Of a stretch of 64,000 nucleotides of DNA, positions 1 to 64,000 are shown piece after piece. Source of the stretch: Streptomyces sp. TLI_105 (GTDB lineage: Bacteria > Actinomycetota > Actinomycetes > Streptomycetales > Streptomycetaceae). How positions within the stretch are numbered: position 1 is the stretch's first letter; every line of letters begins with the position of its first letter. The notes below the pieces were generated by a model, which worked only from the letters and a program-made list of their open reading frames with translations, was not told where the DNA came from and did not search any database. The position numbers and the translations under genes were made by a program. The stretch covers positions 5,915,501 to 5,979,500 of the forward strand of contig NZ_FNSM01000001.1 of the NCBI RefSeq assembly GCF_900105415.1. Reading direction: 5' to 3'.

Positions 1-1
1 G

Positions 2-112
2 GTCGCGATCCGCTCCCTGCTCGTCTGCCTCGCGATCCCGGCCCTCATCTGGGACCGTGACGGCCGCGGCCTCCACGACCGCCTCTCCGGCGCCGTCCAG
101 GTGCGCGGCTGA
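2..112 (+). CDS. RDD family membrane protein, C-terminal end only
   Basis: Only the last 36 codons lie in the window; the start is upstream of base 1. The visible part has a hydrophobic helix (about SLLVCLAIPALIW) followed by the polar tail GRGLHDRLSGA. A final helix followed by a short D-x-LHDR tail is typical of the last helix of RDD proteins, small polytopic membrane proteins of unknown function. A strong palindromic terminator follows 11 bases after the stop. Assignment rests on the tail motif and on recalled Streptomyces gene order (RDD gene beside a DUF4191 gene and lipA), so it is moderately sure. Confidence 0.6.
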   Translation, partial: VAIRSLLVCLAIPALIWDRDGRGLHDRLSGAVQVRG

Positions 113-123
113 GGGCCGGAGAC

Positions 124-165
124 ACGAGAAAGGCCCCGGACCGCGCGGTCCGGGGCCTTTCTCGT
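124..165. terminator. Bidirectional hairpin terminator
   Basis: A perfect 42-base palindrome (21 bp per arm, beginning ACGAGAAAGGCCCCGG) lies between the RDD gene on the plus strand and the DUF4191 gene on the minus strand, which converge here. It is positioned to end transcripts from both sides. Confidence 0.85.
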
Positions 166-176
166 CAGGTCGGGTG

Positions 177-881
177 TCAGCGCATCTTTCCGCCGCGCGG
201 CATCCGCATGCCCTTCGGCATCGGACCCTTCGGCAGCGGCATGTTGCTCATCAGGTCGCCCATCGCCCGCAGCCGGTCGTTGGCCGCGGTCACCTGCGGG
301 CCGGTGAGCACGCGAGGCAGCTTGAGCATGGTCGTACGGATCTTCTTCAGGGGCACCTGGCCGTCGCCGTCGCCGACGACGATGTCGTGCACCGGCACGT
401 CCACCACGACGCGGTTCATCCGCTTCTTCTCGGCCGCGAGCAGGGTCTTGACCCGGTTCGGGTTGCCCTCGGCCACCAGCACGATGCCGGCCCGGCCGAC
501 CGCGCGGTGCACGACGTCCTGGCTGCGGTTCATCGCGACCGCGGGGGTCGTCGTCCAGCCGCGCCCGACGTTCTGCAGCACCGCCGCCGCCGCGCCCGGC
601 TGGCCCTCCATCTGTCCGAAGGCCGCGCGCTCGGCGCGCCGCCCGAAGACGACGGCCGCGGCCAGGAGCGCCAGGACGAAGCCCAGGATGCCCAGGTAGA
701 CCGGATGACCGATGAGGAAGCCGATCGCGAGGAGGACACCGAGTACGCCGATGCCCACGCCCGCGACGACCAGGCCGACCTTAGGGTCGGCCTTCCGGGT
801 CATCTGGTACGTGAGGGCGATCTGCTTCAGTCGCCCGGGGTTCGCAGCGTCAGCGCTGCCCGTGTTTGCCTTCCTCGCCAT
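177..881 (-). CDS. DUF4191 domain membrane protein
   Basis: 234 residues. After a basic N-terminus there are two adjacent hydrophobic segments (about residues 35-58 and 62-80), then a soluble domain of about 150 residues and a Met/Pro/Lys/Gly-rich tail (PLPKGPMPKGMRMPRGG). This layout matches the actinobacterial DUF4191 family, whose Mycobacterium member also sits beside lipA; its function is unknown. The large soluble part is probably cytoplasmic. It lies 10 bases downstream of a 71-residue gene on the same strand, so the two are probably co-transcribed. The link with lipoate synthesis is gene order only. Confidence 0.85.
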   Translation of the reverse strand: MARKANTGSADAANPGRLKQIALTYQMTRKADPKVGLVVAGVGIGVLGVLLAIGFLIGHPVYLGILGFVLALLAAAVVFGRRAERAAFGQMEGQPGAAAAVLQNVGRGWTTTPAVAMNRSQDVVHRAVGRAGIVLVAEGNPNRVKTLLAAEKKRMNRVVVDVPVHDIVVGDGDGQVPLKKIRTTMLKLPRVLTGPQVTAANDRLRAMGDLMSNMPLPKGPMPKGMRMPRGGKMR

Positions 882-891
882 GTCCAGAAGT

Positions 892-1107
892 TTACGTGGC
901 CCGGGAAGCCCGTCCCGACGCGGCCTCCATCACGTGCTGGGCCTCCACCCGGTCCTTGGCGCGGCGCCGGTCCTCCAGGACGGAGTTCCAGGCGTTCCGC
1001 CGCGCGGTGCGCTGGCCGGCGCCCAGGAGCAGCGCCTCCACGGCCTTCAGGGCGTCGGTGACGGACGGGATCGCGGTGACGCGGACGTGCGTCGATGCGG
1101 CCGGCAT
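892..1107 (-). CDS. Small conserved-type basic protein, 71 residues
   Basis: Unrecognised function. The ATG has a good ribosome site (GGAGG, about 7 bases upstream). The product is rich in Ala and Arg, mostly helical in character (SVTDALKAVEALLLGAGQRT and an Arg-rich second half), with no signal peptide or membrane segment. It lies between lipA and the DUF4191 gene on the same strand; a terminator and a good promoter candidate upstream suggest that it starts a two-gene transcript separate from lipBA. I recall a small gene in the same place in other Streptomyces, which supports it being real. Confidence 0.6.
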   Translation of the reverse strand: MPAASTHVRVTAIPSVTDALKAVEALLLGAGQRTARRNAWNSVLEDRRRAKDRVEAQHVMEAASGRASRAT

Positions 1108-1192
1108 GTCGGGGTCCTCCCTCGATTGCGGGTGAGACGAGGTGGGGGTGTGAGCGGGTGGTGGCGGTGAGTGAAACCAGGCTCACAGATCG

Positions 1193-1221
1193 GTGTTACC
1201 AGGGCGTGACCCGGTGGTCAA
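1193..1221 (-). promoter_or_regulatory. Candidate sigma-70-type (HrdB-like) promoter
   Basis: On the minus strand TTGACC (1216-1221) and TAACAC (1193-1198) are separated by exactly 17 bases, a good match to the Streptomyces vegetative consensus (TTGACN, TANNNT-like). It would drive the 71-residue gene and DUF4191, whose first start codon lies about 86 bases downstream. Confidence 0.5.
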
Positions 1222-1269
1222 ACACTGGTGAAGCGTGGATGCGGCCATGTGGAGGACCGGACGGACGCC

Positions 1270-1318
1270 GACGCGGCCCGTACGGCCCCCTGAGCTGCGG
1301 GGGCGTACGGGCCGCGTC
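1270..1318. terminator. lipA hairpin terminator
   Basis: Inverted repeat with 15-base perfect arms (GACGCGGCCCGTACG at 1270-1284 and its complement at 1304-1318), extended inward by further GC pairs. It lies downstream of lipA on the minus strand and separates it from the next transcript. Confidence 0.75.
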
Positions 1319-1497
1319 CGATCCGGCCAGTACTGGCAGGTAACTACTTGTGCGGCGATTCACACAGGCTCGGGGCGGGCTCGGGCGGCCTGGGTGGCGT
1401 TGTCGACCGCGCCGCGCTCCGCCGGTCTTCCGGTCGCGCTCCGCCTCGCCACCGCTCCGGCCGCGGGCCCGCCCTCGTTCCTCGGGCGGACCCGCAC

Positions 1498-2451
1498 CTA
1501 CGCTCCGGCTCGGCTGCGCTGCTCCATCGCCTGCTGGTACAGCCGGCCCGCGCGGTACGAGGAGCGGACCAGCGGGCCCGACATCACGCCGGAGAAGCCG
1601 ATCTCGTCGGCCTCCTCCTTCAGCTCCACGAACTCCTGCGGCTTGACCCAGCGCTCCACGGGGTGGTGCCGGACCGAGGGGCGCAGGTACTGCGTGATCG
1701 TGATGAGCTCGCAGCCCGCGTCGTGCAGCTGCCGGAGTGCCTCGCTGATCTCCTCGCGGGTCTCGCCCATGCCGAGGATCAGGTTCGACTTCGTGACCAG
1801 ACCGTAGTCGCGGGCCTGGGTGATGACGTCCAGGGAGCGCTCGTAACGGAAGCCCGGGCGGATCCGCTTGAAGATCCGCGGGACGGTCTCGACGTTGTGC
1901 GCGAAGACCTCGGGGCGCGAGTCGAAGACCTCCTTGAGGAGCTCCGGCACCGCGTTGAAGTCGGGGGCGAGCAGCTCGACCTTGGTGCGGCCCTCGGTGC
2001 GGTCCGCCGTCTGCTGGTGGATCTGGCGCACGGTCTCCGCGTACAGCCAGGCGCCGCCGTCCTCCAGGTCGTCGCGCGCGACGCCCGTGATGGTGGCGTA
2101 GTTCAGGTCCATCGTGACGACCGACTCGCCCACGCGGCGGGGCTCGTCACGGTCCAGCGCCTCGGGCTTGCCCGTGTCGATCTGGCAGAAGTCGCAGCGC
2201 CGGGTGCACTGGTCACCGCCGATGAGGAAGGTCGCCTCGCGGTCCTCCCAGCACTCGAAGATGTTGGGACAGCCCGCCTCCTGGCAGACCGTGTGCAGGC
2301 CCTCGCTCTTCACGAGGCCCTGCATCTTCGTGTACTCGGGACCCATCTTCGCGCGGGTCTTGATCCACTCGGGCTTGCGCTCGATGGGGGTCTGGGCGTT
2401 CCGGACCTCCAGGCGCAGCATCTTGCGTCCGTCGGGGGCGACTGCGGACAC
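1498..2451 (-). CDS. lipA: Lipoyl synthase LipA
   Basis: 317 residues. This radical-SAM enzyme inserts two sulfurs into octanoyl groups on lipoyl domains of 2-oxoacid dehydrogenase E2 subunits and GcvH. Both cluster motifs are visible: the auxiliary cluster C56-x4-C61-x5-C67 ([12 protein letters not shown]) and the radical-SAM C82-x3-C86-x2-C89 (CTRRCDFC). The RSSY serine ligand near the C-terminus is present as well. The ATG follows an AGGAG site. It is 98 bases downstream of lipB on the same strand. Its substrate in this window is the two-lipoyl E2 protein encoded at 18.4-20.2 kb. Confidence 0.97.
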
Positions 2452-2554
2452 ATCGGCTCCTGTAGCTTCGATTCTTCGGCGTACACCAGGGTACGCCCGT
2501 TGCTTCCATGCCTTGCTTACGTCCGGCCAACCTGTGGCCGAAGCTCGGCATTCC

Positions 2555-3352
2555 TCAGGCCGAGGCCCGCTCGATCTCCCGCGGCTTCAGCTCCGCGTTC
2601 TCCAGCACGTCCCGCAGGTGCTTCTCCGCGACCGGGAGCACCTCCTCGATCGTCAGGTCCCGGCCCAGCTCGTTGGCGAGCGAGGTCACGCCCGCGTCGC
2701 GGATGCCGCACGGGATGATCCGGTCGAACCAGGCGTTGTCCGGGTTCACGTTGAGGGCGAAGCCGTGCATGGTGACGCCCTTGGCGACCCGGATGCCGAT
2801 CGCGGCGAGCTTCCGGTCCTCGCGCCGCTGGCCGGCGTTGGACGGGGCGTACTCGGGACCGTTGAGGCGCGGGTCGAACTCCTCGTCGTTCAGTCGGGGG
2901 TCGAAGTCGAGGGAGAGGCCGCCGATCGACGGCCGCTGCTCGACCGGGTCGCCGAGCACCCAGACCCCGCTGCGTCCCTCGATCCGCGTCGTCTCCACGC
3001 CGAACTCGGCGGCCGTACGGATCAGGGCCTCCTCCAGGCGGCGCACGTGCGCGACGACGTCCACCGGGCGGGGCAGCTTCATGATCGGGTAGCCGACCAG
3101 CTGGCCCGGGCCGTGCCAGGTGATCTTGCCGCCCCGGTCCACGTCCACCACCGGCGTCCCGTCCAGCGGCCGCTCGCTCTCCTGCGTGCGCCGGCCGGCC
3201 GTGTAGACCGGCGGGTGCTCCAGCAGCAGGCAGGTGTCGTCGATCTCGTCGGCGAACCGCGCGGCGTGCACTTCGCGCTGCCTGTCCCAGGCCACCTGGT
3301 AGTCGACGGACTCCTCGCCGAACCCAAGGCGGACGAATCGCAGCTCACTCAC
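2555..3352 (-). CDS. lipB: Octanoyltransferase LipB
   Basis: Transfers octanoate from octanoyl-ACP to lipoyl domains, the step before LipA. Family signatures are present: [16 protein letters not shown], the catalytic Lys in [14 protein letters not shown] and the catalytic Cys in [14 protein letters not shown]. Two in-frame starts exist: ATG at 3358 and GTG at 3352. The GGAGGAGG ribosome site lies only 1-2 bases from the ATG but about 7 from the GTG, so I prefer the GTG (265 residues). First gene of a lipB-lipA transcript, divergent from the regulator gene at 3641. Confidence 0.95.
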
Positions 3353-3640
3353 GGCCATGCCTCCTCCTGGGTACCGGAAGCCGGGGACCGGGGATCATCC
3401 CGGGCCGGCTCGGCACCATGCGTCATTCGCGCCCATGCCACTGTACGGCGGCACCGGGGACGGCCCTCCGGCAGGTGGACGGGGGCGCCTACGTCAGCGG
3501 TGCCGTCAATCCTCACACGATCGGATGAATGTGGGGCGAAGGTGGCGGTACGGGCCGTGGGGACCGCTAAATTCACGCCGTTCCATGAGGGTCCGACGGG
3601 GCTGCCGCCCGGGCCCGGAAGGCAGGAGACCGCACAGCTG

Positions 3641-5122
3641 ATGACGGAACGACCACCGCAGCGCATCCCGAACCGCCAGCTCGCCGCGCTCATCGCCGAA
3701 GCCGGGTTCTCCAACGCGGGGCTCGCCAGACGGGTCGACCAGCTCGGTCTGGAACACGGGCTCGACCTGCGGTACGACAAGACCTCCGTGACCCGCTGGC
3801 TCCGCGGTCAGCAGCCGCGCGGCACCACCCCCGCCCTCATCGCCGAGGTCTTCACCCGCCGCCTCGGCCGCCGCCTCTCCGCCCAGGACCTCGGCCTCGA
3901 CGCCTGCGCGCCGGTCTACGCGGGCCTGGAGTTCGCCGCCACCCCCGAGGAGGCCGTCGACATCGTCAGCGGCCTGTGGCGCAAGGACTCCGGCAGCCAC
4001 GCCGAACTCCGCAAGATCGCCTTCACCCCGGCCGGCCTCGTCGTCCCCAGCCGCGACTGGCTGATCGGCCGCGCCGACGACCGGGTCGCCCGCGGCGAAC
4101 CCGCCCCCACCCCGCCCGCCCGCCCGGGCGCTCCCCTCGGAGCCGCGCAGGACCCCCGGGTCCCGCCCCAGGGCCGCTTCTCCGTCCCCCGCCAGCGCGG
4201 CACGGACAGGGGCCCCGGGCAGCGGGTCTCCAGCGGCGACGTCGCCGCCCTCCGCTCCGTCGGCGAGCTCTTCCGCACCCTCGACCACGCCTACGGCGGC
4301 GGCCACGCCCGCCAGGCCCTCGTCCGCTACCTGGAGCACGAGGCCGAGCCGATGCTGCGCGGCACGTACGGGGAGAGCACGGGCCGCCGGCTCTTCGCCG
4401 CGGCCGCCGACCTCACCCGGCTCGCCGGCTGGACCTCGTACGACATCGCCGCCCACGGCCTCGCCCAGCGGTACTTCGTCCAGGCGCTGCGCCTCGCCCA
4501 GGCGGCCGGGGACCGGGCCTACGGCTCGTACGTGCTCCTCACCATGAGCTGCCAGGCCGTCTACCTCGGCCACGGCCGCGAGGCCGTCCAGCTCGCCAGG
4601 GTCGCCCAGCAGGGCGTCGGCCCCGCCGCCCCGCCCGTCGTCCAGGCGATGCTGCACGCCGTCGAGGCGCGCGGGCACGCCGTCCTCGGCGAGGCGCGGG
4701 TCTGCAGCGCCTCCCTGGTCCGCGCCGAGCGGGCCCTCGAAGCGGCCCGACCCGGAGACGAAGTGCCGTACTGGGCCCGCCACTTCGACGAGGCGCAGCT
4801 CGCCGACGAGCTCGGGCACTGCCACCGGGACCTCCAGCAGTACCGGACCGCCGCGCAGCACGCCGAGCGCGCGCTCCAGCTCCGCGCACCCGGCTTCGCC
4901 CGCAGCCGCCTGTTCTGCCGGGTCGTCCTCGCCACCTCACGCCTGGCCCTGGGCGAACTGGAGCAGGCGTGCGCGCTGGGCGCGGAGGCGGCGCAGCAGG
5001 CGTCGGAGATGCGGTCGGCGCGGGCGCTCGAATACGTCCGCGACTTCGAGCGCCGGCTCGAGCCGTACCGCGACGCGGCGGCGGCCCGCACGTACCGCGA
5101 CCGAGTAGCCGCCCTGGGCTGA
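3641..5122 (+). CDS. NsdA-like HTH/TPR transcriptional regulator
   Basis: 493 residues. The first 75 residues form a Streptomyces-type N-terminal DNA-binding region (NRQLAALIAEAGFSNAGLAR then DKTSVTRWLRGQQPRGTTP), followed by an Ala/Pro linker near residues 155-200 and then a long helical repeat region (GRRLFAAAADLTRLAGWTSY, then TPR-like helices to the end). This layout is shared with the NsdA-type pleiotropic regulators of sporulation and antibiotic production; which one this is cannot be told from sequence alone. ATG 3641 has AGGAGA upstream; the same frame is open far upstream but without a credible start. Divergent from lipB and followed by repeat island A. Confidence 0.75.
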   Translation: MTERPPQRIPNRQLAALIAEAGFSNAGLARRVDQLGLEHGLDLRYDKTSVTRWLRGQQPRGTTPALIAEVFTRRLGRRLSAQDLGLDACAPVYAGLEFAATPEEAVDIVSGLWRKDSGSHAELRKIAFTPAGLVVPSRDWLIGRADDRVARGEPAPTPPARPGAPLGAAQDPRVPPQGRFSVPRQRGTDRGPGQRVSSGDVAALRSVGELFRTLDHAYGGGHARQALVRYLEHEAEPMLRGTYGESTGRRLFAAAADLTRLAGWTSYDIAAHGLAQRYFVQALRLAQAAGDRAYGSYVLLTMSCQAVYLGHGREAVQLARVAQQGVGPAAPPVVQAMLHAVEARGHAVLGEARVCSASLVRAERALEAARPGDEVPYWARHFDEAQLADELGHCHRDLQQYRTAAQHAERALQLRAPGFARSRLFCRVVLATSRLALGELEQACALGAEAAQQASEMRSARALEYVRDFERRLEPYRDAAAARTYRDRVAALG

Positions 5123-5124
5123 CG

Positions 5125-5202
5125 CCCCCGCCTTCGTGCGGGCTGCGCCTGCCGGGGCGGTGCCCCCCGCCTTCGTGCGGGCTGCGCCTGCCGGGGCGGT
5201 GC
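5125..5202. repeat. Perfect 39-base direct repeat, two copies
   Basis: Unit at 5125-5163 is repeated without mismatch at 5164-5202 (begins CCCCCGCCTTCGTGCGGG and ends GGGGCGGTGC). It lies immediately after the regulator stop codon at the edge of repeat island A, and its end resembles the island's flanking units. Confidence 0.85.
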
Positions 5203-5237
5203 CCACCCGCCGTGTGGGCAATCGTCCCGCTGGGGCG

Positions 5238-5281
5238 AGGGGGTCCCCCCTGCTCGAGCGAAGCCGAGAGCTTGGGGGAGG
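5238..5281. repeat. 44-base inserted block in island A (shared with island B)
   Basis: The block from AGGGGGTCCCCCCTGCTCG to GCTTGGGGGAGG is almost identical to 37769-37814 in island B. It begins and ends with complementary C/G runs, so it folds. In islands C and D the corresponding place reads directly from GGGGCGG into GGGTGGGC without it. I recall this block as a common Streptomyces intergenic repeat. Confidence 0.75.
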
Positions 5282-5603
5282 GTGGGCACACGGGACGGCG
5301 CCCTGAGCGGCGCCCCCGCGTTCCGCGCCTGGACCCGCACCACGTTGTGCGGCGCGCATCCGGTGCGGGTCAGGGCTCGGGAGCCTGGGCCCGGCAAGGG
5401 GCGCCGTCCGTTGTGCCCACCCGTTCCGCCCCAGCGGAACGATTGCCCACAACGGGGGTGGGCGGGCGTGGGGGTGGGCACCGCCCCGGCGGAACCAGCG
5501 CCCACAACGGGGTGTGGGGGCGGGCACCGCACCGGCGGGCGCGCCCGCAACGGGGGCGGGCGGGCGCCGCCCCGGCGGAACCGGCGCCCATGGCGGAGGC
5601 CGG

Positions 5604-6965
5604 TCAGGCTGCCCTGTCGTTCGCCGGGGCCGGGCGGCGGATCTTCAGGTCCGTCAGGAGGGACTCCGTCGCCCGGTGGGCCGAGGAGAGGGCGCCCTGG
5701 GGCGTGCTGACGTCCCGGTGGTCCCCACAGACGTACAGACCGGCCAGCAGCCGGACCGAGCGGCGCGCGTCGTGCGGCGGCGGCATCGAGGGGACCGCCT
5801 GGGCGGTGTGGTAGAGCGCGAGGAGCTCCCAGTCGTCCGTGGAGGTGCCGTAGAGCGTGGCGAGGTGCTTGCGGACACGCCGCTCCGTGTCGTCCGGCGG
5901 CGCCCCGAGGACCGTCGAGGTGATGAGGGCCCGCCCGGCCGGGGCCCGGGACGGGTCGACCGCGCTCATCACCGCCGTGTGGGCCACCGGCCCGTCGGGG
6001 TCGGACTCCAGGAGCAGGGTGGGGTCCGCGGTGGGTGCCACGGGCGCCGTGTGGTGCAGGACGGTCACCGGGTGGAAGCCGGGGACGCGCAGGCCCGGCA
6101 GCAGCTCCGCCGCCGTGCGCGCGCCCGTGGCCAGGAGGACGGAGCGGCAGCCGATGACGCCGTGTTCGGCGGTCGTGACCCGGGAGACCGACACGTCGGT
6201 GACCCGGACGCCGGTGCGGACCGTACCGGGCGGCAGCGCGGCGGCGAGCCGTTCGGGGAGCGCCGCCGAGCCGCCTTCGGGGACGGCCGGCCGGCCGCGG
6301 GCGAAGGCCCGTAGCGCCAGGTCCGCCTGACGGCTCGACATGCCGAGGTCCGGGTCGGCGAGGAGCGCGGCGAGCAGCGGCCGCAGCACGCCCTGCACGG
6401 TCCGGGCGGGGAGCCGGGCGGTGAGGGCCTCGCGGGCGGTCCGCTCGGGGCGGGCGAGCAGGCGTGCGGTCGGGGTCGCGGCGAGCCGGACGAGGGAGGC
6501 GCCGAGCCGCGCCTGGTCGAGCGAGGCGGCCGGATTGCGGGGGGCGCTCGCGAGGGCGCGCGCCACGCTAAACGCTCCCCCCACGCCCCGGTGGACCCCG
6601 CCGCCCCGGTGGCCGGCCGTCCGGCGCGGGTGCGGAAGGGCCCACCGTGCGTACCGCCCGTCGTTGTGGACGAGCACGCCGGGGGCGAAGGGACGCAGCG
6701 CGAGCCCGGCGAGCCCCGGCGCGGCGCGGAGGTCCTCGGACGAGAGCGTGAGCAGCGGGCCCGTCCGGTCGAGCAGGAAGCCGTCGACGGGGTCGGTGGC
6801 CAGCCGGCCGCCGACCCGTGGCTCCGCCTCCAGGACGGCGACGGCGAGCCCGGCGCAGGTCAGCCGGTGTGCGGCCGCCAGCCCCGCGATCCCGGCTCCG
6901 ACGATGACGACGTCGACGGCCTCCACGACGTCCCTGTGCTGTGCGCTGCTTGCGGTACTGAGCAC
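5604..6965 (-). CDS. FAD-dependent oxidoreductase of the amine oxidase / protoporphyrinogen oxidase type
   Basis: 453 residues. The Rossmann dinucleotide motif VIVGAGIAGLAAAHRL is near residues 20-35 and is followed by EAEPRVGGRLATD, the FAD-binding signature of the flavin monoamine oxidase superfamily. The C-terminal LYVCGDHRDVSTPQGALSSA is the second FAD contact region. No signal peptide; cytoplasmic. The substrate cannot be predicted; the superfamily includes amine oxidases, phytoene desaturases and HemY-like enzymes. It ends at repeat island A and has no operon partner. Its start lies about 190 bases from the divergent-side neighbour. Confidence 0.8.
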   Translation of the reverse strand: MLSTASSAQHRDVVEAVDVVIVGAGIAGLAAAHRLTCAGLAVAVLEAEPRVGGRLATDPVDGFLLDRTGPLLTLSSEDLRAAPGLAGLALRPFAPGVLVHNDGRYARWALPHPRRTAGHRGGGVHRGVGGAFSVARALASAPRNPAASLDQARLGASLVRLAATPTARLLARPERTAREALTARLPARTVQGVLRPLLAALLADPDLGMSSRQADLALRAFARGRPAVPEGGSAALPERLAAALPPGTVRTGVRVTDVSVSRVTTAEHGVIGCRSVLLATGARTAAELLPGLRVPGFHPVTVLHHTAPVAPTADPTLLLESDPDGPVAHTAVMSAVDPSRAPAGRALITSTVLGAPPDDTERRVRKHLATLYGTSTDDWELLALYHTAQAVPSMPPPHDARRSVRLLAGLYVCGDHRDVSTPQGALSSAHRATESLLTDLKIRRPAPANDRAA

Positions 6966-7157
6966 GTGCCCCTCCCCAGGTCGGCGCCGTCAGTGGGAGG
7001 CGTTATGCCCCCAACAGGCCCGCGGAATGCCCGAGTTCGCGTTCGTATCGAACAGTGGGCATCGAGCCTAGGCAGCGCTCCCACCGGAGGAGGCCCGCGC
7101 GCGGCGGGGTGCACGCAGCACGGAGGAGCACAGGAGGCCTCGCCGGGGGAGGGGGTG

Positions 7158-8078
7158 TCAGCGCAGCGCCGCCCGGATCGAGTCGTCGATCGTCGGGAAG
7201 GCGAAGTCGAAACCGGTCTCCAGCAGCCGCCCCGGCAGCACCCGCTGACTGCCCAGCACGTCCTCGGCGAAGTCGCCGAGGACGACCTTCAGGGCGGGCG
7301 CCGGCACGGTGAAGAGCGTCGGGCGGCCCAGTACCCGGCCCATCGCCGCCGTCACCTCGCGGTTGGTGACGGGCTCCGGGGCCGTCAGGTTCACCGGGCC
7401 CGAGAGGGTCGGGGTGTCGACGAGGTGGCGCAGGGCGGCCACCTCGTCGTGGAGGGAGATGTACGACCAGTACTGGCGGCCGTCGCCCATCCGCCCGCCG
7501 AGTCCCGCGCGGAAGACGGGGAAGAGCCGTCCCCAGGCGCCGCCCTCGCGGGCGACCACCAGGCCCGTGCGGGCGTAGGCGACCCGGATCCCGGCCTCCT
7601 CGGCGGGGGCGGCCGCGGCCTCCCACTCCACGCACACCGAGGGCAGGAAGCCCGTGCCGGCGGGGGCGCTCTCGTCCACCGCGCGGGTGCCGGTGTCCCC
7701 GTACCAGCCGAGCGCCGTGCCGCAGACCAGCGTCTGAGGCGGGTCGGCGAGCGAGGCGAGCGCCTGGGAGATCGCCGTCGTGCCGAGGACCCGGCTGTCC
7801 CGGATCTCCTTCTTGTACGCCTCGTTCCAGCGGCGCTCGCCGACGCCGGCGCCCGCCAGGTGCACGACGGCGTCGACGCCGACGAGCCCGGCGGCGTCCA
7901 CGTACAGCCGCTTCGGGTCCCATTCGACCTCGTCGGCGGTGCGGGCGGGGCGCCGGACCAGGCGGAGGACGTCGTGCCCGTCGGCGCGCAGGGAGCGGAC
8001 CAGGGCCGAGCCGATGAGGCCGGAGGCGCCGGTGACGGCGACGCGCTTGCGAGTGGAGGAACGCTGCATGCGCACCAT
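7158..8078 (-). CDS. TIGR01777-type NAD-dependent epimerase-like SDR protein
   Basis: 306 residues. Extended-SDR motif VAVTGASGLIGSALVRSL at residues 13-30, then WDPKRLYVDAAGLVGVDAVV and HLAGAGVGERRW, both typical of the TIGR01777 / DUF1731 (SDR39U1) family. The C-terminal DUF1731 segment (DVLGSQRVLPGRLLETGFDF) is present. Members are soluble NAD(P)-binding proteins of unclear substrate. A second in-frame ATG lies three codons in. Its start is only 17 bases from the left end of a MITE-like element, so its promoter may lie within that element. Confidence 0.85.
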   Translation of the reverse strand: MVRMQRSSTRKRVAVTGASGLIGSALVRSLRADGHDVLRLVRRPARTADEVEWDPKRLYVDAAGLVGVDAVVHLAGAGVGERRWNEAYKKEIRDSRVLGTTAISQALASLADPPQTLVCGTALGWYGDTGTRAVDESAPAGTGFLPSVCVEWEAAAAPAEEAGIRVAYARTGLVVAREGGAWGRLFPVFRAGLGGRMGDGRQYWSYISLHDEVAALRHLVDTPTLSGPVNLTAPEPVTNREVTAAMGRVLGRPTLFTVPAPALKVVLGDFAEDVLGSQRVLPGRLLETGFDFAFPTIDDSIRAALR

Positions 8079-8095
8079 CCTGCCCTCCCCGGCCG

Positions 8096-8372
8096 GGGCC
8101 TGTCTTTCGGGTCGGGCCGGGCTCGCGGGGCCTGGCCCGTACTCCCCCGTAGTCCTTCGGGCACGGGAGGTGCCCCCGCGCCGCGTTGCCGTCGGTCGCC
8201 GGCTCCCCCGGCCACCGCTGGGAGGTGCCCCCGCCGCGCCGACTCCCTCCTCCGCCTTGCGATCGCGCTCGGCGTCCGGAGGATGAATCAGGGAGCCGGG
8301 ACGGAGCGAGCGAAGCGAGTGCAGTGCACCGGGCCCCGCTCCCTGATCCGGTCCGACCCGAAGGACAGGCCC
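8096..8372. mobile_element. MITE-like element with 25-base terminal inverted repeats
   Basis: 277 bases bounded by GGGCCTGTCTTTCGGGTCGG (8096-8115, continuing to 8120) and its inverted copy at 8348-8372; 23 of 25 positions match. Inside are a nested inverted repeat ATCAGGGAGC / GCTCCCTGAT (8287-8296 and 8338-8347) and a block GGGCACGGGAGGTGCCCCC that also occurs in the element at 29284-29488. No transposase is encoded and no clear target duplication is visible. It fills nearly all the space between two divergent genes, so both promoters may be inside it. Confidence 0.65.
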
Positions 8373-8392
8373 TGCGTGGCACAGTGGCCGTC

Positions 8393-8890
8393 ATGATCGT
8401 GCCGGAGACGCAGATACGGACCGCCGTGCGGGACGACGACGCCGCGCTCGCGGAGCTCGACCGGACCACCTGGTCGACGCTCCACGCCGTGCTGCCCGTC
8501 CCGGCGCCGGGCGAGCCCTTCTTCGACGCGCGCCACCTGCCCGGCGACTATCTCGTGGCGGTGCGCGGCGGGGCGGTCGTCGGTTACGTCCGGGTGGTGC
8601 CGCCGACCCCGCTGGCCGCCACCGCCCACGTCCGCCAGATCCAGGGCCTCGCCGTCGCCGAGTCGGCGCGGGGCAAGGGCGTCGCGCGGGCGTTGCTGCG
8701 GGCCGCCATGGACCGGGCCCGGGAGCAGGGCGCCGTACGGATCACCCTGCGGGTCCTCGGTCACAACGCGCCGGCCCGCGCGCTCTACGCCTCCGAGGGC
8801 TTCGTGGTCGAGGGCGTGCTGCCGGGGGAGCTGCTCCTCGACGGGGCGTACGTGGACGACGTGCTCATGGGCCGGTCGCTGGTCCGCTGA
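8393..8890 (+). CDS. GNAT-family N-acetyltransferase
   Basis: 165 residues. The acetyl-CoA binding signature is visible: RQIQGLAVAESARGKGVARALLRAA (motif A, R/Q-x-x-G-x-G/A form) followed by the HNAPARALYASEGFVVEG motif B region typical of the fold. The acceptor is unknown. ATG 8393 has no obvious ribosome site and lies 20 bases beyond the right end of a MITE-like element, so the message may be leaderless or started from within the element. Open frame upstream of the ATG is repeat DNA and was not included. Confidence 0.85.
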   Translation: MIVPETQIRTAVRDDDAALAELDRTTWSTLHAVLPVPAPGEPFFDARHLPGDYLVAVRGGAVVGYVRVVPPTPLAATAHVRQIQGLAVAESARGKGVARALLRAAMDRAREQGAVRITLRVLGHNAPARALYASEGFVVEGVLPGELLLDGAYVDDVLMGRSLVR

Positions 8891-8993
8891 GAGCCCGCGG
8901 CAGCTGCCCGGTCCGGTCGCCGCCCGGTCGGGAGCCCGCGACAGCCGCCGCCCCCGGTCGCTCCTGGGCCGGCGCGCCCCGTCACGAGCCCCC

Positions 8994-9647
8994 TCACGCG
9001 TCCCGCAACAGCCGCATCCCGCCCATCAGTTCGCGCAGGCAGCGGACCGCGAGCGCGGCCGGTGCGCCCTCTCCGCGCTCCGGGGCGTCCGTCTCCGCCC
9101 AGCTCTCCAGGGCGATCCGGATGGCGTCGGTGGCAGCCGCCGCCGCGAGCCGCACCTCCAGCGGGTCGGCCTCCGGGCCGGCGAGCCCGGCGACGACCTC
9201 GCGCAGCCGCTCCTCGGACTCCTGGTTGACCCGGTACCAGACGGCCCGGAGGGCGGGGTCCTCGGCGGCGGCCCGCAGCAGCCCGCGCGTCCAGCGCAGG
9301 CCCTCCGCGTCCGCCTCGCTCTCCGGCGTGAGCGACGCGGCGATCGAGCGCTCCAGGGCCTCGGGCACGCCGGCGCCCGGTTCCGTCGCGGCGAGGCGCT
9401 CCCGCCAGCGGTCGGCGCCGCCCGCGAGGAGCGGGGCGACGGCGTCCTGCTTGGAGCGGAAGTAGCGGTAGAAGGTGCGCAGGGCGACGCCGGCCCGCTG
9501 GGCGATCTCCTCGGCCGTGGTGCCGTCGGGGCCGCGCTCGGTGAAGAGCTCGGCGGCGGCGCGGGCGATGTCGAGCTGGGTGGCGGCCTTGCGGCGCTCC
9601 GTCAGCGAGGGGGTGGGGGGCGCGGCGCCCTCGGGCTTGGTGCTCAC
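8994..9647 (-). CDS. TetR-family transcriptional regulator
   Basis: 217 residues from GTG 9647. The N-terminal helix-turn-helix is clear: AAAELFTERGPDGTTAEEIA then QRAGVALRTFYRYFRSKQDAV, the classic TetR signature. The helical C-terminal half is the ligand-binding and dimer domain. An ATG at 9701 would add 18 residues, but that start lies inside an inverted repeat that looks like an operator, and the added residues (PHMHVMHLRQ) are unlike TetR N-termini. Divergent from two SDR genes, which it probably represses. Confidence 0.9.
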   Translation of the reverse strand: MSTKPEGAAPPTPSLTERRKAATQLDIARAAAELFTERGPDGTTAEEIAQRAGVALRTFYRYFRSKQDAVAPLLAGGADRWRERLAATEPGAGVPEALERSIAASLTPESEADAEGLRWTRGLLRAAAEDPALRAVWYRVNQESEERLREVVAGLAGPEADPLEVRLAAAAATDAIRIALESWAETDAPERGEGAPAALAVRCLRELMGGMRLLRDA

Positions 9648-9677
9648 CCACGAAGCGTACGCCTGCGACTGCCGAAG

Positions 9678-9711
9678 ATGCATGACGTGCATGTGTGGCA
9701 AAACGTGCCAC
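9678..9711. promoter_or_regulatory. Candidate TetR operator: two adjacent inverted repeats
   Basis: GTGGCA-N5-TGCCAC (9695-9711) and ATGCA-N5-TGCAT (9678-9692) are perfect inverted repeats with the same spacing, 2 bases apart, midway between the divergent tetR and SDR genes. Placement and symmetry fit binding by the neighbouring TetR protein. Confidence 0.5.
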
Positions 9712-9766
9712 TTCGGCGTACGGTGGCGGCATTCCCCGGAAAGCTTGACATCGAGAGGTTGCCGCC

Positions 9767-10561
9767 ATGAACCAGCTGACCCGTTACGAAGGACGCCGCG
9801 CCCTCATCACCGGCGGCGGCTCCGGCATCGGCCAGGCCACCGTCCTGCGCATGCTCGCCGAGGGCGGCCGGGTCGTCGCCGCCGACATCAGCGAGGACGG
9901 CCTCAAGGACACCGTCGCCAAGGCCGGCGATGCCGCCGACCGTCTCACCACCGTCCTCGTGAACATCGCCGACGAGGCCTCCGTGCGGGCCGGCGTCGCC
10001 ACCGCCGTCGAGGCGCTCGGCGGCCTGGACGTCCTGGTCAACGCGGCCGGCATCCTGCGCTCCTCGCACACCCACGAGACGAGCCTGGACTCCTTCGAGC
10101 AGGTGATCCGGATCAACCTCACCGGCACCTTCCTCATGATCCGGGAGGCCGTCCCGGCGCTCCTGGAGGGCAACGGCTCCGCCGTCGTCAACTTCTCCTC
10201 CACCTCCGCGATGTTCGCCCACCCCTACATGGCGGCCTACGCGGCCAGCAAGGGCGGCATCCAGTCCATGACCCACGCGCTCGCCTCCGAGTACGCCAAG
10301 CAGGGCATCCGCTTCACCGCCGTCCAGCCCGGCTCCATCTCCTCCGGCATGACCGACGGCTCCGGCGCCTCCAAGCAGTCCATGGGCCCCGGCCTGCCCG
10401 AGGACACCGACTGGTCCCTCTTCGGCAAGCTCGCCCCCGCCCTCGGCCAGGGCTTCGCCGGCCCCGAGACCGTCGCCGGCGTCGTCGCGATGCTCGCCTC
10501 CGAGGACGGGAAGTTCATCACCGGCACCGAGGTCCGCATCGACGGCGGGACCCACTTCTGA
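9767..10561 (+). CDS. SDR-family oxidoreductase (first of a pair)
   Basis: 264 residues, classical SDR length. Cofactor motif TGGGSGIGQ near residue 16, NAAG at about 91, catalytic Ser in FSSTSAM and Y-x-x-x-K in YAASKGG. Ends with TGTEVRIDGGTHF, the usual classical-SDR C-terminus. Substrate unknown. It begins an operon with the next SDR (ATGA overlap) and is divergent from the TetR gene, a layout typical of inducible ketone or steroid-like catabolic or detoxification pairs; that role is inference. Confidence 0.9.
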   Translation: MNQLTRYEGRRALITGGGSGIGQATVLRMLAEGGRVVAADISEDGLKDTVAKAGDAADRLTTVLVNIADEASVRAGVATAVEALGGLDVLVNAAGILRSSHTHETSLDSFEQVIRINLTGTFLMIREAVPALLEGNGSAVVNFSSTSAMFAHPYMAAYAASKGGIQSMTHALASEYAKQGIRFTAVQPGSISSGMTDGSGASKQSMGPGLPEDTDWSLFGKLAPALGQGFAGPETVAGVVAMLASEDGKFITGTEVRIDGGTHF

Positions 10562-11394
10562 TGACCGCCGCCGAGGTGTTCGGCGGGCGCACCGCCGTCA
10601 TCACCGGCGCCTCCTCCGGGATCGGCGCCGGCCTCGCCCGGCACGCCGCCGGGCTCGGCATGAAGCTGGTCCTCGCCGACATCGCCGCCGAGCGGCTCGC
10701 CGAGTTCGCCGGCGAACTGTCGGCCACCGGCGCCGAGATCACCGCCGTCGTCACCGACGTCGCCGACCCCGCCTCGGTCGAGGCCCTCGCCGACACCGCG
10801 TACACCCGGTTCGGCGCGGTCGACCTGCTCGTCAACAACGCCGGGATCATGGCCATGGGCTACTCCTGGGAGATCCCGGCCGCGCGCTGGGACGCCATGC
10901 TCCGGGTCAACATCGGCGGGTACGTCAACGGCATCCGGGCCTTCGTGCCGCGCATGCTGGAGCGCGGCGAGAAGGCCTGGGTGGTCAACGTCTCCTCGAT
11001 CGGCGGCATGCTGCCGAGCCCGCTGATGGCGCCGTACAGCGTCACCAAGTTCGGCACGCTCGCCCTCACCGAGTCGCTGCACTACGAGATGCTGATGAAG
11101 GGCGCCCCGATCCAGGTGTCCGTCGTGACGCCCGGCTCGGTCAAGAGCGAGATCTTCAAGGTCGCCCGCCCCGGCGAGACCGAGCCCCCCGAGGTCGCCG
11201 CCTTCAACGAGCAGCTGCAGGACCTCGCCGACGAGCACGGGCTCACGCCCGAGGAGCACGCCGCGCGGGTCTTCGAGATGGTCGCGGAGGGCAAGTACTG
11301 GGCGATCCCGCAGCCCGAGCAGCTCTTCCCGGCACTCCAGCCCCGCACGGACATGATCCTCGGCCAGGAGAACCCCCGGCTCCGGCTCGGCTGA
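10561..11394 (+). CDS. SDR-family oxidoreductase (second of a pair)
   Basis: 277 residues. Cofactor motif TGASSGIGAG at about residue 17, NNAG in LVNNAGIMAMG, catalytic Ser in VNVSSIGG and Y-x-x-x-K in YSVTKFG. The ATG overlaps the stop of the previous SDR gene (ATGA), so translation is coupled. It has a longer C-terminal region than its partner, without the DGG end, which suggests a different substrate. Transcription should stop at the strong hairpin just downstream. Confidence 0.9.
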   Translation: MTAAEVFGGRTAVITGASSGIGAGLARHAAGLGMKLVLADIAAERLAEFAGELSATGAEITAVVTDVADPASVEALADTAYTRFGAVDLLVNNAGIMAMGYSWEIPAARWDAMLRVNIGGYVNGIRAFVPRMLERGEKAWVVNVSSIGGMLPSPLMAPYSVTKFGTLALTESLHYEMLMKGAPIQVSVVTPGSVKSEIFKVARPGETEPPEVAAFNEQLQDLADEHGLTPEEHAARVFEMVAEGKYWAIPQPEQLFPALQPRTDMILGQENPRLRLG

Positions 11395-11402
11395 ACCGCC
11401 CC

Positions 11403-11435
11403 AGGGGTGTCCTGCCCATCGGGCAGGACACCCCT
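11403..11435. terminator. Bidirectional hairpin terminator
   Basis: Perfect 15-base arms (AGGGGTGTCCTGCCC and its complement) around a 3-base ATC loop. It lies between the converging SDR operon and the DUF4240 gene; the last bases overlap the DUF4240 stop codon. Confidence 0.85.
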
Positions 11436-11955
11436 ACGTCGTCCCGAAGCGCTCCCACAGCCGGGGGAAGCGGGCCGCGAGCACCTCGTCGTCACCCAGG
11501 TCGAAGGGGGTGCCCAGCGGCTCCCCGCCCGGCATCGGAATGCCCAGGTCGGGGGTCTCACCGCCGGTCAGCTGCTCGTACGCCTCGTCGGCGGCGAAGC
11601 CGATCTCCTCACCGTCCCCGTCGATCTCCACGTCGAAGTCGCCGAGCAGCTCCGCCAGCGCGTCCGGATCGTGCACGGCCCCCTCGTACACCTCCCGGCC
11701 CTGGCCGATCAGCCAGCAGCGGAACGAGTCGAAGGTCTCCTCGCCCGCCCCGTCGAAGAGGACGGCCGCCGCACCCCACAGATCCCAGAGGTACGCGCGG
11801 TTGAAGCGGGCCTCGAAATGGCGCGCGTAGTCGAGCACCGAGTCGGGGTCGAGCCGGGTCAGCCGCTCCACGAGCAGGTCGGCCTGCTCCTCGGGGTCGC
11901 CCTCGGCTTCCTCGCGGGTGGCGTCGATGAGCTCCCAGAACTCGGTCTCGTCCAT
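11434..11955 (-). CDS. DUF4240 domain protein
   Basis: 173 residues, very acidic. The N-terminal MDETEFWELIDATREEAEGD and the central WLIGQGREVYEGAVHDPDAL are characteristic of DUF4240, a family of unknown function found in many actinomycetes, often as immunity-like or stand-alone small proteins. No signal or membrane segment. The frame is open further upstream, but ATG 11955 gives the family N-terminus. Divergent from the SDR gene at 12055. Confidence 0.85.
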   Translation of the reverse strand: MDETEFWELIDATREEAEGDPEEQADLLVERLTRLDPDSVLDYARHFEARFNRAYLWDLWGAAAVLFDGAGEETFDSFRCWLIGQGREVYEGAVHDPDALAELLGDFDVEIDGDGEEIGFAADEAYEQLTGGETPDLGIPMPGGEPLGTPFDLGDDEVLAARFPRLWERFGTT

Positions 11956-12054
11956 CACCGCTCCAGCATCGTGGCTCGTGGGGTGCGACGCACCCGGAAA
12001 GCCGGAAACGAATCCGGACAGAAGGTGTCGTGTTTCTCTGCCAGTCTGGTGATC

Positions 12055-12975
12055 ATGACGACTGAGACCACACCCCTGAGCGGACGGATCTGCCTGGTCG
12101 CCGGGGCCACCCGGGGCGCCGGACGGGCCATCGCCGTCCAGCTCGGCGCCGCAGGCGCCACCGTGTACGTCACGGGCCGCACCACCCGCGAGAAGCTCAG
12201 CGAGGTCGGCCGCGCCAGCGAGACCATCGAGGAGACCGCCGAACTGGTGACGGCCGCCGGCGGCGAGGGCATCCCCGTCCCCACCGACCACCTGGAGCCC
12301 GACCAGGTCCGGGCCCTCGTCGACCGGATCGACCGCGAGCGGGGCCGGCTCGACGTCCTCGTCAACGATGTGTGGGGCGGCGAACACCTGGTCACCTTCG
12401 GGAAGAAGACCTGGGAGAACGACCTCGCCGGCGGCCTCCGGATGCTCGAACTCGGCGTGCGGACCCACGCCATCACCTCGCACCTCGCGGTCCCGCTGCT
12501 GATCCGCAACCCCGGCGGGCTCGTCGTCGAGGTCACCGACGGCACCGCCGCGTACAACAGCACCCACTTCCGCGAGAACCTCTACTACGACCTCGCCAAG
12601 AACGCCCCGATCCGGATGGCCTTCGGCCTTGCCCGGGAACTGGAGGAGTACGGCGGCACCGCCGTCGTCGTCACCCCCGGCTGGCTCAGGTCGGAGCAGA
12701 TGCTCGCCGGCTTCGGCGTCACCGAGGAGAACTGGCGCGACGCCACCGAGAAGATCCCCGACTTCGGCGTCTCCGAGTCACCGGTCTACGTCGGCCGGGC
12801 CGTCGCCGCCCTCGCCGCCGACCCCGACCGGCACCGCTGGACCGGCCGGTCGCTCTCCAGCGGCGAGCTGGCGAAGGAGTACGGCTTCACGGACGCGGAC
12901 GGCTCGCAGCCGGACGCCTGGGGCTTCATCGTCGCGAGCGAGACCGGGAAGCCGGACGTGGCCGACTACCGGTAG
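12055..12975 (+). CDS. SDR-family oxidoreductase
   Basis: 306 residues, longer than a classical SDR. Cofactor region CLVAGATRGAGRAIA near residue 12, followed by VTGRTTRE; Y-x-x-x-K appears as YDLAK after NLYYDLAKNAP. The usual NNAG is replaced by NDVWGG, which places it with a variant SDR subgroup. A GTG lies two codons upstream in frame. Its last 10 bases overlap the end of the convergent WYL regulator gene, so the two transcripts are antisense at their tails. Confidence 0.85.
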   Translation: MTTETTPLSGRICLVAGATRGAGRAIAVQLGAAGATVYVTGRTTREKLSEVGRASETIEETAELVTAAGGEGIPVPTDHLEPDQVRALVDRIDRERGRLDVLVNDVWGGEHLVTFGKKTWENDLAGGLRMLELGVRTHAITSHLAVPLLIRNPGGLVVEVTDGTAAYNSTHFRENLYYDLAKNAPIRMAFGLARELEEYGGTAVVVTPGWLRSEQMLAGFGVTEENWRDATEKIPDFGVSESPVYVGRAVAALAADPDRHRWTGRSLSSGELAKEYGFTDADGSQPDAWGFIVASETGKPDVADYR

Positions 12976-13928
12976 AGCTCCGCCAGGCCCCGGGCCGCCT
13001 CCGCGAACCGCTCCCGGAGCGCCTCCGGGGCCAGCACCTCCACCTCCGGGCCGAGCCCGAGCAGCTGACCGAAGGCGACCTCCTCGCTCTCCACCCGCAG
13101 GACGACCCGCACGAGGCCGCCCTCGGCGATCCCCGCAGCCAGCGCCTCCCCGGCGGCCGCCCGGTCCGTGACGTACGGCAGCCGGCGGACGCCCGCCTCC
13201 GAGAGCCGTACGACCACCTCCGTACGGAGCAGGGAGCGGGCGAACTCCGCCGACCGCTCCTCCCAGAAGACGGGCAGGTCGAAGTCCGGGTCCCGGTCGA
13301 ACCGGGCCTCGCCCACGGCCACCGCCGTGAACCGGTCCACCCGGTACGTACGGAACGAGGAACCCGAGCGCGCGCACACGTACCAGACGCCCGCCTTCAG
13401 GACGAGGCCGTACGGCTGGAGCTCCCGCTCCACCTCCTCGCCGTCCCCGCGCCGGTACCGCGCCGACACCCACCGGTCGTCCCAGACCGCCTCCGCCACC
13501 GGCGCGAGCAGCTCCGGCGTCTCGGGTTCCTGGTACCAGCCCGGCGCGTCCAGATGGAAGCGCCGCGCCGCCGACTCGTGCGCGTCCCGCAGCGAGGGCA
13601 GCAGCGCCGCCGACACCTTCAGCCGGGCCGCCGAGGCGGCGTCCTCCAGGCCCATGTCCCGCAGCGCGCCCGGCAGTCCGGACAGGAACAGCGCCTCCGC
13701 CTCGCCGCGCCCGAGCCCGGTCAGCCGGGTCCGGTACCCGCCGACCAGCCGGTACCCGCCGGTCCGGCCCCGGTCCGCGTACACCGGCACCCCCGCCTCC
13801 GACAGGGCGAGCGCGTCCCGGGTCACGGTCCGCTCCGACACCTCCAGTTCGGCGGCGAGCTGGGCGGCGGTCATGGACGGCCGGTTCTGGAGCAGCAGGA
13901 CCATTTTGATGAGGCGAGCGGCACGCAT
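12966..13928 (-). CDS. WYL-domain transcriptional regulator
   Basis: 320 residues. N-terminal HTH_11-type helix-turn-helix (MTAAQLAAELEVSERTVTRD, about residues 19-38 of this start), then the wing RGRTGGYRL and a C-terminal WYL domain (ERELQPYGLVLKAGVWYVCA then FRTYRVDRFTAV), which in this family senses ligands such as nucleotides or DNA ends. ATG 13928 (MRAARLIK) gives the usual N-terminus; an ATG at 13976 would add 16 unlikely residues. It converges on and overlaps the SDR gene by 10 bases. Adjacent target unknown. Confidence 0.85.
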   Translation of the reverse strand: MRAARLIKMVLLLQNRPSMTAAQLAAELEVSERTVTRDALALSEAGVPVYADRGRTGGYRLVGGYRTRLTGLGRGEAEALFLSGLPGALRDMGLEDAASAARLKVSAALLPSLRDAHESAARRFHLDAPGWYQEPETPELLAPVAEAVWDDRWVSARYRRGDGEEVERELQPYGLVLKAGVWYVCARSGSSFRTYRVDRFTAVAVGEARFDRDPDFDLPVFWEERSAEFARSLLRTEVVVRLSEAGVRRLPYVTDRAAAGEALAAGIAEGGLVRVVLRVESEEVAFGQLLGLGPEVEVLAPEALRERFAEAARGLAELYR

Positions 13929-13988
13929 GGGCCCCAGACTGCCATCCATGCCGGGGTCCTCGGGGCCGGAGGCCATGGGGGAGAAGCG

Positions 13989-14575
13989 GTGCGACGGGGC
14001 GTGCTGCCGGACGACCGGTACGAACCGGCGCGGGAGCTCGGAAGCGGCGGGTTCGGCGTGGTGTGGTCCGCCCGCGACCAGAAGACGCAGCGGGACGTGG
14101 CGGCCACACTGCTCAAGGGAGGCGCGGCATGGGGAACGAGGACGTCCTCATCCGCTTCCGCCGCGAGATCCGTGCCGCCGCGGAGCTGCCGGGGCGGCAC
14201 ACGACGGTCGCCCACGACCGGGGCGAGGCCGGGCCCGCGCGCTGGTGGCCGACGGCCGGGCCGAGGCGGACCCGCTGCTCACCGCCGCCCGGACGGTCAT
14301 GGCCGACGCCCGGGCCGAGTCCGACGCCCTGCTCGCCGACGCCCGGACCCGCTCGGCCGTCGAGACGGCCGAGCTCACGGAGGTCCGTACGGCCGTCGCC
14401 GACATCCTCGCCGACAGCACGTACCGGCCGGTCGGCGCCCTCGCCGAGCAGCGCGACCGCATCCTGCGCCGGCTCACCGACCTGGCCGCCGTGCTCTCGA
14501 CGGCCCCCGAACCCGCCCCCGCCCAGGGCCTGGCCCACCCCGCCCCGGCCGCCGCGGGCCCCCGCGGCAGCGCGC
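13989..14575 (+). pseudogene. Wreck of a Ser/Thr protein kinase gene joined to an unrelated coiled-coil tail
   Basis: Three reading frames carry successive recognisable pieces. From GTG 13989 one frame gives RYEPARELGSGGFGVVWSAR, the kinase glycine-rich loop, then VAATLLK where VAVKLL is expected, so the ATP-binding Lys is displaced. From 14129 a second frame gives RFRREIRAAAELPGRHT, the alpha-C region typical of Streptomyces kinases. From about 14240 a third frame gives LVADGRAEADPLLTAARTVM, a heptad-like Ala/Glu/Arg helix ending near 14575. At least one frameshift and one deletion are implied; the catalytic loop is absent. I judge it dead. Confidence 0.7.
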
Positions 14576-14583
14576 ACAGAAGC

Positions 14584-14629
14584 GAGGGGCCGTGGCCCGT
14601 ACGCGCAGGCGTACGGGCCACGGCCCCTC
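14584..14629. terminator. aceE terminator
   Basis: Perfect 21-base arms (GAGGGGCCGTGGCCCGTACGC, 14584-14604, and its complement, 14609-14629) around GCAG, 24 bases beyond the aceE stop. No U tract, as usual in Streptomyces. Confidence 0.85.
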
Positions 14630-14652
14630 AAGCAACCCGGTCGGGTCCGGCC

Positions 14653-17358
14653 TTACAGGCCGTAGCGCTCGCGCGCCTCCTTCACGGCCGTCGCCTGGAC
14701 CTCGCCACGGCGGGCCAGCTGGGCCAGGGCCGCGACGACGATCGACTGGGCGTCGACGCCGAAGTGGCGGCGGGCCGCGTCGCGGGTGTCCGAGAGGCCG
14801 AAGCCGTCGGCGCCCAGCGAGGTGTAGTCCTGCTCGACCCACTGCGCGATCTGGTCCGGGACCTGGCGCATGTAGTCGGAGACCGCGAGGACCGGGGAGT
14901 CGATGCCCTCCAGGGCCTTGCGGATGTACGGCGTCTGCTCCTCGCCGCGCAGGAGGGCCGCGTCGGCCTCCAGCGCGTCGCGGCGCAGCTCGGTCCAGGA
15001 GGTCGCGGACCACACGTCGGCGGCCACGCCCCACTCGGCGGCGAGCAGCTTCTGCGCCTCCAGGGCCCAGTGGATGGCCGTGCCGGAGGAGAGCAGCTGG
15101 ATGCGCGCGGCGTTCGCGGGCAGCTCCAGACCGGCCGACTCCGCCGTGTTGAAGCGGTAGAGGCCCTTGACGATGCCCTCGTCGATGCCGGCCGGCTTGG
15201 CCGGCTGCGGCATCGGCTCGTTGTAGACCGTGAGGTAGTAGAAGACGTTCTGGTCCTCGCCCTCGGCGGCCTCGCCGTACATCCGGCGCAGACCCTCCTT
15301 GACGATGACCGCGACCTCGTAGGCGAACGCCGGGTCGTACGTCAGCGCCGCCGGGTTGGTGGCCGCGATGACGGGGGAGTGGCCGTCGGCGTGCTGGAGG
15401 CCCTCGCCGGTCAGGGTGGTGCGGCCGGCGGTGGCGCCGACGAGGAAGCCGCGGCCGAGCTGGTCGCCGAGCTGCCACATCTGGTCGGCGGTCCGCTGCC
15501 AGCCGAACATCGAGTAGAAGATGTAGAAGGGGATCATCGCCTCGCCGTGCGTGGAGTACGCGGTGGACGCGGCGATGAAGTCGGCCATCGAGCCGGCCTC
15601 GGTGATGCCCTCGTTCAGGATCTGGCCGTTGACGGCCTCCTTGTAGTACATCAGCTGGTCGCGGTCGACCGGCTCGTACGTCTGGCCCTTCGGCGAGTAG
15701 ATGCCGAGCGACGGGAACAGCGACTCCATACCGAAGGTACGGGCCTCGTCCGGGACGATCGGGACCCAGCGCTTGCCGGTCTCCTTGTCGCGGATCAGGT
15801 CCTTGATCAGTCGCACGAACGCCATCGTCGTGGCCATCGACTGCGAGCCGGAGCCCTTGTCGAACGCGGCGAACGCCTTGTCGGCCGGGGCCGGCAGCGG
15901 GGCGAGCGCGTGCGTGCGGCGGGCCGGGGCCGGGCCGCCGAGGGCCGCGCGGCGCTCCTGGAGGTAGCGGACCTCGGGGGAGTCGGCGCCGGGGTGGCCG
16001 TACGGCACCTGGCCGTCGACGAACTGCGCGTCCGAGATGGGCAGCTCAAGAAGGTCACGCATGTTCTTGAACTCGTCCGTCGTCAGCTTCTTCATCTGGT
16101 GGTTCGCGTTCTTCGACGCGAAGCCCTCACCCAGGGTGAAGCCCTTGACGGTCTGCGCCAGGATGACCGTCGGCGCACCCTTGAACTCCAGGGCGGCCTT
16201 GTACGCGGCGTACACCTTGCGCGGCTCGTGACCACCGCGGGAGAGGTGGAAGCACTCGAGGATCTTGTCGTCGCTCAGCAGCTGCGCCATCGCGACGAGC
16301 GCCGGGTCCTTGCCGAAGAAGTCCTGGCGGATGTAGGCGGCGTCGCGGGTCTGGTACGTCTGGACCTGCGCGTCGGGCACCTCGCGGAGGCGGCGGACGA
16401 GGGCGCCGGTGGTGTCGAGCGCGAACAGCTCGTCCCAGGCGTTGCCCCACAGCGACTTCACGACGTTCCAGCCGGCGCCGCGGAACTGGGCCTCCAGCTC
16501 CTGCACGATCTTGAAGTTGGCGCGGACCGGGCCGTCGAGGCGCTGCAGGTTGCAGTTGATGACGAAGGTCAGGTTGTCCAGACCCTCGCGGGCCGCCAGG
16601 GCGAGGGCCGCGGTCGACTCGGGCTCGTCCATCTCGCCGTCACCGAGGAACGCCCACACGTGCGAGGCGGAGACGTCCTTGATGGAGCGGTTGGTCAGGT
16701 AGCGGTTGAAGCGCGCCTGGTAGATCGCGGAGAGCGGGCCGAGACCCATGGAGACGGTGGGGAACTCCCACAGCCAGGGGAGACGGCGCGGGTGCGGGTA
16801 GGAGGGCAGGCCGTTGCCGCCGGACTCCTGCCGGAAGTTGTCGAGGTGGGCCTCGTTCAGGCGCCCGTCGAGGAAGGCGCGGGCGTAGATGCCGGGGGAG
16901 GCGTGGCCCTGGATGTAGAGCTGGTCGCCGGAACCGTCGGCTTCCTTGCCCTTGAAGAAGTGGTTGAAGCCGGTCTCGTAGAGCCAGGCCGCGGAGGCGA
17001 AGGTGGCGATGTGGCCGCCGACGCCGTGCTTGGAGCCGCGGGTGACCATCGCGGCCGCGTTCCAGCGGTTCCACGCGGTGATCTTCCGCTCCATCTCCTC
17101 GTCGCCGCCGAACTCGGTGATCGAGGGCTCGGCGGAGGTGGGGATGGTGTTGACGTAGTCGGTCTCCAGGAGCTTGGGGAGGGCCAGGCCCGCGCCTTCG
17201 GCGTGCTGGAGGGTACGGCGCATCAGGTAGGCGGCCCGGTGGGGGCCGGCGGCCTTGGTGACGGCGTCCAGGGAGGCCGCCCACTCGGCGGTCTCCTCGG
17301 TGTCACGGTCCGGGAGCTGGTCGAGCTCGCTCGGAATCTTGCCTACGGGATCGGTCAT
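14653..17358 (-). CDS. aceE: Pyruvate dehydrogenase E1 component, homodimeric type
   Basis: 901 residues, usual length for the single-chain E1p family. Decarboxylates pyruvate with thiamine diphosphate and acetylates the lipoyl group of E2. The ThDP motif is seen as LGDGEMDEPES about residue 233 followed by NCNLQ about 30 residues later; the family blocks GHASPGIYAR and EAGSMADFIAASTAYSTHGE are present. It has its own promoter and terminator and is separated from the E2 and E3 genes by a GntR gene on the same strand. Confidence 0.97.
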   Translation of the reverse strand: MTDPVGKIPSELDQLPDRDTEETAEWAASLDAVTKAAGPHRAAYLMRRTLQHAEGAGLALPKLLETDYVNTIPTSAEPSITEFGGDEEMERKITAWNRWNAAAMVTRGSKHGVGGHIATFASAAWLYETGFNHFFKGKEADGSGDQLYIQGHASPGIYARAFLDGRLNEAHLDNFRQESGGNGLPSYPHPRRLPWLWEFPTVSMGLGPLSAIYQARFNRYLTNRSIKDVSASHVWAFLGDGEMDEPESTAALALAAREGLDNLTFVINCNLQRLDGPVRANFKIVQELEAQFRGAGWNVVKSLWGNAWDELFALDTTGALVRRLREVPDAQVQTYQTRDAAYIRQDFFGKDPALVAMAQLLSDDKILECFHLSRGGHEPRKVYAAYKAALEFKGAPTVILAQTVKGFTLGEGFASKNANHQMKKLTTDEFKNMRDLLELPISDAQFVDGQVPYGHPGADSPEVRYLQERRAALGGPAPARRTHALAPLPAPADKAFAAFDKGSGSQSMATTMAFVRLIKDLIRDKETGKRWVPIVPDEARTFGMESLFPSLGIYSPKGQTYEPVDRDQLMYYKEAVNGQILNEGITEAGSMADFIAASTAYSTHGEAMIPFYIFYSMFGWQRTADQMWQLGDQLGRGFLVGATAGRTTLTGEGLQHADGHSPVIAATNPAALTYDPAFAYEVAVIVKEGLRRMYGEAAEGEDQNVFYYLTVYNEPMPQPAKPAGIDEGIVKGLYRFNTAESAGLELPANAARIQLLSSGTAIHWALEAQKLLAAEWGVAADVWSATSWTELRRDALEADAALLRGEEQTPYIRKALEGIDSPVLAVSDYMRQVPDQIAQWVEQDYTSLGADGFGLSDTRDAARRHFGVDAQSIVVAALAQLARRGEVQATAVKEARERYGL

Positions 17359-17401
17359 GATCGCCGCCTTCCGGACAGATGGGGGTGGAGATAAGGGGGC
17401 C

Positions 17402-17417
17402 TTGTCTGGCAGGACAG
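17402..17417. promoter_or_regulatory. Possible GntR-type operator in the aceE leader
   Basis: TTGTC-N6-GACAG forms an imperfect inverted repeat about 25-40 bases downstream of the predicted aceE transcription start. A similar TTGAC-N5-GACAA lies upstream of the neighbouring gntR gene (18301-18315). The shared half-site suggests a common regulator, probably the GntR protein encoded between them, but spacing differs by one base. Confidence 0.3.
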
Positions 17418-17447
17418 GGCGAAGGGCCGGGTGACGGCCCGCCGAAG

Positions 17448-17477
17448 ACTGTAAACCGGCGATCGATGATCGATCAA
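17448..17477 (-). promoter_or_regulatory. Candidate aceE promoter
   Basis: On the minus strand TTGATC (17472-17477) and TACAGT (17448-17453) are 18 bases apart, a good vegetative promoter. The palindrome GATCGATGATCGATC (17461-17475) covers the spacer and -35 edge and could be a protein site. Leader length to the ATG is about 80 bases. Confidence 0.5.
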
Positions 17478-17611
17478 AGGGTTGAAGCGGAAAACCTCTT
17501 CAGATCGAGAAAGTCGGCACAGGGTGCCGCGAAAACGGGCACCCGGTGCCTTGTTTTCGAAGGGTTTCCGCAGGTGGGGGCAGCTCCCTGAGAGGACGCT
17601 CGCACACATGA

Positions 17612-17640
17612 GCGGAGCCCCGCCGGTGGCGGGGCTCCGC
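17612..17640. terminator. gntR terminator
   Basis: Hairpin with perfect 13-base arms (GCGGAGCCCCGCC and its complement) and a GGT loop, 16 bases beyond the GntR gene stop on the minus strand. Confidence 0.8.
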
Positions 17641-17655
17641 AGGGTCTCGTACGGC

Positions 17656-18279
17656 TCAGGCGCGCGGCGCGCAGCCCAGGACGTGCGCCTTCACCAGGGC
17701 GCCGATGTTCGGGTCGCCCCGCCGGAAGGCCTCCACCAGCTCCTGGTGCTCCTCCGCGTACGACTTCTGGACCGTGCCCAGCCAGCGGATCGACAGGGCC
17801 GTGAAGACCTCGATGCCGAGCGTCTCCCAGGTGTGCAGCAGGACGCCGTTCCCGGCCGCCTTCACCAGCTCCCGGTGGAAGGCCACCGTGTGCCGGACCT
17901 GCGCCGTCCCGTCCGAGGCCGCGTCCGCCTCGTACAGGGCCGCCACGTGCGGCTCCAGGGCCGAGCAGTCCGTCGCGAGGCGCCCGGCCGCCAGCTCGGC
18001 CGCGATCTGCTCCAGACCGGCGCGTACGGGGTAGCTCTCCTCCAGGTCGGCCGCGGTGAGGTTGCGGACCCGGACGCCCTTGTTGGGCGCCGACTCGATC
18101 AGCCGCAGCGACTCCAGCTCGCGCAGCGCCTCGCGGACGGGCGTCTGGGAGACCTCCAGCTCGGTCGCGATCCGACGCTCCACGATGCGCTCGCCCGGCT
18201 TCCAGCGGCCGCTGACGATCCCCTCCACGATGTGCTCGCGGATCTGCTCGCGCAGCGAGTGGACGACGGGGACGGTCAT
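17656..18279 (-). CDS. GntR-family (FadR/FCD type) transcriptional regulator
   Basis: 207 residues. Winged helix at residues 10-70 (GRWKPGERIVERRIATELEV then SQTPVREALRELESLRLIE) and an all-helical FCD ligand domain (SYPVRAGLEQIAAELAAG, FHRELVKAAGNG) whose His/Asp residues usually hold a metal and an organic acid. ATG 18279 has GAGGAG upstream; the longer frame was not used. Flanked by aceE and the E2 gene, so it probably senses a carboxylate and controls pyruvate dehydrogenase genes, as PdhR does in other bacteria; this is inference from location. Confidence 0.85.
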   Translation of the reverse strand: MTVPVVHSLREQIREHIVEGIVSGRWKPGERIVERRIATELEVSQTPVREALRELESLRLIESAPNKGVRVRNLTAADLEESYPVRAGLEQIAAELAAGRLATDCSALEPHVAALYEADAASDGTAQVRHTVAFHRELVKAAGNGVLLHTWETLGIEVFTALSIRWLGTVQKSYAEEHQELVEAFRRGDPNIGALVKAHVLGCAPRA

Positions 18280-18300
18280 GAAGCGGCTCCTCGGGGAGTG

Positions 18301-18315
18301 TTGACCCTTAGACAA
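18301..18315. promoter_or_regulatory. Possible GntR autoregulatory site
   Basis: TTGACCCTTAGACAA is an inverted repeat with one mismatch (TTGAC / GACAA), 22 bases upstream of the gntR start. It resembles the site in the aceE leader at 17402-17417. Confidence 0.3.
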
Positions 18316-18319
18316 TACG

Positions 18320-18361
18320 GCGGCGCCCCCGTCCGGAAACACTTCCGGACGGGGGCGCCGC
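18320..18361. terminator. E2 gene terminator
   Basis: Perfect 19-base arms (GCGGCGCCCCCGTCCGGAA and its complement) around ACAC. It lies 37 bases beyond the E2 stop and just upstream of the gntR promoter region on the same strand. Confidence 0.85.
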
Positions 18362-18397
18362 AGGTGAGGCTCGTTACGTTGCGCCTCGGACGACGGA

Positions 18398-20200
18398 TCA
18401 GAGACCGAGGTCGACCTCGAACTCGCCGGCCTCCAGGATCGCCTTGACGGCCGTCAGGTAGCGGGCCGCGTCGGCGCCGTCCACCAGGCGGTGGTCGTAG
18501 GACAGCGTCAGGTAGGTCATGTCGCGGACGCCGATGACGGTGCCCTCGGCGGTCTCGATGACGGCCGGACGCTTGACCGTGGCACCGATGCCCAGGATGG
18601 CGACCTGGTTCGGCGGCACGATGATCGTGTCGAACAGCGCACCGCGCGAACCGGTGTTGCTGATGGTGAAGGTCGCACCGGACAGCTCGTCCGGCGTGAT
18701 CTTGCTGGCGCGGACCTTGCCGGCCAGCTCGGCCGTGGCCTTCGAGATGCCGGCGATGTTGAGGTCGCCCGCACCCTTGATGACCGGGGTCATCAGGCCC
18801 TTCTCGGAGTCCACGGCGATGCCGATGTTCTCCGAGTCGAAGTACGTGATCGTGCCCTCGTCCTCGTTGATCCGGGCGTTGATGACCGGGTGGGCCTTCA
18901 GCGCCTGGGCCGCCGCCTTCACGAAGAACGGCATCGGGGAGAGCTTGACGCCCTCACGGGCGGCGAACGTGTCCTTCGCCCGGGCGCGCAGCTTCATCAG
19001 CTTGGTGATGTCGACCTCGACGACCGAGGACAGCTGGGCCTGGCCGTGCAGCGCCTTCATCATGTTGTCGCCGATGACCTTGCGCATGCGGGTCATCTTG
19101 ACGGTCTGACCGCGCAGCGGGGAGACCTCGAGGGCCGGAGCCTTCGGCGCCGCGGCGGCCGGAGCTGCGGCGGGAGCGGCAGCGGCGGCCTTCTTGGCCT
19201 CCGCGGCCGCGAGGACGTCCTGCTTGCGGATGCGGCCGCCGACGCCGGAGCCCTTGACGGACGCCAGGTCGACACCGTTCTCGGTGGCGAGCTTGCGGAC
19301 CAGCGGGGTCACGTACGCGCCGTCCTCCGCCGGCTGTGCGGCGGCGGGGGCAGCCGGGACCGGGGTGACCACGGCCGGGGCGATCGACGGGGCGGCGGCG
19401 GCCGGAGCCGGAGCGGCGGCCGGAGCGGCCGGGGCCACCGGCGCGGGGGCCGGAGCCGGAGCGGCCGGGGCGGCCGGAGCCGGAGCCGGGGCGGCGGGGG
19501 CCGGGGCCGGGGCGGCGGCGGGGGCCGGAGCGGCCGGGGCCGGGGCGGCGGCCGGAGCGGCACCCGCGGCACCGATGACGGCCAGCTTGGCGCCGACCTC
19601 GGCGGTCTCGTCCTCGCCGACGACGATCTCCAGGAGAACGCCGGAGGCGGGGGCGGGGATCTCGGTGTCGACCTTGTCCGTGGAGACCTCGAGCAGCGGC
19701 TCGTCGGCCTCGACGGTCTCGCCGACCGACTTCAGCCAGCGGGTGACGGTGCCCTCGGTGACGGACTCGCCCAGCGCGGGCAGGACGACGTCGGTGCCCT
19801 GGGCGGAACCGGCACCGGCGGTGGCCTCGGCGGTCGGGGCCGGAGCCGGCTCCTGGACCTCGGTGGACGGGGCGGCCTGCGGCGCCGGGGCGGCCGGGGC
19901 CTCGGCGGCCGGAGCCGGAGCGGCCTCGGCGGCGGGGGCCGGGGCGGCCGCGGGGGCGCCGGAGCCGTCGTCGATGATGGCCAGCTCGGCGCCGACCTCG
20001 ACCGTCTCGTCCTCGGCGACCTTGATGGAGGCCAGGATGCCCGAGGCGGGGGCGGGGATCTCGGTGTCGACCTTGTCGGTCGAGACCTCGAGCAGCGGCT
20101 CGTCGGCCTCGACGCGCTCGCCCTCGGCCTTGAGCCAGCGGGTGACGGTGCCCTCGGTGACGCTCTCGCCGAGCGCCGGCAGGGTTACGGAAACCGACAT
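18398..20200 (-). CDS. sucB: Dihydrolipoamide acyltransferase (E2), two lipoyl domains
   Basis: 600 residues. Two lipoyl domains with the lipoylated Lys in TDKVDTE at residues 43 and 176, separated and followed by long Ala/Pro linkers (about 80-130 and 210-290). Then an E3-binding domain ([20 protein letters not shown], about 298-335) and the acyltransferase core ending with the catalytic SYDHRLVDG (H570, D574). In actinobacteria this E2 serves pyruvate dehydrogenase, although databases often call it SucB; adjacency to lpd and aceE fits that. 62 bases downstream of lpd, good AGGAGC site. Confidence 0.93.
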
Positions 20201-20262
20201 GGTTTCAGTTGCTCCTAACGAATTGCGGAAAGTGGTCGTCGCGCCCTGTGATGACGTGAGCG

Positions 20263-21651
20263 TCAGTCGTGGGAGTGCAGAGGCTTGCCGGCCAGGGCCA
20301 GGTGGGCCTCGCCGAGCGCCTCGTTCTGCGTCGGGTGGGCGTGGATGAGCTGCGCGACCTCGGCCGGCAGCGCCTCCCAGTTGTAGATCAGCTGCGCTTC
20401 GCCGACCTGCTCGCCCATGCGGTCACCGACCATGTGGACGCCGACCACGGCACCGTCCTTGACCTGGACGAGCTTGATCTCGCCCGCGGTCTTGAGGATC
20501 TTGCTCTTGCCGTTGCCCGCGAGGTTGTACTTCAGGGCGACGACCTTGTCCGCGCCGTAGATCTCCTTGGCCTTGGCCTCGGTGATGCCGACGGAGGCGA
20601 CCTCGGGGTGGCAGTACGTCACCCGCGGCACACCGTCGTAGTCGATCGGCACGGGCTTCAGGCCCGCGAGCCGCTCCGCGACGAGGATGCCCTCGGCGAA
20701 GCCGACGTGCGCGAGCTGGAGCGTCGGGACGAGGTCGCCCACGGCCGAGATCGTCGGCACGTTGGTGCGCATGTACTCGTCGACCAGGACGTAGCCGCGG
20801 TCCGTCGCGACGCCCTGCTCCTCGTAACCGAGACCGGCGGAGACCGGGCCGCGGCCGATGGCGACCAGGAGGACCTCGGCCTCGAAGGTCTTGCCGTCGG
20901 CCAGGGTGACCTTGACGCCGTTGTCGGTGTACTCGGCGGACTGGAAGAAGGTCCCGAGGTTGAACTTGATGCCGCGCTTGCGGAACGCGCGCTCAAGAAG
21001 CTTCGAGCTGTTCTCGTCCTCGACCGGGACGAGGTGCTTCAGGCCCTCGATGACCGTCACGTCGGTGCCGAAGGACTTCCACGCCGAGGCGAACTCGACG
21101 CCGATGACGCCGCCGCCGAGGATGATCGCGGACTCCGGGACCCGGTCCAGCGTCAGCGCGTGGTCCGAGGAGATGATCCGGTTGCCGTCGATCTCCAGGC
21201 CGGGCAGGGACTTCGGCACGGAGCCGGTGGCCAGAAGGACGTGACGACCCTCGACGCGACGGCCGTCCACGTCGACGGAGGTCGGGGAGGACAGGTGACC
21301 GGTGCCCTCGATGTACGTCACCTTGCGGGAGGCGACGAGACCCTGCAGACCCTTGTACAGGCCCGAGATCACGTCGTCCTTGTACTTGTGCACGGCCTTG
21401 ATGTCGATGCCCTCGAAAGAGGCCTTGACACCGAACTGCTCCGCCTCGCGCGCCTGGTCGGCGACCTCGCCGGCGTGGAGCAGGGCCTTCGTCGGGATGC
21501 AGCCGTTGTGCAGGCAGGTGCCGCCGAGCTTGTTCTTCTCGATCAGTGCGACGTCCAGGCCCAGCTGCGCTCCGCGCAGCGCCGCGGCGTAACCGCCGCT
21601 ACCGCCGCCGAGGATCACTAGGTCGAAAACGGTGCTGGCGTCGTTCGCCAC
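20263..21651 (-). CDS. lpd: Dihydrolipoyl dehydrogenase (E3)
   Basis: 462 residues. Reoxidises dihydrolipoyl groups on E2 with NAD. FAD motif [14 protein letters not shown] at residue 11, redox disulfide C46-x4-C51 ([13 protein letters not shown]), NAD motif [18 protein letters not shown] motif ISAVGDL, and the C-terminal His-Glu pair in [16 protein letters not shown] 21651 is chosen because GGAGG lies 8-9 bases upstream; the open frame continues further but gives no family N-terminus. Upstream gene of an lpd-E2 operon. Confidence 0.96.
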
Positions 21652-21896
21652 GTCACGTCCTCCATGCATGTGCGCTCGTCGCCGGTCGTCGATGACCTGG
21701 CGGCGGCTGGTGTCCGGCCGCTTTATTTCGGCCCTGTGGTGGGGGCCCTGTCCTGCCGAGAACCCATCTTCGCACTTGTTGACGGACGACGGGACGCGGG
21801 GCCGTGCTCTGAGACGGCCGATCGTCCGTACGGAGGGGGCACGAGGGCGTACGAACCTACGGATTTCGTCGCGAGCGAACAGTCGCCGACGCACGG

Positions 21897-21931
21897 GGAA
21901 GGCCCCGGAGCCGAAGCTTCCGGGGCCTTCC
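21897..21931. terminator. pepA terminator
   Basis: 13-base arms (GGAAGGCCCCGGA and complement) with a loop containing AAGCTT, 16 bases beyond the pepA stop on the minus strand. The remaining bases up to the lpd start are the lpd promoter region, in which I see no clear motif. Confidence 0.8.
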
Positions 21932-21947
21932 GTCACACCTGCGGTGC

Positions 21948-23456
21948 TCAGAGCTCGCCGGCGGCCGTGCGCTCGGCCAGCTTCACCAGGGTGCGGACCG
22001 AGGAGCCGGTGCCGCCCTTCGGGGTGTAGCCGTACGGGGCGCCCTCGTGGAAGGCCGGGCCCGCGATGTCCAGGTGGGCCCAGGTGATGCCCTCGCCCAC
22101 GAACTCCTGCAGGAAGAGACCGGCGACCAGGCCGCCGCCCATCCGGACGCCCATGTTCGCCATGTCGGCGGTGGGGGAGTCCATGGTCTTGCGCAGGTCC
22201 GCGGGGAGCGGCATCGGCCAGGACTGCTCGCCGACCTCCTCGGCGATCTCGTGGATCGCGGTCCGGTAGTCGTCGTCGTTGGCCATGATGCCGAAGGTGC
22301 GGTCGCCGAGCGCCAGGACCATCGCGCCGGTCAGGGTCGCCACGTCGACGATTGCGTCCGGGTGCTCCTCGGAGGCCCTGGTGATCGCGTCGGCGAGGAC
22401 GAGCCGGCCCTCGGCGTCGGTGTTCAGGACCTCGACGGTCTTGCCGCTGTACATGCGCAGCACGTCACCCGGGCGGGTGGCGGAGCCGGACGGCATGTTC
22501 TCGGCGAGGGCGAGCCAGCCGGTGACGTTGACCTCCAGGCCGAGGCGGGCCGCGGCGACGACGGCGGAGAACACGGCGGCGGCGCCGCTCATGTCGCACT
22601 TCATCGTCTCGTTGTGGCCGGCCGGCTTCAGGGAGATGCCGCCCGAGTCGTAGGTGATGCCCTTGCCGACGAGGGCGAGGGTCTTCTCCGCCTTCGGGTG
22701 GGTGTAGGCGATCCGGACCAGGCGCGGCGGGTTCACGGAGCCGACGCCGACACCGAGGATGCCGCCGTAGCCGCCCTTGGCGAGCGCCTTCTCGTCGAGG
22801 ACCTGGACCTTGAGGCCGTGCTCCTTGCCAGCGGCCTGGGCGACGGCGGCGAAGGCGGCCGGGGTCAGGTCGTTCGGCGGCTGGTTGATCAGGTCGCGGG
22901 CGCGGTTGATCTCCTCGGCGACGGCCTGGGCGCGCTCGGCGGCGGCCTTGTGGGCCTTGTCGCGCGGCTTGGCGCCGAGCAGGGCCACCTCGGCGAGGGG
23001 CTTCTTCGCGTCCTTGCCGTTCTCCTGGTAGGCGGTGTACGCGTACGCGCCGAGCAGGGCGCCCTCCGCGATGGCGGCGGCGTCGTCGGCGGTGGCGATC
23101 GGCAGCGCGAACGCGGCCTTCTTCGAGCCGGTCAGGGTGCGGGCGGCCGTGCCGGCGGCGCGGCGCAGGATCTCCGCGTCGAAGGACTCGCCGTCCTCGG
23201 GGGCCGCGCCGAGGCCGACGGCCAGGACGACGGGGGCCTTGAGACCGGCGGGGGCGGGCAGCTTCGTCGCCTCACCTTCGGCACCCGAGGCGCCCAGGGT
23301 CTCCAGGACGGCGGCGAGCCGGCCGTCGAAGGCCTTGTCGACGGCCTCGGCGCCCGGGGCGACGACCAGCGTCTTCCCGGACTTCGCGACGCCGACGACG
23401 AGGGCGTCGGCGCGCAGCGTCGCCGCGCCGGCCGTGCTGAGAGTGAGAGCAGTCAC
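21948..23456 (-). CDS. pepA: Leucyl aminopeptidase (M17)
   Basis: 502 residues. Cytoplasmic two-metal aminopeptidase releasing N-terminal residues. The M17 catalytic blocks are present: GKGITYDSGGISLKP with the metal-binding Lys and Asp, and the family signature NTDAEGRL. The N-terminal third is the variable macro-like domain. GTG 23456 (VTALTLSTAG) gives the usual Streptomyces N-terminus although its ribosome site is weak; the frame is open 48 codons further up. Single-gene unit with its own terminator. Confidence 0.95.
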   Translation of the reverse strand: MTALTLSTAGAATLRADALVVGVAKSGKTLVVAPGAEAVDKAFDGRLAAVLETLGASGAEGEATKLPAPAGLKAPVVLAVGLGAAPEDGESFDAEILRRAAGTAARTLTGSKKAAFALPIATADDAAAIAEGALLGAYAYTAYQENGKDAKKPLAEVALLGAKPRDKAHKAAAERAQAVAEEINRARDLINQPPNDLTPAAFAAVAQAAGKEHGLKVQVLDEKALAKGGYGGILGVGVGSVNPPRLVRIAYTHPKAEKTLALVGKGITYDSGGISLKPAGHNETMKCDMSGAAAVFSAVVAAARLGLEVNVTGWLALAENMPSGSATRPGDVLRMYSGKTVEVLNTDAEGRLVLADAITRASEEHPDAIVDVATLTGAMVLALGDRTFGIMANDDDYRTAIHEIAEEVGEQSWPMPLPADLRKTMDSPTADMANMGVRMGGGLVAGLFLQEFVGEGITWAHLDIAGPAFHEGAPYGYTPKGGTGSSVRTLVKLAERTAAGEL

Positions 23457-23759
23457 GGTGGTGAAATCTCGCTTCCATTGAGTTCTGTTGCGGTCGAGGG
23501 ATGGGCCGACCGTGCCCGCCGCATCGTATTTCGGCCCGGAGAGCGCCGAGAACGAGCCTACGCTCGCTCGCAAGGTTCGATCACGGCGGCGTTGATTCAC
23601 TCATCCGTGGTGTCTCTTTCATGTTTACCCTTTCGGCCTCTGTCGTCCGGTCACACTCGCCTCATTCACGCAAGGACGACACACCGTCCTTCGCCTCATC
23701 TGCGACATCTCCACGGGGCCCGCCGGTTCGGGCGGGGCCCGTCGAGGGGGGACATCCGC
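23457..23759. other. Divergent promoter region between pepA and the polysaccharide operon
   Basis: 303 bases without a gene. The first half is the pepA leader and promoter side, the second half leads into the operon. Composition is visibly less GC-rich around 23600-23700 than its surroundings, as expected of a promoter, but I cannot name -35 and -10 boxes with confidence. A GAGGGGGG ribosome site sits about 8 bases before ATG 23760. Confidence 0.5.
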
Positions 23760-25847
23760 ATGGACTCCGACCGAATCCGTACGCCCAGAACCGCGCCCCG
23801 CACCGCCCGCACCGCGCCCCGCACGGGCAGGATCGCGACCCTCGCCGCCGCCGCGCTGCTCGCCACCGTCCTCCCGACCGCGCAGGCGGTCGCCGAGACG
23901 CCGCCCCGCGTGGACCTCACCGTCCTCGTCGTCGACGACGGCGGCAGCGCGGTCGGCGCGATCACCGCCGAGCTCCGGGCCACCGGCGTCCCGTACCGCA
24001 GGATCGACCTGGACGACCCGAACCGGCCCGTCCTGGACACGGCCTTCCTCAGCGAACCCTCCGACAGCGCGACCGGACGGCCCCGCGCCAAGTACCAGGG
24101 CGTCGTCCTGCCCCACGAGAGCGCCTTCGGCCCCGACTCCGCCGAACAGACCGCCCTCCAGGCGTACGAGCGGGCCTTCGGCATCCCCCAGGTCGACGCC
24201 TACACCTGGTCGCACCCCGGCGTCGGCCTCGACTACACCGACCAGGGCGGCTGGTCCGGCGTCCTCGACGGGACCACCGCCGGCGTCACCGCCGCGGGAC
24301 GGGCGGGCCCCTTCCGCTACCTCGCCGGGGCGCTCACCTTCGAGGACAACGACCCCACGATCGCCGAGAGTTACGGCTACGCGGGCCGCCCCCGCGCCGG
24401 CTACACCAGCTACCTCGACATGCCCGTCGACGGCGGCCGGGCCAGCCTCGTCGGCGAGTACGCCACCGACGGACGCCGCGAACTCGTCGTCACCTTCGCC
24501 TACAACCAGTACCAGCGGCAGTTCCGCGCCCTCGCCCGCGGCATCGTCGACTGGCTCACCCAGGGCGTCCACCTCGGACAGAGCCGCAACTACCTCTCCG
24601 TCCACGTCGACGACGTCTTCGCCCCCGACGCCCGCTGGGACCCCGCGCTGAACTGCACCCCCGGCGACTTCGACTGCGTCGGCGACGACGGAGAGGGCGC
24701 GAACCCCATCCGCATGACGGCCGCCGACGCCCAGTACGCCGCCGCCTGGCAGAAGTCCTCCGGCTTCAAGCTCGACATGGTCTACAACGGCGGCCAGGGC
24801 GAGCAGTGGAAGACCGAGCACGGCGGCACCGACCCGCTCACCGACCGGCTCGTCGCCGACCGCGCCCAGTACCGGTGGATCAACCACACCTACACCCACC
24901 CCTTCCTCGGCTGCGTCCAGGACAACACCGTCGTCCCCTGGCGGTGCGCCACCGACACCGCCGGCAACACCCTCTGGGTCAGCCGCTCCGAACTCTCCGG
25001 CCAGATCCGCGACAACCACGCCTGGGCCGTCGGCAAGGGCATCTCCGTCGACCGTTCCGAACTCGTCACCGGCGAGCACTCCGGCCTCAGGACCCTGCCC
25101 CAGCAGCCCGCCGACAACCCCAACCTCGCCGGCGCCCTCGCCGACAACGGCGTGAAGTGGACCGCGAGCGACAACTCCCGCGAGCCCGAGCAGCGCGCCG
25201 TGGGCACCGGCGCCGCGAGGACCGTGCCCCGCCACCCGATGAACGTGTACTACAACGTGGGCACCGCCGCAGAGATGACCGACGAGTACAACTGGATCTA
25301 CACCTCCCGCGCCGACGGCGGCAGCGGCGTCTGCGAGTCCAACCCGGCCTCCACCTGCCTGCCCGCCCCGCTCCCCACGGCCACCGGCTACGCCGACCAC
25401 ATCGTGCCGCAGGAAGCCCGCACCGCCCTCTCCCACGTCCTCGGCAACGACCCCCGGCCGCACTACGTCCACCAGTCCAACCTCGCCGAGGAGCGCCTCC
25501 TCTACCCCGTCCTCGACCGCGTACTCGCCGACTACCGGGCCCTGTTCGCGGCGAACGCGCCCCTGGTGAACCCGGCCCAGAAGGACGTCGGCACCGAACT
25601 GAACCGCCGCGCCGCCTGGGACCAGGCCGTCGCCGCCGGAAAGGTCACCGCCTACCGCGTCGGCACCACGGTCACCATCAAGGCCCCCTCCGGCGTCACC
25701 GTGCCCGTCACCGCCCCCGAGGGCACCCGCAAGCGGCTCCTCCTCGGCACCACCGCCTTCGGGACGCCCTACGCGGGCACCCGCTCCGCCTGGACCACGC
25801 CCGAACCGCTCCAGACCACCGTCACACTCACGCTCCCGACCGCCTGA
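23760..25847 (+). CDS. Secreted Agd3-like polysaccharide deacetylase (CE18 type)
   Basis: 695 residues. An Arg-rich N-terminus and hydrophobic stretch (IATLAAAALLATVLPTAQAV) ending in AVAET form a signal peptide, so the protein is exported. The middle has a NodB-like metal site: HVDD (H282-D285) as motif 1 and NHTYTH (H376, H380) as motif 2. Length and sequence blocks (YNQYQRQFRALARGIVDWLT, PQQPADNPNLAGALADNGV) resemble the fungal Agd3 family, which removes acetyl groups from galactosaminogalactan. Strong ribosome site. First gene of the operon, 26 bases before the glycosyltransferase gene. Exact substrate is inferred from its partners. Confidence 0.75.
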   Translation: MDSDRIRTPRTAPRTARTAPRTGRIATLAAAALLATVLPTAQAVAETPPRVDLTVLVVDDGGSAVGAITAELRATGVPYRRIDLDDPNRPVLDTAFLSEPSDSATGRPRAKYQGVVLPHESAFGPDSAEQTALQAYERAFGIPQVDAYTWSHPGVGLDYTDQGGWSGVLDGTTAGVTAAGRAGPFRYLAGALTFEDNDPTIAESYGYAGRPRAGYTSYLDMPVDGGRASLVGEYATDGRRELVVTFAYNQYQRQFRALARGIVDWLTQGVHLGQSRNYLSVHVDDVFAPDARWDPALNCTPGDFDCVGDDGEGANPIRMTAADAQYAAAWQKSSGFKLDMVYNGGQGEQWKTEHGGTDPLTDRLVADRAQYRWINHTYTHPFLGCVQDNTVVPWRCATDTAGNTLWVSRSELSGQIRDNHAWAVGKGISVDRSELVTGEHSGLRTLPQQPADNPNLAGALADNGVKWTASDNSREPEQRAVGTGAARTVPRHPMNVYYNVGTAAEMTDEYNWIYTSRADGGSGVCESNPASTCLPAPLPTATGYADHIVPQEARTALSHVLGNDPRPHYVHQSNLAEERLLYPVLDRVLADYRALFAANAPLVNPAQKDVGTELNRRAAWDQAVAAGKVTAYRVGTTVTIKAPSGVTVPVTAPEGTRKRLLLGTTAFGTPYAGTRSAWTTPEPLQTTVTLTLPTA

Positions 25848-25873
25848 CCAGCACGTCCTGGGGGGACCCGCTC

Positions 25874-27403
25874 ATGCCGAGCAGTGGCCGTCACGTCACC
25901 ATGCTCACCGAAGGCACCTACCCGCACGTCCACGGCGGCGTCAGCACCTGGTGCGACCAGCTCGTCCGCGGCATGCCGGAGGTCGACTTCGAGATCCTCG
26001 CCCTCACCGGCAGCGGCCGCGAACCCGTCACCTGGGAGCTGCCGCCCAACGTCACCCGGCACACCGCGTACCCCCTGTGGGGACCTCCGCAGAGTCCGGC
26101 CGTGCGCCGGCCCCTGCGGGGGCGCGAACGACGCCGCTTCCTCGACGCGTACGAGCGCCTCCTGCTCGCCCTCCTCGACCCCGAGGCGGACTGCGACTTC
26201 GGCACCGGCCTGTACGAACTCGCCGAACTCGCCCGACAGGGAAGGCTGACCACCGCACTCCGCTCCGAGCGGGCCCTCCGCTCCCTCATGTGGATCTGGA
26301 CCATGCCGCACCTGCCCACCCTCGCGGCCCGGCCCACCGTCCACGACGCGCTCACCGCCACCGACCTGCTCGAACACGCCCTGCGCCCGCTCGCCGCCCG
26401 GATAGCCACCGGCGGCGTGGCGCACGCCGTCTCCAGCGGCCTCGCCACGCTGCCGGCGCTCGCCGCGCAGCACTTCGAAGGGGTGCCCTTCCTGCTCACC
26501 GAACACGGCATCTACCTCCGCGAGCGCTACCTCGGCTACCGCACCGAAGCGCAACGCTGGCCCGTCAAGGCCCTCATGCTCGGCTTCTACCGCGAGCTCA
26601 ACACCCTCGGCTACCGCAAGGCCGACCTCATCACCCCCTGCAACCAGTACAACCGGCGCTGGGAGGAGCGCGGCGGAGCCCCCGCCGACCGCATCCGCAC
26701 CGTCTACAACGGCGTCGACCCGGCCCTCTTCCCCGAGGCCGGACCCGAACCCGAGACCCCCACCCTCAGCTGGTGCGGCCGGGTCGACCCCATCAAGGAC
26801 CTGGAGACCCTGATCAGGGCGTACGCGATCTCCCGCGCCGAACTCCCGGAGCTGCGGCTCCGCCTCTTCGGCCCGGTCCCGGCCGGGAACGAGGACTACC
26901 TGACCCGCCTGGAGAAACTCGCCGCCGAACTCGGCGTCGCCGACGGCGTCTCCTTCGAGGGCCGCGTCTCCGACGTGCCCTCCGCCTACGCGGCCGGCAG
27001 CGTGGTCATGCTCTCCTCCATCAGCGAGGGCTTCCCCTTCTCCCTCATCGAGGCCATGTCCTGCGGCCGCGCCACCGTCTCCACGGACGTCGGAGGCGTA
27101 CGGGAAGCCGTCGGCGACACCGGGATCGTCGTCCCGCCCCGCGAACCGGCCGTCATGGCCGCCGCCGTCTCCGCACTCCTCCGCGACGGCGCCCGCCGCG
27201 CCGAACTGGGCCGCCGGGCCCGCCAACGGGTGATCGACCAGTTCACCCTGCACCGCTCGGTGGACGGCTTCCGGCAGATCTACCGCGAACTCGCGGGCAC
27301 CCGCCCGCCGCGCCCGGCCCCGGCCGTCACCTCCCTCCGCCTGAGCATCCCCGCCCCGCGCCGCACCTCACCGGCCCTCGTCACCGGAGGCACCCCGGCA
27401 TGA
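25874..27403 (+). CDS. PelF-like GT4 glycosyltransferase with DUF3492 N-domain
   Basis: 509 residues. Begins with TMLTEGTYPHVHGGVSTWCD, the signature of the DUF3492 / PelF N-terminal half. The C-terminal half is a GT-B GT4 donor domain: SWCGRVDPIKDLETLIRAY, the E-x7-E motif in SEGFPFSLIE (E385, E393) and DVGGVREAVGD. PelF uses UDP-GalNAc to build Pel. No signal peptide; acts in the cytoplasm, presumably with the membrane protein encoded next, whose ATG overlaps its stop (ATGA). GGGGGA ribosome site. Donor specificity is inferred, not seen. Confidence 0.85.
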   Translation: MPSSGRHVTMLTEGTYPHVHGGVSTWCDQLVRGMPEVDFEILALTGSGREPVTWELPPNVTRHTAYPLWGPPQSPAVRRPLRGRERRRFLDAYERLLLALLDPEADCDFGTGLYELAELARQGRLTTALRSERALRSLMWIWTMPHLPTLAARPTVHDALTATDLLEHALRPLAARIATGGVAHAVSSGLATLPALAAQHFEGVPFLLTEHGIYLRERYLGYRTEAQRWPVKALMLGFYRELNTLGYRKADLITPCNQYNRRWEERGGAPADRIRTVYNGVDPALFPEAGPEPETPTLSWCGRVDPIKDLETLIRAYAISRAELPELRLRLFGPVPAGNEDYLTRLEKLAAELGVADGVSFEGRVSDVPSAYAAGSVVMLSSISEGFPFSLIEAMSCGRATVSTDVGGVREAVGDTGIVVPPREPAVMAAAVSALLRDGARRAELGRRARQRVIDQFTLHRSVDGFRQIYRELAGTRPPRPAPAVTSLRLSIPAPRRTSPALVTGGTPA

Positions 27404-29283
27404 GCGGCTCCCTCTGGCTGAAACCCCCGACGACGGGGGCGTCCCCCCTCCCCGGCATCCCCCGGCCCCGCCGCCGGCCCCCGGCGGCCCACCTCGACGA
27501 AGCCCCACCCGCCCGGCCGGTTCCCGCCGAGCCGCCGACCGCCACCGCGCCCTCGGCTCCGGCGGGGCGGGGCGGGGCCCCGGCACCGGCCGACACCGCC
27601 GGCGCGGACGCGGGGGCTTCGCCCCGGGCGCCCCGGGCGGGCGCCGCCGCCCCCGCGGGGCATCCGACCTCGACCGGCACCACCCGGCCCGAGGCCCCCG
27701 CAGGGCAAGCGGCCCCGCTCCCGCAGGACTCCGCCGGGCCGCCCACTCCCGCCGGTCCCCGGGCCCCGGCCGGGCCGTCGGTCATCGCCGTGCCCTCGGC
27801 GCCGACACCGCAGGCCGGGGCACCGGCTCCGGCGGGGGCGACCCGGCCCGCGGCCGTCGCCGGGCGGCCGGCCCCGATCGGCCCGCCCCCCGCCGGGGGC
27901 GAGCCCGCCGCCGCGGACGCCCCGCCGCTCGCCGGCCCACCCCCCGCCGGAGGCGGCCTCGCCGCCGATCCGCTCGACGAACTCGCCGCGCGGCTCGACG
28001 GGTTCGTCGCCGCCGCCGTGCACCCGGACGAGATCGCCGCCATCCTCGAGTCCGACGGCATGACCGACGAGCACATCCGGCTCACCTACGGCCGCGCCGA
28101 CTCCTTCTCCCTCGCCGAGGACCTCTACGCGCGCGTGGAGCGGCGCCACCCCGAGCCGTCGGCGCCGTCCGCCGGTGTCTGGCACGGCGAACTGTGGGGC
28201 TGTCTGCTGCGCGGGCTCGTCTTCGCGCTCCCCGGCCTCGCGTACGTCCTCGCCGCCCCGCTGCTCGCCGCGGAACACGGCCGGTTCGGACTCCCCGCCG
28301 GGACCGTCCCGCTGCTCGCCGGTGCCGTCACCGGCTGGCTCTGGAACCAGGCGCTCTCCCACCGCGCGTACACCTGGCTCGGCCTCGGCGACCGAACCGC
28401 CGCCGCCCGCGCGCTGCTCACCGGCGCCCCGGCCGGCGCCCTCGCGGGGGCGGCCGTCGCCCTCGTGACCGCCGGGCCCGGCGAGACCCCGGCCGCCGTC
28501 TTCGCCGCCGGCCAGTCGCTCTACCTCGCCGCCGCGACCGTCCTGCTCGTCCTCGGCCGCGAACGGGCCCTGTTCTGCGCCCTGCTGCCGCTCGCCGGCG
28601 CCGTCCCCGCCTTCCGCTGGGACCTGCCCGACGCGCTGCGCGCCGGACTCCTCCTCGCCTCGCTCGCCGCGTCCGTCGCCTTCGCCGCGGCCGCCCTGCG
28701 CCCCGGCGTCCGTCGGGGCGCGGCGGGCCGCGGCGGACCCCCGCGCGCGGCCTCCCTCCCGTACGGCCTCTTCGGCCTCGGCAGCGGCCTGCTCGTCCTC
28801 CGCGCGGGCGTGGCCGACACGCTGGTGAGCGGCGCGGGGGCGGTCATCGCGCTCACCCTCTCCATGGGCCCCGCCGAGTGGCTCCTGCACCGCTTCCGGG
28901 GCGAGAGCCTGACCCGGCTGCGGACCCTCACCACCGCCCGCGAGTTCCGCCGGGCGGTCACCGGCACCCTCGTGCTCTGCCTCGGCGGCTACCTCACCGT
29001 GCTCCTCGCCCTCACCCTCGGCGCGACCCTGGCCTGGCCCGGCGCGCCGTGGCCGACGCTCCCGCGCCTGGTCACCCTGCTCCTGATCGGGACCGTGCTC
29101 TGGCTCGGGCTGCTGCTCCAGGCCTTCGGCGCGGTGCTCAGCGCCGCCACCGTCTGCCTGTTCGCGGCGGCCGCGCAGACGGTGCAGCCGGCGGCGGGCC
29201 CGGTGGCCGCCGGGGGAGCGGCGGCGGTGCTCGCCGTCCTGACCTCCGCCCTGCTGGTACGACCGACCGCCCACCGTGCCTAG
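27400..29283 (+). CDS. Polytopic membrane protein of the polysaccharide operon
   Basis: 627 residues. Residues 1-190 are a disordered Pro/Ala/Gly-rich region (repeated APAGP, PPPAGG). Then comes a short folded segment (AAVHPDEIAAILESDGMTDE) and about 11-12 hydrophobic helices (LRGLVFALPGLAYVLAAPLL to the end). No family recognised with certainty; position and topology suggest the exporter or flippase partner of the GT, the role PelG has in Pel systems. Its start overlaps the GT stop. Its TAG stop codon is formed by the CTAG sequence at the left end of a MITE-like element, so the original C-terminus may have been longer. Confidence 0.7.
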   Translation: MSGSLWLKPPTTGASPLPGIPRPRRRPPAAHLDEAPPARPVPAEPPTATAPSAPAGRGGAPAPADTAGADAGASPRAPRAGAAAPAGHPTSTGTTRPEAPAGQAAPLPQDSAGPPTPAGPRAPAGPSVIAVPSAPTPQAGAPAPAGATRPAAVAGRPAPIGPPPAGGEPAAADAPPLAGPPPAGGGLAADPLDELAARLDGFVAAAVHPDEIAAILESDGMTDEHIRLTYGRADSFSLAEDLYARVERRHPEPSAPSAGVWHGELWGCLLRGLVFALPGLAYVLAAPLLAAEHGRFGLPAGTVPLLAGAVTGWLWNQALSHRAYTWLGLGDRTAAARALLTGAPAGALAGAAVALVTAGPGETPAAVFAAGQSLYLAAATVLLVLGRERALFCALLPLAGAVPAFRWDLPDALRAGLLLASLAASVAFAAAALRPGVRRGAAGRGGPPRAASLPYGLFGLGSGLLVLRAGVADTLVSGAGAVIALTLSMGPAEWLLHRFRGESLTRLRTLTTAREFRRAVTGTLVLCLGGYLTVLLALTLGATLAWPGAPWPTLPRLVTLLLIGTVLWLGLLLQAFGAVLSAATVCLFAAAAQTVQPAAGPVAAGGAAAVLAVLTSALLVRPTAHRA

Positions 29284-29488
29284 GGGGTGTCCGGAAAGTC
29301 CCGCCCGGCTCGCGACGTCCGGCACGCACGCCCGCCGCGTCGTCGTCGGCCGCCATGGTCCCCCGTAGCCCTTCGGGCACGGGAGGTGCCCCCACCGCCC
29401 TTGTCGACCTCCTCCGCCTCGCGCTCGCACGCACCGGACGCCGCGAGCCCTGCCCTCCGGGCAGACGGCGCTACTTTCCGGACACGCC
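29284..29488. mobile_element. MITE-like element flanked by CTAG, inside the operon
   Basis: 205 bases bounded by GGGGTGTCCGGAAAGT (29284-29299) and its inverted copy ACTTTCCGGACACGCC (29473-29488), 15 of 16 matching. CTAG stands directly outside both ends (29280-29283, 29489-29492), as a 4-base target duplication of IS5-like elements would. No transposase. The inner block CTTCGGGCACGGGAGGTGCC is shared with the element at 8096-8372. It lies between the membrane protein gene and the GH135-like gene and provides the stop codon of one and the AGGGA ribosome site region of the other. Confidence 0.7.
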
Positions 29489-29499
29489 CTAGGGACGCC

Positions 29500-30120
29500 A
29501 TGACGAACCCCTCCCTCCTGGTGCCGTACTACGAGCACCCGTCCGAACGCCCCGAGGCCTGGTCGGCGCTCGTGGACGCGGCGTCGTCCCTGTACGGCGT
29601 CGTCCTCAACCCGGCGAGCGGCGCCGGCGAGGCCCCCGACCCGGCGTTCGCCGAGGCCGCCGGGCGGCTGCGGGCGGCCGGGGCGCGGGTCCTCGGCTAC
29701 GTGGACACCGCCTACGGACGCCGCCCGCACGCCGAGGTCGTCGCCGAACTGGTCCGCCACCGCGACTGGTACGGCGCCGACGGCGCCTTCCTGGACCAGG
29801 TGGCGACCGCGCCCGCCGCCCTCGCCCACTACCGCCGCATCGCGGTCGCCGCCCGCGCCGCCGGGGCCGCGACCCTGGTCTTCAACCACGGGGCCCACCC
29901 GGCCCCCGGCTACGAGGCGCAGGCCGACCTCCTCGTCACCTTCGAGGGCCCCTGGGACACGTACCGGACGCTCGATCTGCCGGTCGCCGCCCACTACTGC
30001 CACCTCGTCTACGCCGCCCCGGCGGACTTCCGCCCGGCCACCCCGGTGCACTGCGCCGTCCCCGGCACGGGCGCGCACCCCTGGGGCACCCTCCCGCACC
30101 TCCTGGCGGCCGCCCGATGA
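29500..30120 (+). CDS. Spherulin-4 family protein, Sph3-like (GH135) glycoside hydrolase
   Basis: 206 residues. SLLVPYYEHPSERPEAWSAL and GVVLNPASGAGEAPDPAFAE are the opening strands of the spherulation-specific family 4 barrel; further on are LGYVDTAYGRRP, YGADGAFLDQ and LVTFEGPWDTY, whose acidic residues align in pattern with the catalytic region of fungal Sph3, an endo-acting hydrolase of galactosaminogalactan. No signal peptide, so it may be cytoplasmic or leave by another route; fungal Sph3 is membrane-bound. Start ATG 29500 lies 6 bases after AGGGA. Overlaps the next gene (ATGA). Confidence 0.8.
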   Translation: MTNPSLLVPYYEHPSERPEAWSALVDAASSLYGVVLNPASGAGEAPDPAFAEAAGRLRAAGARVLGYVDTAYGRRPHAEVVAELVRHRDWYGADGAFLDQVATAPAALAHYRRIAVAARAAGAATLVFNHGAHPAPGYEAQADLLVTFEGPWDTYRTLDLPVAAHYCHLVYAAPADFRPATPVHCAVPGTGAHPWGTLPHLLAAAR

Positions 30121-30911
30121 GGGCCGCCCGCCCGATGGCTCTGCTCACGGGGGTCCTGCTCCTCGCCACGGCCTGTACGGCCGCCCCCGACCCGGACTCC
30201 AAGACGACCGACGACCGCTGGCGGCCGGCCCCCGGGCTCACCTGGCAGTGGCAGCTCAGCGGCAGGCTCGATCCGTCCGTCGACGTCCCGGTGTACGACA
30301 TCGACGGCTTCGACCATCCGGCGTCGACCGTCGCCGACCTCCACCGCCGGGGCCGCAAGGTCGTCTGCTATCTGTCCACCGGCGCCTGGGAGGACTTCCG
30401 TCCCGACGCCGACGACTTCCCGAAGGCCCTCCTCGGCAAGGGGAACGGCTGGGAGGGCGAGCGCTGGCTGGACGTCCGCCGCACCGACCTCCTCGGGCCC
30501 CTCATGGCGAAGCGCCTCGACATGTGCCGGGACAAGGGCTTCGACGCCGTCGAGCCCGACAACATGGACGGCTACAAGAACCGCACCGGCTTCCCCCTGA
30601 CCGCCGCCGACCAGCTCCGCTACAACCGCCTCATCGCCGGCATGGCCCATGAGCGGGGCCTCGCGGTCGGCCTCAAGAACGACCTGGACCAGATCCCCAA
30701 GCTGCTGCCGGACTTCGACTTCGCGGTCAACGAGCAGTGCGCGGAGTACGACGAGTGCGGCCGCCTCGCCCCGTTCGTCGCGGCGGGCAAGGCCGTCTTC
30801 CACGTCGAGTACGAGCTGACGACGGACCAGTTCTGCCCCCAGGCCCGGAAGCTGGGCCTCAGCTCCATGCGGAAGCGGTACGAACTGGACGCCTGGCGCC
30901 GACCCTGTTAG
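30117..30911 (+). CDS. GH114-like endo-alpha-1,4-polygalactosaminidase lipoprotein, Ega3-like
   Basis: 264 residues. A short basic N-terminus, hydrophobic core and LLATAC (C20) indicate a lipoprotein signal, placing it on the outer face of the membrane. Family blocks follow: VPVYDIDGFDHPASTV, KVVCYLSTGAWEDFRPD, GFDAVEPDNMDGY and FAVNEQCAEYDEC, which carry the acidic residues expected for catalysis in GH114. Ega3 of Aspergillus cuts the GalN-rich parts of galactosaminogalactan; PelA has a related domain. Last gene of the operon; its stop overlaps the cobS stop on the other strand. Confidence 0.88.
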   Translation: MRAARPMALLTGVLLLATACTAAPDPDSKTTDDRWRPAPGLTWQWQLSGRLDPSVDVPVYDIDGFDHPASTVADLHRRGRKVVCYLSTGAWEDFRPDADDFPKALLGKGNGWEGERWLDVRRTDLLGPLMAKRLDMCRDKGFDAVEPDNMDGYKNRTGFPLTAADQLRYNRLIAGMAHERGLAVGLKNDLDQIPKLLPDFDFAVNEQCAEYDECGRLAPFVAAGKAVFHVEYELTTDQFCPQARKLGLSSMRKRYELDAWRRPC

Positions 30912-31681
30912 CCCGCCGAGCCCAGCGTCAGCGCGACCAGGGTCGCCGTCGCCGCCGTCTCCTCCACCGCGCCGAACACGTCGCCCGTCACCCCGCCGAA
31001 GCGCCGCACGCACCGGCGGAGCAGCAGCGCCGACGCCCCGAGGCCCGCGCCGGCCGCCAGGACGTCGCGGACGGCGTCGTACGGGGAGAGCAGGAGGCCC
31101 GTCGCGGCGCCGAGGACCAGGACCAGGGCGGTCGTGAGGGTCGCGGAACGGGTCGGGACCGTCGCGGCGACGATCGCGCCGAGGCCCTCGGGGCGGGCCG
31201 CCGGGACGCCGTGGCGGGACGCGTGGGTGAGGGCGAGGCGGGCCACGGTGGCGGCGAGGGCCGCGGCGACGGTCCCGCGCTCCCAGCCCTCCCCGTACAG
31301 CTCGTACAGCGCGGCGACCTGGGCGAGCAGGACCAGGACCAGGGCGATGACGCCGAACGGGCCGATGTCCGACTGCTTCATGATGCGCAGCGCGTCCTCG
31401 GCGGGCTTGGCGCTGCCGAGGCCGTCGGCGGTGTCCGCGAGGCCGTCGAGGTGGAGGCCCCGGGTGAGCAGGGCGGGGACGGCGGTGGTGACGACGGCCG
31501 CGAGCAGCGGGCCCGAGCCGAGCAGCAGGAACGCCGCGCCGGCCGCGGCGGAGCAGAGCCCGACGACCAGCCCCGCGAGCGGGGCGCTGAGCATGCCGGC
31601 GCGCGCCGCGTCCCGGTCCCAACGGGTGATGCGGGCGGGGAACACGGTGAGGGTGCCGAAGGCGAAACGCAGGCCGTCCAT
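30908..31681 (-). CDS. cobS: Adenosylcobinamide-GDP ribazoletransferase
   Basis: 257 residues from ATG 31681 (MDGLRFAFGTLTVFP, the usual opening). Integral membrane enzyme joining adenosylcobinamide-GDP and alpha-ribazole in the last steps of cobalamin synthesis. Family blocks are visible: RGLHLDGLADTADGLG with the Asp-rich metal site, MKQSDIGPFGVIAL and FGGVTGDVFGA. A longer start at 31750 would overlap the divergent gene and is unlikely. Separated from cobT and cobU by a membrane-lipid gene pair. No cobalamin riboswitch is visible in the short upstream gap. Confidence 0.94.
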   Translation of the reverse strand: MDGLRFAFGTLTVFPARITRWDRDAARAGMLSAPLAGLVVGLCSAAAGAAFLLLGSGPLLAAVVTTAVPALLTRGLHLDGLADTADGLGSAKPAEDALRIMKQSDIGPFGVIALVLVLLAQVAALYELYGEGWERGTVAAALAATVARLALTHASRHGVPAARPEGLGAIVAATVPTRSATLTTALVLVLGAATGLLLSPYDAVRDVLAAGAGLGASALLLRRCVRRFGGVTGDVFGAVEETAATATLVALTLGSAG

Positions 31682-31748
31682 CCGGGCAGGGTAATCGCCG
31701 TCCCCGAACGGTAGATTGCGCATACCGCGCATATCGGAAGTGGGTGGC

Positions 31749-32513
31749 ATGGGTCACTGGTTCTCCCGGAACATCGTCGAGCCGGGCAAGGTCCCGATGC
31801 TGCTCGCTCTGACCTCCTTCGTCCTGACATTCCTGGTCACCCGCACCGTCACCCGGCTCATCCGGGCGGGGAAGGGTCCCTTCCGGAACGTCTCCTCGGG
31901 AGGCCTCCACATCCATCACGTCGTGCCGGGCGTCGTCCTCACGGTCCTCGGCGGATTCGGGGCGGTGGCCAGCGACCGGCACGGCGTCGGCGCGGCCGTC
32001 TTCGCCGTCGTCTTCGGGATCGGCGCCGGGCTCGTCCTGGACGAGTTCGCGCTCATCCTCCATCTCGACGACGTGTACTGGACGGACGAGGGCCGCAAGA
32101 GCGTCGAGGTCGTCGTCCTCACCGCCGCCCTGGTCCTGCTGGCCCTGAGCGGCTTCTCGCCGCTCGGCGTCAACGACATGACGGCGGAGGAGCGCCAGGA
32201 CCGGACGGCCTTCATCCTCACCATCGCGCTGAACTTCCTCATCGTCCTGGTCACCCTGATGAAGGGGAAGGCCCGGATGGCCGTCTTCGGGACCCTGGTG
32301 CCGCTCGTGGCGATCATCGGCGCCGTCCGGCTGGCCCGCCCCGGCTCCTGGTGGTCCCGGCGCCTCTACGGCCGCCGCCACCGCGCCAGGGCCCGCTCCC
32401 GGATCCGCGCCTACCGCCACGACAAGCGCTGGACCAAGGTGCGGCGCCGCCTTCAGGACCTGATCGGCGGCTTCCAGGAGCGCGTGCCCGGCCGGGGCTC
32501 GACGCCGTCCTGA
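31749..32513 (+). CDS. Integral membrane protein of unknown function
   Basis: 254 residues. About six hydrophobic helices (KVPMLLALTSFVLTFLVTRT, GGLHIHHVVPGVVLTVLGGF, GAAVFAVVFGIGAGLVLDEF, VEVVVLTAALVLLALSGF, AFILTIALNFLIVLVTLM, VAIIGAVRL) and a strongly basic cytoplasmic tail of about 50 residues. The HIHH motif and the acidic DEFALILHLDDVYW between helices could bind a metal. I recall similar proteins in other actinomycetes but no named function. Its 3 prime end overlaps the convergent gene by 61 bases. Confidence 0.7.
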   Translation: MGHWFSRNIVEPGKVPMLLALTSFVLTFLVTRTVTRLIRAGKGPFRNVSSGGLHIHHVVPGVVLTVLGGFGAVASDRHGVGAAVFAVVFGIGAGLVLDEFALILHLDDVYWTDEGRKSVEVVVLTAALVLLALSGFSPLGVNDMTAEERQDRTAFILTIALNFLIVLVTLMKGKARMAVFGTLVPLVAIIGAVRLARPGSWWSRRLYGRRHRARARSRIRAYRHDKRWTKVRRRLQDLIGGFQERVPGRGSTPS

Positions 32514-33163
32514 CCCCGCCCGCGCCGGGCCCGGACCGCGATCAGGACGAGGACGGCGGCGATCGCCGCGATGTGCTCCTTGCCCGCCAGGTTCGCCTTG
32601 ACCGCCACCTCGATCACCATCGCGAGGACCACCAGCGCGCCCGTCCACCGCGCCCCGTACCGCCAGCAGACGTAGACGGCGAGGCCCACCACGGCCGCCG
32701 AGGGGCCGGTGTCGACGACCTGCGCGTCGGAGGCGGGCAGCCCGAAGGGGCTGTCCGGGCCGAGGGCGATGCCCACGCGCGCGTAGAGCGTGCCGGCCAG
32801 CGTCGCCAGATAGGCGACGGCGAGCGTCCGCCCCCGCCCGAGGCAGATCTCGGCGATCCCGAACACCAGCAGGACCTGCGCGAGGGCGCCCCAGACGGGC
32901 AGGTCGAGCGCGGGCACGAACAGCGACAGCGGGGTCCGCAGCAGCGCGAGCCACAAGGGGTCCTCGGCCCGTACGGAACCGATGTCCTGGACCGGCTGAT
33001 AGCCCCAGTCCTGGTTCTGCACGATCTGTAACACGGCGGTGAGGCAGACGGCGGTCAGCGTCATCGGGACCGCCCGCCACCTCCTGGTGACCAGTGCCGT
33101 CCGTACGGTGGTGAACAGCGGCCCCCACTCGCGGCGGGCGAAATCCTTCGGGGCCCCTCTCAA
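32453..33163 (-). CDS. Membrane protein, rhomboid-like topology, TTG start
   Basis: 236 residues. Start is a TTG whose TTGA overlaps the stop of the upstream lysyltransferase-like gene, an unusual start made plausible by translational coupling. About six hydrophobic segments (MTLTAVCLTAVLQIV, SLFVPALDLPVWGALAQVLL, AYLATLAGTLYARVGIAL, AVVGLAVYVCW, TGALVVLAMVIEVAVK, HIAAIAAVLVLIAVRA). The pattern (GTLYARVGIALGP, VVDTGPSAAVVGL) resembles rhomboid-type proteins but I do not see a clear catalytic GxSG, so no activity is assigned. Last 61 bases overlap a gene on the other strand. Confidence 0.6.
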   Translation of the reverse strand: MRGAPKDFARREWGPLFTTVRTALVTRRWRAVPMTLTAVCLTAVLQIVQNQDWGYQPVQDIGSVRAEDPLWLALLRTPLSLFVPALDLPVWGALAQVLLVFGIAEICLGRGRTLAVAYLATLAGTLYARVGIALGPDSPFGLPASDAQVVDTGPSAAVVGLAVYVCWRYGARWTGALVVLAMVIEVAVKANLAGKEHIAAIAAVLVLIAVRARRGRGQDGVEPRPGTRSWKPPIRS

Positions 33164-34923
33164 CGCCCGCTCTCCAGATGTCTGCGGTGCATCCACTTCG
33201 GCAGGCCGGGGGCCTCCAGGAAGCCCTCGGCCCGCCCGGCGGCGAGGCCGATGCGCAGCAGGTCCGCACTCTTCTCGAAGAGCATGAATCGGGGCTCCCA
33301 GATCGGTCGGTACTTGGCGTTGGCGCGGTACAGCGACTCGATCTGCCACCAGCGGGAGAAGAAGCTGAGCAGCGAACGCCACATGCGCAGCACGGGTCCC
33401 GCCCCGAGCTTCGAGCCACGTTCGAAGACGGAGCGGAACATCGCGAAGTTGAGCGAGACCTGAGTGATCCCGATCTCCTTGGCCCGCTGGAGGAGTTCGA
33501 TGACCATGAACTCCATCAGGCCGTTCTCGGAGTCCCGGTCACGGCGCATCAGATCCAGCGAGAGCCCCTTCGGCCCCCAGGGGACGAAGGAGAGCAGCGC
33601 CCGCAGCTCGCCCGCCTCGTCGGTGCACTCCAGCATCACGCAGCGGCCGTCCCGGGGATCGCCCAGCCGGCCGAGCGCCATCGAGAACCCGCGCTCGGTG
33701 GCCCCGTCCCGCCAGTCGTCCGCCTTGCGCAGCAGCTCGGCCATCTCCTCGGCGGGAATCTCCTCGTGCCGCCGGATCCGGACCTCGTACCCGGCCCGCT
33801 TGACCCGGTTGAAGGCCTGCCGGACCGTCCGCATCGCCCGGCCGTCCAGGGTGAACTCGTCGGTCTCCACGATCGCCTCGTCGCCCAGCTCCAGGGCGTC
33901 CAGACCGTGCCGGGCGTAGATGACCCCGGCCTCCTCGCTCGCGCCCATCACCGCCGGGATCCAGCCGTGCTCGCGGGCCTCGGCGAGCCAGGGCTCGATG
34001 GCGCCCGGCCAGGCCTCCGGGTCGCCGATCGGGTCGCCGGAGGCGAGCGAGACGCCGCCGACCACCCGGTAGGCGATGGCCGCCTTCTCGCTCGGCGACC
34101 ACACGACGCTCTTCTCGCGGCGCAGCGCGAAGTAGCCGAGCGAGTCGCGCTCGCCCTGCTTGTCGAGCAGGAGCCGCAGCCGCTCCTCGTCCTCCTCGGT
34201 CAGCGGGTCGACGGCCCGCCGGGAGCGGAAGGCGGCGAAGAGCACCGCGAAGAGCAGCAGCGTGGACAGGACGTTGATGGTGACGTCGACCCAGCCCGGG
34301 GTGCTGATCCCGGCGAACCGGGAGTCGTCGGAGGCCAGCGTGACCAGCCGCATCAGGCCGTACCTCCACCGGTCGAGGAAGGTGGAGCTGCCGGTGGCGT
34401 CGTTGGTGACGGTCACCAGGAGGGCGGCGAGCAGCGAGGTGACGAGCAGTCCGCCGACCGCCACCCCCGCCGCGAGCCTGGGGTTGGAGCGGTCGCCCTT
34501 CGCGTAGAACTCCTTGCGCCCGAGCAGCAGCGCGAGGACGAACGCGGCGGTGAGGACCAGCGAGATCCAGTTCTGGGCGTGCTGCCGGACCTCCGGGAAG
34601 AACATCACGAGCGCGAAGAGCAGCAGGAAGAGACCGCTGAGCACCAGGTTGAGGATCCACGCGGCCCGCTTGCGGCGCCGCATGGTGATCGCCAGGAAGA
34701 GCGTGAAGACGCCCGAGGCGAAGCCGGCGGTGAGCATGTACGGGGTGAAGTAGTCGTCCTCGTTGTGGCGGCGCAGGTCGTTGCCGAACGAGACCCACAC
34801 GGCGCTCAGGAAATTGATGAACGTGACGACACGCAGGTACCAGACGGCGAAAGCGGCGCCGCGCCGCGAACGGGCGGTCGTGCCCCGGGGTGCTGCATCG
34901 GCAGACAAGCGGACTTCTCCCAT
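33160..34923 (-). CDS. Lysylphosphatidylglycerol synthase-like (DUF2156, MprF C-domain) membrane protein
   Basis: 587 residues. Roughly six to seven N-terminal hydrophobic helices (residues 25-230) followed by a cytoplasmic DUF2156 double-GNAT domain: SLGYFALRREKSVVWSPS, YRVVGGVSLASGDPIGD, LSFVPWGPKGLSLDLMRRD and SLNFAMFRSVF are typical of MprF/LysX-type aminoacyl-phosphatidylglycerol synthases. These move an amino acid from a tRNA to a membrane lipid and change surface charge and peptide resistance. No lysyl-tRNA synthetase domain is fused here. Co-transcribed with the following gene (TTGA overlap). The transferred residue cannot be told. Confidence 0.85.
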   Translation of the reverse strand: MGEVRLSADAAPRGTTARSRRGAAFAVWYLRVVTFINFLSAVWVSFGNDLRRHNEDDYFTPYMLTAGFASGVFTLFLAITMRRRKRAAWILNLVLSGLFLLLFALVMFFPEVRQHAQNWISLVLTAAFVLALLLGRKEFYAKGDRSNPRLAAGVAVGGLLVTSLLAALLVTVTNDATGSSTFLDRWRYGLMRLVTLASDDSRFAGISTPGWVDVTINVLSTLLLFAVLFAAFRSRRAVDPLTEEDEERLRLLLDKQGERDSLGYFALRREKSVVWSPSEKAAIAYRVVGGVSLASGDPIGDPEAWPGAIEPWLAEAREHGWIPAVMGASEEAGVIYARHGLDALELGDEAIVETDEFTLDGRAMRTVRQAFNRVKRAGYEVRIRRHEEIPAEEMAELLRKADDWRDGATERGFSMALGRLGDPRDGRCVMLECTDEAGELRALLSFVPWGPKGLSLDLMRRDRDSENGLMEFMVIELLQRAKEIGITQVSLNFAMFRSVFERGSKLGAGPVLRMWRSLLSFFSRWWQIESLYRANAKYRPIWEPRFMLFEKSADLLRIGLAAGRAEGFLEAPGLPKWMHRRHLESGR

Positions 34924-35030
34924 GAAAAGCGATCATATGGGGCAGTGCTTGCGGTGCGGAGACGCCCGGGACGGTCACGCGCGCGTCGCGCGCGGCCGCC
35001 CCGGAGGCGACCGTTCCCTTCCGCCCGCGC

Positions 35031-36107
35031 TCAGGCCTCCGCGGCGCCGTCGGCGTCCGCGGTGTTCGGATCCGGACGTTCGGGCAGCTCCGCGGCGAAC
35101 GCCGCCGCGGCCTGGACGAGGGGAAGTGCGAGCAATGCCCCGGTTCCCTCACCCACATGGACGCCGTGATCGAGCAGCGGGTTGAGCGCCATCCGGTCCA
35201 GGGCCTTCGCCTGCGCCGGCTCCCCGCTCACCTGGCCCGCCAGCCACCAGTCCGGCGCCCGGAACGCCGCCCGCTGCGCCACGAGGGCGCAGGCCGCGCC
35301 CACCACGCCGTCCAGGATCACCGGCATCCGCCGCACCGAGGCCTGCAGCAGGAATCCGGTCATCGCCGCCAGATCCGCCCCGCCGACCGCCGCGAGCAGC
35401 TCCAGCTGGTCGCCCAGGACCGGCCGGGCCCGCCGCAGCGCGTCCCGGATCGCCGCGCACTTGCGCATCCACGCCAGATCGTCGATCCCGGCACCGCCCC
35501 GGCCGGTCACCACCGAGGCGTCCGTCCCGCACAGCGCCGCGATCAGCGTGGCCGCCGGGGTCGTCCCGCCGACGCTCAGATCCCCGAGCACCACCAGATC
35601 GGTGCCCGAGTCCGCCTCCTCGTCGGCGATCGCGATGCCGAGCCGGACCGCCGCCTCGGTCTCCTCGACCGTCAGCGCGTCCACCACGTCGATCCGGCCG
35701 CTGCCGCGCCGCACCCGGTGCCGTACCACCTCGGCGGGCAGCAGCTCCGGATCGCAGTCCAGACCGGCGTCCACGACCCGCACCGGCACGTTCATCGAGC
35801 GGGCGAGGACGGCCACCGGGCTCACCCCGTCGAGCACCGCGCGCACCAGCTCGTGCGCCGTGCCCGCCGCGCGGCCCGACACGTCGAGCGAGGCCACCCC
35901 GTGGTCGCCCGCGAACAGCACGACCTTCGGCTGCTCGATCGCCCGCACCTTGACCGAGGCCTGCGCCGCGGACAGCCACTCGCCCAGCTCGTCCAGCCGC
36001 CCGAGCGCCCCCGGCGGCACGGTCAGCCGCTCCCTGCGCTCCTCGGCGTCACGCCGTATCCCGCCGTCGGGGCGCTCGATCAGATCGGAGAAGTCGTCCA
36101 GGTTCAA
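35031..36107 (-). CDS. cobT: Nicotinate-nucleotide--dimethylbenzimidazole phosphoribosyltransferase
   Basis: 358 residues. Activates the lower ligand by making alpha-ribazole phosphate. Clear family blocks: PPGALGRLDELGEWL near residue 32, VVLFAGDHGVASLDVS, GDLSVGGTTPAATLIAAL, VTGRGGAGIDD and the C-terminal LLDHGVHVGEGTGALLALPL with the catalytic Glu region. Lies 48 bases downstream of the CobU fusion gene on the same strand, so the two form an operon. Confidence 0.96.
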   Translation of the reverse strand: MNLDDFSDLIERPDGGIRRDAEERRERLTVPPGALGRLDELGEWLSAAQASVKVRAIEQPKVVLFAGDHGVASLDVSGRAAGTAHELVRAVLDGVSPVAVLARSMNVPVRVVDAGLDCDPELLPAEVVRHRVRRGSGRIDVVDALTVEETEAAVRLGIAIADEEADSGTDLVVLGDLSVGGTTPAATLIAALCGTDASVVTGRGGAGIDDLAWMRKCAAIRDALRRARPVLGDQLELLAAVGGADLAAMTGFLLQASVRRMPVILDGVVGAACALVAQRAAFRAPDWWLAGQVSGEPAQAKALDRMALNPLLDHGVHVGEGTGALLALPLVQAAAAFAAELPERPDPNTADADGAAEA

Positions 36108-36155
36108 GGGTTCCGCCTAGTGACAAGTCAGCGAGGGCCATCAGCGATCGGAACC

Positions 36156-37358
36156 CTACCCGCGCAGTACGAGCGCCTGGCCCGCGACCACGAGGACGAC
36201 CTCCTCGCATTCGTCCCCGAAGGCCGCGTTCAACCGGCCCAGCTCGTCCCGGAAGCGACGCCCGGCCGCCGTGCCCGGCACCACGCCCGACCCGACCTCG
36301 TTCGTCACCGCCACGACCGTACGGCTCGTCGCCCGCACCGCCGCCACCAGCTCCGCCGTCCGCTCCCGCAGCGCCCCCTGCCCGCCGTTCGCCCAGGTCT
36401 CGTCGTCCCACGCGCCCACCCGGTCCATGGCGTCCGTCAGCCACAGCGACAGACAGTCGACGAGCAGCGCGGGCCCGTCCCCTTCGAGCAGCGGTACGAG
36501 TTCACAGGTCTCGGCGGTACGCCAGGACCCCGGCCGCCGCTCCCGGTGCAGCCCGACCCGCTCGGCCCACTCCGGGTCGCCCTCCCGGGTGCCGCCCGTC
36601 GCCACGTACAGCACCTCGGGGAAGGTCTCCAGGCGCCGCTCGGCCTCCACCGACTTCCCCGACCGGGCCCCGCCCGTCACCAGGGTCCGCCGGGGCGCCT
36701 CCGGCGCCTCGTGGTAGTCGCCGACGTACAGCGTCGTCCCGTCCGGCACCGCCCGCGCCCCCGCCGCCGCGAGCCGCCGGTCCAGCTCGGCGCCCGTCGG
36801 CACGTCATGGTCCAGGTGCACCGCGATCACCTCGGTGGCCGGACCCACCGCCCCCGCCGCCCGCAGCCGGGCCAACCCGTCCGGCCGCCCCGTCACGTCG
36901 GCGACCACCATGTCGTACGGGTCGAGACGGCCGTCCGTCAGCCCGGCGGGCGCGCCGCCCGGCGGCAGGTACAGCAGCCGCTCGCCCTCGGCCGAGGTCA
37001 CCTCGTACCCGGTCCCCGGGGAGTCCATCGGCACGGCCCGCACCCGGTGCCCGCTGATCAGCGTCAGCTCCCGTCCGTCCGGCACCCGCCCGGCCGTCGG
37101 AAGCCCCGCGGGCACCTCGACGGCGGGCCCGTCGTGCGGATGCGTGAGCAGCACCTGCCGCACCCCCACCAGCGAATGCCCCGACCGGGCCGCCGCGAGC
37201 GCGGCCCCCGGAGTCAGATCGAGCAGCAGGGCCCCGTCCACGAGCAGCGCGGTCGCGGCCCGTGTGCGCGGCCCTCGGGAGAGCGCGCACACGGCGCAGG
37301 GGCAGTCGGGGCGGGGGAGGCCGAGCGGGGCGCCGGTGCCGAGCAGAGTCAGTTCCAC
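36156..37358 (-). CDS. cobU: PhnP-like metallo-hydrolase fold fused to CobU (adenosylcobinamide kinase/guanylyltransferase)
   Basis: 400 residues. C-terminal 175 residues are CobU: P-loop VTGGARSGKSVEAE (about 227-240), YVATGGTREGDPEW, LLVDCLSLWLTDAM and VTNEVGSGVVPGTAAGRRFRD. The N-terminal 220 residues resemble PhnP-like beta-lactamase-fold proteins: LTLLGTGAPLGLPRPDCPCAVC with three cysteines (C19, C21, C24) and LLTHPHDG (H73, H75, D76), but the expected H-x-H-x-D-H is incomplete. GTG 37358 has GGAGG 8-9 bases upstream. Acts in salvage and assembly of the cobalamin nucleotide loop; the role of the front half is unknown. Confidence 0.88.
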   Translation of the reverse strand: MELTLLGTGAPLGLPRPDCPCAVCALSRGPRTRAATALLVDGALLLDLTPGAALAAARSGHSLVGVRQVLLTHPHDGPAVEVPAGLPTAGRVPDGRELTLISGHRVRAVPMDSPGTGYEVTSAEGERLLYLPPGGAPAGLTDGRLDPYDMVVADVTGRPDGLARLRAAGAVGPATEVIAVHLDHDVPTGAELDRRLAAAGARAVPDGTTLYVGDYHEAPEAPRRTLVTGGARSGKSVEAERRLETFPEVLYVATGGTREGDPEWAERVGLHRERRPGSWRTAETCELVPLLEGDGPALLVDCLSLWLTDAMDRVGAWDDETWANGGQGALRERTAELVAAVRATSRTVVAVTNEVGSGVVPGTAAGRRFRDELGRLNAAFGDECEEVVLVVAGQALVLRG

Positions 37359-37449
37359 CCTCAGATCCTCCCGCGCCACCGCGAGGCGTGCGCGCCCGGC
37401 TACGCTGCGGGCAGGAAACCGATCATCCGGTGAGCTCCAGGAGGCTTGC

Positions 37450-37656
37450 ATGGCATGGACGTGGCGGTTCGAGAAGTCCGACGGCTCGGAGGTCGAGCCG
37501 GTGGTGACCCCCGAGGAGTTCACCACCCAGGGCGACGCGGAGAGCTGGATCGGCGAACACTGGCGTGACCTCCTGAGCGGCGGCGCGGACCAGGTGACCC
37601 TGTCGGAGGACGGCACGAAGATCTACGGCCCGATGCCCCTCGACGCGGAGGGCTAG
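37450..37656 (+). CDS. Small conserved-type protein, 68 residues
   Basis: Unrecognised function. Acidic, soluble, MAWTWRFEKSDGSEVEPVV then FTTQGDAESWIGEHWRDLL; GGAGG ribosome site 8 bases before ATG 37450. I recall such short MAWTWR proteins widely in Streptomyces. Divergent from the cobU fusion gene with only 91 bases between the starts, so the two share a promoter region. Followed by repeat island B. Confidence 0.75.
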   Translation: MAWTWRFEKSDGSEVEPVVTPEEFTTQGDAESWIGEHWRDLLSGGADQVTLSEDGTKIYGPMPLDAEG

Positions 37657-38189
37657 AGCACCCGGCGACCAGGGGTGCGGGGCCGAGCCCCGCACCCCTC
37701 CCACTGCGGACAGCCGTCCCGCCGGGCCGCCCCCGCACCCCGTTGTGGGCATGCGTTCCGCTGGGGCGAGGGGGGTCCCCCCTGCTCGAGCGAAGCCGAG
37801 AGCTTGGGGGAGGGTGGGCACAACGGAACGGCGCCCTTGCCGGCGCCAGAGGCTCCCGCGCCCTGACCCGCACCCTGTTGCGCGCCGCACAACGTGGTGC
37901 GGGTCCAGGCGCGGAACGCGGAGGCGCCGCTCAGGGCGCCGTCCCGTGTGCCCACCCGTCCCGCCCTGCGGGACGATTGCCCACACGGGCGGGGGACCGG
38001 GGGCACCGCCCCACCAGACGCGGGCCCCACACGGCGGGTGCGGGAGGGGCGCCGTCCCGCAGACGCATGCCCACACGGGCGGGGGCGGGGCGTCGCCCCG
38101 CCGGGCGCGGGTCCCGCACGGCGGGTGGGCGGGGCGCGGTCCACGAGGGGCGCCCAGCAGCCGTAGGCGCGGCGCGCACACGTCAGGTC
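37657..38189. repeat. Repeat island B: palindromic core, inverted relative to A
   Basis: 533 gene-free bases between convergent genes. Core about 37742-37989: left arm GTTGTGGGCATGCGTTCC to GGGCACAACGGAACGGCGCC, centre GACCCGCAC (37865-37873) and GTGCGGGTC with a 22-base type spacer, right arm ending GTGTGCCCACCCGTCCC. The ACAACGG arm is on the left, so this is island A in reverse. The 46-base C/G-flanked block at 37769-37814 is the same insertion seen in A. Further right are three or four diverged units ending in CCCACACGG. Confidence 0.8.
37769..37814. repeat. Inserted block in island B (shared with island A)
   Basis: From AGGGGGGTCCCCCCTGCTCG to AGCTTGGGGGAGGG; nearly identical to 5238-5281. 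It stands between GGGGCG and GTGGGCAC, where islands C and D have no insert. It reads in the same plus-strand direction in A and B although their cores are inverted relative to each other. Confidence 0.7.
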
Positions 38190-39284
38190 CTACATTTCGC
38201 CCAGCGTCACGTTCGTCCTGCGCGTCGCCCCACCCCGTACATACCCCACCGTCACCACATCCCCCGGCTTCATCGAAGCCAACGCCTCCGAGAGCGACGT
38301 GATCGTCGTGATCTCGGCGTCGCCGAGGCGCGTGATCACGTCCCCCGGCTTCAGCCCCGCCTTCCCGGCCGCCCCGTCCGCCGGCGCCTCGACCACCGCG
38401 ACGCCCGCCGGCTTGTAGCCGTCGTCGAGGACCGTACGGCCGGTGATGTTGAGGGCCGCCCGCCCCGAGTCCGTCACCTTGCCGTTCTTGACGATCTGGT
38501 CCGCGATCGTCCGCACCATCGACGCGGGGATGGCGAAGCCGATGCCGGGCGCCGAGCCGCCGCCCAGTTCGGGGTCGGTCGCGGCGAGCGTGGGGATGCC
38601 GATGACCTCGCTGTCGAGGTTCACGAGGGCGCCCCCGCTGTTGCCGGGGTTGATCGCGGCCGACGTCTGGACCATGTTCCCGATGGTCGCGCCGGTGCCG
38701 CCGCCGGTCCGTCCCTCGCTGACGGTCCGGCCGGTCGCCGAGACGATGCCCTGGGTGACGCTGCCGGACAGGCCCAGGGGGGAACCCATCGCGAGCACGA
38801 TCTGTCCCATGTCGACGGTGGCCGAGTTGCCGAACTTCGCCGCCTTCAGCCCTTGGGGCACGCTGTCCAGCTTGAGCACGGCGAGGTCCTGCTCGGGGTA
38901 GGAGGAGACGAGCCGGGCCGTCACGGGCTGCCCGCCGGTGGCCGCCGTGACCTTGAAGCTCTTCTCCTGGCCGACCACGTGCGCGTTGGTGACGATGTGC
39001 CCCTTGGCGTCGTAGACGACGCCGGAGCCGAGGCTGTTCGCCGCCTCGATCTGCACGACGGACGGCAGGACGTTGCGGATGACGGTCTGGTAGTCGTCCT
39101 GGAGCTCGTTGGCGGCGAGCGGCGCCGCCGCCTGGGTGGACCGCTCCGGGACGGAGGCGCCCCCGTCGGCGGTGGAACAGCCACCGGTCAGTGCGACGGC
39201 GCAGGCACCCGCGGTGAGGGGGAGAAGGACACGACGGCTACGGGCGCGGGCACGATCACGGGCGTGGGCACGGGAGACGTCCAT
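38190..39284 (-). CDS. HtrA-like trypsin/PDZ serine protease, lipoprotein
   Basis: 364 residues. Basic N-terminus, hydrophobic stretch and ALTGGC (C36) mark a lipoprotein, so the protease acts outside the membrane. Catalytic triad visible: H102 (TNAHVV), D133 (EQDLAVLKL) and S216 (NPGNSGGAL). A single PDZ domain covers about residues 265-364 (AGLKPGDVITRLGDAEITTI). Such proteases remove misfolded exported proteins; near pspA and a two-component pair this fits envelope stress. Its stop lies at the edge of repeat island B. Confidence 0.92.
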   Translation of the reverse strand: MDVSRAHARDRARARSRRVLLPLTAGACAVALTGGCSTADGGASVPERSTQAAAPLAANELQDDYQTVIRNVLPSVVQIEAANSLGSGVVYDAKGHIVTNAHVVGQEKSFKVTAATGGQPVTARLVSSYPEQDLAVLKLDSVPQGLKAAKFGNSATVDMGQIVLAMGSPLGLSGSVTQGIVSATGRTVSEGRTGGGTGATIGNMVQTSAAINPGNSGGALVNLDSEVIGIPTLAATDPELGGGSAPGIGFAIPASMVRTIADQIVKNGKVTDSGRAALNITGRTVLDDGYKPAGVAVVEAPADGAAGKAGLKPGDVITRLGDAEITTITSLSEALASMKPGDVVTVGYVRGGATRRTNVTLGEM

Positions 39285-39366
39285 GTCCGGAGTATCCGAT
39301 TCCGTCCCACCCCGGGCCCGGCGAGCGCACCCGATCAGGGGTGCGCCACCGCCCCTCGCGCCTTTG

Positions 39367-40209
39367 TCAGCCCCGTACCCCGCACAGGTGCAGCAGCGCC
39401 GCGATCCGTCGGTACGGCTCCGTGCGCCCGGCCCGGTCCTCGGCGGCGAGCAGTCGCTCCAGCTCCTCGGCGGCGGGCAGGCCCGCGTCGGCGGGGATGC
39501 CGTCCGTGAAGACCCGCACCCCGTACCAGGCGTGCAGCGGAGCCGCGATCCCCGCGAGCGTCGCCGTGAGCGCGTCCAGCCGGTCGGCCCGCACCTTCAC
39601 GCCGTTGTCGTCCGTGTAGACGTCGGAGTCGAAGGCCGCGAGCGCCCCGGACCAGTCCCCGGCGAGCCCCGGCCGCATGGCCAGGGCCTCCGCGTTCCGT
39701 ACCACCAGGGACAGCAGGCCGCCGGGGGCCAGCATCCGGGCCAGACCCGCGAGCAGCGCGTCGGGTTCGTCCGCGTACATCAGCACGCCGTGGCAGAGGA
39801 CCACGTCGAAGCTGCCGGGCAGGAAGTGCACCCCGGTCTCGCGCCCGTCGCCCTCGATCAGCCGGACCCGCTCGCGGATCCCGGCGGGCTCCGTCGCCAG
39901 CGACTCCCGGGCCGCCTTGAGGAGGTCCGGATCGGCCTCCAGGCCGGTCACGGTGTGTCCGGCCCGGGCGAGGCGCAGGGCCTGGGTGCCCTGTCCCATG
40001 CCCGCGTCGAGGATCCGCAGGCGCTGGCCCACGGGATAGCGGGCGGTTATCTGCTCGTCGAGCTGACGGGCGACGATCTCCTGCCGGATGGTGTCGCGCA
40101 GCCCGCCGTGGGTGGCGGGCCAGTGCGCGACGGGCAGCACCGGGCCACCCGACTCCGACGTGGCCTCGCCGAACGCGCGCCCGTCGAACTCCGAGCTGTC
40201 GGCGCTCAG
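39367..40209 (-). CDS. Class I SAM-dependent methyltransferase, apparent CTG start
   Basis: 280 residues from CTG 40209. SAM motif RILDAGMGQGTQALRLARAG, acidic motif II in TGLEADPDLL, and VRLIEGDGRE, FDVVLCHGVLMY and LLSLVVRN follow in family order. It lacks a membrane segment; substrate unknown, with resemblance to SmtA/UbiE-type enzymes. CTGA overlaps the stop of the upstream DUF3043 gene, and GGAGAG lies 5 bases ahead, so coupled translation from CTG is the simplest reading; a GTG 28 codons later is the alternative. Confidence 0.8.
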   Translation of the reverse strand: MSADSSEFDGRAFGEATSESGGPVLPVAHWPATHGGLRDTIRQEIVARQLDEQITARYPVGQRLRILDAGMGQGTQALRLARAGHTVTGLEADPDLLKAARESLATEPAGIRERVRLIEGDGRETGVHFLPGSFDVVLCHGVLMYADEPDALLAGLARMLAPGGLLSLVVRNAEALAMRPGLAGDWSGALAAFDSDVYTDDNGVKVRADRLDALTATLAGIAAPLHAWYGVRVFTDGIPADAGLPAAEELERLLAAEDRAGRTEPYRRIAALLHLCGVRG

Positions 40210-40811
40210 GGCCGCTCTCCGCGCTTGACCTGCGGCTTCGGCAGACGCAGTCGGCGCATCTGGAGCGTGCGCATCAGGCCGTAGGCGATGGCGCCGCGCT
40301 TCGGCTCGTTCGGGAAGCGCTCGTTCAGCTGCTTCCGCAGACGGAGCCAGATGCCGATCGAGTCGATGACGATCAGGACGATCACACCGAGCCACAGCAG
40401 CAGGGAGATGTTCTGCAGCGCCCGGTTGGCGTTGCCGAACAGCGACAGCACGAGGATCACCACGGCCATCGGCAGGAAGAACTCGGCGATGGCGAACCGC
40501 GAGTCGACGAAGTCGCGCACGAAGCGGCGCACCGGCCCCTTGTCGCGGGCGGGCAGATAACGCTCGTCGCCGCTGGCCAGCGCCTCGCGCTGCCGGGCCA
40601 GGTCCGAGCGGCGTGCCTCGCGCTGGCGCTTGGCGGCCTCCTTGCGGTCGGTCGGCACCGTCGCGGCGCGCCGGCGCTGGGACTGCGCATCGCTCCGCTT
40701 CGGGGTCGGGCGGCCCTTGGGGGCCTCGGGGTCGCGGGGCTGCTTGGTGGAGAGGTCCGCCGTCACCTTGTCGGTGGGGGCCTTCTCGTCCTTCGAACGG
40801 CTACGGAACAC
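40206..40811 (-). CDS. DUF3043 membrane protein
   Basis: 201 residues from GTG 40811 (VFRSRSKDEKA); a TTG at 40820 adds three residues. First 90 residues are charged and basic (KGRPTPKRSDAQSQRRR, DRKEAAKRQREARRSDLARQ), then two hydrophobic helices (AIAEFFLPMAVVILVLSLF and ISLLLWLGVIVLIVIDSIGI), then a short basic tail. This is the DUF3043 pattern of actinobacteria; function unknown. Divergent from pspA and coupled to the methyltransferase gene. Confidence 0.85.
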   Translation of the reverse strand: MFRSRSKDEKAPTDKVTADLSTKQPRDPEAPKGRPTPKRSDAQSQRRRAATVPTDRKEAAKRQREARRSDLARQREALASGDERYLPARDKGPVRRFVRDFVDSRFAIAEFFLPMAVVILVLSLFGNANRALQNISLLLWLGVIVLIVIDSIGIWLRLRKQLNERFPNEPKRGAIAYGLMRTLQMRRLRLPKPQVKRGERP

Positions 40812-41084
40812 AAAACCCAAGGGTACGGGGTGGCGGGCATGAACCCCATGCGGGCCGGGAACGATCCGCTAACGGACTGCGTCTTCGGACGTACGTACGC
40901 GAGGACGGGTGCGGTCTCCCCGAGATCCATCTACTCCCTGCGCGGGAGGAAACTCCGCACGCAGTCGTCCTTGGGGAGGAGCGCATCCCGCTCCGAACAG
41001 TGCGGTAATGGAGACAGGGCCCGTACTGTGGATCCTGTTGAAGAGCTGGAGCCGAAGTCCGTCAGAAGGGGGCGCGCGAAGCCC

Positions 41085-41879
41085 ATGAGCGGTGTCATGA
41101 AGCGTATGGGGATGATCTTCCGCGCGAAGGCGAACAAGGCCCTTGACCGGGCCGAGGATCCGCGCGAGACGCTCGATTACTCCTACCAGAAGCAGTTGGA
41201 GCTGCTGCAGAAGGTGCGGCGGGGCGTCGCCGACGTCGCCACCTCCCGCAAGCGGCTCGAACTCCAGCTGAACCAGCTGCAGGGCCAGTCCGCCAAGCTG
41301 GAGGACCAGGGCCGCAAGGCGCTGGCGCTCGGGCGCGAGGACCTGGCGCGCGAGGCGCTGTCCCGGCGGGCCGCGCTCCAGCAGCAGGTCAGCGACCTGG
41401 AGGTGCAGCACCAGACGCTGCAGGGCGAGGAGGAGAAGCTCACCCTCGCCGCCCAGCGTCTCCAGGCCAAGGTGGACGCCTTCCGCACCAAGAAGGAGAC
41501 CATCAAGGCGACCTACACGGCGGCCCAGGCGCAGACCCGGATCGCCGAGTCGTTCTCCGGCATCTCGGAGGAGATGAGCGACGTCGGCCTGGCGATCCAG
41601 CGGGCCGAGGACAAGACCGCCCAGCTCCAGGCGCGCGCGGGCGCGATCGACGAGCTGCTCGCCTCGGGCGCCCTGGACGACCAGTCCGGGCTCGCGAAGG
41701 ACGACATCCAGGCGGAGCTGGACCGGCTGTCCGGCGGCACGGACGTCGAGCTGGAGCTCCAGCGGATGAAGGCCGAGCTGGCCGGAGGCCCCTCGGCGCA
41801 GCAGCAGGCCATCGAGGGCGGTGGCGCGGCCGCGCCGCAGGACCGCACCCAGCAGCAGTCCCCGCGCTTCGAGAAGTAG
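41085..41879 (+). CDS. pspA: PspA/IM30 phage-shock-like protein
   Basis: 264 residues. Almost wholly coiled-coil: KRMGMIFRAKANKALDRAED at the amphipathic N-terminus, then long Gln/Glu/Arg/Lys heptads (LELQLNQLQGQSAKLEDQGR). PspA binds stressed membranes and keeps the proton gradient; the Streptomyces protein is known to be needed under envelope stress. ATG 41085 gives the family N-terminus; AAGGGGG is a little far upstream. Followed 19 bases later by pspAA, and near HtrA-like and two-component genes. Confidence 0.94.
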   Translation: MSGVMKRMGMIFRAKANKALDRAEDPRETLDYSYQKQLELLQKVRRGVADVATSRKRLELQLNQLQGQSAKLEDQGRKALALGREDLAREALSRRAALQQQVSDLEVQHQTLQGEEEKLTLAAQRLQAKVDAFRTKKETIKATYTAAQAQTRIAESFSGISEEMSDVGLAIQRAEDKTAQLQARAGAIDELLASGALDDQSGLAKDDIQAELDRLSGGTDVELELQRMKAELAGGPSAQQQAIEGGGAAAPQDRTQQQSPRFEK

Positions 41880-41898
41880 GCGACAGACAGGACGCGTC

Positions 41899-42177
41899 AT
41901 GATCGTACGGATCATGGGGGAGGGCCAGTGGAAGCTGGCCGACAGCCACCTCGGCGAGCTGAACAAGCTCGACGACGAGCTGCTCGAAGAGATGGAGGCG
42001 GGGGACGAGGAAGGGTTCCGGCGCACGCTGTGCGCCCTCCTCGACGCCGTCCGGCAGCTCGGTGAGCCGCTGCCGGACGAGGTGCTGGAGCCTTCCGAGC
42101 TGATCCTTCCGGCTCCGGAGGCGAGCCTGGACGAAGTCCGCGACATGCTCTCGGAAGACGGCCTCATCCCCGGCTGA
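41899..42177 (+). CDS. pspAA: PspA-associated protein PspAA
   Basis: 92 residues, acidic. MIVRIMGEGQWKLADSHLGE and LNKLDDELLEEMEAGDEEGF match the PspAA domain, found directly after pspA in actinobacteria and archaea and thought to assist or regulate PspA. Soluble, no signal. AGGA ribosome site. Ends at repeat island C. Confidence 0.88.
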   Translation: MIVRIMGEGQWKLADSHLGELNKLDDELLEEMEAGDEEGFRRTLCALLDAVRQLGEPLPDEVLEPSELILPAPEASLDEVRDMLSEDGLIPG

Positions 42178-42737
42178 CGCCTCCGCCGCGGGTGCCCGCT
42201 CAGCCGGCGCGGAGCCCACCCCACCGTGGGCACGCGCCCGCCGGGGCGGCACCCCGCCCACCCCGTTGTGGGCAGTCGTTCCGCCGGGGCGGTGCCCACC
42301 CCCGCGCCCCCGTTGTGGGCGCCCGTCCCGCTGGGGCGGTGCCCACCCCCTTCGCCCACCCCCGTTGTGGGCGCGCCGGCTGGAGCGGTGCCCGCCCCCG
42401 CCCACCCCGTTGTGGGCATGCGTTCCGCTGGGGCGGAACGGGTGGGCACAACGGAACGGCGCCCTTGCCGGCGCCAGAGGCTCCCGCGCCCTGACCCGCA
42501 CTGGCCTGTGCGCCGCACGCGTGGTGCGGGTCCAGGCGCGGAACGCGGAGGCGCCGCTGAAGGGCGCCGTCCCGTGTGCCCACCCGTCCCGCCCCAGCGG
42601 GACGATTGCCCACACGGGCGGGGGCGGCGGGAAGGGCACCGCCCGGCGGGCGCGGGCCCGCACGGCGGGGGCGGGAGGGGCACCGCTCAGCAGGACCTCG
42701 CCGCCCCGCAGGGACCCGCCCCGTACCGTTGTCTCCC
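42178..42737. repeat. Repeat island C: palindromic core and unit array, without the inserted block
   Basis: 560 gene-free bases between pspAA and the kinase gene (same strand). Left part: at least four units of the form CCCGTTGTGGGC-N3-CGTTCCGCTGGGG then GCGGTGCCCACCC (42230-42440), each a small hairpin. Core about 42409-42618: same arms as island B, with GACCCGCAC (42493-42501) and GTGCGGGTC (42524-42532). Where A and B have the insert, it reads GGGGCGGAACGGGTGGGC. Orientation as B. Confidence 0.8.
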
Positions 42738-43994
42738 GTGACCCCCACCGGCCCCGCCACCGGCACCCCCCGCGCCCGTCTCCGTGACTGGTTCCGCGCC
42801 CACCCCCTCGCCTTCGACGCGGTGATCGCCGCCGGCTCGTTCGTCGCAATGGTCGCCGGGTCCTTCACCGATCCGCACGGCAGCCCGGACGGGCCGACCT
42901 TCGGGGACCGCACGCCCGACGTGTGGAGCGTGTTCGCCATGATCGCGGGGGCCGCCGCGCTGGTGATGCGCCGGCGCAAGCCCTTCGCGGTGCTCTCCTT
43001 CACCGTCGTGATCACCCTCTTCGAGCTGATCGACGACAACCGGCCCGCCCCGATCGCGATGAGCGCCGTCGTCGCGCTCTACACGGTCGCCTCCCGCACC
43101 GACCGGCCCACCACCTGGCGGGTCGGTCTCGCCACGATGGCGGCGCTCACCGCCGCGGCCATGGCCTTCGGTCCGACCCCCTGGTACGCGCAGGAGAACC
43201 TCGGCGTCTTCGCCTGGACCGGCATGGCGGCCGCGGCGGGGGACGCCGTCCGCAGCCGCCGGGCCTTCGTGGACGCCATCCGGGAGCGGGCCGAGCGGGC
43301 CGAGCGGACCCGCGAGGAGGAGGCCGGGCGGCGGGTCGCCGAGGAGCGGTTGCGGATCGCCCGCGACCTCCACGACGTCGTCGCCCACCACATCGCGCTG
43401 GTGAACGTGCAGGCCGGGGTCGCCGCGCACGTCATGGACAAGCGCCCCGACCAGGCCAAGGAGGCCCTCGCGCACGTCCGCGAGGCCAGCCGCTCCGCCC
43501 TGGACGAGCTGCGCGCCACCGTCGGCCTGCTGCGCCAGTCCGGCGACCCGGAGGCGCCCACCGAGCCCGCCCCGGGCCTCGCCGTCCTCGACGGGCTGCT
43601 CGACAGCTTCCGCAAGGCCGGCCTTCCCGTCACCCTGGCCCGCGCCGACGAGGGCCTGACGCTGCCGGCGACCGTCGACCTCGCCGCGTACCGGATCGTG
43701 CAGGAGGCCCTGACGAACGTCCGCAAGCACGCGGGACCGGACGCGAAGGCCGAGGTGAGCGTGGTGCGGGTGGGCCGTACGGTCGAGGTCACCGTCCTCG
43801 ACGACGGCACGCCGCCGGCCGTCCCGCCCTCGGCCGCCGAGCAGCCCCCGGTCGGCGGCCACGGACTGCTCGGCATGCGGGAGCGGGTCGGCGCGCTCGG
43901 CGGCACCCTCACCGCCGCCCCCCGCTACGGCGGTGGCTTCCGCGTGCAGGCGATACTGCCGGTGACGTCCCGCACGGGGGAGGACCGCGCATGA
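42738..43994 (+). CDS. Sensor histidine kinase (HisKA_3 type)
   Basis: 418 residues. Four to five N-terminal hydrophobic helices (AFDAVIAAGSFVAMVAGSF to VFAWTGMAAAAGDAV), then a linker coiled-coil, the phospho-His region RLRIARDLHDVVAHHIALVN and an ATPase domain (AYRIVQEALTNVRKHAG, VLDDG, GGHGLLGMRERVGALGG). This is the NarL-type kinase layout; the signal may be sensed in the membrane. GTG 42738 has no ribosome site but a TACCGT hexamer ends 8 bases upstream, so the message may be leaderless. ATGA overlap with the response regulator. Confidence 0.92.
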   Translation: MTPTGPATGTPRARLRDWFRAHPLAFDAVIAAGSFVAMVAGSFTDPHGSPDGPTFGDRTPDVWSVFAMIAGAAALVMRRRKPFAVLSFTVVITLFELIDDNRPAPIAMSAVVALYTVASRTDRPTTWRVGLATMAALTAAAMAFGPTPWYAQENLGVFAWTGMAAAAGDAVRSRRAFVDAIRERAERAERTREEEAGRRVAEERLRIARDLHDVVAHHIALVNVQAGVAAHVMDKRPDQAKEALAHVREASRSALDELRATVGLLRQSGDPEAPTEPAPGLAVLDGLLDSFRKAGLPVTLARADEGLTLPATVDLAAYRIVQEALTNVRKHAGPDAKAEVSVVRVGRTVEVTVLDDGTPPAVPPSAAEQPPVGGHGLLGMRERVGALGGTLTAAPRYGGGFRVQAILPVTSRTGEDRA

Positions 43995-44680
43995 CCATTC
44001 GCGTACTGCTCGCCGACGACCAGGCCCTGCTCCGCAGCGCCTTCAAGGTCCTGGTGGACTCCGAGCCCGACATGGAGGTGGTCGGGGAGGCGCCCGACGG
44101 CGACGGGGCGGTCGCGCTGGCCCGCTCCACGCGGCCGGACGTGGTCCTGATGGACATCCGGATGCCGGGCACCGACGGCCTCGCCGCCACCCGGATGATC
44201 ACGGCGGATCCCGAGCTGGCCGACGTACGGATCGTCATGCTGACCACCTTCGAGGTCGACGAGTACGTCGTGCAGTCGCTGCGCGCCGGCGCCTCCGGCT
44301 TCCTCGGCAAGGGCGCCGAGCCGGAGGAGCTCCTCGGCGCGATCCGGATCGCCCACGCCGGCGAGGCACTGCTGTCCCCGGCCGCCACCAAGGGCCTGAT
44401 CGCCTCCTTCCTCGCCCAGGGCCCGGGCGCGGACACCGCGGGCGCGCCGGGCCGGGCCCGCACCGAGAAGCTCGCCGCGCTCACCGCCCGGGAGCGCGAG
44501 GTCCTCGTCCTCGTCGCGGGCGGCCTGTCGAACGACGAGATCGCCGAGCGGCTCGACGTCAGCCCGCTCACCGTGAAGACGCACGTCAACCGGACCATGG
44601 CCAAGCTCGGCGCCCGCGACCGGGCCCAGCTGGTGGTCACCGCCTACGAGTCCGGTCTCGTACGCCCCCGGGTGGAGTGA
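43991..44680 (+). CDS. NarL/FixJ-family response regulator
   Basis: 229 residues. Receiver domain with DDQ at residues 9-11, phospho-acceptor Asp in VVLMDIRMPG (about 54), Thr in VMLTTF and Lys in FLGKGAEP. LuxR-type helix-turn-helix at the C-terminus (LTAREREVLVLVAGGLSNDE, ERLDVSPLTVKTHVNR). Partner of the kinase by 4-base overlap; it may control the RND pump gene 177 bases downstream and perhaps pspA. Confidence 0.95.
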   Translation: MTIRVLLADDQALLRSAFKVLVDSEPDMEVVGEAPDGDGAVALARSTRPDVVLMDIRMPGTDGLAATRMITADPELADVRIVMLTTFEVDEYVVQSLRAGASGFLGKGAEPEELLGAIRIAHAGEALLSPAATKGLIASFLAQGPGADTAGAPGRARTEKLAALTAREREVLVLVAGGLSNDEIAERLDVSPLTVKTHVNRTMAKLGARDRAQLVVTAYESGLVRPRVE

Positions 44681-44857
44681 GCGCGTACTCCAGACGCGGT
44701 ATGCGCGGCGTAAAGAAGTGCACCCGGGGGCCGAGGACTTCCGCCCGCGGATGGCAGATCGTATAGACGGGGGGCACCTCCGGCGGATCCAGCGGGTCCG
44801 GGCCGGGGTCTTGGCTGCTCCCGCCTGTCGACGAGTACGCCACAGAAGAGAGACCCC

Positions 44858-47800
44858 ATGTCCTGGCTGTCCAGATTCAGCCTCGCGCAACGGGCCCTGA
44901 TCGGGCTGATGTCCATCGTCGCGATCGTGTTCGGGGCGATCGCGATCCCGCAGCTGAAGCAGCAGTTGTTCCCCTCGATCGAGCTGCCCATGGTCTCGGT
45001 CCTCGCCCCGTACCAGGGCGCCTCTCCCGATGTGGTCGAGAAGCAGGTCGTCGAGCCGCTGGAGAGCAACCTGAAGGCCGTCGACGGCCTCAAGTCGGTC
45101 ACCTCCACCGCCTCCGAGGGCATGGCCGTCGTCATGGCCTCCTTCGACTACGGCGACGAGTCGACGAAGCAGCTCGTCGCCGACGTCCAGCAGGCCGTGA
45201 ACCGGGCCCGCGCCCAGCTGCCCGACACGGTCGACCCGCAGGTGATCGCCGGTTCGACGGACGACATGCCGACCGTCGTCCTCGCCGCCGCCTCGGACAA
45301 GGACCCGCAGGCGCTCGCCGACCAGCTGGAGCGGACCGTCGTGCCCGCCCTGGAGGACATCGCGGGCGTCGGCCAGGTCTCCGTCAGCGGCGTCCAGGAC
45401 CTCCAGGTCTCCGTGACCCCGGACGAGCGGAAGCTCGCCGCGGCCGGACTGAACACGATGAAGCTCGCCGAGGCCCTGCGCTCCGGCGGCGCCACCCTGC
45501 CGGCCGGTGCCTTCTCGGAGGCCGGCAAGTCCCGCACGATCCAGGTCGGCGGCGGCTACACCTCGCTCAAGCAGATCGAGGACCTGCGCATCCCCGCGGC
45601 CGTCCCCGGCAAGGGCAAGGCGGTCCGCCTCGGCGACGTCGCCACCGTGAAGCAGGAGGAGTCCCCGCGCACCTCCCTCACGCGGACGAACGGCAAGCCC
45701 AGCCTCGCCGTGTTCGCCACCATGGACAAGGACGGCAGCGCCGTCGCGATCTCCGATGCCGTCGAGAAGAAGCTCCCCGAGCTGCGCCGCGACCTCGGCG
45801 CCGGCGCCGAGCTGACCGTGGTCTCCGACCAGGGCCCGGCCGTCGCCAAGGCCGTCTCCGGCCTGACCACGGAGGGCGCGCTCGGCCTCGTCATGGCCGT
45901 CCTGGTGATCCTGGTCTTCCTCGCGTCCATCCGCTCGACGCTGGTGACCGCGGTCTCCATCCCGCTCTCGGTCGTCCTCGCCCTCATCGTGCTGTGGACC
46001 CGCGACCTCTCGCTGAACATGCTGACGCTCGGCGCGCTCACCATCGCCATCGGCCGGGTCGTCGACGACTCGATCGTGGTCCTGGAGAACATCAAGCGGC
46101 ACCTGGGCTACGGCGAGGAGCGCCAGAGCGCGATCCTCACCGCGGTCCGCGAGGTGGCGGGCGCCGTCACCTCCTCGACCCTCACCACCGTCGCCGTCTT
46201 CCTGCCGATCGGCCTGACCGGCGGCATGATCGGCGAGCTGTTCGGCTCGTTCTCGCTGACGGTCACGGCGGCCCTGCTCGCCTCGCTGCTGGTCTCCCTG
46301 ACCGTGGTCCCCGTCCTCTCGTACTGGTTCCTGCGCGCCCCCAAGGGCACCTCGGAGGACCTGGCCGAGGCCCGCAGGCTGGCCGAGGAGAAGGAGGAGA
46401 AGAGCCGCCTCCAGCGCCTGTACGTGCCGGTCCTGCGGTTCGCGACCCGGCGCCGCTTCATGAGCCTGGCCATCGCGCTCGTCGTCCTGGTCGTCACCTT
46501 CGGCATGGCCCCGCTCCTGAAGACGAACTTCTTCGACCAGGGCGAGCAGGAGGTCCTCAGCATCCAGCAGGAGCTGGCGCCCGGCACCAGCCTGAGCGCC
46601 TCCGACGAGGCCGCGAAGAAGGTCGAGAAGCTCCTCGCGGACACCGAGGGCGTCAAGGACTACCAGGTGACCGTCGGCTCCTCCGGCTTCATGGCGGCCT
46701 TCGGCGGCGCCACCGGCTCCAACCAGGCCTCGTACAAGGTGAGCCTGGGCGACTCCGCCTCGTACGAGAAGACGCGTGACGCCATCGAGAAGGGCCTCGA
46801 CGCGCTCGACGGGGTCGGCGACACCACCATCGCCGCCGGCGACGGCTTCGGCTCCCAGGACCTGAGCGTGGTCGTCAAGGCCGCCGACCCGGAGGTCCTC
46901 AAGAAGGCCTCCGAGCAGGTCCGGGCCGCGATCGCCGGACTGAAGGACGTCACCGACGTCCAGAGCGACCTCTCGCAGTCCGTCCCGCGGATCTCCGTGA
47001 AGGCGAACGCCAGGGCGGCCGACGCCGGCTTCGACACCACCTCGCTCGGCGCGATCGTCGCCCAGGCCGTCCGGGGCACCCCGGCCGCCAAGGCGACCCT
47101 CGACGACAGCGAGCGGGACGTCCTCATCACCTCGGCGCACCCGGCCACCACCCTGGCCGCGCTCCGGGCGCTGCCGCTCGGCCCGGTGAAGCTGGGCGAC
47201 GTCGCCACCGTCGAACTGGTCCCCGGCCCGGTCTCGATGACCCGGATCGACGGTGCGCGCGCCGCGACGATCACGGCCAAGCCGGTCGGCGACAACACCG
47301 GCGCGGTGAGCGCCACCCTGCAGTCGAAGATCAGCGCGCTCGACCTGCCGGAGGGCGCCACCGCGACCATCGGCGGTGTCTCCGAGGACCAGAACGAGGC
47401 CTTCCTCAACCTGTTCCTGGCGATGCTCGCGGCCGTCGCGATCGTCTTCATGCTCCTGGTGGCGACCTTCAGGTCGCTGGTCCAGCCGCTGATCCTGCTG
47501 GTCTCGATCCCGTTCGCGGCGACCGGCGCGATCGGCCTCCTGGTGGCCACCGGCACGGCGATGGGCGTGCCGGCGATGATCGGCATGCTGATGCTCATCG
47601 GCATCGTCGTCACCAACGCGATCGTCCTGATCGACCTGATCAACCAGTACCGGGCGCAGGGCCTGGGCGTCGTCGAAGCGGTGATCGAGGGCGGCCGGCA
47701 CCGGCTCCGCCCGATCCTGATGACCGCCCTGGCGACGATCTTCGCCCTGCTGCCGATGGCCCTCGGCATCACCGGCGAGGGCGGCTTCATCGCCCAGCCG

Positions 47801-47986
47801 CTGGCGGTGGTGGTGATCGGCGGTCTGATCACCTCGACGCTGCTGACCCTGCTCCTCGTCCCGACGCTCTACGCGATGGTGGAGCTCCGCAAGGAGCGCC
47901 GCGCGAAGAAGAAGGCGGCGAAGCGGGCGGCGAAGTCCGGCGAGGTGCCGGTCCCGCCGCAGGCGAAGGAGCCGACGACGGTCTGA
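44858..47986 (+). CDS. RND-superfamily efflux transporter (AcrB/ACR_tran type)
   Basis: 1042 residues, the usual length. Starts MSWLSRFSLAQRALIGLMSI, then FPSIELPMVSVLAPYQGASP as in ACR_tran pumps. Two sets of six hydrophobic helices separated by large outside loops; TM4 block ALTIAIGRVVDDSIVVLENI has the acidic pair used for proton relay. Pumps drugs or lipids with the proton gradient. There is no adaptor or outer-membrane partner gene, as expected in an actinomycete. Located after the two-component pair; strong palindromic terminator follows. Confidence 0.93.
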   Translation: MSWLSRFSLAQRALIGLMSIVAIVFGAIAIPQLKQQLFPSIELPMVSVLAPYQGASPDVVEKQVVEPLESNLKAVDGLKSVTSTASEGMAVVMASFDYGDESTKQLVADVQQAVNRARAQLPDTVDPQVIAGSTDDMPTVVLAAASDKDPQALADQLERTVVPALEDIAGVGQVSVSGVQDLQVSVTPDERKLAAAGLNTMKLAEALRSGGATLPAGAFSEAGKSRTIQVGGGYTSLKQIEDLRIPAAVPGKGKAVRLGDVATVKQEESPRTSLTRTNGKPSLAVFATMDKDGSAVAISDAVEKKLPELRRDLGAGAELTVVSDQGPAVAKAVSGLTTEGALGLVMAVLVILVFLASIRSTLVTAVSIPLSVVLALIVLWTRDLSLNMLTLGALTIAIGRVVDDSIVVLENIKRHLGYGEERQSAILTAVREVAGAVTSSTLTTVAVFLPIGLTGGMIGELFGSFSLTVTAALLASLLVSLTVVPVLSYWFLRAPKGTSEDLAEARRLAEEKEEKSRLQRLYVPVLRFATRRRFMSLAIALVVLVVTFGMAPLLKTNFFDQGEQEVLSIQQELAPGTSLSASDEAAKKVEKLLADTEGVKDYQVTVGSSGFMAAFGGATGSNQASYKVSLGDSASYEKTRDAIEKGLDALDGVGDTTIAAGDGFGSQDLSVVVKAADPEVLKKASEQVRAAIAGLKDVTDVQSDLSQSVPRISVKANARAADAGFDTTSLGAIVAQAVRGTPAAKATLDDSERDVLITSAHPATTLAALRALPLGPVKLGDVATVELVPGPVSMTRIDGARAATITAKPVGDNTGAVSATLQSKISALDLPEGATATIGGVSEDQNEAFLNLFLAMLAAVAIVFMLLVATFRSLVQPLILLVSIPFAATGAIGLLVATGTAMGVPAMIGMLMLIGIVVTNAIVLIDLINQYRAQGLGVVEAVIEGGRHRLRPILMTALATIFALLPMALGITGEGGFIAQPLAVVVIGGLITSTLLTLLLVPTLYAMVELRKERRAKKKAAKRAAKSGEVPVPPQAKEPTTV

Positions 47987-48012
47987 CCCGTACGGCTTCT
48001 CGTACGGCACGA

Positions 48013-48050
48013 GGAAGGGGCGCCCCACGAGCTCGTGGGGCGCCCCTTCC
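48013..48050. terminator. Bidirectional hairpin terminator
   Basis: A perfect 38-base palindrome (arm GGAAGGGGCGCCCCACGAG) between the convergent RND and nadA genes, with CGTACG on both sides. Confidence 0.85.
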
Positions 48051-48085
48051 GGCGTACGAACGGGAGAACCGTTACGGCAGGACCG

Positions 48086-49273
48086 TTACGGCAGGGCCAG
48101 CATCCGCTCCAGGGCGAGCTTGGCGAAGCTCTCCGTCTCCTTGTCGACCTGGATCTGGTTGACGAGGTTGCCCTCGGCCAGGGACTCCAGGGTCCACACC
48201 AGGTGGGGGAGGTCGATGCGGTTCATGGTCGAGCAGAAGCAGACCGTCTTGTCGAGGAAGACGATCTCCTTGTCCTGGTCGGCGAACCGGTTCGCCAGCC
48301 GCCGGACGAGGTTCAGCTCCGTGCCGATGGCCCACTTGGAACCGGCCGGGGCCGCCTCCAGGGTGTTGATGATGTACTCGGTCGAGCCCACGTAGTCCGC
48401 GGCGGAGACGACCTCGTGCTTGCACTCGGGGTGGACGAGCACGTTCACGCCCGGGATGCGCTCGCGCACGTCGTTGACCGAGTCCAGCGAGAAGCGGCCG
48501 TGCACCGAGCAGTGGCCCCGCCACAGGATCATCTTGGCGGCGCGCAGCTCCTCGACGGTGAGCCCGCCGTTCGGCTTGTGCGGGTTGTAGAGCACACAGT
48601 CGTCCAGGGACATGCCCATGTCGCGGACGGCGGTGTTGCGGCCCAGGTGCTGGTCCGGCAGGAAGAGCACCTTCTCGCCCTGCTCGAAGGCCCAGTTCAG
48701 GGCCCGCTCGGCGTTGGACGAGGTGCAGATCGTGCCCCCGTGCTTGCCGGTGAAGGCCTTGATGTCGGCCGAGGAGTTCATGTACGAGACGGGCACGACC
48801 TGTTCGGCTATGCCGGCCTCGGTCAGCACGTCCCAGCACTCGGCGACCTGCTCGGCGGTGGCCATGTCGGCCATCGAGCAGCCGGCCGCGAGGTCGGGCA
48901 GGACGACCTTCTGCTCGTCGCCGGTGAGGATGTCGGCCGACTCGGCCATGAAGTGCACACCGCAGAAGACGATGTACTCGGCCTCGGGCTTGGCGGCGGC
49001 GTCGCGCGCGAGCTTGAAGGAGTCACCGGTCACGTCGGCGAACTGGATGACCTCGTCGCGCTGGTAGTGGTGGCCGAGCACGAAGACCTTGTCCCCGAGC
49101 TTCTCCTTCGCGGCGCGGGCACGCTCCACGAGGTCAGGGTCGGAGGGCGACGGCAGATCGCCAGGACACTCCACGCCGCGCTCGCTCTTCGGGTCGGCCT
49201 CGCGGCCGAGCAGGAGCAGGGCGAGCGGCGTCGGCTGGACGTCGAGCTCATGACGGGGTTGGGCCGTGGTCAC
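48086..49273 (-). CDS. nadA: Quinolinate synthase
   Basis: 395 residues. Condenses iminoaspartate and dihydroxyacetone phosphate to quinolinate for NAD synthesis, using a 4Fe-4S cluster. Family blocks: VLGHHYQRDEVIQFADVTGD, FCGVHFMAES, TICTSSNAERALNWAFE, LPDQHLGRNTA, GHCSVHGRFS and KTVCFCSTMNRI; the cluster cysteines are in the FCGVHF, GHCSVH and KTVCFCS segments. GTG 49273 is chosen because AAAGGG lies 9 bases upstream; another GTG three codons earlier is too close. No nadB or nadC nearby. The Fe-S carrier gene erpA is divergent. Confidence 0.95.
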   Translation of the reverse strand: MTTAQPRHELDVQPTPLALLLLGREADPKSERGVECPGDLPSPSDPDLVERARAAKEKLGDKVFVLGHHYQRDEVIQFADVTGDSFKLARDAAAKPEAEYIVFCGVHFMAESADILTGDEQKVVLPDLAAGCSMADMATAEQVAECWDVLTEAGIAEQVVPVSYMNSSADIKAFTGKHGGTICTSSNAERALNWAFEQGEKVLFLPDQHLGRNTAVRDMGMSLDDCVLYNPHKPNGGLTVEELRAAKMILWRGHCSVHGRFSLDSVNDVRERIPGVNVLVHPECKHEVVSAADYVGSTEYIINTLEAAPAGSKWAIGTELNLVRRLANRFADQDKEIVFLDKTVCFCSTMNRIDLPHLVWTLESLAEGNLVNQIQVDKETESFAKLALERMLALP

Positions 49274-49313
49274 GTCACGCACCCTTTCTTCGGGGAACCT
49301 TTTCGTCGAAATG

Positions 49314-49351
49314 ACGCTATCTATCATAACCCGCTTCACGTCAAGTTGACG
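49314..49351 (-). promoter_or_regulatory. Candidate nadA promoter with overlapping palindrome
   Basis: Minus strand TTGACG (49339-49344) and TAGCGT (49314-49319) with a 19-base spacer, slightly long. The -35 box is part of the perfect palindrome CGTCAAGTTGACG (49339-49351), a possible operator for a NAD-pathway repressor. Confidence 0.35.
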
Positions 49352-49510
49352 ATGTCCATAGTGTCGATGTGACGAATTCGCTGTCCGCGCTCCTGGACGG
49401 GGTGTGCGAGCATGAAAGAGGGAAGACCCCACTCGGCCCGGAATGAATCCGGGGCACCGTCGGTTGCAACCGTCGGCAAGCAGTCTCCGTACACACCGGG
49501 AGAGAAGCAG

Positions 49511-49867
49511 ATGTCCGTATCGGACGAGAAGACCACTGTCAGCGACGGCATCCTCCTGTCCGACGCCGCCGCGGCCAAGGTCAAGGCCCTCCTCGACCAG
49601 GAAGGCCGCGAGGACCTGGCCCTGCGCGTCGCCGTTCAGCCCGGCGGCTGCTCCGGCCTGCGTTACCAGCTGTTCTTCGACGAGCGTTCGCTCGACGGCG
49701 ATGTCGTGAAGGACTTCGACGGCGTCAAGGTCGTGACCGACCGCATGAGCGCCCCGTACCTCGGGGGCGCGTCGATCGACTTCGTCGACACGATCGAGAA
49801 GCAGGGCTTCACCATCGACAACCCCAACGCCACGGGCTCCTGCGCCTGCGGCGACTCGTTCAGCTAA
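49511..49867 (+). CDS. erpA: ErpA/HesB-type iron-sulfur cluster insertion protein
   Basis: 118 residues. A-type carrier that hands Fe-S clusters to target enzymes. The three cluster cysteines are in place: C47 (PGGCSGLRY), C111 and C113 (CACGDSFS). GGGAGAG ribosome site before ATG 49511; the longer open frame upstream has an atypical N-terminus and was not used. Divergent from nadA, itself a Fe-S enzyme, and near bc1 and cysteine desulfurase genes that need or supply clusters. Confidence 0.93.
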   Translation: MSVSDEKTTVSDGILLSDAAAAKVKALLDQEGREDLALRVAVQPGGCSGLRYQLFFDERSLDGDVVKDFDGVKVVTDRMSAPYLGGASIDFVDTIEKQGFTIDNPNATGSCACGDSFS

Positions 49868-49877
49868 GCCTGTACGT

Positions 49878-49925
49878 GCGTGAGGGCGGCGGTCCCGGGA
49901 CTTCCCGGGGCCGCCGCCCTCACGC
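49878..49925. terminator. Bidirectional hairpin terminator
   Basis: Arms of about 15 bases (GCGTGAGGGCGGCGG and complement) extended inward by CCCGGG pairing, between the convergent erpA and exported-protein genes. Confidence 0.85.
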
Positions 49926-49939
49926 GTGTCCGGGGGACG

Positions 49940-51415
49940 TCAGCGCCGCGGCACCGGCTCTCCGCTCGCCGCGTCGACCACCGGCCGCCCGCCCAGCGGG
50001 CTCTGGAGATCCACGGTCAGCGTGATCTCCTTGGCGACCGCGATGCACGCCCGCCCGGGGTCGGACTTCTCGTCGATCCGCACGGTCACCTTCGCCGGCG
50101 ACTCCACCGCCTTCGCGGTGTACGTGCTGCACACCCCGCCCCAGAAGGTGACCGACAGCTTCCGGCCGTCCTCCGCCGTCCGGTACGACTCGATCCGCCG
50201 GGCCGGCGCCGTGCCCTCGTCCGGCGAGGGCTTCACCGGCGGCGCCAGGCGCTCCGGGGCGACCGCCGTCTCCGTCACCGTGTACGGTGCCGCGTCCACC
50301 GGGTCCGCCGTGAACAGCCACGCCGGTACGAGCAGCCGCTCGCCCGCCACGTCCTGCGCGGCCAGACCGAACACCGCACCCGTCACCGGGACCTCGGTCG
50401 GCGGAGCCGTGTCCCCGGCCGACCGGCAGGGCGCGGCCGGGTCGGCCTTCCCGCTCCCGTCGACCGGCGCCGGACCGTCCCCGCCGCTCCCCTCGACCCC
50501 GGCCGGCGGGTCCGTCGCGCAGCCGCCGATGCCGACCGGGCCGGTGCCCTTCGCGTCCTCGTTCAGCTCCGCGAGCGCCTTCGCCGCCCCGATCACCGGA
50601 TACGTGGCGCCCTTCACCGGCTCCTTCAGCGTCCCGCTCCCGGCGACCGCCCGGCCGTCCGGACCGATCTGCAGCCCCGTCGACCAGCCGTAGGTCGGCA
50701 GGCCGTCCACCACCGGATCGGCGTTGACCACCCGCACCGAACCGTTCATCACCTGGGTCGCCGTCACCTTCGCGTCGTCCTGGCCCAGGGCCTTCAGGAC
50801 GGGGGCGGCCGCCGCCTTCGCCGCCGCCTCGCTCACCGGCGTACGGCCTGAGGCCGGGGGCTTCACCTCGCCGGGCGGCGGGCACGCCGGCCCCTTGAGG
50901 CAGCTGTCGCCGGCCGGGCCGCCGTCGTACCAGGAGTACGTCCAGTTCCCCGGGGCCGCCTTCGCCACGTCCAGGCGCGGACCCTGACCGTCCTTCTCGG
51001 GCCGGATCGTCCAGACGTCCCCGACCGGCACGGGCCGGCCCTCGACCCCGAGCGCTTCGGCCAGCCTGGTCACCTCTGCCGAGGTGACCAGGCCCTCGGG
51101 CCGGTGGACCGCGGCCGAGGAGGGCCCTTGGGGGAGCGGGCCCTTGGCTTTGTAGACCGTCCCGTGCGCGCCGCCGCTCGGGTCCGGCTCACCGGGAGCG
51201 ATCCCGGGGCCGCCGCTGCCGCTGCCGCCGCCGTCTTCGAGCCGCAGCGGCGGAGGCGGACCGCCCGCGTCCTTGCCGGCCACCCCGGCCGGGGTGGCCT
51301 CGCCGGACGCCGTGGCCGCCAGATAGACGCCACCGCCCCCGGCGAGCAGCACACCCGCCGCCACCGAGGCGGCCAGGACGTTCCGTCGCCTCCGCACGTT
51401 CTCCGTACCGCTCAC
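49940..51415 (-). CDS. Large membrane-anchored exported protein, unknown function
   Basis: 491 residues. Short basic N-terminus and one hydrophobic helix (NVLAASVAAGVLLAGGGGVY) followed by a Gly/Pro/Asp-rich linker, so it is anchored once with the bulk outside the membrane. The rest is Pro/Gly/Val-rich with six or seven cysteines (KGPACPPPGE, GIGGCATDPP, WGGVCSTYTA), which could form disulfides. I recall this as the conserved Streptomyces large membrane protein upstream of adoK; no catalytic motif seen. Preceded on the same strand by a 68-residue gene 66 bases away. Confidence 0.75.
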   Translation of the reverse strand: MSGTENVRRRRNVLAASVAAGVLLAGGGGVYLAATASGEATPAGVAGKDAGGPPPPLRLEDGGGSGSGGPGIAPGEPDPSGGAHGTVYKAKGPLPQGPSSAAVHRPEGLVTSAEVTRLAEALGVEGRPVPVGDVWTIRPEKDGQGPRLDVAKAAPGNWTYSWYDGGPAGDSCLKGPACPPPGEVKPPASGRTPVSEAAAKAAAAPVLKALGQDDAKVTATQVMNGSVRVVNADPVVDGLPTYGWSTGLQIGPDGRAVAGSGTLKEPVKGATYPVIGAAKALAELNEDAKGTGPVGIGGCATDPPAGVEGSGGDGPAPVDGSGKADPAAPCRSAGDTAPPTEVPVTGAVFGLAAQDVAGERLLVPAWLFTADPVDAAPYTVTETAVAPERLAPPVKPSPDEGTAPARRIESYRTAEDGRKLSVTFWGGVCSTYTAKAVESPAKVTVRIDEKSDPGRACIAVAKEITLTVDLQSPLGGRPVVDAASGEPVPRR

Positions 51416-51481
51416 CGCAACGCTCCCTCGTCTCGACCGGACGCCGATGGGACGGAGCGGACGCGCGGACGGTTCCGTCCG

Positions 51482-51688
51482 TCAGCCGCCGTACTCGACG
51501 GTGGCGTCGATCAGCCGGGCCGAGGCCGCCGGAACGACGACGCCGTGGATCGACGCGGGGGAGACCCGAACGGGGGCCGGGTCGGCCGGAGCCACCCAGT
51601 GGGGGGCCATCCGGGCGCCGTCCCCGCGCAGCTGGGCGAGGCTCAACTCGGACTCGTGACGCTCGCGAGGAGCGGGATACGTGGTCAT
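51482..51688 (-). CDS. Small soluble protein, 68 residues
   Basis: Unrecognised. MTTYPAPRERHESELSLAQL then HWVAPADPAPVRVSPASIHG, no signal or membrane segment. It lies 66 bases upstream of the exported-protein gene on the same strand and is divergent from adoK. Position and codon pattern suggest a real gene, but the ribosome site is not strong. Confidence 0.5.
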   Translation of the reverse strand: MTTYPAPRERHESELSLAQLRGDGARMAPHWVAPADPAPVRVSPASIHGVVVPAASARLIDATVEYGG

Positions 51689-51866
51689 GGGCGCACCGTA
51701 TGCACCGCACCGCTCCGGGGAAAAGGCCTACTCTGGGGTAGTTTCCACTGTTCGGCAGGGCGTCCCCCACCCGGTAGCGTGAACTGTCGTTCTCTCCCGT
51801 CGCCCATCGCCACCTCCGTTCGAGCGCCTTGCGCGCTCCCACCGAATTCCGCAGGAGCACCCAGCC

Positions 51867-52841
51867 GTGCGTATCGCAGTCACCGGCTCCATCGCCACCG
51901 ACCACCTCATGACCTTCCCCGGCCGGTTCGCCGACCAGCTCGTGGCCGACCAGCTCCACACGGTGTCCCTCTCCTTCCTCGTCGACAACCTGGACGTCCG
52001 CCGGGGAGGCGTCGCCGCCAACATCTGCTTCGGCATGGGACAGCTCGGCAGCCGCCCCGTCCTCGTCGGCGCGGCCGGCTTCGACTTCGACGAGTACCGC
52101 GCCTGGCTCGACCGGCACGGCGTCGACACCGGCTCGGTGCGCATCTCCGAGGTCCTGCACACCGCCCGCTTCGTCTGCACCACCGACAAGGACCACAACC
52201 AGATCGGCTCCTTCTACACCGGTGCGATGAGCGAGGCCCGGCTGATCGAGCTCAAGGCCGTCGCCGACCGCGTGGGCGGCCTCGACCTGGTTCTCATCGG
52301 CGCCGACGACCCCGAGGCGATGCTCCGCCACACGGAGGAGTGCCGGACCCGCTCCATCCCCTTCGCCGCCGACTTCTCGCAGCAGATCGCGCGCATGGAC
52401 GGCGAGGAGATCCGCACCCTCCTCGACGGGGCCACCTACCTCTTCTCCAACGAGTACGAGAAGGGCCTCATCGAGTCCAAGACCGGCTGGACCGAGGCGG
52501 AGATCCTCTCCCGTGTCGGCCACCGCATCACCACGCTCGGCTCGCGCGGCGTGCGCATCGAGCGGGTCGGCGAGACCCCCATCGAGGTCGGCTGCCCCGA
52601 GGAGACGGCCAAGGTCGACCCCACCGGCGTCGGCGACGCCTTCCGCGCGGGCTTCCTCACGGGCCTGTCCTGGGGCGTCGGCCTCGAGCGGGCGGCGCAG
52701 GTCGGCTGCATGCTGGCGACGCTGGTCATCGAGACGCTGGGCACGCAGGAATACGCGCTGCGGCGGGCGAACTTCATGGAGCGCTTCACGAAGGCGTACG
52801 GCGAAGAGGCGGCCACGGAGGTCCAGTCCCACCTCCTCTGA
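51867..52841 (+). CDS. adoK: PfkB-family kinase, probably adenosine kinase
   Basis: 324 residues. PfkB (ribokinase) fold: VRRGGVAANICFGMGQLG at the front, and the anion-hole and catalytic base DPTGVGDAFRAGFLTGL near residue 254. Sequence and gene order (near ctaC and an ErpA-type gene) match the Mycobacterium adenosine kinase AdoK, which makes AMP from adenosine and is unlike eukaryotic adenosine kinases. GTG 51867 after GCAGGAG. Ends at repeat island D. Confidence 0.85.
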   Translation: MRIAVTGSIATDHLMTFPGRFADQLVADQLHTVSLSFLVDNLDVRRGGVAANICFGMGQLGSRPVLVGAAGFDFDEYRAWLDRHGVDTGSVRISEVLHTARFVCTTDKDHNQIGSFYTGAMSEARLIELKAVADRVGGLDLVLIGADDPEAMLRHTEECRTRSIPFAADFSQQIARMDGEEIRTLLDGATYLFSNEYEKGLIESKTGWTEAEILSRVGHRITTLGSRGVRIERVGETPIEVGCPEETAKVDPTGVGDAFRAGFLTGLSWGVGLERAAQVGCMLATLVIETLGTQEYALRRANFMERFTKAYGEEAATEVQSHLL

Positions 52842-53398
52842 CCCCGTCCGCGCGGCCGCTGCCCCCGCCTGGGCGGCGCCCACCTGCCCGTGTGACCGCG
52901 CCCTGCGGGCCGGCACCCGCCCCGCCCGTGTGACCGCGCCTGGCAGGGCGGTGCCCCTCCGCCCACCTCCATGCGGAGCCCGCGCCCGCCGGGGCGGTGC
53001 CCCTCCCGCCCCTCCCCGTGTGGGCAATCGTCCCGCTGGGGCGGGACGGGTGGGCACACGGGACGGCGCCCTTCAGTGGCGCCTCCGCGTTCCGCGCCTG
53101 AACCCGCACGGACAGGGCGGTGCGCATCAGGGTGCGGGTCAGGGCGCGGGAGCCTGGGCCCGGCAAGGGGCGCCGTTCCGTTGTGCCCACCCGTTCCGCC
53201 CCGGCGGAACGATTGCCCACAACGGGGGGTGCGGGGGTGGGCACCGTCCCGGCGGGCGCGCCCGCAACGGGGGTGGGTGGGCACCGTCCCGGCGGAACGA
53301 CTGCCCACAACGGGGGCGGGGTGCTGCCCCGGCGGGCGCGCGCCCACGACGGGGGTGCGAGGGCGGGCGCCCGCCATGAGGCCCGCAACAGGCGGCGG
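52842..53398. repeat. Repeat island D: palindromic core, same orientation as A, no insert
   Basis: 557 gene-free bases between convergent adoK and the cysteine desulfurase gene. Core about 53018-53226: GTGTGGGCAATCGTCCCGCT, then GGGTGGGCACACGGGACGG, centre AACCCGCAC (53101-53109) and GTGCGGGTC (53132-53140), right arm to GTTGTGCCCACCC. Left flank has three CGTGTGACCGCGCC-type units; right flank has about four GGCGGGCGCGCCC / CCCACAACGGGG units. The place of the A/B insert reads GGGGCGGGACGGGTGGGC. Confidence 0.8.
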
Positions 53399-54784
53399 CT
53401 ACGACACCCGTCGGACCACGTACGCCGTCCCGCCCCCCGCCCCCGGCGACTCCCCCACGTACTCCTGCCCCCGCATCTCGCACCACGCCGGAATGTCCAG
53501 CCGCGCCGCCGCGTCGTCCGAGAGCACCGTCACCGTCCCGCCCACCGGCACGTCCCCGATCACCTTCGCGAGTTCGATGACCGGGATCGGGCACCGCTTG
53601 CCCAGGGAGTCCACGACGAGCGAGCCCGAGGGCGTCGGGGTCGAGGGGGCGGAGGCGGGGGCCCCGAGCCGTTCCCGTACCTCCGCCACCACATCCGGCA
53701 GCACGGCCAGGAAGCGGTCCACGTCCTCCTCCGAGGTCCCCGCGGGCAGCGACACCCGGACGTTCCCCTCGCTCAGGACCCCCATCGCGCGCAGCACATG
53801 GCTGGGCGTCAGCGTCGAACTCGTGCACGACGAACCGGACGAAACGGAGAAACCCTCCCGGTCCAGCTCGTGCAGGAGCGTCTCCCCGTCGACGTACAGA
53901 CAGGAGAAGGTGACGAGGTGCGGGAGCCGGCGCACCGGGTCGCCCACCACCTCCACGTCCGGCACCAGCTGGGGCACCCGCGTCCGGATCCGGTCCACCA
54001 GGCCCCGCAGCCGCGCCCCTTCGGCGGCCGCCTCCGCCCGGACCGCCCGCAGCGAGGCCGCCGCCGCCACGATCGCCGGCAGGTTCTCGAAGCCCGGCGC
54101 CCGGCCCGACTCCCGCTCGTCGGAGGGCCCTTGCGGCGCGAACCTGACCCCCTTCCGTACGGCGAGCAGCCCGACCCCCGCGGGCCCGCCCCACTTGTGC
54201 GCGCTCGCCGCGAGCAGCGACCAGCCCCCGTCCACCGGGCCCCAGGCGAGGGACTGGGCCGCGTCCACGAGCAGCGGCACGTCCGCCGCCCGGCAGGCCT
54301 CGGCGACCTCGGCCACCGGCTGCACCGTGCCCACCTCGTGGTTGGCCGACTGGAGGCACGCCAGGGCCGTGCCGGGGACGAGCGCGGCCGCGAAGGCGTC
54401 CGCGTCCACCGCCCCCGACCGGTCCACCGGCACCTCGGTCACCGTGCCGCCCGCCGCCGTGTGCGTCTCGCCCGCGTGCAGGACGGAGGAGTGTTCGACC
54501 GCGGAGACGACGAGCCGGTTTCCGACACGCCGACGTCCCGCGAGCGCGCCGGAGATCCCGGCGTGAACCGCGCGTGTCCCCGAAGGAGTGAACACGAGCT
54601 CGTCCGGACGGCACCCCACGGCCTCCGCGGCGGCCTCCCGGGCCGCGTCGAGCAGCAGCCGGGCGCGTCGCCCCTCCCGGTACAGCCGGGCGGGGTCGGC
54701 CCAGCCCTCGTCGAGGGAGGCGAGCAGGGCCTGACGGGCGACGGGGTGCAGCGGGGCGGCGGACGCGGCGTCGAAGTACGGCAT
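53399..54784 (-). CDS. Cysteine desulfurase fused to a C-terminal TusA sulfurtransferase domain
   Basis: 461 residues. N-terminal 375 residues are a class V PLP enzyme of the IscS/NifS type: YFDAASAAPLHPVARQALL, ANHEVGTVQPVAEVAEAC, the PLP Lys in SAHKWGGPAGVG and the persulfide Cys in SSGSSCTSS. The last 80 residues are TusA-like: LVVDSLGKRCPIPVIELAKV with its CP-x-P cysteine. The fusion should pass sulfur from cysteine to the TusA Cys within one protein, for tRNA thiolation, Fe-S or molybdopterin needs. ATG 54784 gives the family start. Upstream of ctaC, on the opposite strand. Confidence 0.93.
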   Translation of the reverse strand: MPYFDAASAAPLHPVARQALLASLDEGWADPARLYREGRRARLLLDAAREAAAEAVGCRPDELVFTPSGTRAVHAGISGALAGRRRVGNRLVVSAVEHSSVLHAGETHTAAGGTVTEVPVDRSGAVDADAFAAALVPGTALACLQSANHEVGTVQPVAEVAEACRAADVPLLVDAAQSLAWGPVDGGWSLLAASAHKWGGPAGVGLLAVRKGVRFAPQGPSDERESGRAPGFENLPAIVAAAASLRAVRAEAAAEGARLRGLVDRIRTRVPQLVPDVEVVGDPVRRLPHLVTFSCLYVDGETLLHELDREGFSVSSGSSCTSSTLTPSHVLRAMGVLSEGNVRVSLPAGTSEEDVDRFLAVLPDVVAEVRERLGAPASAPSTPTPSGSLVVDSLGKRCPIPVIELAKVIGDVPVGGTVTVLSDDAAARLDIPAWCEMRGQEYVGESPGAGGGTAYVVRRVS

Positions 54785-55293
54785 CCGCCCACGGTAGAGC
54801 CTGAGGTCGACCGCCCCTCGTCGACCCGGGTGCGCACCCGTCGTCACCCCGGGCACGGCCCCCGGTCACCCCAGGTGCGGACGCGCCCCCGGTCGACCCG
54901 CCCCGGACGCCCCGCCCCATCCCTCCGCCCGCACCAGGCGCCCCCGCCCCATCCCTCCGCCCGCACCGGCCGCCCCCGCCCCATTCCCCGCCCGCACCAG
55001 GCGTCCCCGCCCCGCCCCGCCCCCCCGATGAGCCCCCGTCAAAACCCCGTCCCACCACCCCGGCAGCCCGCCGAACGGCCGTCTCCGGGCGCCCTCCGGA
55101 ACCCCGGAGTCCACCCCTTCGGGGGCCCGGACGGCGCGTTGGGCACCCTCCCCGCGCGACCCCAAATAGCGTCCAGTAGGGTTTGGTCCGCATAAACATC
55201 CAAACCCCTGCCCGCGGCCGGGGCGGCGACCGACCAGCGAGACGGACGGCCGTGGCCGACCACTGCGGGCCGAGACTCTCGGGAAGGCGCTAC
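54785..55293. other. Gene-free stretch between the desulfurase and ctaC genes
   Basis: 509 bases. It holds a three-copy C-rich tandem repeat (54911-55006) and, nearer ctaC, the less GC-rich sequence around CAAATAGCGTCCAGTAGGGT (55163-55182) that probably contains the ctaC promoter; no convincing -35 box is seen. Confidence 0.5.
54911..55006. repeat. Tandem repeat, about 32 bases, three copies
   Basis: Unit CCCGCCCCATCCCTCCGCCC plus GCACCAGGCGCC at 54911-54942, then 54943-54974 and 54975-55006 with a few substitutions. Strongly strand-asymmetric (C on plus, G on minus). Confidence 0.8.
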
Positions 55294-56259
55294 GTGAGTC
55301 CCAACGGCTCCGACCGCTCGTCGCGGCGCCCGATGCGGCGGAAGCTGCCGCAGGTGCTGACTGCGGGCCTGATCCTGGCGACAGCCACCGGCTGCTCGTA
55401 CAACTGGGAAGACTTCCCCCGCCTTGGCATGCCCACCCCCGTCACGGAAGAGGCGCCTCGGATCCTCTCCCTGTGGCAGGGCTCCTGGGCCGCCGCCCTG
55501 ATCACGGGCATCCTGGTGTGGGGCCTGATCCTCTGGGCCACCATCTTCCACCGGCGCAGCCGGACCAAGGTCGAGGTACCTCCGCAGACCCGTTACAACA
55601 TGCCCATCGAGGCGCTGTACACGGTCACCCCGCTCATCATCGTCTCGGTGCTCTTCTACTTCACCGCGCGCGACGAGTCGAAGCTCCTCGAGCTCACCCC
55701 GAAGCCGGCTCACACGGTCAACGTGGTCGGCTACCAGTGGAGCTGGGGCTTCAACTACGTCGAGAACGTGCCCGGTGTGAAGGGTGACGCCAAGACGGAC
55801 AAGAACCTCGCCACGCTCCCGGACAAGTTCATCGCGGACTTCCCGGAGAACGCCGGCGGCGTCTACGACGCGGGCATCCCGGGCGACCGGAACCCGCAGA
55901 CCGGCAACCCGGGCCCGACCCTGTGGCTGCCCAAGGGTGAGAAGGTCAGGTTCGTCCTGTCCTCCCGTGACGTCATCCACTCCTTCTGGGTGGTCCCCTT
56001 CCTCATGAAGCAGGACGTCATCCCGGGTCACACCAACTCCTTCGAGGTGACCCCGACGCAGGAAGGCACCTTCCTCGGCAAGTGTGCCGAGCTGTGCGGT
56101 GTCGACCACTCCCGGATGCTCTTCAACGTCAAGGTGGTCTCCCCGGAGCGCTACCAGCAGCACCTGAAGGAGCTGGCCGAGAAGGGGCAGACCGGCTACA
56201 TCCCGTCTGGCATCGAGCAGACGGACCCGGCCAGGAATGCGGAGAAGAACCAACTGTGA
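55294..56259 (+). CDS. ctaC: Cytochrome c oxidase subunit II (aa3 type), lipoprotein
   Basis: 321 residues. ATATGC (C34) is a lipobox, followed by two membrane helices ([19 protein letters not shown] and [16 protein letters not shown]) and an outside CuA domain with VIHSFW and [12 protein letters not shown], the two Cys, His and Met ligands. Receives electrons from the bc1-bound cytochrome c (QcrC). GTG 55294 has GGGAAGG 7 bases upstream; an ATG at 55183 lies too early. Overlaps ctaD by GTGA. First gene of ctaCDF. Confidence 0.96.
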
Positions 56260-57992
56260 GCATCCACAACGAAACCCAGGGTGCCGCCGCAGCTGAGGAC
56301 TCGTACGAGAACGAGCTGCCCGTACGGCGCAAGCAGCCCGGCAACGTGGTCATCAAGTGGCTCACCACCACCGACCACAAGACCATCGGCACGATGTACC
56401 TGGTCACGTCGTTCGCCTTCTTCTGCGTCGGCGGACTCATGGCGCTCTTCATGCGCGCCGAGCTCGCTCGTCCCGGCACGCAGATCATGTCGAACGAGCA
56501 GTTCAACCAGGCGTTCACGATGCACGGCACGATCATGCTGCTGATGTTCGCGACGCCGCTGTTCGCCGGCTTCGCGAACTGGATCATGCCGCTGCAGATC
56601 GGCGCGCCCGACGTGGCGTTCCCGCGGCTGAACATGTTCGCCTACTGGCTGTACCTCTTCGGCTCGCTCATCGCGGTGGCCGGCTTCCTCACCCCGCAGG
56701 GTGCGGCCGACTTCGGCTGGTTCGCCTACTCCCCGCTGTCGGACGCCGTCCGCTCGCCGGGTGTCGGTGCCGACATGTGGATCATGGGTCTGGCCTTCTC
56801 CGGCTTCGGCACGATCCTCGGCTCGGTCAACTTCATCACCACGATCATCTGCATGCGCGCTCCGGGCATGACGATGTTCCGCATGCCGATCTTCACCTGG
56901 AACGTGCTGCTGACCGGTGTCCTGGTCCTGCTCGCCTTCCCGGTCCTGGCGGCCGCGCTGTTCGCCCTGGAGGCGGACCGCAAGTTCGGTGCCCACGTCT
57001 TCGACGCGGCCAACGGCGGAGCGCTGCTCTGGCAACACCTCTTCTGGTTCTTCGGACACCCAGAGGTGTACATCATCGCCTTGCCCTTCTTCGGCATCAT
57101 CTCCGAGGTCATCCCGGTCTTCAGCCGCAAGCCGATGTTCGGCTACATCGGTCTGATCGCCGCGACCATCGCGATCGCCGGTCTGTCCGTGACCGTGTGG
57201 GCGCACCACATGTACGTCACCGGTGGCGTGCTCCTCCCGTTCTTCTCCTTCATGACGTTCCTCATCGCCGTTCCGACCGGCGTGAAGTTCTTCAACTGGA
57301 TCGGGACGATGTGGAAGGGCTCGCTGTCCTTCGAGACCCCGATGCTCTGGGCCGTCGGCTTCCTGATCACCTTCACCTTCGGTGGTCTGACCGGCGTCAT
57401 CCTGGCCTCGCCCCCGATGGACTTCCACATCTCCGACTCGTACTTCGTGGTGGCGCACTTCCACTACGTCGTCTTCGGCACCGTCGTCTTCGCGATGTTC
57501 TCCGGCTTCCACTTCTGGTGGCCGAAGTTCACGGGCAAGATGCTCGACGAGCGCCTCGGCAAGATCACGTTCTGGACGCTGTTCATCGGGTTCCACGGCA
57601 CCTTCCTGGTGCAGCACTGGCTCGGTGCCGAGGGCATGCCGCGTCGTTACGCGGACTACCTGGACGCCGACGGCTTCACCACGCTGAACACGATCTCGAC
57701 GATCTCCTCGTTCCTGCTCGGTCTGTCGATCCTGCCGTTCTTCTACAACATCTGGAAGACCGCCAAGTACGGCAAGAAGGTCGAGGTCGACGACCCGTGG
57801 GGCTACGGCCGTTCGCTCGAGTGGGCGACCTCCTGCCCGCCGCCGCGGCACAACTTCCTCACCCTGCCGCGGATCCGTTCGGAATCCCCGGCGTTCGACC
57901 TGCACCACCCTGAGATCGCCGCTCTCGACCAGCTCGAGAACAAGCCGCACGAGGCCGCGGCCCTCACGGGCAGCAAGGAGGCCGGCAAGTGA
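56256..57992 (+). CDS. ctaD: Cytochrome c oxidase subunit I (aa3 type)
   Basis: 578 residues, twelve helices. Ligands seen: low-spin heme His in FTMHGTIM, CuB His and cross-linked Tyr in [13 protein letters not shown], the His-His pair in [11 protein letters not shown], and the heme His pair in [10 protein letters not shown]. Reduces oxygen to water and pumps protons. GTG start overlaps the ctaC stop (GTGA); ends in GTGA with ctaF. Confidence 0.97.
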
Positions 57993-58387
57993 AGATCCAG
58001 GGCAAGATGTTCATCTGGCTGAGCGTCTTCATCCTTGCCATGGCGATCCTCTACGGCGTCTGGTCCAAGGAGCCGGTCGGCACGACGGCGCTCTTCCTGG
58101 CCTTCGGCCTGTCCATCATGATCGGCTACTACCTGGCCTTCACGGCCAAGCGTGTCGACGCGATGGCGCAGGACGACAAGGAGGCCGACGTCGCGGACGA
58201 GGCCGGTGAGGTGGGCTTCTTCGCCCCGCACAGCTGGCAGCCGCTCTCGCTGGCCGTCGGCGGTGCGCTCGCCTTCCTCGGCATCGCGATGGGCTGGTGG
58301 ATCCTGTACTTCTCCGCCCCGCTGATCCTCGTCGGCCTGTTCGGCTGGGTCTTCGAGTTCTACCGCGGCGAGAACCAGAACCAGTAG
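57989..58387 (+). CDS. ctaF: Cytochrome c oxidase subunit IV, actinobacterial
   Basis: 132 residues, four hydrophobic helices in two pairs ([71 protein letters not shown]) split by an acidic loop ([13 protein letters not shown]). This is the actinobacterial CtaF, a subunit of the bc1-aa3 supercomplex. GTG start overlaps the ctaD stop. Followed by a true U-tract terminator. Confidence 0.95.
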
Positions 58388-58416
58388 CGGTACCCCGCTC
58401 CGCACCGGAGCACACC

Positions 58417-58458
58417 GAGGGGCCCGGACACTTCGTCACCGAAGTGTCCGGGCCCCTC
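58417..58458 (+). terminator. ctaCDF terminator with U tract
   Basis: Perfect 19-base arms (GAGGGGCCCGGACACTTCG and complement) around TCAC, followed by TTTT: a classic intrinsic terminator, rare in form for this window. Confidence 0.9.
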
Positions 58459-58509
58459 TTTTGCAGCACTCGGCGCGCTGGCCGCGAGGAATGTCCTTAG
58501 CGTGAAGTC

Positions 58510-59763
58510 ATGAACGACACGCCGCGCATAAGGACTGTTCTGAGCTGCACCCTTCTGGCCGTCACCGTCACCGCGGGCGCCTCCGCGTGCTCGGGCTCCG
58601 ACGGTCACCCGCTGTCGGAGAAGGCCTACGACGCGGCGGACCAGCTCACGGTCAGCGCACCCGCCGACGGCGCCAAGGCGGACCCCGAGAAGCCCCTGGA
58701 GATCACCGCCAACGGCGGCGACGGCCGGATCACCGACGTCACGGCCACCGACGCCTCAGGGCACCACCTCGCCGGCGAACTCACCGCGGACGGACAGCGC
58801 TGGCGCTCCACGGCGGCCCTGGCGGCCGGCGCCCGCTACACGGTGCGGGTGGCCACCGAGGACGAGGACGGCGCTCCAGGCGCCCGTACGTTCACTTTCG
58901 AGACGGCCCCGGCCAAACGGGACCTGACCGTGACCTTCGGGCCGGAGGCGGGCACGTACGGCGTGGGGCAGCCCATCACGGCGGAGCTCAGCCTTCCGGT
59001 CAAGGACCGGTCGGCCCGCGCGGTCGTCGAGCGGGCCCTCAAGGTCCGCTCCACGCCCGCCGTCGAGGGCGCCTGGTACTGGGTGGACGACAAGAAACTG
59101 CACTTCCGGCCGAAGGAGTACTGGCCGGCCGGGGCGCACGTCACGGCCACCGGGAACCTGGACGGCATCAAGGTCGGCGACAAGCTCTACGGCGGCGCCT
59201 CCAAGCCGCTGAAGCTCACCATCGGAGACCGGATCGAGGCGGTCGCGGACGCCGGCGCGCACCAGATGACCGTGAAGCGCAACGGAGAAGTGATCAACAC
59301 CATGCCGGTGACCACCGGCAAGCCCGGATTCTCCACCCGCAACGGCATCAAGGTCGTGCTCGGCAAGGAGTACTTCGTCCAGATGCGGAGCACCACCGTC
59401 GGTATCGCGGAGGGCAGCTCCGACTCGTACGACCTGCCCGTGTACTACGCCACCCGGGTCACCTGGAGCGGCGAGTACGTGCACGCCGCGCCCTGGTCCG
59501 TCGGCTCCCAGGGCGTCGAGAACGTCAGCCACGGCTGTGTCGGCATGTCGACGGAGAACGCGGCCTGGTTCTTCAAGACCGTCCGCCCCGGGGACATCGT
59601 CCGCGTCGTCAACAGCATCGGCGACACGATGGACACCTTCGGCAACGGCTTCGGCGACTGGAACATGGAGTGGGACAAGTGGCGCCAGGGAAGCGCCCTG
59701 GTGGAGGCCGCCGGAAACCCGGTGGCCTCCACGGAGAAGGCCCGGCTGAGGCCCTCGATCTGA
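58510..59763 (+). CDS. L,D-transpeptidase, lipoprotein (YkuD domain with Ig-like domains)
   Basis: 417 residues. TAGASAC (C27) is a lipobox, so the enzyme is on the outer face. Two Ig-like domains cover about 45-250 (LTVSAPADGAKADPEKPLEI; LTVTFGPEAGTYGVGQPITA), then the YkuD domain with the catalytic HGC in ENVSHGCVGMSTENAAWFF and the earlier GIAEGSSDSYDLPVYY, as in mycobacterial LdtMt2. Makes 3-3 cross-links in peptidoglycan and so resists most beta-lactams. Lies inside the cta gene cluster, a position I recall from other Streptomyces. Confidence 0.93.
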   Translation: MNDTPRIRTVLSCTLLAVTVTAGASACSGSDGHPLSEKAYDAADQLTVSAPADGAKADPEKPLEITANGGDGRITDVTATDASGHHLAGELTADGQRWRSTAALAAGARYTVRVATEDEDGAPGARTFTFETAPAKRDLTVTFGPEAGTYGVGQPITAELSLPVKDRSARAVVERALKVRSTPAVEGAWYWVDDKKLHFRPKEYWPAGAHVTATGNLDGIKVGDKLYGGASKPLKLTIGDRIEAVADAGAHQMTVKRNGEVINTMPVTTGKPGFSTRNGIKVVLGKEYFVQMRSTTVGIAEGSSDSYDLPVYYATRVTWSGEYVHAAPWSVGSQGVENVSHGCVGMSTENAAWFFKTVRPGDIVRVVNSIGDTMDTFGNGFGDWNMEWDKWRQGSALVEAAGNPVASTEKARLRPSI

Positions 59764-59780
59764 ACCGGGGCCCGACCGGC

Positions 59781-60182
59781 TCAGGCGTCGAGCGACAGGC
59801 GCGAGCGCAGCAGGGACGCCAGGGACGCCGCGAACTCGACCGGTTCCACCGGAAGGGTGACCGCGGCGTCCGCGCGGCTCCAGGTGGCCAGCCAGGCGTC
59901 CTGCGGACGGCCGATCAGCAGCAGCACCGGCGGGCAGCGGAAGACCTCGTCCTTGATCTGCCGGCAGACCCCCATGCCTCCGGCGGGCACCGCCTCGCCG
60001 TCGAGCACGCACACGTCGATCCCGCCCTCGTCCAGGTGCTTCAGCACCGCGGGAAGCGTCGCGCACTCCACGAACTCGACCGGGGGAACGTCGGTCGCGG
60101 GCCGGCGCCCGGCCGCGAGCCGCACCTGCGCGCGGGTGTTCGCGTCGTCGCTGTAGACCAGGACCGTGGCACTCGACTGCAT
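59781..60182 (-). CDS. Receiver-like domain protein with degenerate active site
   Basis: 133 residues from ATG 60182 (GGAGGAA ribosome site). CheY-like fold: acidic pair D12/D13 (VYSDDANTR) and D61 (VCVLDGE) in the phospho-acceptor place. The conserved Thr/Ser after strand 4 is I90-G91 and the Lys after strand 5 is T109 (AAVTLPVEP), so normal phosphorylation is doubtful. No output domain. Convergent with the L,D-transpeptidase gene, 17 bases apart, and divergent from ctaE. Confidence 0.75.
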   Translation of the reverse strand: MQSSATVLVYSDDANTRAQVRLAAGRRPATDVPPVEFVECATLPAVLKHLDEGGIDVCVLDGEAVPAGGMGVCRQIKDEVFRCPPVLLLIGRPQDAWLATWSRADAAVTLPVEPVEFAASLASLLRSRLSLDA

Positions 60183-60373
60183 CGTTCCTCCGTGGGGAAG
60201 TCCGTGGGAAGGTCGTCGATCGATGCGCCGGATGCTACTCCGGTCCACACCCCGTCAACACCCGTTCAACACCTGTTCGAACGGTGCTCAGGGGCCCCGG
60301 CGCTGGGCCGTTCGGGCTGGACACACCCCCCTGACACTCCGAACGGCACCCCCCGGAGTGAGGGCGGGATAAG

Positions 60374-60394
60374 CGACCGACATAATGTCGGTCG
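60374..60394. promoter_or_regulatory. Perfect 21-base palindrome over the ctaE start codon
   Basis: CGACCGACAT-A-ATGTCGGTCG; the ATG start of ctaE is bases 60385-60387 inside the right arm. As DNA it could be an operator; as RNA it would fold a 10-bp hairpin that hides the start codon. Nothing similar precedes the other cta or qcr genes. Confidence 0.6.
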
Positions 60395-61005
60395 TGGCGA
60401 CAGTAACGACAGTAGAAACAGGGCACGCGCACCCGTCGGTCAATCGACCGAACCTCACCAGCGTCGGAACCATCATCTGGTTGAGCTCCGAGCTGATGTT
60501 CTTCGCGGCCCTCTTCGCGATGTACTTCACCCTGCGATCGGTGACGGGTGCCGAGTTCTGGGCAGAAAAGTCCTCGGCCTTGAACTTCCCGTTCTCGGCG
60601 ACCAACACCACGATCCTGGTGCTCTCCTCCCTCACCTGCCAGCTCGGCGTCTTCGCCGCGGAGCGGGGCGATGTGAAGAAGCTCCGGACGTGGTTCATCA
60701 TCACGTTCGTGATGGGTGCGATCTTCATCGGCGGCCAGGTCTTCGAGTACACCGAGCTGGTCAAGAAGGACGGCCTCTCGCTGTCCTCGGACCCGTACGG
60801 CACGGTGTTCTACCTGACCACCGGCTTCCACGGCCTGCACGTGACGGGCGGTCTCATCGCCTTCCTGCTGGTCCTCGGCCGGACGTACGCCGCCAAGAGG
60901 TTCACTCACGAGCAGGCAACCGCCGCCATCGTCGTGTCCTACTACTGGCACTTCGTCGATGTCGTCTGGATCGGCCTCTTCGCCACGATCTACATGATCA
61001 AGTAA
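60385..61005 (+). CDS. ctaE: Cytochrome c oxidase subunit III
   Basis: 206 residues, five helices. [19 protein letters not shown], the Glu of [27 protein letters not shown] and [19 protein letters not shown] are subunit III blocks. Starts the ctaE-qcrCAB unit, apart from ctaCDF as in other actinobacteria. The ATG sits in a palindrome without a clear ribosome site; GTG 60394, three codons on, is an alternative. Confidence 0.95.
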
Positions 61006-61079
61006 TCGGCTCCGCCTCCACGGCGGACCGAGACATCCAGCAAGCATCGACGCAGAAGATCCTGACACCGGGGTAATCC

Positions 61080-61889
61080 GTGAAAAAGCTCTCCGCACGA
61101 CGACGCCATCCGCTGGCGGCGGTCGTCGTCCTACTTCTCGCGCTGGCGGCCACTGGGGGGCTGTACGCCGCGTTCGCGCCCGCGGGCACGGCGAAGGCCG
61201 ATGAAACCGCCCAGTCCCTCGCCATCGAGGAGGGGAAGAAGCTCTACTCCGTCGGCTGCGCCAGCTGCCACGGAACCGGCGGTCAGGGCACCTCTGACGG
61301 CCCGTCCCTGGTCGGCGTGGGTTCGGCGGCCGTGGACTTCCAGGTCGGTACGGGCCGCATGCCGGCCCAGCAGCCGGGCGCCCAGGTCCCGAGGAAGAAG
61401 GTCATCTACTCGCAGGCTGAGATCGATCAGCTCGCGGCGTACGTCGCCTCCCTCGGTGCCGGCCCGATCAAGCCGACCGAGGGCCAGTACAGCCCTGACG
61501 GTGCCGACATCGCCAAGGGTGGCGAGCTGTTCCGCACCAACTGTGCCCAGTGCCACAACTTCACCGGTGAGGGTGGCGCGCTGACCTACGGCAAGTACGC
61601 CCCGAGCCTCGAGGGCGTGGACCCGAAGCACCTCTACGAGGCCATGCAGACCGGCCCGCAGAACATGCCCTCCTTCCCCGACACGACCATGCCGGAGAAG
61701 GAGAAGAAGGACATCATCGCGTACGTCCAGGCCGTCAACAGCGACACGTCCGAGAGCCCGGGCGGTCTCAAGCTCGGTGGCCTCGGCCCCGTCAGCGAGG
61801 GCCTGTTCGCCTGGGTCTTCGGCCTGGGCGCGCTGATCGCAGTTGCCATCTGGGTCGCGGCCCACACCGCTAAGGCCAAGAAGTCATGA
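61080..61889 (+). CDS. qcrC: Cytochrome bc1 diheme cytochrome c subunit
   Basis: 269 residues. N-terminal signal or anchor helix (AAVVVLLLALAATGGLYAAF), two c-type heme sites C60-x2-C63-H64 (CASCH) and C155-x2-C158-H159 (CAQCH), and a C-terminal membrane helix (GLFAWVFGLGALIAVAIWVA). It takes the place of a soluble cytochrome c between bc1 and aa3. GTG 61080; overlaps qcrA by ATGA. Confidence 0.97.
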   Translation: MKKLSARRRHPLAAVVVLLLALAATGGLYAAFAPAGTAKADETAQSLAIEEGKKLYSVGCASCHGTGGQGTSDGPSLVGVGSAAVDFQVGTGRMPAQQPGAQVPRKKVIYSQAEIDQLAAYVASLGAGPIKPTEGQYSPDGADIAKGGELFRTNCAQCHNFTGEGGALTYGKYAPSLEGVDPKHLYEAMQTGPQNMPSFPDTTMPEKEKKDIIAYVQAVNSDTSESPGGLKLGGLGPVSEGLFAWVFGLGALIAVAIWVAAHTAKAKKS

Positions 61890-62938
61890 GTAGCCAAGAG
61901 ATTCCAGAAGAGACCCTGCCGGCAGGGCAGGACACCGCGCACGGCGCGGTGACGGTCGCCGACGACCCGTTCGCCGACCCGGGCCTCCCGCCCCACAAGC
62001 CCCGCATCCAGGACATCGACGAGCGGGCCGCCCGCCGGTCCGAGCGTGCGGTCGCCTTCATGTTCACGCTGTCGATGCTGGCCACCGTCGGCTTCATCGC
62101 CTCGTACGTGATCTTCCCGGTCGACAAGATCGTGTACATCTGGCCCTTCGGCCACGTGTCCGCGCTCAACTTCGCCCTGGGTCTGACCCTCGGTGCCGCC
62201 CTCTTCTTCATCGGCGCGGGCGCGGTCCACTGGGCCCGCACCCTGATGTCCGACGTCGAGGTCGCCGACGAGCGTCACCCGATGCAGGCGTCGCCCGAGG
62301 TCAAGGCGAAGGTCATGGCGGACTTCGCGGCCGGTGCCGCGGAGTCGGGGATGGGCCGCCGCAAGCTCATCCGCAACACGATGTTCGGCGCGCTGTCGCT
62401 CGTACCGCTCTCCGGCATCGTCCTGCTGCGTGACATGGGCCCGCTGCCCGAGAAGAAGCTCCGGACCACCATGTGGACCAAGGGGCTCCAGCTCATCAAC
62501 ATGAACACGCACGAGCCGCTGCGTCCCGAGGACGTCGCGGTCGGCTCGCTGACCTTCGCGATGCCCGAGGGCCTCTCGGAGCACGACGAGCACTTCCAGG
62601 TCCAGATCGCCAAGGCCGCCCTGATGATCGTCCGGATCCAGCCGGAGGACATCAAGGACAAGCGCGAGCTCGAGTGGTCGCACGAGGGCATCGTCGCGTT
62701 CTCGAAGATCTGCACCCACGTCGGCTGCCCGATCTCCCTGTACGAGCAGCAGACGCACCACGTGCTCTGCCCGTGCCACCAGTCCACCTTCGACCTCTCC
62801 GACGGCGCCCGCGTCATCTTCGGCCCGGCCGGTCACCCCCTCCCGCAGCTGCGGATCGGCGTGAACGACAAGGGCTTCCTCGAGGCGCTCGGCGACTTCG
62901 ACGAGCCCGTCGGCCCGGCATTCTGGGAGCGCGGATGA
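61886..62938 (+). CDS. qcrA: Cytochrome bc1 Rieske iron-sulfur subunit
   Basis: 350 residues. Three membrane helices (FMFTLSMLATVGFIASYVIF, ALNFALGLTLGAALFFIGAG, FGALSLVPLSGIVLL), the actinobacterial form, then a Rieske domain with CTHVGCP and CPCHQSTFD, ligands of the 2Fe-2S cluster. Start overlaps the qcrC stop, and its stop overlaps qcrB (ATGA). Confidence 0.97.
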   Translation: MSSQEIPEETLPAGQDTAHGAVTVADDPFADPGLPPHKPRIQDIDERAARRSERAVAFMFTLSMLATVGFIASYVIFPVDKIVYIWPFGHVSALNFALGLTLGAALFFIGAGAVHWARTLMSDVEVADERHPMQASPEVKAKVMADFAAGAAESGMGRRKLIRNTMFGALSLVPLSGIVLLRDMGPLPEKKLRTTMWTKGLQLINMNTHEPLRPEDVAVGSLTFAMPEGLSEHDEHFQVQIAKAALMIVRIQPEDIKDKRELEWSHEGIVAFSKICTHVGCPISLYEQQTHHVLCPCHQSTFDLSDGARVIFGPAGHPLPQLRIGVNDKGFLEALGDFDEPVGPAFWERG

Positions 62939-64000
62939 GCACCGTGACCAACACGCAGAAGAAGGCCCCCGCCGGTGAGCGGGTAGCCGACTGGGCCGAC
63001 GGCCGCCTGGGGATCTACACGCTGGCCAAGGCCAACATGCGGAAGATCTTCCCGGACCACTGGTCCTTCATGCTGGGCGAGGTCTGCCTCTACAGCTTCC
63101 TCATCATCATCCTGACGGGCGTCTACCTGACGCTGTTCTTCCACCCGTCGATGAACGAGGTGGAGTACGTCGGACCGTACGTCCCGCTCCAGGGACAGCT
63201 GATGTCCGAGGCGTTCAACTCGACCATGCACATCTCCTTCGAGGTGCGCGGTGGTCTGCTGATCCGGCAGATCCACCACTGGGCGGCGCTGATCTTCCTC
63301 GCCGGCATGTTCGTGCACATGATGCGCGTGTTCTTCACCGGCGCGTTCCGCAAGCCGCGTGAGATCAACTGGCTGTTCGGCTTCCTGCTGTTCTTCCTGG
63401 GCATGTTCACCGGCTTCACCGGTTACTCGCTCCCGGACGACCTGCTCTCCGGCACCGGTGTCCGCTTCATGCAGGGCGCGATCCTGTCCGTGCCGGTCCT
63501 CGGCACGTACCTGTCGATGTTCCTGTTCGGCGGCGAGTTCCCCGGCGGCGACTTCGTCGCCCGGTTCTACTCGGCGCACGTGCTGCTGCTGCCCGGCATC
63601 ATGCTGGGCCTCGTGGTCGCCCACCTCATCCTGGTGTTCGTCCACAAGCACACGCAGTTCGCCGGCCCCGGCCGGACGAACAACAACGTCGTCGGCATGC
63701 CGCTGCTGCCCGTGTACATGGCGAAGGCCGGAGGCTTCTTCTTCCTGGTCTTCGGCGTCATCGCGGTCGTCGCGGCGATCGCCTCGATCAACCCGATCTG
63801 GGCCATCGGCCCGTACCGCCCGGACCAGGTGTCCACCGGCGCCCAGCCCGACTGGTACATGGGCTTCGCCGAGGGTCTGATCCGTGTCATGCCGGGCTGG
63901 GAGATCAACCTGTGGGGCCACACGCTGGTGCTCGGCGTGATGATCCCGCTGGCGATCTTCCCGCTGGTCCTCGCGGCCATCGCGGTCTACCCGTTCATCG
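62935..64000 (+). CDS. qcrB: Cytochrome bc1 cytochrome b subunit, 3 prime end missing
   Basis: 355 codons seen, cut by the window edge. Four-helix heme b core with His pairs in IRQIHHWAALIFLAGMFVHM and YSAHVLLLPGIMLGLVVAHL, and a Qo-site type region GPYRPDQVSTGAQPDWYMGF with P-D-W in place of the usual PEW. In Mycobacterium this subunit is the target of Q203-type inhibitors. Overlaps the qcrA stop. Confidence 0.97.
   Translation, partial: MSTVTNTQKKAPAGERVADWADGRLGIYTLAKANMRKIFPDHWSFMLGEVCLYSFLIIILTGVYLTLFFHPSMNEVEYVGPYVPLQGQLMSEAFNSTMHISFEVRGGLLIRQIHHWAALIFLAGMFVHMMRVFFTGAFRKPREINWLFGFLLFFLGMFTGFTGYSLPDDLLSGTGVRFMQGAILSVPVLGTYLSMFLFGGEFPGGDFVARFYSAHVLLLPGIMLGLVVAHLILVFVHKHTQFAGPGRTNNNVVGMPLLPVYMAKAGGFFFLVFGVIAVVAAIASINPIWAIGPYRPDQVSTGAQPDWYMGFAEGLIRVMPGWEINLWGHTLVLGVMIPLAIFPLVLAAIAVYPFI

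Follow-up and report, generated by a model that had tools for sequence, protein, structure and literature searches.

A Streptomyces operon with CE18, PelF-type GT4, flippase-like, GH135 and GH114 products and its probable role in forming a partly deacetylated alpha-1,4-GalNAc polymer

We analyzed a 64,000-nucleotide stretch of DNA from Streptomyces sp. TLI_105 (referred to as the window), in which a five-gene plus-strand operon (positions 23760-30911) probably serves to build a partly deacetylated alpha-1,4-GalNAc polymer, carry it out of the cell and trim it, with the labour divided as in the fungal galactosaminogalactan system. This reading builds on the families and catalytic residues of the gene products, a predicted flippase fold, gene order, co-occurrence, glycosyltransferase (GT)-flippase fusions found in other bacteria, and a GH135 protein that is apparently leaderless. 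The initial annotation had proposed such a bacterial pathway and had placed five genes here in the order deacetylase, GT, membrane protein, spherulin-4 and GH114; all five were located at these coordinates (Table 1), and the pathway gains support, since the deacetylase is not of the CE4 type, the hydrolases are not unrelated barrels and the genes co-occur. The polymer itself we infer. The GT and membrane protein genes, as well as the spherulin and GH114 genes, overlap by 4 bases each.

Table 1. Features of the operon and its borders (positions in the window)
Feature	Position	Strand	Length or remark
pepA, leucyl aminopeptidase	21948..23456	-	left border, outside operon
Exported CE18 (Agd3-type) polysaccharide deacetylase (by sequence), N-terminal CBM87-like region	23760..25847	+	695 aa
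PelF-type GT4 (DUF3492), putative cytoplasmic polymerase	25874..27403	+	509 aa
Membrane protein: Pro/Ala-rich linker, small helical cytoplasmic domain, MATE/MOP-fold flippase (predicted)	27400..29283	+	627 aa
Small helical domain directly before flippase	27967..28167	+	strongly conserved in alignment A2
MITE-like insertion, inverted ends around GTGTCCGGAAAGT	29284..29496	.	between membrane-protein and spherulin genes
GH135 (spherulin-4/Sph3-type) putative alpha-GalNAc endo-hydrolase, leaderless	29500..30120	+	206 aa
GH114 (Ega3-type) putative endo-alpha-1,4-galactosaminidase, probable lipoprotein	30117..30911	+	264 aa
cobS, cobalamin synthase	30908..31681	-	right border, convergent, outside operon

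Judged by its sequence relationships, the deacetylase is a CE18 and not a CE4 enzyme, in line with the Agd3-type assignment made earlier. CE4 (NodB) identity was rejected, as the window protein gave no CE4 Pfam match at E<=1, and Agd3 (6nwz) was the best solved structure for the wide family profile A5 in a PDB search (E=1.3e-14), with a strong match over profile positions 36-280 and one over 384-671 that is weak when taken alone. Agd3 was reached in the PDB only by this profile, which includes distant relatives, and was found neither with the single deacetylase sequence nor with a profile of close relatives. Against Pfam Agd3_CE the window protein scored E=7e-5 and 22.3 bits, below the 27.6-bit cut-off; the 14 proteins of alignment A1, which joins the window deacetylase with 13 relatives, all matched this family at E<=0.01, one of them (P0164) above the cut-off. 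The distant relative L160 exceeded the cut-offs of both Agd3_CE and CBM87_Agd3, and its Polysacc_deac_1 match (E=0.011) stayed below cut-off. The metal-site residues previously named for this protein, D284/D285 (CM1) and H376/H380 (CM2), stand at these positions and are, like R491 (CM3) and H571 (CM4), invariant in 81/81 sequences. CM1 and CM3 were aligned to Agd3 D377/D378 and R613 (122 added to the chain numbers); CM2 lies outside the Agd3 alignment and was assigned by its HxxxH pattern. The CM4 assignment comes from visual comparison (HQSN versus HQAN). The AF2 model of the deacetylase, built from a 14-row alignment, had a pLDDT of 39 and was set aside. Some deacetylase matches in a survey of 151 genomes contained internal stop codons; the matches concerned mostly extend to query residue 694, and the stops are therefore presumably those at the end of the gene. 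By eye, a putative signal peptide ending in AVA can be discerned.

The second product scored 172.2 bits against the NCBIfam PelF equivalog NF038011 (cut-off 100) and matched Pfam DUF3492 (PF11997) at E=5e-59, with E385 and E393 in place, as expected for the PelF/DUF3492-type GT4 that it had been taken for. A tree of PelF sequences separated three Streptomyces types with supports of 100/99, 100/99 and 100/100; only this separation is used here, the deep branches being long and several joins flagged as unsafe.

With the hydropathy cut-off set to 1.3, the membrane protein, which had no Pfam or NCBIfam match, showed 11 membrane segments, and with 1.5 it showed 9. An AF2 model of residues 190-627 (pLDDT 86.6, pTM 0.80) found its best PDB fold matches in MATE, WzxE and MurJ, from which we predict a flippase of the MATE/Wzx/MurJ fold (MOP/MATE superfamily). 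Foldseek returned one match at E<=0.001 and TM-scores of 0.36-0.45 among its first 26 matches; taken alone, it is borderline for the fold. Helical bundles easily reach middling Z values in fold comparison. PelG identity by sequence was rejected, with no PF16933 match at E<=10. Elsewhere among bacteria, a single chain carries both GT and flippase. The small helical domain preceding the flippase has local matches in other Streptomyces cluster types, and in 5 of the 10 fusions tried a pattern search located its motif between the two parts, the pattern failing in the other five. The window pair may be regarded as a bacterial equivalent, in two genes, of the fungal Gtb3 synthase, with a likely exporter fold named.

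Both hydrolases exceeded their Pfam cut-offs, GH135 in Spherulin4 (PF12138, E=2.6e-27, 96.3 bits) and GH114 in PF03537 (E=3e-89, 298.7 bits), and matched the structures of Sph3 (5c5g, E=7e-8) and Ega3 (6oj1, E=2.8e-59), respectively. In GH114, the nucleophile D148 and the acid/base E206 align with Asp189 and Glu247 of Ega3; both residues are present in 57/57 sequences and a loose lipobox in 55/57. The nucleophile D99 and the acid/base E149 of GH135, found in 66/66 sequences, align with an Asp and Glu222 of Sph3. This Asp lies 56 residues before Glu222, i.e. at 166, which we take to be the number of the Sph3 catalytic Asp; the relevant passage of PMC12054363 prints it as Asp196. The initial annotation of the last three products as an 11-12 helix membrane protein, an Sph3-related spherulin-4 protein and an Ega3-related GH114-like lipoprotein holds.

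Judged from start-codon position, no signal peptide is visible on GH135 in the window or in 65/65 loci, the nearest start codon lying 0-9 residues ahead of the first conserved barrel motif in all 65. By the same measure, GH135 lacks the exported or membrane-anchored state of Sph3, which is a trait of that enzyme and not part of the CAZy definition. The missing signal peptide directly raises the question of why this hydrolase is leaderless.

The operon occupies a stable chromosomal site. pepA lies immediately left of the deacetylase gene in 80/80 loci and cobS is the right neighbour in most of these, at times with an extra gene in between; in the window, the pepA-cobS interval holds the five operon genes only. 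Among the 67 uncut loci from other Streptomyces, 52 show the same gene order at this site, and the arrangement is therefore not due to chance. A further 12 of the 67 lack GH114 or GH135 while keeping the other four genes, and both hydrolases are therefore not required everywhere. The deacetylase is carried by 71 of the 151 sampled Streptomyces genomes and is present in all 64 genomes of this survey that have the window-type GT; strong GT genes without a CE18 gene upstream numbered 5/75. Relatives of the five genes are also clustered outside Streptomyces, where six-frame tblastn found the deacetylase in 4/4 loci. The co-occurrence anticipated for the five families is thereby borne out.

The 216-base gap before the spherulin gene is occupied by the MITE-like insertion (fold energy -117 kcal/mol), which is no functional part of the operon: L049, L050 and L051, the closest three relatives examined, do not have it, and of its 30 matches in its own genome, itself included, all others are partial. 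No Uge3-type epimerase gene was present in the window operon; two GalE genes above cut-off lie elsewhere in the same genome, where such a gene had been presumed to be, and a GalE gene adjoins the GT in one other actinobacterium (G006). A second Streptomyces cluster type carries a LegB-like 4,6-dehydratase, a sugar nucleotidyltransferase and an SDR in 7/7 loci, and a third, deacetylase-free locus type encodes a GH135 without the catalytic glutamate in 8/8 genomes read.

In the proposed pathway, GalE enzymes encoded elsewhere would supply UDP-GalNAc, which the PelF-type GT4 would polymerise in the cytoplasm, forming one synthase together with the MATE/MOP-fold protein that would move the chain across the membrane. 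Outside, the exported CE18 would strip acetyl groups to give a cationic polymer, and the GH114 lipoprotein would cleave deacetylated stretches at the cell surface, while the leaderless GH135 would act on the cytoplasmic face, cleaving fully acetylated chains and so clearing or releasing stalled product. Extending this, we tentatively propose, with less than even confidence, that bacterial GH135 acts inside the cell, where it would edit the growing GalNAc chain at the synthase, or release it, while the chain is still fully acetylated and not yet exported, and that Streptomyces has three branches: that of the window, one equipped with nucleotide-sugar genes of its own (its product possibly a 6-deoxy-amino-sugar polymer), and a deacetylase-free locus, widespread in the genus, whose dead GH135 became a non-enzymatic partner of the synthase. 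If true, editing on the inside would account for synthesis requiring a glycosidase at all.

The operon might instead make the same general kind of polymer from another sugar (GlcNAc, a GalNAc/GlcNAc mix, a Gal-containing chain as in fungi, or a 6-deoxy-amino sugar), the specificity of the hydrolases and the deacetylase having drifted along. The extra sugar genes of the second cluster type indicate that the sugar may differ between cluster types, and a scheme in Whitfield 2020 (PMC7112168) draws P. aeruginosa PelF as using both UDP-GalNAc and UDP-GlcNAc; however, the window operon has no such genes, its GH114 is close to Ega3 and a relative has GalE beside the GT, and we regard this alternative as unlikely. 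Still less probable is a strict-sense Pel operon (pelDEADAFG) in variant form, producing Pel under c-di-GMP control. In favour of this, the GT falls in the PelF equivalog family, a MOP-type fold is predicted for the membrane protein, and 1/7 GT-flippase fusions scanned, from Anaerolineae (P0343), weakly matches PelG (PF16933, E=4e-4, below cut-off), whereas the five-gene content of the pepA-cobS interval leaves no PelD or PelE, so that the operon definition already fails, the deacetylase belongs to CE18, and GH135 and GH114 stand in place of GH166.

The least credible reading, to which we give very little weight, is an attack or feeding operon whose secreted CE18 and GH114 would degrade the galactosaminogalactan of neighbouring fungi. 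Streptomyces live in soil, two of the five enzymes are predicted to act outside, and an endo-galactosaminidase of S. griseus is among the reports cited in part of Bamford et al. 2020 (PMC7229062). Against this, a polymerising GT and a flippase belong to the same operon, the GT is accompanied by CE18 in every genome surveyed that has it, GH135 has no visible signal peptide, GH114 resembles a lipoprotein and not a free enzyme, and the operon has no uptake transporter. The synthesis and export of a partly deacetylated GalNAc polymer remains the preferred reading.

Operons of this kind are already published: the text of Bamford et al. 2020 (PMC7229062) on Agd3-containing bacterial operons describes a cytoplasmic GT, a multi-spanning membrane protein and GH114 next to CE18, with spherulin-4 in some Actinobacteria, as in the window, which represents another member. 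The tree in that paper covers 35 bacterial species, and its text on these operons names no Streptomyces operon; the genus-wide counts, the flippase fold, the GT-flippase fusions, the leaderless GH135 and the three cluster types are added here. With the A. fumigatus galactosaminogalactan cluster (uge3, gtb3, agd3, sph3, ega3) the window operon shares the CE18, GH135 and GH114 families, a GT with a membrane part and gene linkage, but it has no epimerase gene corresponding to uge3. According to sections of PMC12054363, Gtb3 is an integral membrane glycosyltransferase, in contrast to the two separate genes of the window, and Sph3 is membrane-bound and acts outside, whereas the window GH135 has no visible signal or anchor. 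The Gram-positive Pel operon pelDEADAFG, as outlined in part of Whitfield 2020 (PMC7112168), likewise combines a PelF-type GT, a separate exporter gene and an exported deacetylase, and the window operon differs from it by the lack of PelD, PelE and a PelG-family sequence match, by its CE18 deacetylase and by GH135 and GH114 within the operon. Streptomyces also has the MatAB/PNAG system (PMC5972031), whose polysaccharide takes part in the aggregation and adhesion of hyphae; this is poly-beta-1,6-GlcNAc made by other genes, and is distinct from the polymer considered here. Pellet formation by Streptomyces is a practical problem in fermentation (PMC5972031 and others). The window operon would place a Pel- or galactosaminogalactan-type cationic polymer pathway in a genetically tractable filamentous genus, with fungal and bacterial reference enzymes at hand.

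Between pepA on the left and cobS on the right, both on the minus strand, the window, which spans 5915501-5979500 of a Streptomyces chromosome, carries a single unit of five plus-strand genes, and their coordinates, strand and order bear out the five-gene operon described in the initial annotation, in which every residue that had been named was also found at its assigned position in the window proteins. Four-base overlaps join the GT4 and membrane-protein genes as well as the spherulin-4 and GH114 genes. In this strain, GH135 is set apart from the membrane-protein gene by a MITE-like element of 213 bases with inverted ends (29284-29496); in the three nearest relatives read, fewer than 30 bases lie between the membrane-protein stop codon and the first conserved GH135 residues. 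The element may weaken translation of both hydrolase genes.

Genes of the operon in the window
Gene	Position	Strand
deacetylase	23760-25847	+
GT4	25874-27403	+
membrane protein	27400-29283	+
spherulin-4	29500-30120	+
GH114	30117-30911	+

Judged from its sequence, the window deacetylase is a member of the CE18 family. The Pfam model Agd3_CE matches it under the curated cut-off (E=7e-5), and in the deacetylase alignment comprising this protein and 13 relatives all 14 sequences match at E≤0.01, one of them (P0164) over the cut-off. Agd3 was not found in the PDB by the window deacetylase alone, nor by a profile of close relatives; using a wider profile of 11 sequences, which took in members of the second Streptomyces type as well as of four other actinobacteria, Agd3 (6nwz) was the top PDB match (E=1.3e-14), strong across the CBM87 part and catalytic motif CM1 and weak across the later part. 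In this profile alignment, Agd3 chain residues 255/256 (D377/D378) and 491 (R613) are paired with window D284/D285 and R491. The remaining CE18 motifs, following the motif set of Bamford 2020 (PMC7229062), were assigned by the HxxxH pattern (H376/H380) and by eye (H571). D284/D285, H376/H380, R491 and H571 are unchanged in all 81 sequences (window and 80 loci). The same profile also gave a second, weak match (E=0.004) to heparan sulfate NDST1, within its N-deacetylase domain.

Both hydrolases likewise resemble their fungal counterparts. The GH114 protein matches Ega3 at E=2.8e-59, the catalytic pair equivalent to Ega3 Asp189/Glu247 is kept in 57 of 57 GH114 sequences, and 55 of these carry a loose lipobox. 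The spherulin-4 protein matches Sph3 at E=7e-8, with D99 and E149 kept in 66/66 sequences. At all 65 GH135 loci, the nearest start codon lies only 0-9 residues ahead of the first conserved barrel motif, and this motif starts at most 56 bases from the membrane-protein stop in 60 of the 64 loci with a measurable distance; some loci have extra in-frame start codons further upstream. As judged by eye and start-codon position, no signal peptide was seen ahead of the barrel motif at any of the 65 loci, and eight loci that belong to the second type or to other actinobacteria resemble the window type in their GH135 start. Fungal Sph3, as described in PMC12054363, is in contrast membrane-bound, acts outside, is specific for the acetylated polymer and is needed for synthesis. 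A putative cytoplasmic GH135 would encounter acetylated chains only, which agrees with the Sph3 specificity, and we infer that such an enzyme could edit the nascent chain.

The deacetylase alignment was scanned against one genome per species; the best 80 of 510 relatives were kept, all from Streptomyces, and 13 of these loci showed no right-border gene (contig ends). By tblastn, 52 of the 67 uncut loci carry all five genes, nine are without GH114 only and three without GH135 only, while single loci carry CE18 and GH135 only, CE18 only, or CE18, GT and a partial membrane protein. Two Streptomyces loci (L093 and L106) keep CE18, with or without GH135, the GT and membrane protein not being seen at the locus; these strains offer natural comparison cases. 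Among 151 sampled Streptomyces genomes, a DUF3492 protein is found in 141 (none in 10), the strong GT type (DUF3492 match at E<1e-50) in 64 and CE18 at E≤1e-30 in 71. All 64 strong-GT genomes are among the 71 with CE18 (Fisher p=4e-35, indicative only, as the genomes are related), the other seven being partial, divergent or probably contig-end cases, and 70 of the 75 strong GT genes are preceded, within 4 kb, by a CE18 gene of the same orientation. Across the class, DUF3492 occurs in 23 of 196 genomes sampled, namely all 19 Streptomyces, nine of them with the strong type and all with a weaker match as in the CE18-free locus, and 4 of 177 others; in every one of these four, a relative of CE18 (27-45% identity) is also encoded at that locus.

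Three cluster types, forming separate clades in the GT tree, are encountered in Streptomyces. Divided by CE18 score, the window type (>1000 bits) is present in 42/151 genomes and a second type (800-950 bits) in 37/151, with both in 11. All seven second-type loci read (L042:2039-10703, L035, L037, L039, L040, L043 and L047) contain a LegB-like 4,6-dehydratase, the match slightly under cut-off (446.7 vs 475 bits), together with a sugar nucleotidyltransferase and an SDR; within the stretches read, CE18 and GH135 were each present in six and GH114 in three. It is possible that this type makes a 6-deoxy-amino-sugar version of the putative polymer. The third, CE18-free type, read in eight Streptomyces genomes, combines GT, membrane protein, SDR and spherulin-4 adjoining a moeB-like gene; the acid/base glutamate of the spherulin there is missing in 8/8 genomes and the nucleophile in 2/8. 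The copy in the window's own genome (L033:3838-9025) is its second DUF3492 locus, at ~2.9 Mb.

No epimerase gene is present in the window operon, and the expectation that one lies elsewhere agrees with two GalE genes over cut-off in the same genome (4.89 and 5.49 Mb). In the non-Streptomyces actinobacterium G006, a single locus (L158:221-11038) holds relatives of all five window genes, the CE18 gene on the opposite strand, plus a GalE over cut-off (337 vs 262 bits); with CE18, GalE, GT, membrane protein, GH135 and GH114, it has counterparts of all five genes of the fungal cluster. GT and flippase were also observed in one chain of ~950-1200 residues (P0244, P0249, P0343 and 30 more bacterial proteins, Anaerolineae and Caldilineaceae names among them), and the PelF tree requires at least two gains or losses of the fused state.

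Taken together, the galactosaminogalactan-like pathway originally proposed is supported at the level of predicted enzymes, gene order and co-occurrence. Among the top-ranked open-licence literature, no experimental study of a Streptomyces operon or polymer of this sort was found. In Bamford 2020 (PMC7229062), CE18 was reported in bacterial operons with GT, membrane protein and GH114, with spherulin-4 in some Actinobacteria, and transfer between bacteria and fungi was proposed; the window operon belongs to this already reported kind. Added to these known operons are the apparently leaderless GH135, the predicted flippase fold, the GT-flippase fusions and the other cluster types.
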